This document shows positions 1-64,000 of a stretch of DNA of 64,000 nt, piece by piece. The notes beneath the pieces are model-generated. The model did no database searches and had not been told where the DNA came from. It was given only the letters and a program-made list of their open reading frames with translations. Origin of the DNA: Alitta virens (taxonomy: Eukaryota; Annelida; Polychaeta; Phyllodocida; Nereididae); the NCBI GenBank assembly GCA_932294295.1, contig OW028574.1, positions 51,644,797-51,708,796 on the forward strand. The letters are read 5' to 3'. Positions within the stretch are counted from its first letter, which is position 1. Each line of letters begins with the position of its first letter. A program made the position numbers and the translations under genes.

Positions 1-819
1 TTTCTTGACAGACTCAGCTGTTTCATGTATATTATCGCAAATTTACCCTTCAGAAGGTCATATGAATTGCATGATAAGTTGCACATTGAGTGTGGCAGTG
101 TTTCAAGTTTATGATTTTATGGCAGGAATAGTGAAGTGATGACCTAGATCATAAATATTAAATTTTCTGCCATGATAAATGCATGGGTCACCTTGTCTCA
201 GCTCAGCAATGTGTACTTACACTTTGATGTCATGCTTGTATGTGTCTCACTTGACTGTCATAAAAGAGGGCATAACATCGAAGTCAGTAGTGTGGTACAA
301 TAGGTATGCAGTTGGTCATATGTTGTGATTATTTAATAGTCAAATTTATGCATATACCATTTGGTAAAAATGTGACAGTGCTTTAATAAAAAAGTGAAAT
401 TATATATTTGGACTCAGTGTTCAGGCGACTTTAAACCCAGTTGAGGCTGTGATGAATTAAAAAGACTGTCCCAGAGAGAACAATTCGACCCAAAAAAATA
501 AAAAAAGGCTCAACTGAAGTGATCAGATTAGATGCCACTGAGACTATCACTTCCAAGCACTAATGTATTATGGCTTTATTACCAAGTTATGGATAAGGCT
601 TGTGTCTTGGTTACAACTTATGCTAATTAATTAGTCTATTACTTGATGATAAAATGATAAATCTGCCTATTAAAACACAGAGAGGTTTTAGGTTCCGAAA
701 CATTTTGTCTCATAGGAGTATGGATTCACCTTGTATTTTCATGCTAAATTACGTTTACTGAAACTAATTATTTACTCATTACATGTACATGATATGTTTC
801 AGAGGGTTGATGCAGTAGG
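1..819. other. Upstream region of pyruvate carboxylase, no gene recognised
   Basis: AT-rich sequence with no coding similarity that I can recognise on either strand. A splice-acceptor-like TTTCAG ends at 802 and a TGCAG ends at 815, just before the first coding ATG at 820. The coding exon may therefore be preceded by a 5' UTR intron, with the promoter and leader exon further upstream or outside the window. This is inference from the splice-site pattern only. Confidence 0.5.
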
Positions 820-3800
820 ATGTTACGGCTGCAGAGTCGGGTGGGCCAGCTGGCCGAGTCCTTCCAATGGGTCCAGCGTCAAGCCACCAGGGCTCCTGCT
901 CAACTCCAGTGTCTCTCGACCCCTCATGTCTATGTCCAGGTGTGTGGGAAGAGCACTGCGCCATCCACTTTCGTACCAAACCAGATGGAGCACAAACCTA
1001 TCAAGAAGCTTCTTGTGGCCAACAGAGGTATGATAATGTTCAATTTAGCTTAATTCGAATGCAATATAACCTTCATCATGTAATTATTCAATAAAGATGT
1101 TCAAATGAAATCAATCATTCTTAACTCATCTAAGTAACTATTTTAAATGCTACCTGTGAATTTGTCTTCTTTTACTTGAAAGTAAGAATAAGAACTCTTG
1201 AAAAACTGCTATATTTGCACTTTTGCAGAATCAAATGTGTTGTAGTCACAATGTAGTGATAAGTACTGATTTCACGCTTTATTTCAGCTATGTACTGTTA
1301 AGATATTGTGTGTCCCATTTTTTCATATTTTTGTCTTGCATTGTTGGGTACACTGGAGGATCCATATTCCCTTAGCATTTACTATACCTTCGTTATCATA
1401 TACCCTTCCCTGTATGAAACATTTTTGCAGGTGAAATTGCAATCCGGGTGTTTAGGGCATGTACAGAGATGGACATCAGAACCGTCAGCATTTATTCGCA
1501 CCAGGATATGATGCAAATGCATCGGTTAAAGGCTGACGAGTCTTACCAAATAGGCATAGGTCTCCCTCCTGTCGCTGCGTACTTGAACATCCCGGAAATT
1601 ATCCATGTGGCCCTGGTGAGTATAGGATGTGAACCATGGATGAATTCTCTACCGCTGCCATCATTTATATCTTCTTGTTTTTTTCTTGTTTATGTTGGGT
1701 GCATGTTTTTGCAAGGGATGTCTTGCTTTGAAAAGTGTTTGTCCATGTCACAATTTTCATGACACTGCAATAATGAAAGCAGTTTTGTTGCAAAAGTTAT
1801 TAATACAATTTATGTTGGTTTTTGATGCCACTTGATTTGGAATCTTTATTCTTGTTTGCTGAGCATTCATATTTGAATTTTTTTATTATTATTTTTGGAA
1901 ATTTTGTTTGAGAAACCGTCATTCCTCCTGTGAAATGGTGCATAATCTTTGATGTTAATTTTGCACAATTGTATAACTTGAAACTTGCAACAAAACCAGT
2001 TTTTCATTCGTTATGTGCTTCATAACATTTTGCTTAGCAGCACATCACATGGCTTTACTGATACTTCAACTTTCAGGCCTCTGATTTCATTTGTTTCAAA
2101 ATGGCAGAATCTCATCTTCCCCTCATTTCTTGTTTCTTTTTCTGTTAACATCAGTTGCGTCGGCTCTATTTACCCATTTAATGAACCCATTTCAGGCGAG
2201 ATTGCCATCAGGGTGTTCAGGGCTTGTAATGAGATGAGCATTCGCTCAGTGGCTGTCTACTCTGAGCAGGATACCATGCAGATGCACAGACTCAAAGCCG
2301 ACGAGTCTTATTTGATCGGCCAAGCTCTTCCTCCCGTGGCGGCATATCTTAACATTCCTCAGATTATACAAGTGGCGCTGGTGAGCCATGATAGACTCAA
2401 GAAAGTTAATGGCTTGTACTTGCACGGCTGTGGTTAATTCAAATGAATAAGATTTTGCTATCAAATTAGCCACGAGCACTTGAATTTTTTGCCCAAACCA
2501 GGTGTATATATATATGTAGTACAAGTTGATACATCCGTAAAATTCAAGCGCTCGTGAAATTAGCCATATACATTAAGTACCTAACAAGAAGTACTACAGT
2601 TACTTAACTCAGAAATCAACATCCATACCTTAGCAGAATCAAATCTTACATAAAGACCTCATAACCAAATAGCATTAAATGGAGTTGGTATCAAACTAGC
2701 TTTATACATTAAGCACCCAACCAACATTAATGCAGTTACTGAACTCAGCAAGCAGCATCCATACCTTGGCAGAGTCATATCTTACATAAAGACATCTTTT
2801 ATCAAATAGCATTAAGAATGATGTCTAGTGCTTCATTTCTATGAATTCATGATGAAGCTGCAATTTACAGACACACCTGCATCCACCCTCAGCATATAAG
2901 CTATGCTCTAGCGATGGTTGGATTTGGTGCATTGCTAGTTCATTGTAGTAAATCACCAATTTGTGAGAGTACATTGGTGCACCTAGTAATGGGGAGGTCG
3001 TCTCAGACCCTCCAAATATTCGTATAGATGAACAACGGAGCATATTTAGTATAAATTCGAAATTAATTAAAATTAATATAAATTCAGAAGTAATTTAATT
3101 ATATACGATATATGATTAAAGTATAAATTTCAACCTACTTTTGGTCGAAGTCTACACAGACCCAGCTTTAAGAACGTATGTTGAAAAAATGTGGTTTCAC
3201 AAAATTACTAGTGGGCATTCTTATAATGGGTTATTGTTTGGCCATTGCCATATTTATGCTCTATAAGCTAAAAATTACATGTGTAAATCTGTATGTTCTT
3301 GTTTGAATTATACATATTTATGTTATCCCTATATTGCTATTCGCAATCCTGGACAACAAAACAACACAACACAATCTCTCTTCCCTGTTATTTACCTGTA
3401 TGTATCATATTTAAGCTCTTTCTGCCTCTATCTTTTCACAATATCCTTTTTGTTCAATTCGTTGTTTCTCCTTTAATTAAGTTGCTTACCTAATTTGCTA
3501 TCTTTCTTTGTTGGTACGAGCACTTTGCATGTAATGTCATTGTGTAAAGTTAGTCAAATGTACACTAATATTATCTTACCATATACATGAATTAAAATGC
3601 TCTGCATAATTAAAAAAAAGAGGAGATTAGTGTAGTGATATACAAAGAAAATGTACACATAAATACATATCTTTTGCTTGGTGAATCAAGTTAGTTTGTA
3701 ATGATTGCAGGAAAATGATGTGGATGCCATCCATCCTGGTTATGGCTTTTTGTCTGAGAGGTCTGACTTTGCTCAGGCTGTGATTGATGCGGGCATCAAT

Positions 3801-6800
3801 TTTATTGGACCGAAACCAGAAGCCATGCTGCGGATGGGTGACAAGGTCATGGCTAGGGAAGCTGCCATTGAAGCAGGTAAGAAAAAGGTCAATTCCTCTG
3901 GTAAAGCTGCAGAACTGATGACAGTTGTCTGGTTTCCTTTTGCTCATTTATTGCTTGTATTGGTTTGACCTTATTTTGTGTAGTAGACATAAAAGTGTCA
4001 ATTATGATAATAGAATAATAATGGTATGTATTAGTTATATCCCGAATTGGAGGGAGTTAACCAACAAAAATATTGAACGATATAAGTAACTTATACTCCA
4101 TCAGACATATTTACTAATTTTGATTGATTGTTTGTGTGTTAATGCCTTTATTATGCAAAACAAGTTCAGTTTGCACTCGGGACAGAGTTAACTAACATTT
4201 TCATTGGTTATTGCCCACTCAGAACAATAGGAAAACAGTCTTAAGAGCAGTCCCATAATAGCTTTTATTCTGGCAAAAATGAAATAACTTGACAGTCTTT
4301 ATTGATGTTTTTTTTTATAAAGTTCAAAACAATTTGACACAACTCGTGCTTCTTATGTGCACAATTTAGAGAACAAACTGACCTACTGTACATTTTCAGT
4401 GTTTTTAAAGAAAATTCTCGACATTTGATTAAAATATTTAATCATTGTTTAAATTTTTTACTTATTCTTCAGGAGTGCAAGTTGTACCAGGAAGTCCTGG
4501 ACCAGTGACGTCAGCCGAGGACGCATTGCTGTTTTGTGAGCAATATGGTCTGCCGGTCATCTTCAAAGCTGCGTATGGAGGCGGAGGCAGGGGGATGAGG
4601 AAAGTGACGAGGATGGAGGTAATAAATTGATGCAGCTAATTTATTTGAAGGAATGCATGTTAGACTCTGTTTGGAATCATGTACAATCTTGATTAATTTT
4701 CTGATGTAGGATGTAGCCGAAAATTATGAGAGAGCAACATCAGAGGCATTGTCTGCCTTTGGAAATGGAGATGTGTTTTTGGAAAAATTCATCGAAAGAC
4801 CGCGACATATAGAAGTTCAGATTTTAGGCAAGTATTGCATCTGTTTCTGTTTATCACATGAAGAAAATCTCCATCGTTATATCCAGAATCAATGTTAGGA
4901 TTTCTATTTAGATACCTGTGCTGATAATGTTCCTGGCTTATTGAAGTCCTTAAATCTTTCCAGGTGACAAATACAACAATGTGGTCCATTTGTATGAGAG
5001 AGACTGCTCTGTCCAAAGACGTCACCAGAAAGTGGTAGAAGTGGCGCCTGCCCCAGCCCTTACTCAAGACATTCGTGATGCTATGACTAGAGACGCTGTC
5101 CGACTTGCTAAACATGTAGGATATGAGAATGCAGGAACTGTGGAGTTCTTGTTGGATGAGAGTGGAAAGTACTTCTTTATTGAAGTCAACGCTCGTCTGC
5201 AGGTAGAACACACAGTCACTGAAGAAATTACTGGGTATGTTGAAAGTCTGCATAATTTACTTGTTCTTAGAATGGCTGGTACAGTTCCCCACAGTTGCGA
5301 AGATTTGCAATTTTTCTAAGGGGGGATGAAACCTCTTATAGAGCCTCAAAATCGTTAAAAATGTATCTTTTAATATCGTTCAATGTACTTACCAAAGACG
5401 ATTTCATTGGTTTGTGAATATAAAAAACACTGCATTAAACACAGCTTCTTTTTGTTGGAAGGAATTTCATGACCAATTGATTTGTGTTCTTTTAGAATCG
5501 ATTTAGTGACATCTCAGATCAGAATTGCTGAAGGAAAATCCCTGGGAGAACTTGGCCTTGTACAACATAACATATTTCCGCAGGGATATGCAATCCAGTG
5601 CCGAATGACCACTGAGGACCCTGCAAAGAATTTCCAGCCGGACACTGGCAAAATTGAGGTAATTTGGTGAATTAATTGTGTTAACTGCATGTTTTTACGC
5701 TTAATTAAATGCTTCTGAACCATTTAGGAGTTTTACATGTATGTATAGATTGTTTTCGATATGGTACATACACAAGGTTGACAATACACAGGATTATTTT
5801 AGTTTCTTGGATGCATTTCTGTGGTGCTCGAAAGTAGTACTCAAAGTAAAGCTGCAATAAATGGGAAGGTTAAAACAACATTATCCACCATTGTTCTCTA
5901 TTCGTTTCGATCTTCTGAAATAAAAGGTTTTTTTAACTGACATCTTTTTGACATTACGACTATTCAGAATTAACTATGCAAGGAAAGGAAAGAGTCATTA
6001 CAGCTTTTTCTCCCACTTTCAGAGTAGTGGTAAAGTGTGTCCAATATCTTATTATTTATTTTAGGTGTTTAGAAGTGGAGAGGGTATGGGTATCAGATTG
6101 GACAGTGCATCAGCCTTCCAAGGAGCCATCATCTCACCCTATTATGACTCCCTCCTCGTGAAGATCATTGCTCATGCCAGCACACACGAAAAAGCTTGTG
6201 CTAAGATGGTGCGAGCCCTGAAGGAATTCCGTATCAGAGGTGTAAAGGTAGGTTCCTCTACTAGGTTGAATTTGGATTATTGCAGTTCTTCAAGGCAAGG
6301 GTTTTGCTTTTAATGATGATTGATTGATGGGAGATTTCTTGATGTCCATGCCATATCACACACATATACCTTGTGTGGTATCTGCCGTTTCCCTCAGCAA
6401 AGACACAGAGTACAATGTGCTGCCAATTTCATGTTATTGATTAATGTGCTGCCAATTTAATGTTATAGATTAATGTATATCTACACCATGCAAACTAATA
6501 AGTAGTTATATAGAACTGACGATTAGTGTGGTGTTCTCAAGTGAAAATTGTGATTTCAGACTAACATTCCATTTTTGCTCAACGTGCTGTCACATCCCAA
6601 GTTCCGTTCTGGAATGGTGGACACATACTTCATTGACGAGAACCCCAACTTGTTCCGATTTCAAGGCACTTTGAACAGAGCGCAGAAGTTGCTTTATTAT
6701 TTAGGAACATTGATGGTTAATGGTCCACAGACTCCCCTTGCTACGGGACAAGCCCCTACTCGCATTACTCCTACTGTGCCAGCTATACCTTACAGTGAGT

Positions 6801-9800
6801 ATCGGTTGACCTTTTTAATTGCTACTCTGTAGATGAGAGTGTGTGCTGTAGATGAGAGTGTGTGATTGTACATTGTGTGAATAGTAACATGTGTCTAATT
6901 CTAAGGTACCTGCAGTGATCACCTTTTCCATATTTTCTTGTCTGAAATAGCATGATTAGATAAATTTAGAGTAAATAAGTTTTATCGTCTTGTGTCATCT
7001 CATTACTTCCCGTCATATCACCTGTAATTGCAAGGATAATATCGTTCATCACTGTATTTTTGCTAAAAGGTGCCTGTTTGGCATAAATGAGGACCATCAT
7101 CATAAACTTCATGGTCCATGTTAATACTAATTTCTGTGTGCATTCATATTTGACAAATATTTCTCGAAGTGTGAAGAAACACTTTCATGCCCTTTGCAAT
7201 TTTGAAGCTATGAACTAATTGTATTGAGCATGGCATGCTAGGTTTTTTGCTGTGTGGTTGTTTAGAAGAATAATAATCTTTGTATTTACGAACACAGAAA
7301 GTCTTTGGCATAAGTCTTTGAATAAGTTTATGAAAAGCGCAAGATTCCTGAAACTAATTTTGTGAAATGTGTAGTCTATAACCTCAGAGCATTCATTCCT
7401 GATACGATTTTCCTTTTAAACCTGAAGTTGAAGAGAGTGATGAATCTGATGATGAGTTGGAAAGTAAGTTACTTACAGCGAACTCTCCTTTGATCTTAAC
7501 CATATTTTTGCAAAATTCATCATCGATATTGCTTTATTGGTAAAATATATGTGCATGTGTGCATTGTACTTGCAGCTTCAATTTGTGCACAGTGTTCGTA
7601 CCGATTAAAACGGCTTTATACTGCTTCTAAATTCCTACACTGTATCTGAATATTGTCCCATATTTGCTCTCTCAAAGATATCTTGAGTTGCTGACACCTA
7701 AGTTTGCACTGAAACTAAATGTTATCACCAAGGCTTGTTGAATGTCCTCAACTGGACCAATGGCAGTTGATTGGCTTATAATCCTCCTGACACTTGCTTG
7801 ACAATACATGTATAACCTTTCCAGCATCTTGCATTAGATATTCTATTGTGAGCCAATTTTCACTGTATTTCACTGGTTCGACATTGTGACTTATACTTAT
7901 ACATGTGTGTACTTATGAACTAAACTTTGAAGACCACACATGCATGGTAACAGGCTTATATAAATTAAATGACCTTTCCTGGCCGTGTTGGATATTGTCA
8001 AAAATATGTGACCTGTATTACAAGAGGAGCCTTCTGAAGTCCATGTTGAAGTTAAAGATCCCGGTCATCCAGATTAATTGTGCTTTAGGTCACCCCCAGA
8101 CTGTTGCTTGTTGGCGAGTCCATTGATTTATGTCCTATAAACTAAATATAATATTGTACAACATGTTTCATAAGTTTAATTGTTTGTAGATTGTGTGTTT
8201 TGCTTTTCAGCTTGTAGTTTTTACCCTACCTTGTAATTCAACGACCATCAATGAGGGTCAAGTTCAATTAAATTTTTGCAAACTATCCCAGTAGCACGCA
8301 TGCACTAAAGCAAGAGGCAATTTGTTTTGCAGACGCTGAGAAAATGTCACCTGGTAAGAAGCATTGACTAAAGCTAAGAGTAAAGTTTACATCTTGATGG
8401 GTAAATTAGACTTATAGAATCTAAACAGGCTGCCGAGCTATACTAATTAACTCATCAAGGTGCTGTAATTTTAAAAGCTTTATTTGCTTTTATTTGGCTT
8501 TTTTGTTAAAGATTACCTCATCGGCACATTAGTAGTATGCACCTGTAGTCACCACAATTCACTTTATTAGCTTATTTCAAACATCATATATACTTTGGCT
8601 TAGTGGGCGGTTTGGTGTTGACTTTCATCATGGGTCTTGTTTCATGAGTAGCTGAGGGAGTTTTCTCTTTTGCGACCACCCTCACGTTTTTTAAATGAAA
8701 GAAGGTCTGGGATGTTGATAGTTTTCAAACTTCATTTTAATTAAGTCAGTATTTAATGTCTCATCTGTCAGTGGTTGTCAAAGGTTTATTATTTGTTTTC
8801 TAAATTGTCATTATCTTAGCATGTTATACTACTGTTAAGATTGTTTTCATCATCCTAAGATCTATCGAGTTTCATAAGCATACAAAATCACAGTTCAATG
8901 ACGGACTGTTATGAATTTCAAATGCAAGTAACCTGATGCAAATAATGTCTTGTAACAACTTTTATGACTGATGCCAATTTGTTTCAATGAATTGTTTAGC
9001 TCCAAAATAGTGTGATATCACTTATTTACTGTCAGGAAACAATTTGTGATGTATGCTTATGACAAATAGGAATATTATAGATGTTGTGAACTTGAAACAT
9101 ATCAGTGATCTTTGTTGCATCCCTTCAAAGTACTGGAGGGTGAGTACTTTAATATAATACGGTAACTCCGAAGAATTATTTGCCAATATTTATATATATA
9201 TATATATATATTTCAGCTGTTCCCTGCCTCTAAACCTGAATGGTTGTTGTTTTCATACCTATTATGGTCGTTTATAAAAAGATTAAAAAAAATTCAAAGC
9301 ATGTCCAAGTAATTTTGTTAATCTGCTATGCCTGAAAAATTAGTTATAGTTTTTTTTTTGGTTTTTTTTTCAGTTTATTAACAAGATGTTGATTAATATC
9401 AGTGTTGTCTGTTTTGTGTTTTATTTGTATTAAAATCTATTTACCTCTCCTGCTTATTTAAATTCAGTGATTCAATTAATAGCAGAAAGAAATATTAAAA
9501 TTTATGGTTTCACTACTAAAGTCTATTATAACAGTATGAAGTAGTGCATTAGGTAGTGTGGTTCATGTCTCTTTAATATTTCTGATCATTGAGTTCATTT
9601 ATGTACATATTTCTTGCGCATGATATGTTATGTAAGACCAAAATATATCAATAGTTAGGCAATTTCATTTGACAGTCATTACGTCAAGAATTCTTCCAAC
9701 TGGTTGATGTGCATGGTACTAGTGGATCCTTAAGATATTGTGATTAAATAGTTGGGGGAAAAGATATTGATGATTTATTTGTGTGGCATTTGTATTATAA

Positions 9801-12800
9801 GAAACTATTCCTACAGTACCTATTTCTATAAGTTTGTAACTACAAGTTTCAAAGTTATTGCTTGTTACTTATTGTCTGCTGGGTATGTTTTCTTGATAAT
9901 GATATATTGAACAATGTTATGAAACTCATTAATCCTATATGCTGTTACTATTTGGATGGTAACTTCCACGTTGTGGTGCAATACAGTTAAAACTTAAGAA
10001 AACTGTGAGAGCTGGAGTTGTGTGTAGAGAAATGGAGATGAAGCTGTGAAAATCTTTTTATCCTAAATTACATTAAACCCACTACAGTCTCAAAGTATGC
10101 AATGGTTCACTGAAAGCCTAATTTTATTTCTATTGCATGTTTGGGAAGTTTGAGCTGTGCAATGCTGAATAATTGTAGGGCATTCAACTTATCTGTGGGG
10201 AAACTGGAATCCTTGTGTGATGTTAAAGAAACAGAATGTGCAGAATCGGTGTTATGGATCAGGAGTGGTTCAGTTTATTCATTTGCATCTTGTGCTCATA
10301 GATTTTCTCTTCATTGCAGCACCGAAGCCTCCTCAAGGATGGAAGGACATCTTGAACGACAGAGGACCCGAAGGTTTTGCCAAAGCAATGCGTGAACACA
10401 AAGGACTTCTTCTAACGGACACCACTTTCCGAGATGCTCACCAGTCCTTGCTCGCCACAAGAGTCAGAACACACGACTTGAAGCGTATTGCGCCATTTGT
10501 GTCTCACAATTTCAGTGGGCTTGTCAGTTTGGAAAACTGGGGAGGTGCGTCTGTGAATTTTTGTCAGAGATTTAACTTTGTACATATCCTTTGTGATGTC
10601 TATCTCGGTGTTGAAAAGTGTTGATTGAGCAGTCATTGGCCTGATTTTTACAGATTTTAAAGATTGTCACATGTGTTTGAGCTTATACTGCCTCATATAG
10701 AGTTAAATGATCACTATCTATGACCAACGTTGTTATTTTGAGAATTAAGGGGATTTCACCACAAATATTATAACTGTCGCATGGTTTTACTGATTTATAT
10801 CTTATGAATAGCTGCTTTGACGCAATGTTTTAATGTTAATGATTGCATTTCAGGTGCTACATTTGATGTTGCCATGAGGTTTCTACACGAGGACCCCTGG
10901 GAACGTCTCGAGATTCTCAGGCGCCTGGTTCCAAACATTCCATTCCAAATGCTCTTGAGAGGAGCTAACGCTGTGGGTTACACCAGCTACCCTGACAATG
11001 TTGTTTACAAGTGAGTTGATCAATTAAGTTCTCTAATAAGGCTAGGAACTTTCTCAGCCAAGTCTGTTCATTTGCTGTCATAAATATACCTTTATGGCAA
11101 CTTCCCTCAATTGAAGCAACAAACTCTCAGCCCAATAAAAATAGTTATTTGACACTTCATATAACTCTGGAGGGGAGTGGCGGATTAATATCTGTTCAAA
11201 ATGAATAGTTAAAAAAATGCTGTTTATATAAAGAAGAAGTTTACTTGTCACATTGTGTTGTTTGATAGTCAATTTCCTAATTTCCTGTCATTTCTAGATT
11301 TTGTGAACAAGCAGTGAAATCAGGCATGGACATTTTCCGAGTATTTGACTCTCTCAACTACATGCCCAACATGATCCTTGGAATGGAAGCTGTTGGCAAA
11401 GCAGGAGGAGTGATCGAAGCAGCCATTTGTTATTCTGGAGATGTGTCTAACCCAGCAAAGACCAAGTACAACCTCGACTACTATGTCAAACTGGCCGATG
11501 AGCTCGTCAAGGGTGGCACTCATATACTTGGCATCAAGGTATGAATATCATGTGTGTGTTACGTAATTGGTGGAGTTGATGATTCAATGTGGCATGTATT
11601 GACTTCTTGTCGGAACACTGCATAGATGTAAATGTTTCATAGATAAATATTAATGAATTTTACTGACATGTAGAGGTCACAAACGACCTATATGTCAAGG
11701 GTGGAACTCATATATTTGGCAAATGGGCAAATGACCAGTTTGTCATAATCAGCAATAATATTTGATATAAAAAACAACCACAAGATCGACTGGTGCTTCT
11801 CTCACGCCCATGGTGATCTAAACCACAATATTGGTAAAAATGGTATCAATTATAATGTGACAGTGGGATTGGTTGACAATGGTGTTCAACATGGGTCTAC
11901 ATTGAAAGTCAAGTCAAGAAGTCCCAAATTCTCCATGTTGGGCAATGAAAAGTAGCATACAATGGGGTGCCCTTAGTGTTAAAAGATATTGGCTTCGGCT
12001 CCATTGGTGTCACATTCTGTTTTGTATACTTATTACAACGTGTTATATTGTTTGATGTAGGACATGGCGGGGCTCCTTAAACCCCAGGCAGCAAAGATAT
12101 TAGTGGGTGAATTGAGACAACGACATCCCGACATCCCCATCCATGTCCACACTCATGACACTGCTGGTGCTGGAGTCGCAGCGATGCTGGCGGCTGCAGA
12201 GGCAGGTGCTGATGCTGTGGATGTTGCCGTGGACTCCATGTCAGGCCTGACATCCCAACCAAGCATGGGAGCAGTGGTGGCTGGTCTGGAGAGAACTGAG
12301 AAGGACACAGGTTAGAATACAACAACATCTCTAATTGGATTAATGGATGTCAAAATATAACGAAAGGACAATTGTTATCACTGTCAATGGACAGGGTGAC
12401 ACTTATAACAAAGGAATAAGAGTTCATAGTGTGCCGTTAAACTGTTGAACTGCCTGAGGGTTATGCAAGTCCCTTTCAGTCTTATCATAGACACAACTAT
12501 GATCTTATATTCTTTGCTTCATTGATGAATCCTATTTGTAATTCACAATCTATAAGCATTGTTCAACATAAGTAATCATTATTGCAAAATGGATAACACA
12601 CTCTTTCTTAGTATGGTGTTAACTGCATAGGTATTTTTTGTTATCATCAGTAAATTAATGTTCTAACATATATGTAATGTTTGTTTCTCACTTTCAGGCT
12701 TCACACTTGGACCAATCAATGCATATTCGGCATATTGGGAACAAGCCAGACAACTCTATGCTCCTTTTGAGTGCTGCACAACCATGAAGTCTGGAAATTC

Positions 12801-15800
12801 TGACATCTATGAAAATGAAATCCCTGGTAAATACCTAAATTTCTCAATGAAAATAATTTACTGTGCATATCTTCGGTTTCTCTTTTAAATGCTAAGTATA
12901 CTTTGATTTTCATCATTAATAGGTGGTCAGTACACCAACCTGCAATTCCAAGCCTTCAGTCTTGGTCTCGCTGATCAATTTGAAGATGTCAAGAAGAGGT
13001 ACAAGGAGGCCAATAAGTTGTTGGGTGATATTATTAAGGTATGCATAAGTTGATCATGTTCTGTTTACACTTCGCTATCAGATATTTACCCAGACATTTT
13101 GCTGAAAAATGAACATGAGGAGTGCATAGGCCTGAATAACCAAGAACTAACTCTTTAATTGCTATTAATTTGAACTTTGAATGTTGATCCAATCAGCATT
13201 TTATTGTAATCACTCCCTGTATTCTCTGTGTTTGACTAAAGACTAATACTTGATACACCTGGACATTCATTCACAACTATTTACAAATTTTCTTTTGCGT
13301 TTGTAGGTAACCCCTTCATCGAAGGTTGTGGGTGACCTTGCCCAATTCATGGTGCAAAATAAAATCACAGGAGAGACCTTGGAAGACCGGGCTGAGGAGC
13401 TCTCCTTCCCCCAGTCTGTGGTGGAGTACATGCAAGGATACCTGGGAGAGCCACCTGGTGGATTCCCTGAACCGTTGCGATCTATGGTGGGTAACTTGTA
13501 ATAGCCCGTCATTTGACAAATAAAAAATATTGTGGCAGTAGAAGGTTTTACTGTGATTTAACAGTGTCAAGCTGATATTATTAGGGGTAACCAACGACAC
13601 CTACATAGTTTTTTTTGGTTATTTGGTAATACAGATTTACAATATAAATCATTAAATTTTGTTGATTTGCAGATCTTAAAAGGTGCTCCAATAGTTGAAG
13701 GTCGTCCTGGTGAATCTCTTTCTCCTTTTGATTTTGCTGCCAAGAAAGAAGAGTTGACAGAGAGACATGGTCCGTTTATTAACGACAAGGATGTTCTCAG
13801 CTCTGCTCTTTATCCAAAAGTGTTTGATGATTACCAAGACTTCAGAGGTAAATTTGGACCTGTGGATAAGATCGATACTCCCAATTTCCTTGTTGGACCT
13901 GACATAGCTGATGAAATCACCGTAAGTTATGAGTAGTTTACAATATTACATTATTATATCTTCTGGGCCAAAACACAAAGCGAAAATCTGCATCCTCCTA
14001 CATAACATATTTTATGTAAGGTGCCATTAAAGTTAGATATAAGCTGTGTGGACTCCTGATTTTCACTTAATAATTAATTTTTATATAAACCAGACCAATT
14101 TAGGAGGATTAAAAATCTGAATCTTTGACTGAATCTATCACTCAATCAGTTAGTGAATTTTAACTGCTTTTCACGAAAAATACTGTAATATGATATCGTC
14201 CAGAGATGTTGCAATATGTCTTTTAGTAGTATTTGTACATGATCTTTATTGTTTTATTCAGGTTGAATTAGAAAAAGGCAAGAACTTGCACATCAAGGTT
14301 TTGGCCAAGAGTGAGAAATTGAGCGCCCTGGGAGAGCGAGAAGTTTTCTTTGAACTGAATGGACAGCTGAGAACTATTCTCATTCGTGACCTGGAGGCTG
14401 CTAAAGTAAGCATGATGAACCAAGTACAAAAAAGGTCTCAAAATGTCGAGCAAACTGTGCAACAAATTATTTTATGTGATAATTATCCATTTAATAGCCA
14501 ACCCATTGGATAATTGTGACAACACCACAGCAGATAAATCTGCACCAGCATCTCCAATATGAACAAATTATTTAAGCGGTAGAAACTTATTCTTGTTCCA
14601 TAATAATATTATGCATGTGGGAATATGTTACAGTTGGTTCATTTAAGGGTCATTCCACAGAAACTGCACTTTTGGCATTTCAAGTAAAAAAAAATGAAAT
14701 TTTCAATCTTTCAAAAATTCATCCAAATTATGAATTTTAATACATTTCAGTGTTGTAACATGACAACAAAACATTTTTCATCTTTTATATTTAAATTGGT
14801 TGGTCATGTGACCTGTTAAGTCCGCTATTATGGTAACAGGAAGGACTAACAGGGTTGACATTTAGGGAAACTTTATGCAATATCTGAAAGGGAAATGCAG
14901 GTCATATTACCGAAGTTTCCACTCCATTTTGTAATATAGCGCTTTCAGAATTGCTTTTAAGCAATTTTCTGTGATAAATAGCTTCCTTATAATCTTGGTA
15001 ACAGGAGTGAAGCGCATAAAAGTCACCCCCAGCAAATAAAAACTCTTTTTCCTTTAATATTGAAAAATATTATTCGAAATGTGTAAGATAAGCAGAAATC
15101 CTGAAGTCATATCAGTGCTTTCATCTCTTGAAAAGTGCACAAACCTAACAATTTTGTGTTTCATTTAGCAGCATTTTAATACCATGATAACAGGAGTGAC
15201 ATTGATTCTGTGGAACACTTTAACATATGGGTAATGTTACTGGAACTGCAAATATTTCACAATTTTATTCGCCAGTTGAAAAATTGACTTCTCCTTATTG
15301 TAATTTTAACTTACATTCATTGAGTAGGATGAAAAGATATATAAAATAAGGTATGGGACATGCCCTTTTTGCTGCCTTTTACAGCAAAAAGAGCCAAAAT
15401 ATCAGTTATGACAGACTCCTGCAAACATTTCTTGTATTTATATCCTAACATTGGTCTGCCCATCCTCATACCACATTAATATTAGTAAAACCATTTTGCA
15501 TGTTATAATCACATTTGAAAGTTAAGGGACAGACGGGTGCAACGTTTCTGTGGAATGACCCATAAAGTGCTTACTTCTGCTAGTTGTTCATATTAAAATG
15601 ACCATGATGACTCATGATCCCATGTAATAATGACTCAGCTTATGGACCTGAATTGCAAGTTTGTCAAAATTGTGAATGCCATTGCAGTGGACGTAGGGAT
15701 ACGGTTCACAGGACTTGCTTTTCATGTAATCATGACTGCAACCAGCCAAATCCTCATGGCCAAGCAGCTGGAGATTGAGTTATGACACCTGCCTGGGTGT

Positions 15801-16445
15801 GTATAATGGAACAGATAGGATCATGAATCATGACAGCCAATTTTCATATGAATAATAAGCATTTATGTGATCCCACTGTAATGACCTTTGTGAATGGTGT
15901 CGATGTACTTAGCTCATATGATGTTAGTCTCAAAAGTGTTCTCACTTGGTTGGTATTATTTTATGACTGCATTGACTTTTGTAAAAATTATTAATGTTGA
16001 TCAGTGTTTGAAATAAGGGGTTTCCGGTTGTCCGAAACAACCAAAATAAGCACCGTACAACCAAAATTGTTTAGGATTTTTTTTTGGCAAGTATATAAGT
16101 TATACAGTTAACCCCTTGTTTTGAAAACTGTTGATTATTAAGGTATTGATATTTTCAAGTAGATATTAAGGTTTAATTTTTTTATTAAATTTTCAGGAGC
16201 TTCATTTCCACCCGAAAGCCCTGAAGGGAGTAAAAGGATCCATTGGTGCTCCGATGCCCGGAGAAATCCTTGAAGTTAGGGTGAAAGAAGGTGACGTGGT
16301 AGAGAAGGGTCAGCCCCTGGTCATCATGAGTGCCATGAAAATGGAGATGGTGGTGCAGGCGCCAGTCGCAGGTGTCATCAAGAAAGTCAGTGCTGAGAAA
16401 GGACAGAAGTTGGAGGGAGATGATTTACTGCTTGAAATTGAGTAA
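820..16445 (+). CDS. PC: Pyruvate carboxylase, mitochondrial (19 coding exons)
   Basis: Biotin enzyme converting pyruvate, bicarbonate and ATP to oxaloacetate in the mitochondrial matrix. Coding exons: 820-1027, 1431-1615 (2A) or 2196-2380 (2B), 3711-3876, 4473-4618, 4710-4827, 4964-5234, 5496-5658, 6065-6247, 6560-6794, 10320-10544, 10854-11010, 11298-11538, 12061-12310, 12698-12826, 12923-13038, 13307-13486, 13673-13921, 14262-14405, 16197-16445. Phases agree throughout and sum to 3615 nt, or 1204 residues (the vertebrate enzyme is about 1180). Residues 1-60 are Arg-rich and basic, like a matrix targeting peptide. Biotin carboxylase covers about 60-510 ([34 protein letters not shown]). Carboxyltransferase covers about 570-840 ([10 protein letters not shown], the lysine of [11 protein letters not shown] at 766 that is carbamylated in the family, metal ligands in HTHD at 796-799). 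The biotinyl domain has AMKM with Lys1170. Family assignment is certain; the exact start and UTRs are inferred. Confidence 0.97.
1431..1615 (+). other. PC: Pyruvate carboxylase coding exon 2A (alternative to 2B)
   Basis: A 185-nt exon between a good acceptor (TTTTTGCAG) and donor (GTGAGT). It enters in phase 1 and leaves in phase 0, and encodes residues 70-131 of the biotin-carboxylase N-terminal subdomain ([16 protein letters not shown] through IPEIIHVAL). It differs from 2B at 12 of 62 residues, including SHQDM versus SEQDT and YQIGIG versus YLIGQA. Versions with SEQDT and YLIG look more like the vertebrate enzyme, so 2A appears to be the derived copy. Confidence 0.9.
2196..2380 (+). other. 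PC: Pyruvate carboxylase coding exon 2B (alternative to 2A)
   Basis: Second 185-nt version of the same exon, 580 nt downstream of 2A, with acceptor CATTTCAG and donor GTGAGC and the same phases. It encodes [16 protein letters not shown] through IPQIIQVAL. Splicing 2A to 2B would put 2B out of frame and reach TGA at its 14th codon. Skipping both makes exon 1 run into GGA AAA TGA at the start of exon 3. Only one copy at a time gives a full-length enzyme. Confidence 0.92.
2471..2556. repeat. Hairpin with an 18-bp stem, 90 nt after exon 2B
   Basis: CACGAGCACTTGAATTTT at 2471-2488 is the reverse complement, with one mismatch, of the sequence at 2539-2556. The loop is 50 nt. In the pre-mRNA this could fold into a stable stem close to the donor of exon 2B. 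Confidence 0.75.
2561..2818. repeat. Tandem duplication, about 136-bp unit, in the intron after exon 2B
   Basis: Two diverged direct copies, 2561-2696 and 2697 to about 2818. Shared landmarks are ATACATTAAG near the start, CATCCATACCTT in the middle, and TCTTACATAAAGAC followed by AAATAGCATTAA near the end. It is non-coding. Confidence 0.75.
4828..4963 (+). other. PC: GC-AG intron between pyruvate carboxylase exons 5 and 6
   Basis: Exon 5 ends ATTTTAG and the intron begins GCAAGT, not GT. The acceptor is TTTCCAG. Only this junction restores the conserved EVQILGDKYNN reading with the right phase. GC-AG introns with the AG|GCAAGT context are a known minor class of U2-type introns. Confidence 0.85.
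7428..7463 (+). other. PC: Candidate 36-nt cassette microexon of pyruvate carboxylase
   Basis: A 36-nt segment preceded by CCTTTTAAACCTGAAG and followed by a consensus donor GTAAGTT. The flanking exons meet in phase 1, so 36 nt keeps the frame. Spliced after exon 9 it adds the acidic peptide [12 protein letters not shown] to the interdomain linker. The acceptor has a modest pyrimidine tract. It is supported by phase, donor and coding-like composition, not by homology. Confidence 0.5.
8333..8353 (+). other. PC: Candidate 21-nt cassette microexon of pyruvate carboxylase
   Basis: A 21-nt segment between a strong acceptor (TTTGTTTTGCAG) and a strong donor (GTAAGAAG). It keeps phase 1-1 and would add seven residues (NAEKMSP or close, depending on the junction) before the [12 protein letters not shown] or [12 protein letters not shown] start of exon 10. 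It can be joined in frame with or without the 36-nt candidate at 7428. Confidence 0.5.
11655..11728 (+). pseudogene. Decayed duplicate of the 3' end of pyruvate carboxylase exon 12
   Basis: In the intron after exon 12, the segment around 11693-11720 repeats about 28 nt of the exon end (GTCAAGGGTGG.ACTCATATA.TTGGCA) with two mismatches. Weaker similarity extends upstream. The donor side is not conserved (CAAATGGG replaces ATCAAGGTATG) and gaps break the frame, so it cannot act as an exon now. It is read as an eroded exon duplication. Confidence 0.6.
14647..15561. mobile_element. Inverted-repeat element of 915 bp (TTAA-type MITE) in pyruvate carboxylase intron 18
   Basis: The ends are inverted copies of GGGTCATTCCACAGAAAC, followed by a shared GCAC. 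It is bordered on the left by TTAA and on the right by ATAA, which could be a TTAA target duplication with one change, as used by piggyBac- and Kolobok-type transposons. No ORF is seen inside. Internally a motif close to GGTAACAGGAGTGA recurs at about 14832, 14999 and 15187. The superfamily assignment is inferred only from the possible TTAA flank. Confidence 0.7.
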
Positions 16446-19400
16446 ATGAGTGTGTAAAATGAGTATTATGATGTTCTAGTGCACATGTAATTGTGAAATA
16501 TGCGAATGAATATGTGGATGAGTTTATGAAAATGAATGGACATATCAGAAGATCTCAGCAATCTGTGAAGAAGATGTTGTGGCCTCAAAAAGTTATGGTG
16601 TTGCGATAAAGTTGGCAACAAAAGCTGTTCTGCTGTATGTGGTAAGAAAGTGACTATTAAGGAAAGCATGGATTTTTTCACAGATTGAGTGCTTAGCTTT
16701 GTAATAATGAGGTAATTCTGAATTGAAAGAACCAAAAGTGTTCAAAACTTGAGTGTTTGTGATCGCCAAGTTTTGTGCAATTTCCATTGTTGCTAGTTTT
16801 ATACGAACAATTGTTCCAGTTCTGCACCAAATTGAAGAGGTAGTTGAATGTCCTGCAAAAGTCCCTACCTGTTGATATCCTATATGTTATTTTACATGAC
16901 ATTATGAACATGTTGTTGACCAAAAGCAGATAATGATAGACATTTCATCTTTGTCTTGAACTGTTTATTGAAATAATATTTGACCTAATGTGGAAGTAAT
17001 GCTAAATGGCCTTGTATAAAAAACAGATTTCATAGCTTGAAATTTTGGAAAATGTACACTCTTTTTAAGAGCATTTACTCCTGTTTATTACAGACTTTAA
17101 ACATTCTGAAACTTATTAAAGTACTTGATGGTTTGGACTTTGGAATTGTAATGTTTTTGTGGTGTTTGAAGAGAAAAAGCTTCTGAAAATCTGTTACAAT
17201 TGTTGTTTATGTTACTGACAGTAGAAAGCATAGAAATAAATATATGCATGGTATTTTGTTTAACTGATGATACTGTAGGAGACCTAGAAATGTGTGTTTA
17301 TGTATACCTTTGTTTGTTGCGTTTGAATGAAAAAATATACAATATCAGGATAATTTACTGTGAGAGGGATAATATCACATTTTACAACAACAATATTGTT
17401 GCATTATACATTGCTGATGATATAATTTAGAAAATGAGTTTTCAAACCATATTGGTTAGCTGACATCACTATAGTTCAGAAATCACAATATTGTTGTGAA
17501 GTCAGAAAATCTCTCACCTTGTTAATTATTGTTATGTAACCAGAAAGTTTGTATTTTAGTAGCTGACACACTCTGTAGAATGTTAAATGCTTGCAATTGT
17601 TATTGTATATGTACAATCTGATATTTTGCTTGTCGTGTGTGTTGAGGGTGTATAGTAGATTTACCAGATGAACGTAGCTCGTAGTATTGCTAAACCTTCA
17701 CAAAAACTGGAAAAAAAAGGCATATGGAAGAATATTGCCAGTACATGCAAACCATTTTAATTTTTTTTGACAGTATTTAAGAGTTATTGCCATTTTTCTA
17801 AACATGTAATCAGATGTGGATTTATTGCGCAAGGTCTATAATGTTTTCTTGCCAAGATTCCAGTGTTAAATACAAAAACTAGGAACAATATTAATTGTCA
17901 ATCATGCAATAATTTCTGAATTGGTGTGGTGGTCGAAAGCACCACATTGTCTACTTAGCTTTATAATCCACAATAAGAGTATGCTAAGTAACTTCACGTT
18001 ATCTATTAAAATGTTTGCTAGAGAGTTGCTATAGTTGCAGAGTATGCTTTTGTATTATTTTGCCAGGATAGTTATAAAAAAATAATAAGCGTACATGCTT
18101 TTTCAAAGAGCAGCTAATCTTAACCAATCATAGTATTGATTTCTTGGTTTCTCCTCAGTATTTTGTTTAGTCCTATGTTTTGTCTTTGCTGTAAATGGAC
18201 CAGGTAATTTGTTGTCAAATAAATTTATAGGAGGATGTGATAAAATTTATATTATACTTAATTTTTTTATTTGAGGGGACTTAACCAGCATAATAGTGCT
18301 TAGGATGAATATGATTCTGCAATGCTTATGCTATTAATTATATAAATGAAGTCGCTGGTACAAGACTTGTTATGTTTGAAGTTTAAATTTGTCAATTTCG
18401 GTCAGTGGTTCCTTTGCCGTGTTATTTAGATGCCATAGTAATTTTGTCACGCATACGTTTTTTATCTCCTGTATCATTTTACAGAATAACTTTGTGACAT
18501 TATATACACAGGATTTACTGCTATCAGAACATAACTGTGACCAGCTATTTGTAATTTTTGCTTCTTGTGCCTGTTGCATTCTGCTGATCAATCCCTTTGT
18601 GATTTATTCTACTACCCTGGCAGCTACCGTCATGTATGCGTTTTTGCATAACTTCATAATTTGTAACTTTAATCAATGAAGATTTAGATCACATTTGCAA
18701 AGTTATATCATGTTGACATTGTAGTCAGTGTAGTTGACAGTGCAAGTGTGATGAAAAAGTTAATATCGAAAACAAAAAGTGGATTTTTGCCATTATAGTT
18801 CAACGGCTTCTTTAAAGTTGCAAATGAAAATATATCAGAAACCTTATACTGTTCTTATCCTTTTCTCTGCTGTCAATAGAATACTCACTCTCATAAGATA
18901 ATATTATGAAGAATATTATGAGAACTTCCTGGTTTCTCAGACCACTAAACATGACCTTCATCTGTAATTCCCACACTGGTTCTGACCTGCCATTTTTTCC
19001 ATGTACCTTGTATCATGGTTGATTCACTATAGAAATTAAAACTTTGATGATAAGGGAATAAATTGTTATCACATAAAAAAATTGTTTTATTTGGTTTTTT
19101 ACTTCCTGCAGCAAGGGAGGGCGAATTTATTTCATTAATTTCATGAACATTAATAGCTCTTAATGGGCTCACACGTGTCTTAGTAATAATACATGAGAAG
19201 ATAGTGCACTCTAAACCAATAAACGCTCCATCAAAAGTCTTCGAATGTCACCTTGTACATCCGTGACAGTTTATAGCCAATCAGAGGATTCTCCTGGACA
19301 GCTGAACATTCTTGAGTCTGTCTTTTGGAGTGAGCTAACTTCTTGTTAGGGCTGTTCAGTTTAAAAAAAAAAGGGGGGGGGGGGGGGGGTGGACCTGAAG

Positions 19401-22400
19401 AGTTTTCAGATATCGGGAAGTCTAAAATTTCCAAATGGAATAGTCCTTTGTGTAGTATTTGTTCAGCGTGTTTCAATAGTATGTGAACTGAAGAACATGA
19501 TGCTCAATTGAACTGGAGAAGTTTGGAAAGATGTTTGGTTAGGTGCTATGCCAATAAATAAAATATATGGCAGGCCAAGTTTATTAACAGGTTAGGAAAT
19601 ATGAAACGGTCTTAAACCTTAAGAACCTGGGTTCAATTCCTAGTCCAGACACCCTGCAATTTACGAGTCTTCATGAGCAAATCTCAGCTGGATGTAATTC
19701 ACATTAGATTTTTGCACATGCCATATTAAGACAACATAAGCCTTGAAAACATGACATGGTAATCAGCTAGTTGAAATGGTGCAGAGCTCCACCTTAAATC
19801 AAGATCATCATCTAGTCAATTTGTGCATGGCAATTACATGGTTGCACAATGGTTGTTAGCAAACAGAAACTGATCCCGGAACTTGTCAGCTCCACCGCCA
19901 TTGCAACAGACAATTATACTTGATAGACAAAAACACGAAATATATGAAACACATTTTATTAGAAGATGCCACTGTTAATCCAATCATTCATACAAAACCA
20001 TTTAACCACTTACAGCATTATTTTCACAATTCCTGGAAACAATTTTTGACTAATTTTCAAGGAGAGAAACTGCAAATCTTCAATGTCATTGTTCTGAGTA
20101 CTATGAATTATTTTATGACCAAAACTAAGACATAGCTACAAGTACAGAGTAAATCAGGCACTGTGGATTTGCACAACTGGAAAAAACAACAACAACAAAA
20201 ACCCTACAAAGTATTGTTTTATCTTGTCCGTATTGTAATTATCATTAATAACTACTTAATTAACGGTTACTATCAATTATGACTTATTTACATATGATCA
20301 GAATTATAAATCACAGTAAAAATTTTAAAAGCTTTACTTTTCACCAGCATGAAGTAAGCTTCCTTTAATTTCGTAGCCATATGTAATATGTGAAATTTGC
20401 ACTCATATACTTCCCACCTCACATGTACTATTCTATTTTTCATATTTATGTAATTAACTATTCTTTTTTTCATTTATGCCTCATTGGAGTTACATGTGGT
20501 ATCACACAACTTCCTTGGTTTTTCAAACAATCTTCTAATGGAGCTATGATGTTCAATAGCATATAATACAGCACTTGGATTTTGTCTAGATCATTCTGAA
20601 ATCTCTAACTAAGATTATAGCAGAAGATGAAAATGACTGACATAGGTAATATTACAACAAAGAAAAAAAGAGAAGAAGATGAAAGATGGACTAACAAATA
20701 AATGCAACAGAACTTAGAAAAATGCTAATTACCTGGAGAAACTTGCTAAATTATCTTAAGCGATACATAGATATTTTTGAGGAAATAGAGTTACATCAAA
20801 CAAAAATGTATGGCAAGATCACTCTTATCTACTTTGTGGCAAAGAAATGACAAAATTTTGTTACACTTCCCTAATAACAATTATATACCTGGTCCATTCA
20901 TGTTTGACACATATTCACACTTACAAGTAGCATGTGCAAATGCCATAAAATATCACATACATGTGCCATCCATTACTCAGTTTGTACTAATCATTCCTGT
21001 TTTATCCTCAAAATAGCTTAATAACAATGATTAGGCCAGGCTTAAATATATTTCTACTGCTCTCAAGGGTATGAAAAGTCATCAAGTGGATAACAAAAAT
21101 TTGTTTTGCAGAAATACTTTAAATAAGATGCCCACAAAAGGGGCTTCCTCTTAATACTATTGCAATTGTGACATGCTAGTCAATGACAACGATGAGGGCA
21201 TCCATGCCACTCTATGACTATTACCAGTATAATCCAAGCACCCAGGCAATTGAAATAATAACCAAAATTCAGTATCAAATAGCAAGCGAATGCATACAAT
21301 TTCATTTTCTACCATACCGTCAGGTTTGGCACAACAGAAATATTTTCAAGCTAGGCCTCAAAAGCATGTAGGAGTTGGTTTTAACAATTGAAAAACAATG
21401 AGAAACATTAAAGCACCAATCGGCAACTTCTGGGTCAAATTTCCTTTTTTTTTTGTCTTGCACATGCATCTTATTTGTATATTATCCTTTCATACATGTT
21501 CTTGGTAAAGAGTCATTTTATAGCATAGAGAACAGTTTGTGTTATAAATAAATGCCAATCAAATTTAACAACAGACACCTCCATGTTCATCTTAAAATCC
21601 CAAACAATCTTGAATACAATGCATTATCATCACAAAGTAAGTTTCATTTAGTCATTTTTTTATTTTTTTTACATTTCTTACCCATATTATAATTATATCT
21701 TTCTGTATAAAATAAGTGAATTATATCTCTCACTCCATTCGTGACAACACCAGCAGGTGTACTGCCTCTACATGCTACTTAAAATTTACATCATTTCTAT
21801 ATACACGTGTTAAACCTTTGTATCACTGTGATACTTTCATGGACAGGATTGAACTGTACTTGGGTTTTGGACCTACAAATTGGCTAGAATGGTTTTCATC
21901 TATTATTCACCGATGCGATAGAATAATCGTAGCTTGTAACTTTACAAGGTTTTCTAATAACCGGTATTGAACACAAAAGATGAAATGTGGTTACTAGAAG
22001 GAAATTAATTTCAAAATGGACTGAAAAGTCTGAACCACACGAATAGAAGTGGTTAATATTATCTTTATACATATCATAAGCATTCCCAAACACTATGAAA
22101 TCAATTCCACTGCAACCGAAATTAGCAAAGATAAAGAGACTAGAAGCACCCTATTTATATTTTGCACCTACAGGATAGCGGGTGTAAACCCAAAGCACTT
22201 TGTTATGTTAAACCTTTAGCAATTGAGTAAGCAAGAAAATAACACAATGTCAATCCTGGCCGGCAGTCTTAGACAATTAATTCTGCATGTGACATTAAGT
22301 GCAACAAAGTCAAGTGGACATATACACATTGTGTTGTACAAGCTAAACTGTTGATAAGAAATTCTAATAGCTCAGGATACGGCTGCAAAAGCAAATAGCG

Positions 22401-22912
22401 TTGAATTTTGGAATGATAAATTATGACTAATTGTAATCTTAAACAAATGATATTTATGAAGAAAAAAACAACAACAAAAAACGAAGAGTTAATGAAACCT
22501 GAACAGCCAGCCTCAAGAGTTGAAACTCTTGCACTGTTCATAACTGTCAGCTGTACACAACAGATTCATCACAGATCAACAATATCAAGAGAAAAGAGAA
22601 GCTGACCACCCTAAGAAAACCGGTGGCTCCCTCTAGTGCATTGTGATATGAGAACTCCCCCTTAAGGAAGGACGACAAAACACTGGCAACTGGAGTCCGA
22701 GGTTAAGCTCGATTTCTGGATGACATATTATGCTTGCAGCCAACCCCAGTAGAGTCAAGGATTCCCTGTCCAGTGCAGTTTCTGTCTCAAGTGGTCCATC
22801 CTTGAGCATTCAGCCAAAGTATCTGCAGAAGGTCCGAGGAGTTCAGTCAACAAATAATGATGTATGGTTGTAATCATAGCTATGATGAGATGATGAGTTG
22901 ATGATGCAGAGT
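16446..22912. other. Intergenic region between pyruvate carboxylase and RAB4 (converging 3' ends)
   Basis: No gene is recognised. The left part probably holds the pyruvate carboxylase 3' UTR, with AATAAA at 17235-17240 and 18218-18223 as possible poly(A) signals. The right part, read on the minus strand, probably holds the RAB4 3' UTR. I cannot place either transcript end. A run of 17 G follows a run of A at 19373-19389. Confidence 0.5.
19373..19389. repeat. G17 homopolymer
   Basis: A run of 10 A followed by 17 G. It may be subject to length error in sequencing and could form a G-rich structure. Confidence 0.9.
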
Positions 22913-43005
<20,093 letters not shown>

Positions 43006-43534
43006 TTTCCTCCTCCCACTTCCGCATGAACTGATTGACGTCTGGAACACCAAGATGGCTCTCAAAGTCACGTGACCCCAATATTGACATCGCAAAACAC
43101 CGTAATTTTTTTCCAAATTATTTATTTTCAGCATCAGATAATTCGGGTCTGTGAATTTCAGTTATACTAATAATAAAGAATTCTGTAAAATGCCTTGTTT
43201 GACTTTTGAGAACGGTCGGCACTGCAGCGCCACTGCCAATCTATTTTTAGCTCGATCGATGAAAAACGCGCGAAACGACGTGTCTCTTGCCAGGCTGGAA
43301 TGATCAACGTTGGTGAGTATACACAGCGCATACGCGCGTGGTTTCACCCATGTGGAATCACAGACAATGTGTATTGCAAGCTGGCAGGTAATCTGGGAGA
43401 AATATATAAGCTGGTTAGTTGGACACAATCAGCCAGTCTTGGGATCTCTTTCAAACTGAGACTATAGTAGTGAGAGGAGCAACTTAACAGAAAGGATAAT
43501 TATTTATAACGCACCTATTTAATCAATTTTCACC
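43006..43534. promoter_or_regulatory. Shared divergent promoter region of RAB4 and the ARF-like gene
   Basis: Only 529 bp separate the two start codons, which point away from each other. The region has a cluster of CpG dinucleotides around 43255-43350 (for example AACGCGCGAAACGACG). A TATA-like AATATATAAG lies at 43401-43410, about 130 bp before the ARF-like ATG. The 5' UTRs of both genes and a common core promoter probably lie here. Confidence 0.65.
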
Positions 43535-44421
<887 letters not shown>

Positions 44422-45363
44422 GACATTGAAGATTTTGCACAAGTGAACATTCCATTCCATTAGGTCACTTCAACTAATCTGAAGACTCTTACTTTGATAG
44501 GAATTTTACAAGTTGTATGTTTGAACAAAAACTTTAGCCATGATCTGATGTGTACAGATACTACTCAATCTTTGTACCTGTCTGATAATTATGTTTATGT
44601 CTACATAACTGTGTTATTATAGAATCTGCTGATGAAATGGCCAACCATTACTATTTATCACAAGCAGTTCTTCAATTCAGGGTATTACAATATGAGTTAA
44701 CATTTTAATCACAAATTAAGTTTTAACTATTCGTCTCTTGAAATTATGCATCATTCTGGCAAATTTGAACTGATTTTATACATTCCTCTTTTTACATTTG
44801 TAGCATTTTCTATAGTTTAATAAAAAAGTGAAAGTTGCACTTATTCATTGAAGTTAATGTGTTTGAAAACATTGTCTGCAAGACGTATTTGCCAAATCAG
44901 TGAAATTAAAATTTGTATTTATATTCATGGCCAAATATATTAAGGCAAACATAATAGCTCAGGTTTGATTTGCAAAGAGGCAAGCCGCAATTAACTTTCT
45001 TGTGATGCCTCCGTGGCTTACTGCACTGCACAGCACCAGACCATGAAATACAATTGACATGATATATGGAATAAATACATATTTAGTATCATTTAACATA
45101 ATAGATATTTTTTTCACAGAGAGAGGTCTGTTCTGACCTATTTATCATTCCTATAGGGTAAGAGTCACTTACAGATATAAAATCATTTGCCAGATATGAT
45201 AATTTTTTAAAAAGATATATTGATAATTAAAAAAGATATATTGATATTAAATAACCTTTATTTTCTCAAAAGGACAATAAAAATTAGTTTTATGAGCAAC
45301 TTAGAAGTATTAAAACATGGTAATTGTCGTAAATAAAAAATATTACACCCTCAGAGTTATTCA
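44422..45363. other. Convergent 3' UTRs of the ARF-like gene and MCM8
   Basis: Tail-to-tail arrangement. On the plus strand AATAAA occurs at 44819-44824 and 45070-45075. On the minus strand AATAAA at 45262-45257 lies about 100 nt after the MCM8 stop. Nothing else is recognised. Confidence 0.6.
45257..45262 (-). terminator. Probable MCM8 poly(A) signal
   Basis: Canonical AATAAA on the minus strand, 102 nt downstream of the MCM8 stop codon. Confidence 0.6.
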
Positions 45364-62699
<17,336 letters not shown>

Positions 62700-62723
62700 T
62701 GTCCCTCATCAAGTGACTGACAT
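62700..62723 (-). other. MCM8: 5' UTR part of the MCM8 first coding exon, with upstream intron acceptor
   Basis: A good acceptor (ACAATGTATTTTGCAG on the minus strand) abuts 62723. The exon then carries a short upstream ATG frame (ATG TCA GTC ACT TGA) before the MCM8 start at 62699. A 5' non-coding exon therefore probably lies upstream, perhaps near 63200-63370. Confidence 0.6.
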
Positions 62724-64000
62724 CTGCAAAATACATTGTTGTATTGTTTTACATATATAAGACAAATATATGTATATGCACTGCCATGGTGTACACATAT
62801 GTACCTTTACATAAATACAAACAAAGCGAGACCAATTAAATATCTATCTATGCAGCTTGTAGGAGCTTAACAATTTTAAGGGGGACTTGCAAAGGAGAAT
62901 TTAAGGGGGACAGATCGAAATAGAAGATGATGACACTCCATCTAGCCTCTATGCAGCCCCCACCACCCCATGCATGCAGTCTCCTACGCAATTGTGAGAG
63001 CTCTATGCAATTGCCAATTGCAAAGCCAAAGGGGTATTGTCTCTGGTATGGGTAAAGTTAAACTTTATATACAATGTAAACTGGTAAGGGCGGTAAACAC
63101 AGATACTGTCGAGCTGTCTGAATATGACCGTGTAACACTACAGGGACCCACGATCCACGAGTGTAGACTAATAAGATAAGTAGCGGTCATTGCTAGCATC
63201 ATAATTGAATAGCTTACAATACCACTTGATTATTTCGTCGTCACTGTAGCCACACAGTGTAGATCTGTGGTCGTCACATGTCAACAAAATGATCAAACAT
63301 TCCGCCAAAAAAGATGGTTTCTGAAATGCTCCCAAGATGTCGCGGCTGCTGTTGCAGCGCCACCAGTACATTAACCTTGAACTATTAGGTACAATTGGAG
63401 CTCATTGGGGGTTTTAAATCAACGACTAATAGCATTTAAGCATATATTATTTGATCCAAATAAAGCTTTTTCATTTTCATTTCCACATGTGCCACATCCT
63501 GAGCATTTTTTTCCTTGTGTGTGAGATATACTCAATTAATTTAGTTTTATTAGTATATATCATCCAATACACACAATGTATCTATAGGTGCTGCATGACT
63601 CCAGATCTCATGTACCAGTCATTTTCATAACCTTAAGCCATTGGATACGTCCCAATTAAGGCCAGGCCCTGCGATATTGAGACATATTGGGCGAAGATTT
63701 CAAAGAATGCTCCATTTGAAAACACTTAAGGCATCATTTAGGCCTACACAACACAAGTGACAGGTTCTACCGTTTTATTTCTAATCAAGGACAGCAATTC
63801 TGTTACAGCCGACATCTAGCAATTGCTCAATACATGCATACTACATATAATATTTGATCATGTTGATGGTTGACAGAAATTATAGGCCTACCCCCCCCCC
63901 CCCCCTTCCAACACGAACTGTAGAAATTAACCCCCCAATGTAACAAAAAAACCAGCCAGCCTGGACCCGCCCGTTGACCACTTAAGACTTAGAAACAGTC
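62724..64000. other. MCM8 upstream region and window end
   Basis: Likely contains the MCM8 leader exon and promoter. A CpG-containing stretch, GATGTCGCGGCTGCTG, lies near 63338. On the minus strand a 67-codon open frame (63371-63168) passes a GTAAGC donor-like site, but I see no homology. At 63488-63507 a 20-nt stretch equals part of MCM8 exon 7. A C15 tract lies at 63891-63905. No other gene is recognised. Confidence 0.45.
63891..63905. repeat. C15 homopolymer
   Basis: Uninterrupted run of 15 C near the window end. Confidence 0.9.

What the first reader, a model, noticed from the sequence alone, without database searches (positions are those of the whole stretch)
1431..2380. Frame-enforced mutually exclusive exons in pyruvate carboxylase
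Two tandem exons, each 185 nt with identical phases (1 in, 0 out), encode alternative versions of residues 70-131 of the biotin-carboxylase domain (50 of 62 residues identical). Using both reaches a stop at the 14th codon of 2B; using neither reaches a stop at the third codon after the junction. The cell must therefore choose one, and mis-splicing is flagged for decay. Differences cluster at SHQDM/SEQDT and YQIGIG/YLIGQA, on a subdomain near the ATP site and dimer interface, which hints at isoforms with different kinetics or regulation. I do not know whether this has been reported.
Basis: partly seen in the sequence, partly recalled or inferred. Interest (0 to 1): 0.8.

Follow-up and report, generated by a model that had tools for sequence, protein, structure and literature searches.

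The report
Two swappable exons in pyruvate carboxylase
In what is most likely an annelid worm, the gene for pyruvate carboxylase, a key mitochondrial enzyme, carries two versions of one exon, of which only one at a time leaves the gene readable, so the animal probably makes two slightly different forms of the enzyme; splicing and function remain to be shown.

Summary
The + strand carries a complete, intact pyruvate carboxylase (PC) gene (start 820, stop 16445, 19 coding exons per transcript, 1204 aa) with two tandem alternatives for coding exon 2: 2A (1431-1615) and 2B (2196-2380). Both are 185 nt, phase 1 in and 0 out, with AG/GT borders, and encode residues 70-131 (50 of 62 identical). Using both, or neither, gives an early stop. 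The copies are old (127 of 185 bases identical, synonymous sites saturated, flanking introns unrelated), and both stay under protein-level selection: 12 amino-acid changes against at least 26 in 5000 neutral simulations. An assembly duplicate or dead relic is therefore unlikely. A tree places the gene with annelids. Mutually exclusive tandem exons are a known kind; I saw no report of them in PC in the limited searches made. Isoforms with different kinetics remain untested: exon 2 lies in the N-terminal biotin-carboxylase subdomain, outside the ATP and bicarbonate residues listed for a bacterial PC. No exclusion mechanism was detected, one intron pair being hardly tested; frame plus transcript decay would suffice. 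Both copies lack the Lys/Arg at residue 112 that 261 of 293 homologues have. No RNA evidence was available.

The parts
820..1027 (+). coding exon 1 (ATG at 820; 208 nt, leaves in phase 1); N-terminal 69 residues plus first base of Gly70
   Evidence: a Lamellibrachia PC fragment (P0191) begins with the same MLRLQSRVG
1431..1615 (+). alternative exon 2A, 185 nt, phase 1/0, residues 70-131 (SHQDM, YQIGIG type)
   Evidence: Pfam Biotin_carb_N 147.7 bits together with flanking exons
1616..2195 (+). 580-nt stretch between 2A and 2B (an intron of its own only if both were used)
   Evidence: only 10-18-base matches to the introns on the other sides
2196..2380 (+). alternative exon 2B, 185 nt, phase 1/0, residues 70-131 (SEQDT, YLIGQA type)
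   Evidence: Pfam Biotin_carb_N 150.6 bits together with flanking exons
3711..3876 (+). coding exon 3, common acceptor for 2A and 2B
4473..16445 (+). remaining 16 coding exons of PC: 4473-4618, 4710-4827, 4964-5234, 5496-5658, 6065-6247, 6560-6794, 10320-10544, 10854-11010, 11298-11538, 12061-12310, 12698-12826, 12923-13038, 13307-13486, 13673-13921, 14262-14405, 16197-16445 (stop)
   Evidence: TIGR01235 pyruvate carboxylase 1860.5 bits over 63-1204 for the 2B isoform
7428..7463 (+). candidate optional 36-nt micro-exon (IEESDESDDELE) in the linker after the biotin-carboxylase domain; not part of the 2A/2B choice
   Evidence: in frame, AG/GTAAGT, at the site where isoform pairs of other animals differ
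8333..8353 (+). candidate optional 21-nt micro-exon (NAEKMSP) at the same linker site; may be chance
   Evidence: in frame, GCAG/GTAAGA; no homologue shown

Best explanation
This is an ancient tandem duplication of one internal exon of an annelid pyruvate carboxylase gene whose two copies are now used as alternatives. Each mature mRNA carries either 2A or 2B, giving two full-length PC isoforms that differ at 12 positions in the N-terminal subdomain of the biotin-carboxylase domain. Because each exon is 185 nt (3n+2), double inclusion or skipping shifts the frame and meets a stop within 3 to 14 codons, so only single inclusion gives enzyme and wrong products are probably destroyed by nonsense-mediated decay. 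Shown from sequence: gene, exons, phases, stops, constraint on both copies. Inferred: that both are spliced in vivo, that decay acts on the errors, and that the isoforms differ modestly in activity, stability or regulation.
For: Equal length, equal phases, intact splice borders and open frame in both copies. Either copy completes a 1204-aa frame; the 2B isoform passes the TIGR01235 cut-off (2A whole not scanned), and both exons in context give about the same Biotin_carb_N score. The 57 nucleotide changes in the 61 complete codons fall 13/7/37 by codon position and change 12 amino acids; 5000 neutral simulations gave a mean of 35.2 and a minimum of 26, 81% with a stop. NG86 dN is 0.16, dS not computable (saturated). 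Mean identity to 12 annelid-type PCs is 0.805 for 2A and 0.792 for 2B, against 0.849 among those PCs, so both are conserved and neither is decaying. Residues odd for an animal in 2A, His93 and Gln109, occur together in one bacterial-type PC fragment (P0291), so they need not spoil the enzyme. Outcomes for both and neither exon.
Against: No RNA evidence of any junction. None of the 12 annelid-type PCs is 2A-like or 2B-like at residues 112/113 (12 of 12 have Lys-Gly), so the pair was not confirmed in a relative; the collection is clustered at 90% identity and would hide isoforms of one species. Both copies are a little less conserved than any of those 12 (lowest row mean 0.823). No RNA pairing beyond shuffles in two intron pairs; no motif excess that survives.
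Confidence: 0.88

Rival explanations
1. One copy is used almost always; the other is a poison or decoy exon whose occasional inclusion together with the first lowers PC level through decay (regulation of amount, not of kind).
For: Double inclusion gives a stop at codon 14 of 2B. Frame-shifting exons are known to serve this way (general knowledge).
Against: A pure decoy would not need to keep its protein sequence, yet both copies keep about 0.8 identity to annelid-type PCs and have saturated synonymous changes.
Confidence: 0.06
2. One exon is a recently silenced relic that has not yet decayed.
For: Several residues in each copy are rare among the 293 homologues held: His93 (3), Gln109 (3), Ile112 (0) in 2A; Gln112 (3), Ala113 (0), Gln125 (5) in 2B; the three with His93 look bacterial. 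Both copies have drifted a little more than single-copy relatives.
Against: No stop, frame shift or broken splice border in either copy; the rare residues are shared evenly between the copies.
Confidence: 0.05
3. The second exon is an assembly artefact such as an unmerged haplotype or a misjoin.
For: None found.
Against: Only 127 of 185 bases identical, with unrelated introns; the locus lies deep inside contig 2 of a 671-Mb assembly in 23 contigs.
Confidence: 0.01

Closest known systems
coq-2 exons 6a/6e (nematodes, flatworms, annelids, molluscs; PMC7434440, passages read)
   Same: Two exons of a mitochondrial metabolic enzyme used mutually exclusively; annelids are among the lineages reported.
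   Different: There one exon swap changes substrate choice and was tested by exon deletion; here no functional difference is known and the residues lie outside the named ATP contacts.
Alternative oxidase exon 10 duplicates of the oyster Crassostrea virginica (PMC5589949, abstract and outline read)
   Same: Tandem exon duplication in a mitochondrial enzyme; one copy with novel residues; both expressed.
   Different: Last exon, with RNA evidence of a shift under air exposure; here an internal exon, both copies somewhat derived, no RNA evidence.
OGDH exons 4a/4b of mammals (PMC7969005, start of abstract in listings only)
   Same: Mutually exclusive exons in a mitochondrial carbon-metabolism enzyme.
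   Different: Exclusivity there is reported to rest on distant branch points; here the AG-free stretches before the acceptors are 55 nt (2A) and 41 nt (2B), no sign of a distant branch point.
PKM exons 9/10 (PMC3498831, start of abstract in listing only)
   Same: Two alternative exons of one enzyme of pyruvate metabolism.
   Different: Another enzyme and fold (recalled), with its own splicing regulators.
PC linker isoforms of insects and Aplysia (database rows)
   Same: Alternative forms of PC itself.
   Different: They add or drop a short stretch after the biotin-carboxylase domain; they do not exchange a domain segment.

Membership tests
mutually exclusive tandem duplicated exons | adjacent homologous exons in one gene | tested here: met
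   tblastn E = 4e-26; starts 765 bp apart, same strand, no other exon between
mutually exclusive tandem duplicated exons | same length and same phases so that one can replace the other | tested here: met
   185 nt each, phase 1/0
mutually exclusive tandem duplicated exons | intact splice borders and open frame in both | tested here: met
mutually exclusive tandem duplicated exons | transcripts hold one and only one copy | not testable with these tools
   no RNA data; only the frame argument
mutually exclusive tandem duplicated exons | an exclusion mechanism (steric, RNA pairing, distant branch point, U2/U12 mismatch) | tested here: inconclusive
   580-nt spacing and GTGAG donors; best pairing I1-I2 reached by 15 of 20 shuffles, I2-I3 by 9 of 20; I1-I3 (-30.2) beat its one shuffle (-27.5), i.e. 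not really tested
pyruvate carboxylase | full domain set over the curated cut-off | tested here: met
   TIGR01235 1860.5 bits against cut-off 1114.45, residues 63-1204 (2B isoform; the whole 2A isoform was not scanned)
pyruvate carboxylase | either exon completes the Biotin_carb_N domain | tested here: met
   147.7 and 150.6 bits, cut-off 25.5
coq-2-like switch of enzyme chemistry | the swapped segment changes substrate or active-site residues | tested here: inconclusive
   residues named as ATP, Mg, bicarbonate or biotin contacts in Lactococcus PC lie at 116-341, outside the stretch matching exon 2; no assay

The most novel reading that the evidence does not exclude
The exon switch retunes the first half-reaction of PC between two metabolic states, for example aerobic anaplerosis and low-oxygen metabolism, as a splice switch parallel to those of coq-2 and alternative oxidase in worms and molluscs. 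Both copies have lost the Lys/Arg at residue 112 that nearly all other PCs keep, and they replace it differently (Ile-Gly in 2A, Gln-Ala in 2B), so this loop would be the tuned site.
Probability: 0.12. Interest if true: 0.75.

Novelty: new member of a known kind. Interest (0 to 1): 0.5.

Why it matters
PC decides whether pyruvate enters central metabolism as oxaloacetate. It is usually described as one enzyme tuned by acetyl-CoA (recalled). A kept choice between two versions of part of its biotin-carboxylase domain would be a second, splice-level control, and the two natural variants, differing at only 12 sites, would be a ready-made pair for asking what that subdomain does. In the literature searches made (open-licence papers only, listings mostly) I saw no report of it; two searches showed only the first 15 of 1502 and of 107 papers, so absence is weakly supported.

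Tried and rejected
Structure: an AlphaFold model of an annelid-type PC fragment (P0065) had pLDDT under 50 at residues 95-121 (93-119 in window numbering), the loops of interest, so it was not used. The S. aureus PC-CoA paper is not held.

A TCTT (PTB-like) excess in the 580-nt stretch looked real against the window average (10 against 3.1, one of 27 motif-region pairs counted) but was reached by 39 of 500 shuffles of the same stretch; the intron after 2B had 19 of 500 and the one before 2A 173 of 500; dropped.

Age of the duplication: a tree of the 62 residues puts both copies with annelid-type PCs (90/79, not starred) and cannot say whether they are sisters (p-AU 0.325).

Relatives: three protein searches scored 7997, 5306 and 7997 candidates and listed 120 each, 293 different proteins. 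None of the 293 has Ile at 112 or Ala at 113. The third was aimed at short fragments of transcripts broken at this exon; its best row is 86% identical, so none is from this species or a near one.

Micro-exon coordinates were one base off and in notebook entry 1, corrected. The first gene model had one exon one base short, corrected.

Full report
WHAT IS THERE. The + strand from 820 to 16445 encodes a complete pyruvate carboxylase. Nineteen coding exons per transcript, with AG acceptors and GT donors at every internal border except one GC donor at 4828, join into one open frame of 1204 residues whichever of the two second exons is used. The 2B isoform scores 1860.5 bits on TIGR01235 (cut-off 1114.45) over residues 63-1204. 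Exon 2A is 1431-1615 and exon 2B 2196-2380; each is 185 nt, phase 1 in and 0 out, with the same residue at 50 of 62 places. Both included gives a stop at the 14th codon after the junction; neither gives Gly-Lys-stop.

IS IT MORE THAN CHANCE OR A RELIC. tblastn of the two isoforms over the whole window finds a full second copy of exon 2 only (E = 4e-26 and 1.3e-25 in the two directions). One other trace exists: 26 of 28 bases of the end of exon 11298-11538 recur at 11694-11721 in the next intron, too short to be an exon. 2A and 2B share 127 of 185 bases. In the 61 complete codons there are 57 nucleotide changes, 13, 7 and 37 at codon positions 1, 2 and 3, and 12 amino-acid changes. Mutating 2A at random with the same number of changes gave 35.2 amino-acid changes on average, 26 at the least, and a stop in 81% of 5000 runs. 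NG86 dN is 0.16 and dS could not be computed, as expected at saturation. The introns around the two exons show only 10-18-base matches to each other. So the duplication is old and both copies have been held to the protein sequence. That speaks strongly against an assembly duplicate and makes a relic or a pure decoy unlikely.

WHOSE GENE. The organism is therefore most likely an annelid. Owenia, also an annelid, fell outside this group, with Lingula. The window lies in contig 2 of a 671-Mb assembly of 23 contigs. That one answered genome search gave 8 biotin-carboxylase matches: one is this gene; five on contig 1 match PC at 28-53% and look like acetyl-CoA carboxylase (motif recalled); two on contig 7 gave no PC match. 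A full search for other PC copies did not complete.

WHAT DIFFERS BETWEEN THE COPIES. Twelve residues: 81, 84, 87, 89, 90, 93, 96, 109, 112, 113, 125, 128. I compared them with all 293 proteins that the three searches listed (unweighted, chosen by my own queries, with redundancy and bacteria among them). 2A has His at 93 (3 of 293, all three bacterial-looking; Glu in 227), Gln at 109 (3 of 293) and Ile at 112 (0 of 293). 2B has Gln at 112 (3 of 293), Ala at 113 (0 of 293; Gly in 276) and Gln at 125 (5 of 293). One bacterial-type fragment, P0291, has both His93 and Gln109. Lys or Arg at 112 is found in 261 of 293 and Lys in 12 of 12 annelid-type PCs; neither copy in the window has it. Those 12 are Paralvinella, Capitella, the nine unnamed rows of the tree group and P0065, an unnamed fragment placed only by the short exon tree; the Lamellibrachia fragment P0191, left out of this count, also has Lys, and Owenia (P0085), left out too, has Lys. 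Mean identity to the 12 is 0.805 for 2A and 0.792 for 2B, against 0.849 among the 12 (lowest row mean 0.823), while the next segment (132-275) of the window's protein is as conserved as usual (0.774 against 0.758). Both copies have thus drifted a little faster than their single-copy relatives, as expected of copies that share or divide a role, though mild relaxation of one cannot be excluded by this alone. Neither is clearly the original: each keeps some consensus residues that the other lost.

WHERE IN THE ENZYME. Exon 2 covers the N-terminal subdomain of the biotin-carboxylase domain (Pfam Biotin_carb_N 147.7 and 150.6 bits). In the Lactococcus PC cryo-EM paper (PMC9581989; sections 6 and 10 and passages read) the residues named for ATP, Mg, bicarbonate and biotin run from Lys116 to Arg341. 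By the end points of the match to 5vyw in the table (no residue alignment seen) exon 2 corresponds to roughly residues 10-77 there, so none of them is exchanged. Residues that I recall as dimer contacts in E. coli biotin carboxylase (Arg16, Arg19, Glu23; recalled, no call) are identical in both copies. That argues for tuning rather than a change of chemistry. A structure prediction was too poor in these loops to add anything.

HOW IT MOST LIKELY WORKS. One exon per mRNA, with the frame as the safeguard. I looked for a mechanism of exclusion: the exons are 580 nt apart, too far for steric exclusion (general knowledge); donors are ordinary GTGAG; AG-free stretches before the acceptors are 55 and 41 nt, so no distant branch point is indicated; intron-intron pairing was no better than shuffles for the two pairs tested with 20 shuffles each (15 of 20 and 9 of 20 as good), while the pair of the first and last intron beat its only shuffle and stays open; motif excesses shrank against shuffles of the same introns. 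Trans-acting regulators, or imperfect splicing cleaned up by decay, remain possible. All statements about splicing in the living animal are inference.

COMPARISON WITH KNOWN SYSTEMS. Works like: mutually exclusive tandem duplicated exons. Member: each sequence-level anatomy feature tested is met; the exclusion mechanism is inconclusive; the RNA-level feature could not be tested. Enzyme examples closest in setting are coq-2 (PMC7434440, passages; mutually exclusive exons in nematodes, flatworms, annelids and molluscs that switch quinone synthesis) and oyster alternative oxidase (PMC5589949, abstract; duplicated exon whose variant takes over under air exposure). Literature: PC with mutually exclusive exon gave 4 papers, none on this by title and abstract start (in one, PMC8659336, passages were read, and concern coq-2); PC, alternative splicing and mollus* gave 3. 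One search listed 15 of 1502 papers, only 3 of them holding PC; one search listed 15 of 107, none holding PC. The library holds open-licence papers only, so absence of a report is weakly supported.

SIDE FINDING. Intron 6795-10319 holds two candidate micro-exons, 7428-7463 (36 nt) and 8333-8353 (21 nt), both keeping the frame. The first would add IEESDESDDELE at the place where protein pairs of one species differ by a short insert, acidic in several, in 5 of the 6 pairs aligned (Belonocnema, Periplaneta, Rhynocoris, Condylostylus, Aplysia; the Spinachia pair does not differ there), and where several annelid-type PCs carry acidic serine-rich stretches. Of 15 AG...GTRAG pairs of 9-50 nt in that intron, 5 keep the frame open, so the second micro-exon could be chance; the first is supported by position and composition.

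VERDICT. A real, well-preserved pair of alternative exons in what is most likely an annelid PC gene, a new member of a known kind, with the functional meaning open. Interest 0.5: surprising enough in so central an enzyme to merit RNA and enzyme tests, but without evidence yet that the two forms behave differently.

Noticed in passing
window 7428-7463: Candidate 36-nt micro-exon (acidic IEESDESDDELE) at the linker site where PC protein pairs of insects and Aplysia differ.
   Followed up: partly
window 8333-8353: Candidate 21-nt in-frame micro-exon (NAEKMSP) at the same linker site; could be chance.
   Followed up: partly
window 11694-11721: 28-nt stretch, 26 bases identical to the end of PC exon 11298-11538, in the intron just after it: perhaps a scrap of another local exon duplication.
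   Followed up: partly
window 4828-4829: GC instead of GT donor after PC exon 4710-4827 (GC-AG intron).
   Followed up: no
window 2557-2660 and 2693-2796: Two 104-nt direct repeats, 82% alike, 136 apart, in the intron after exon 2B.
   Followed up: no
window 22913-23549, - strand: Exons of a small GTPase next to PC, reading like Rab4 (name recalled from motifs, no family search answered; ORFs).
   Followed up: no
L004-L008 (own genome, contig 1, 51488597-51558171, - strand): Five closely similar loci, three of the four spacings 16.6-16.7 kb and one 19.4 kb, that look like acetyl-CoA carboxylase by motif (recalled); a tandem gene array or an assembly repeat.
   Followed up: partly
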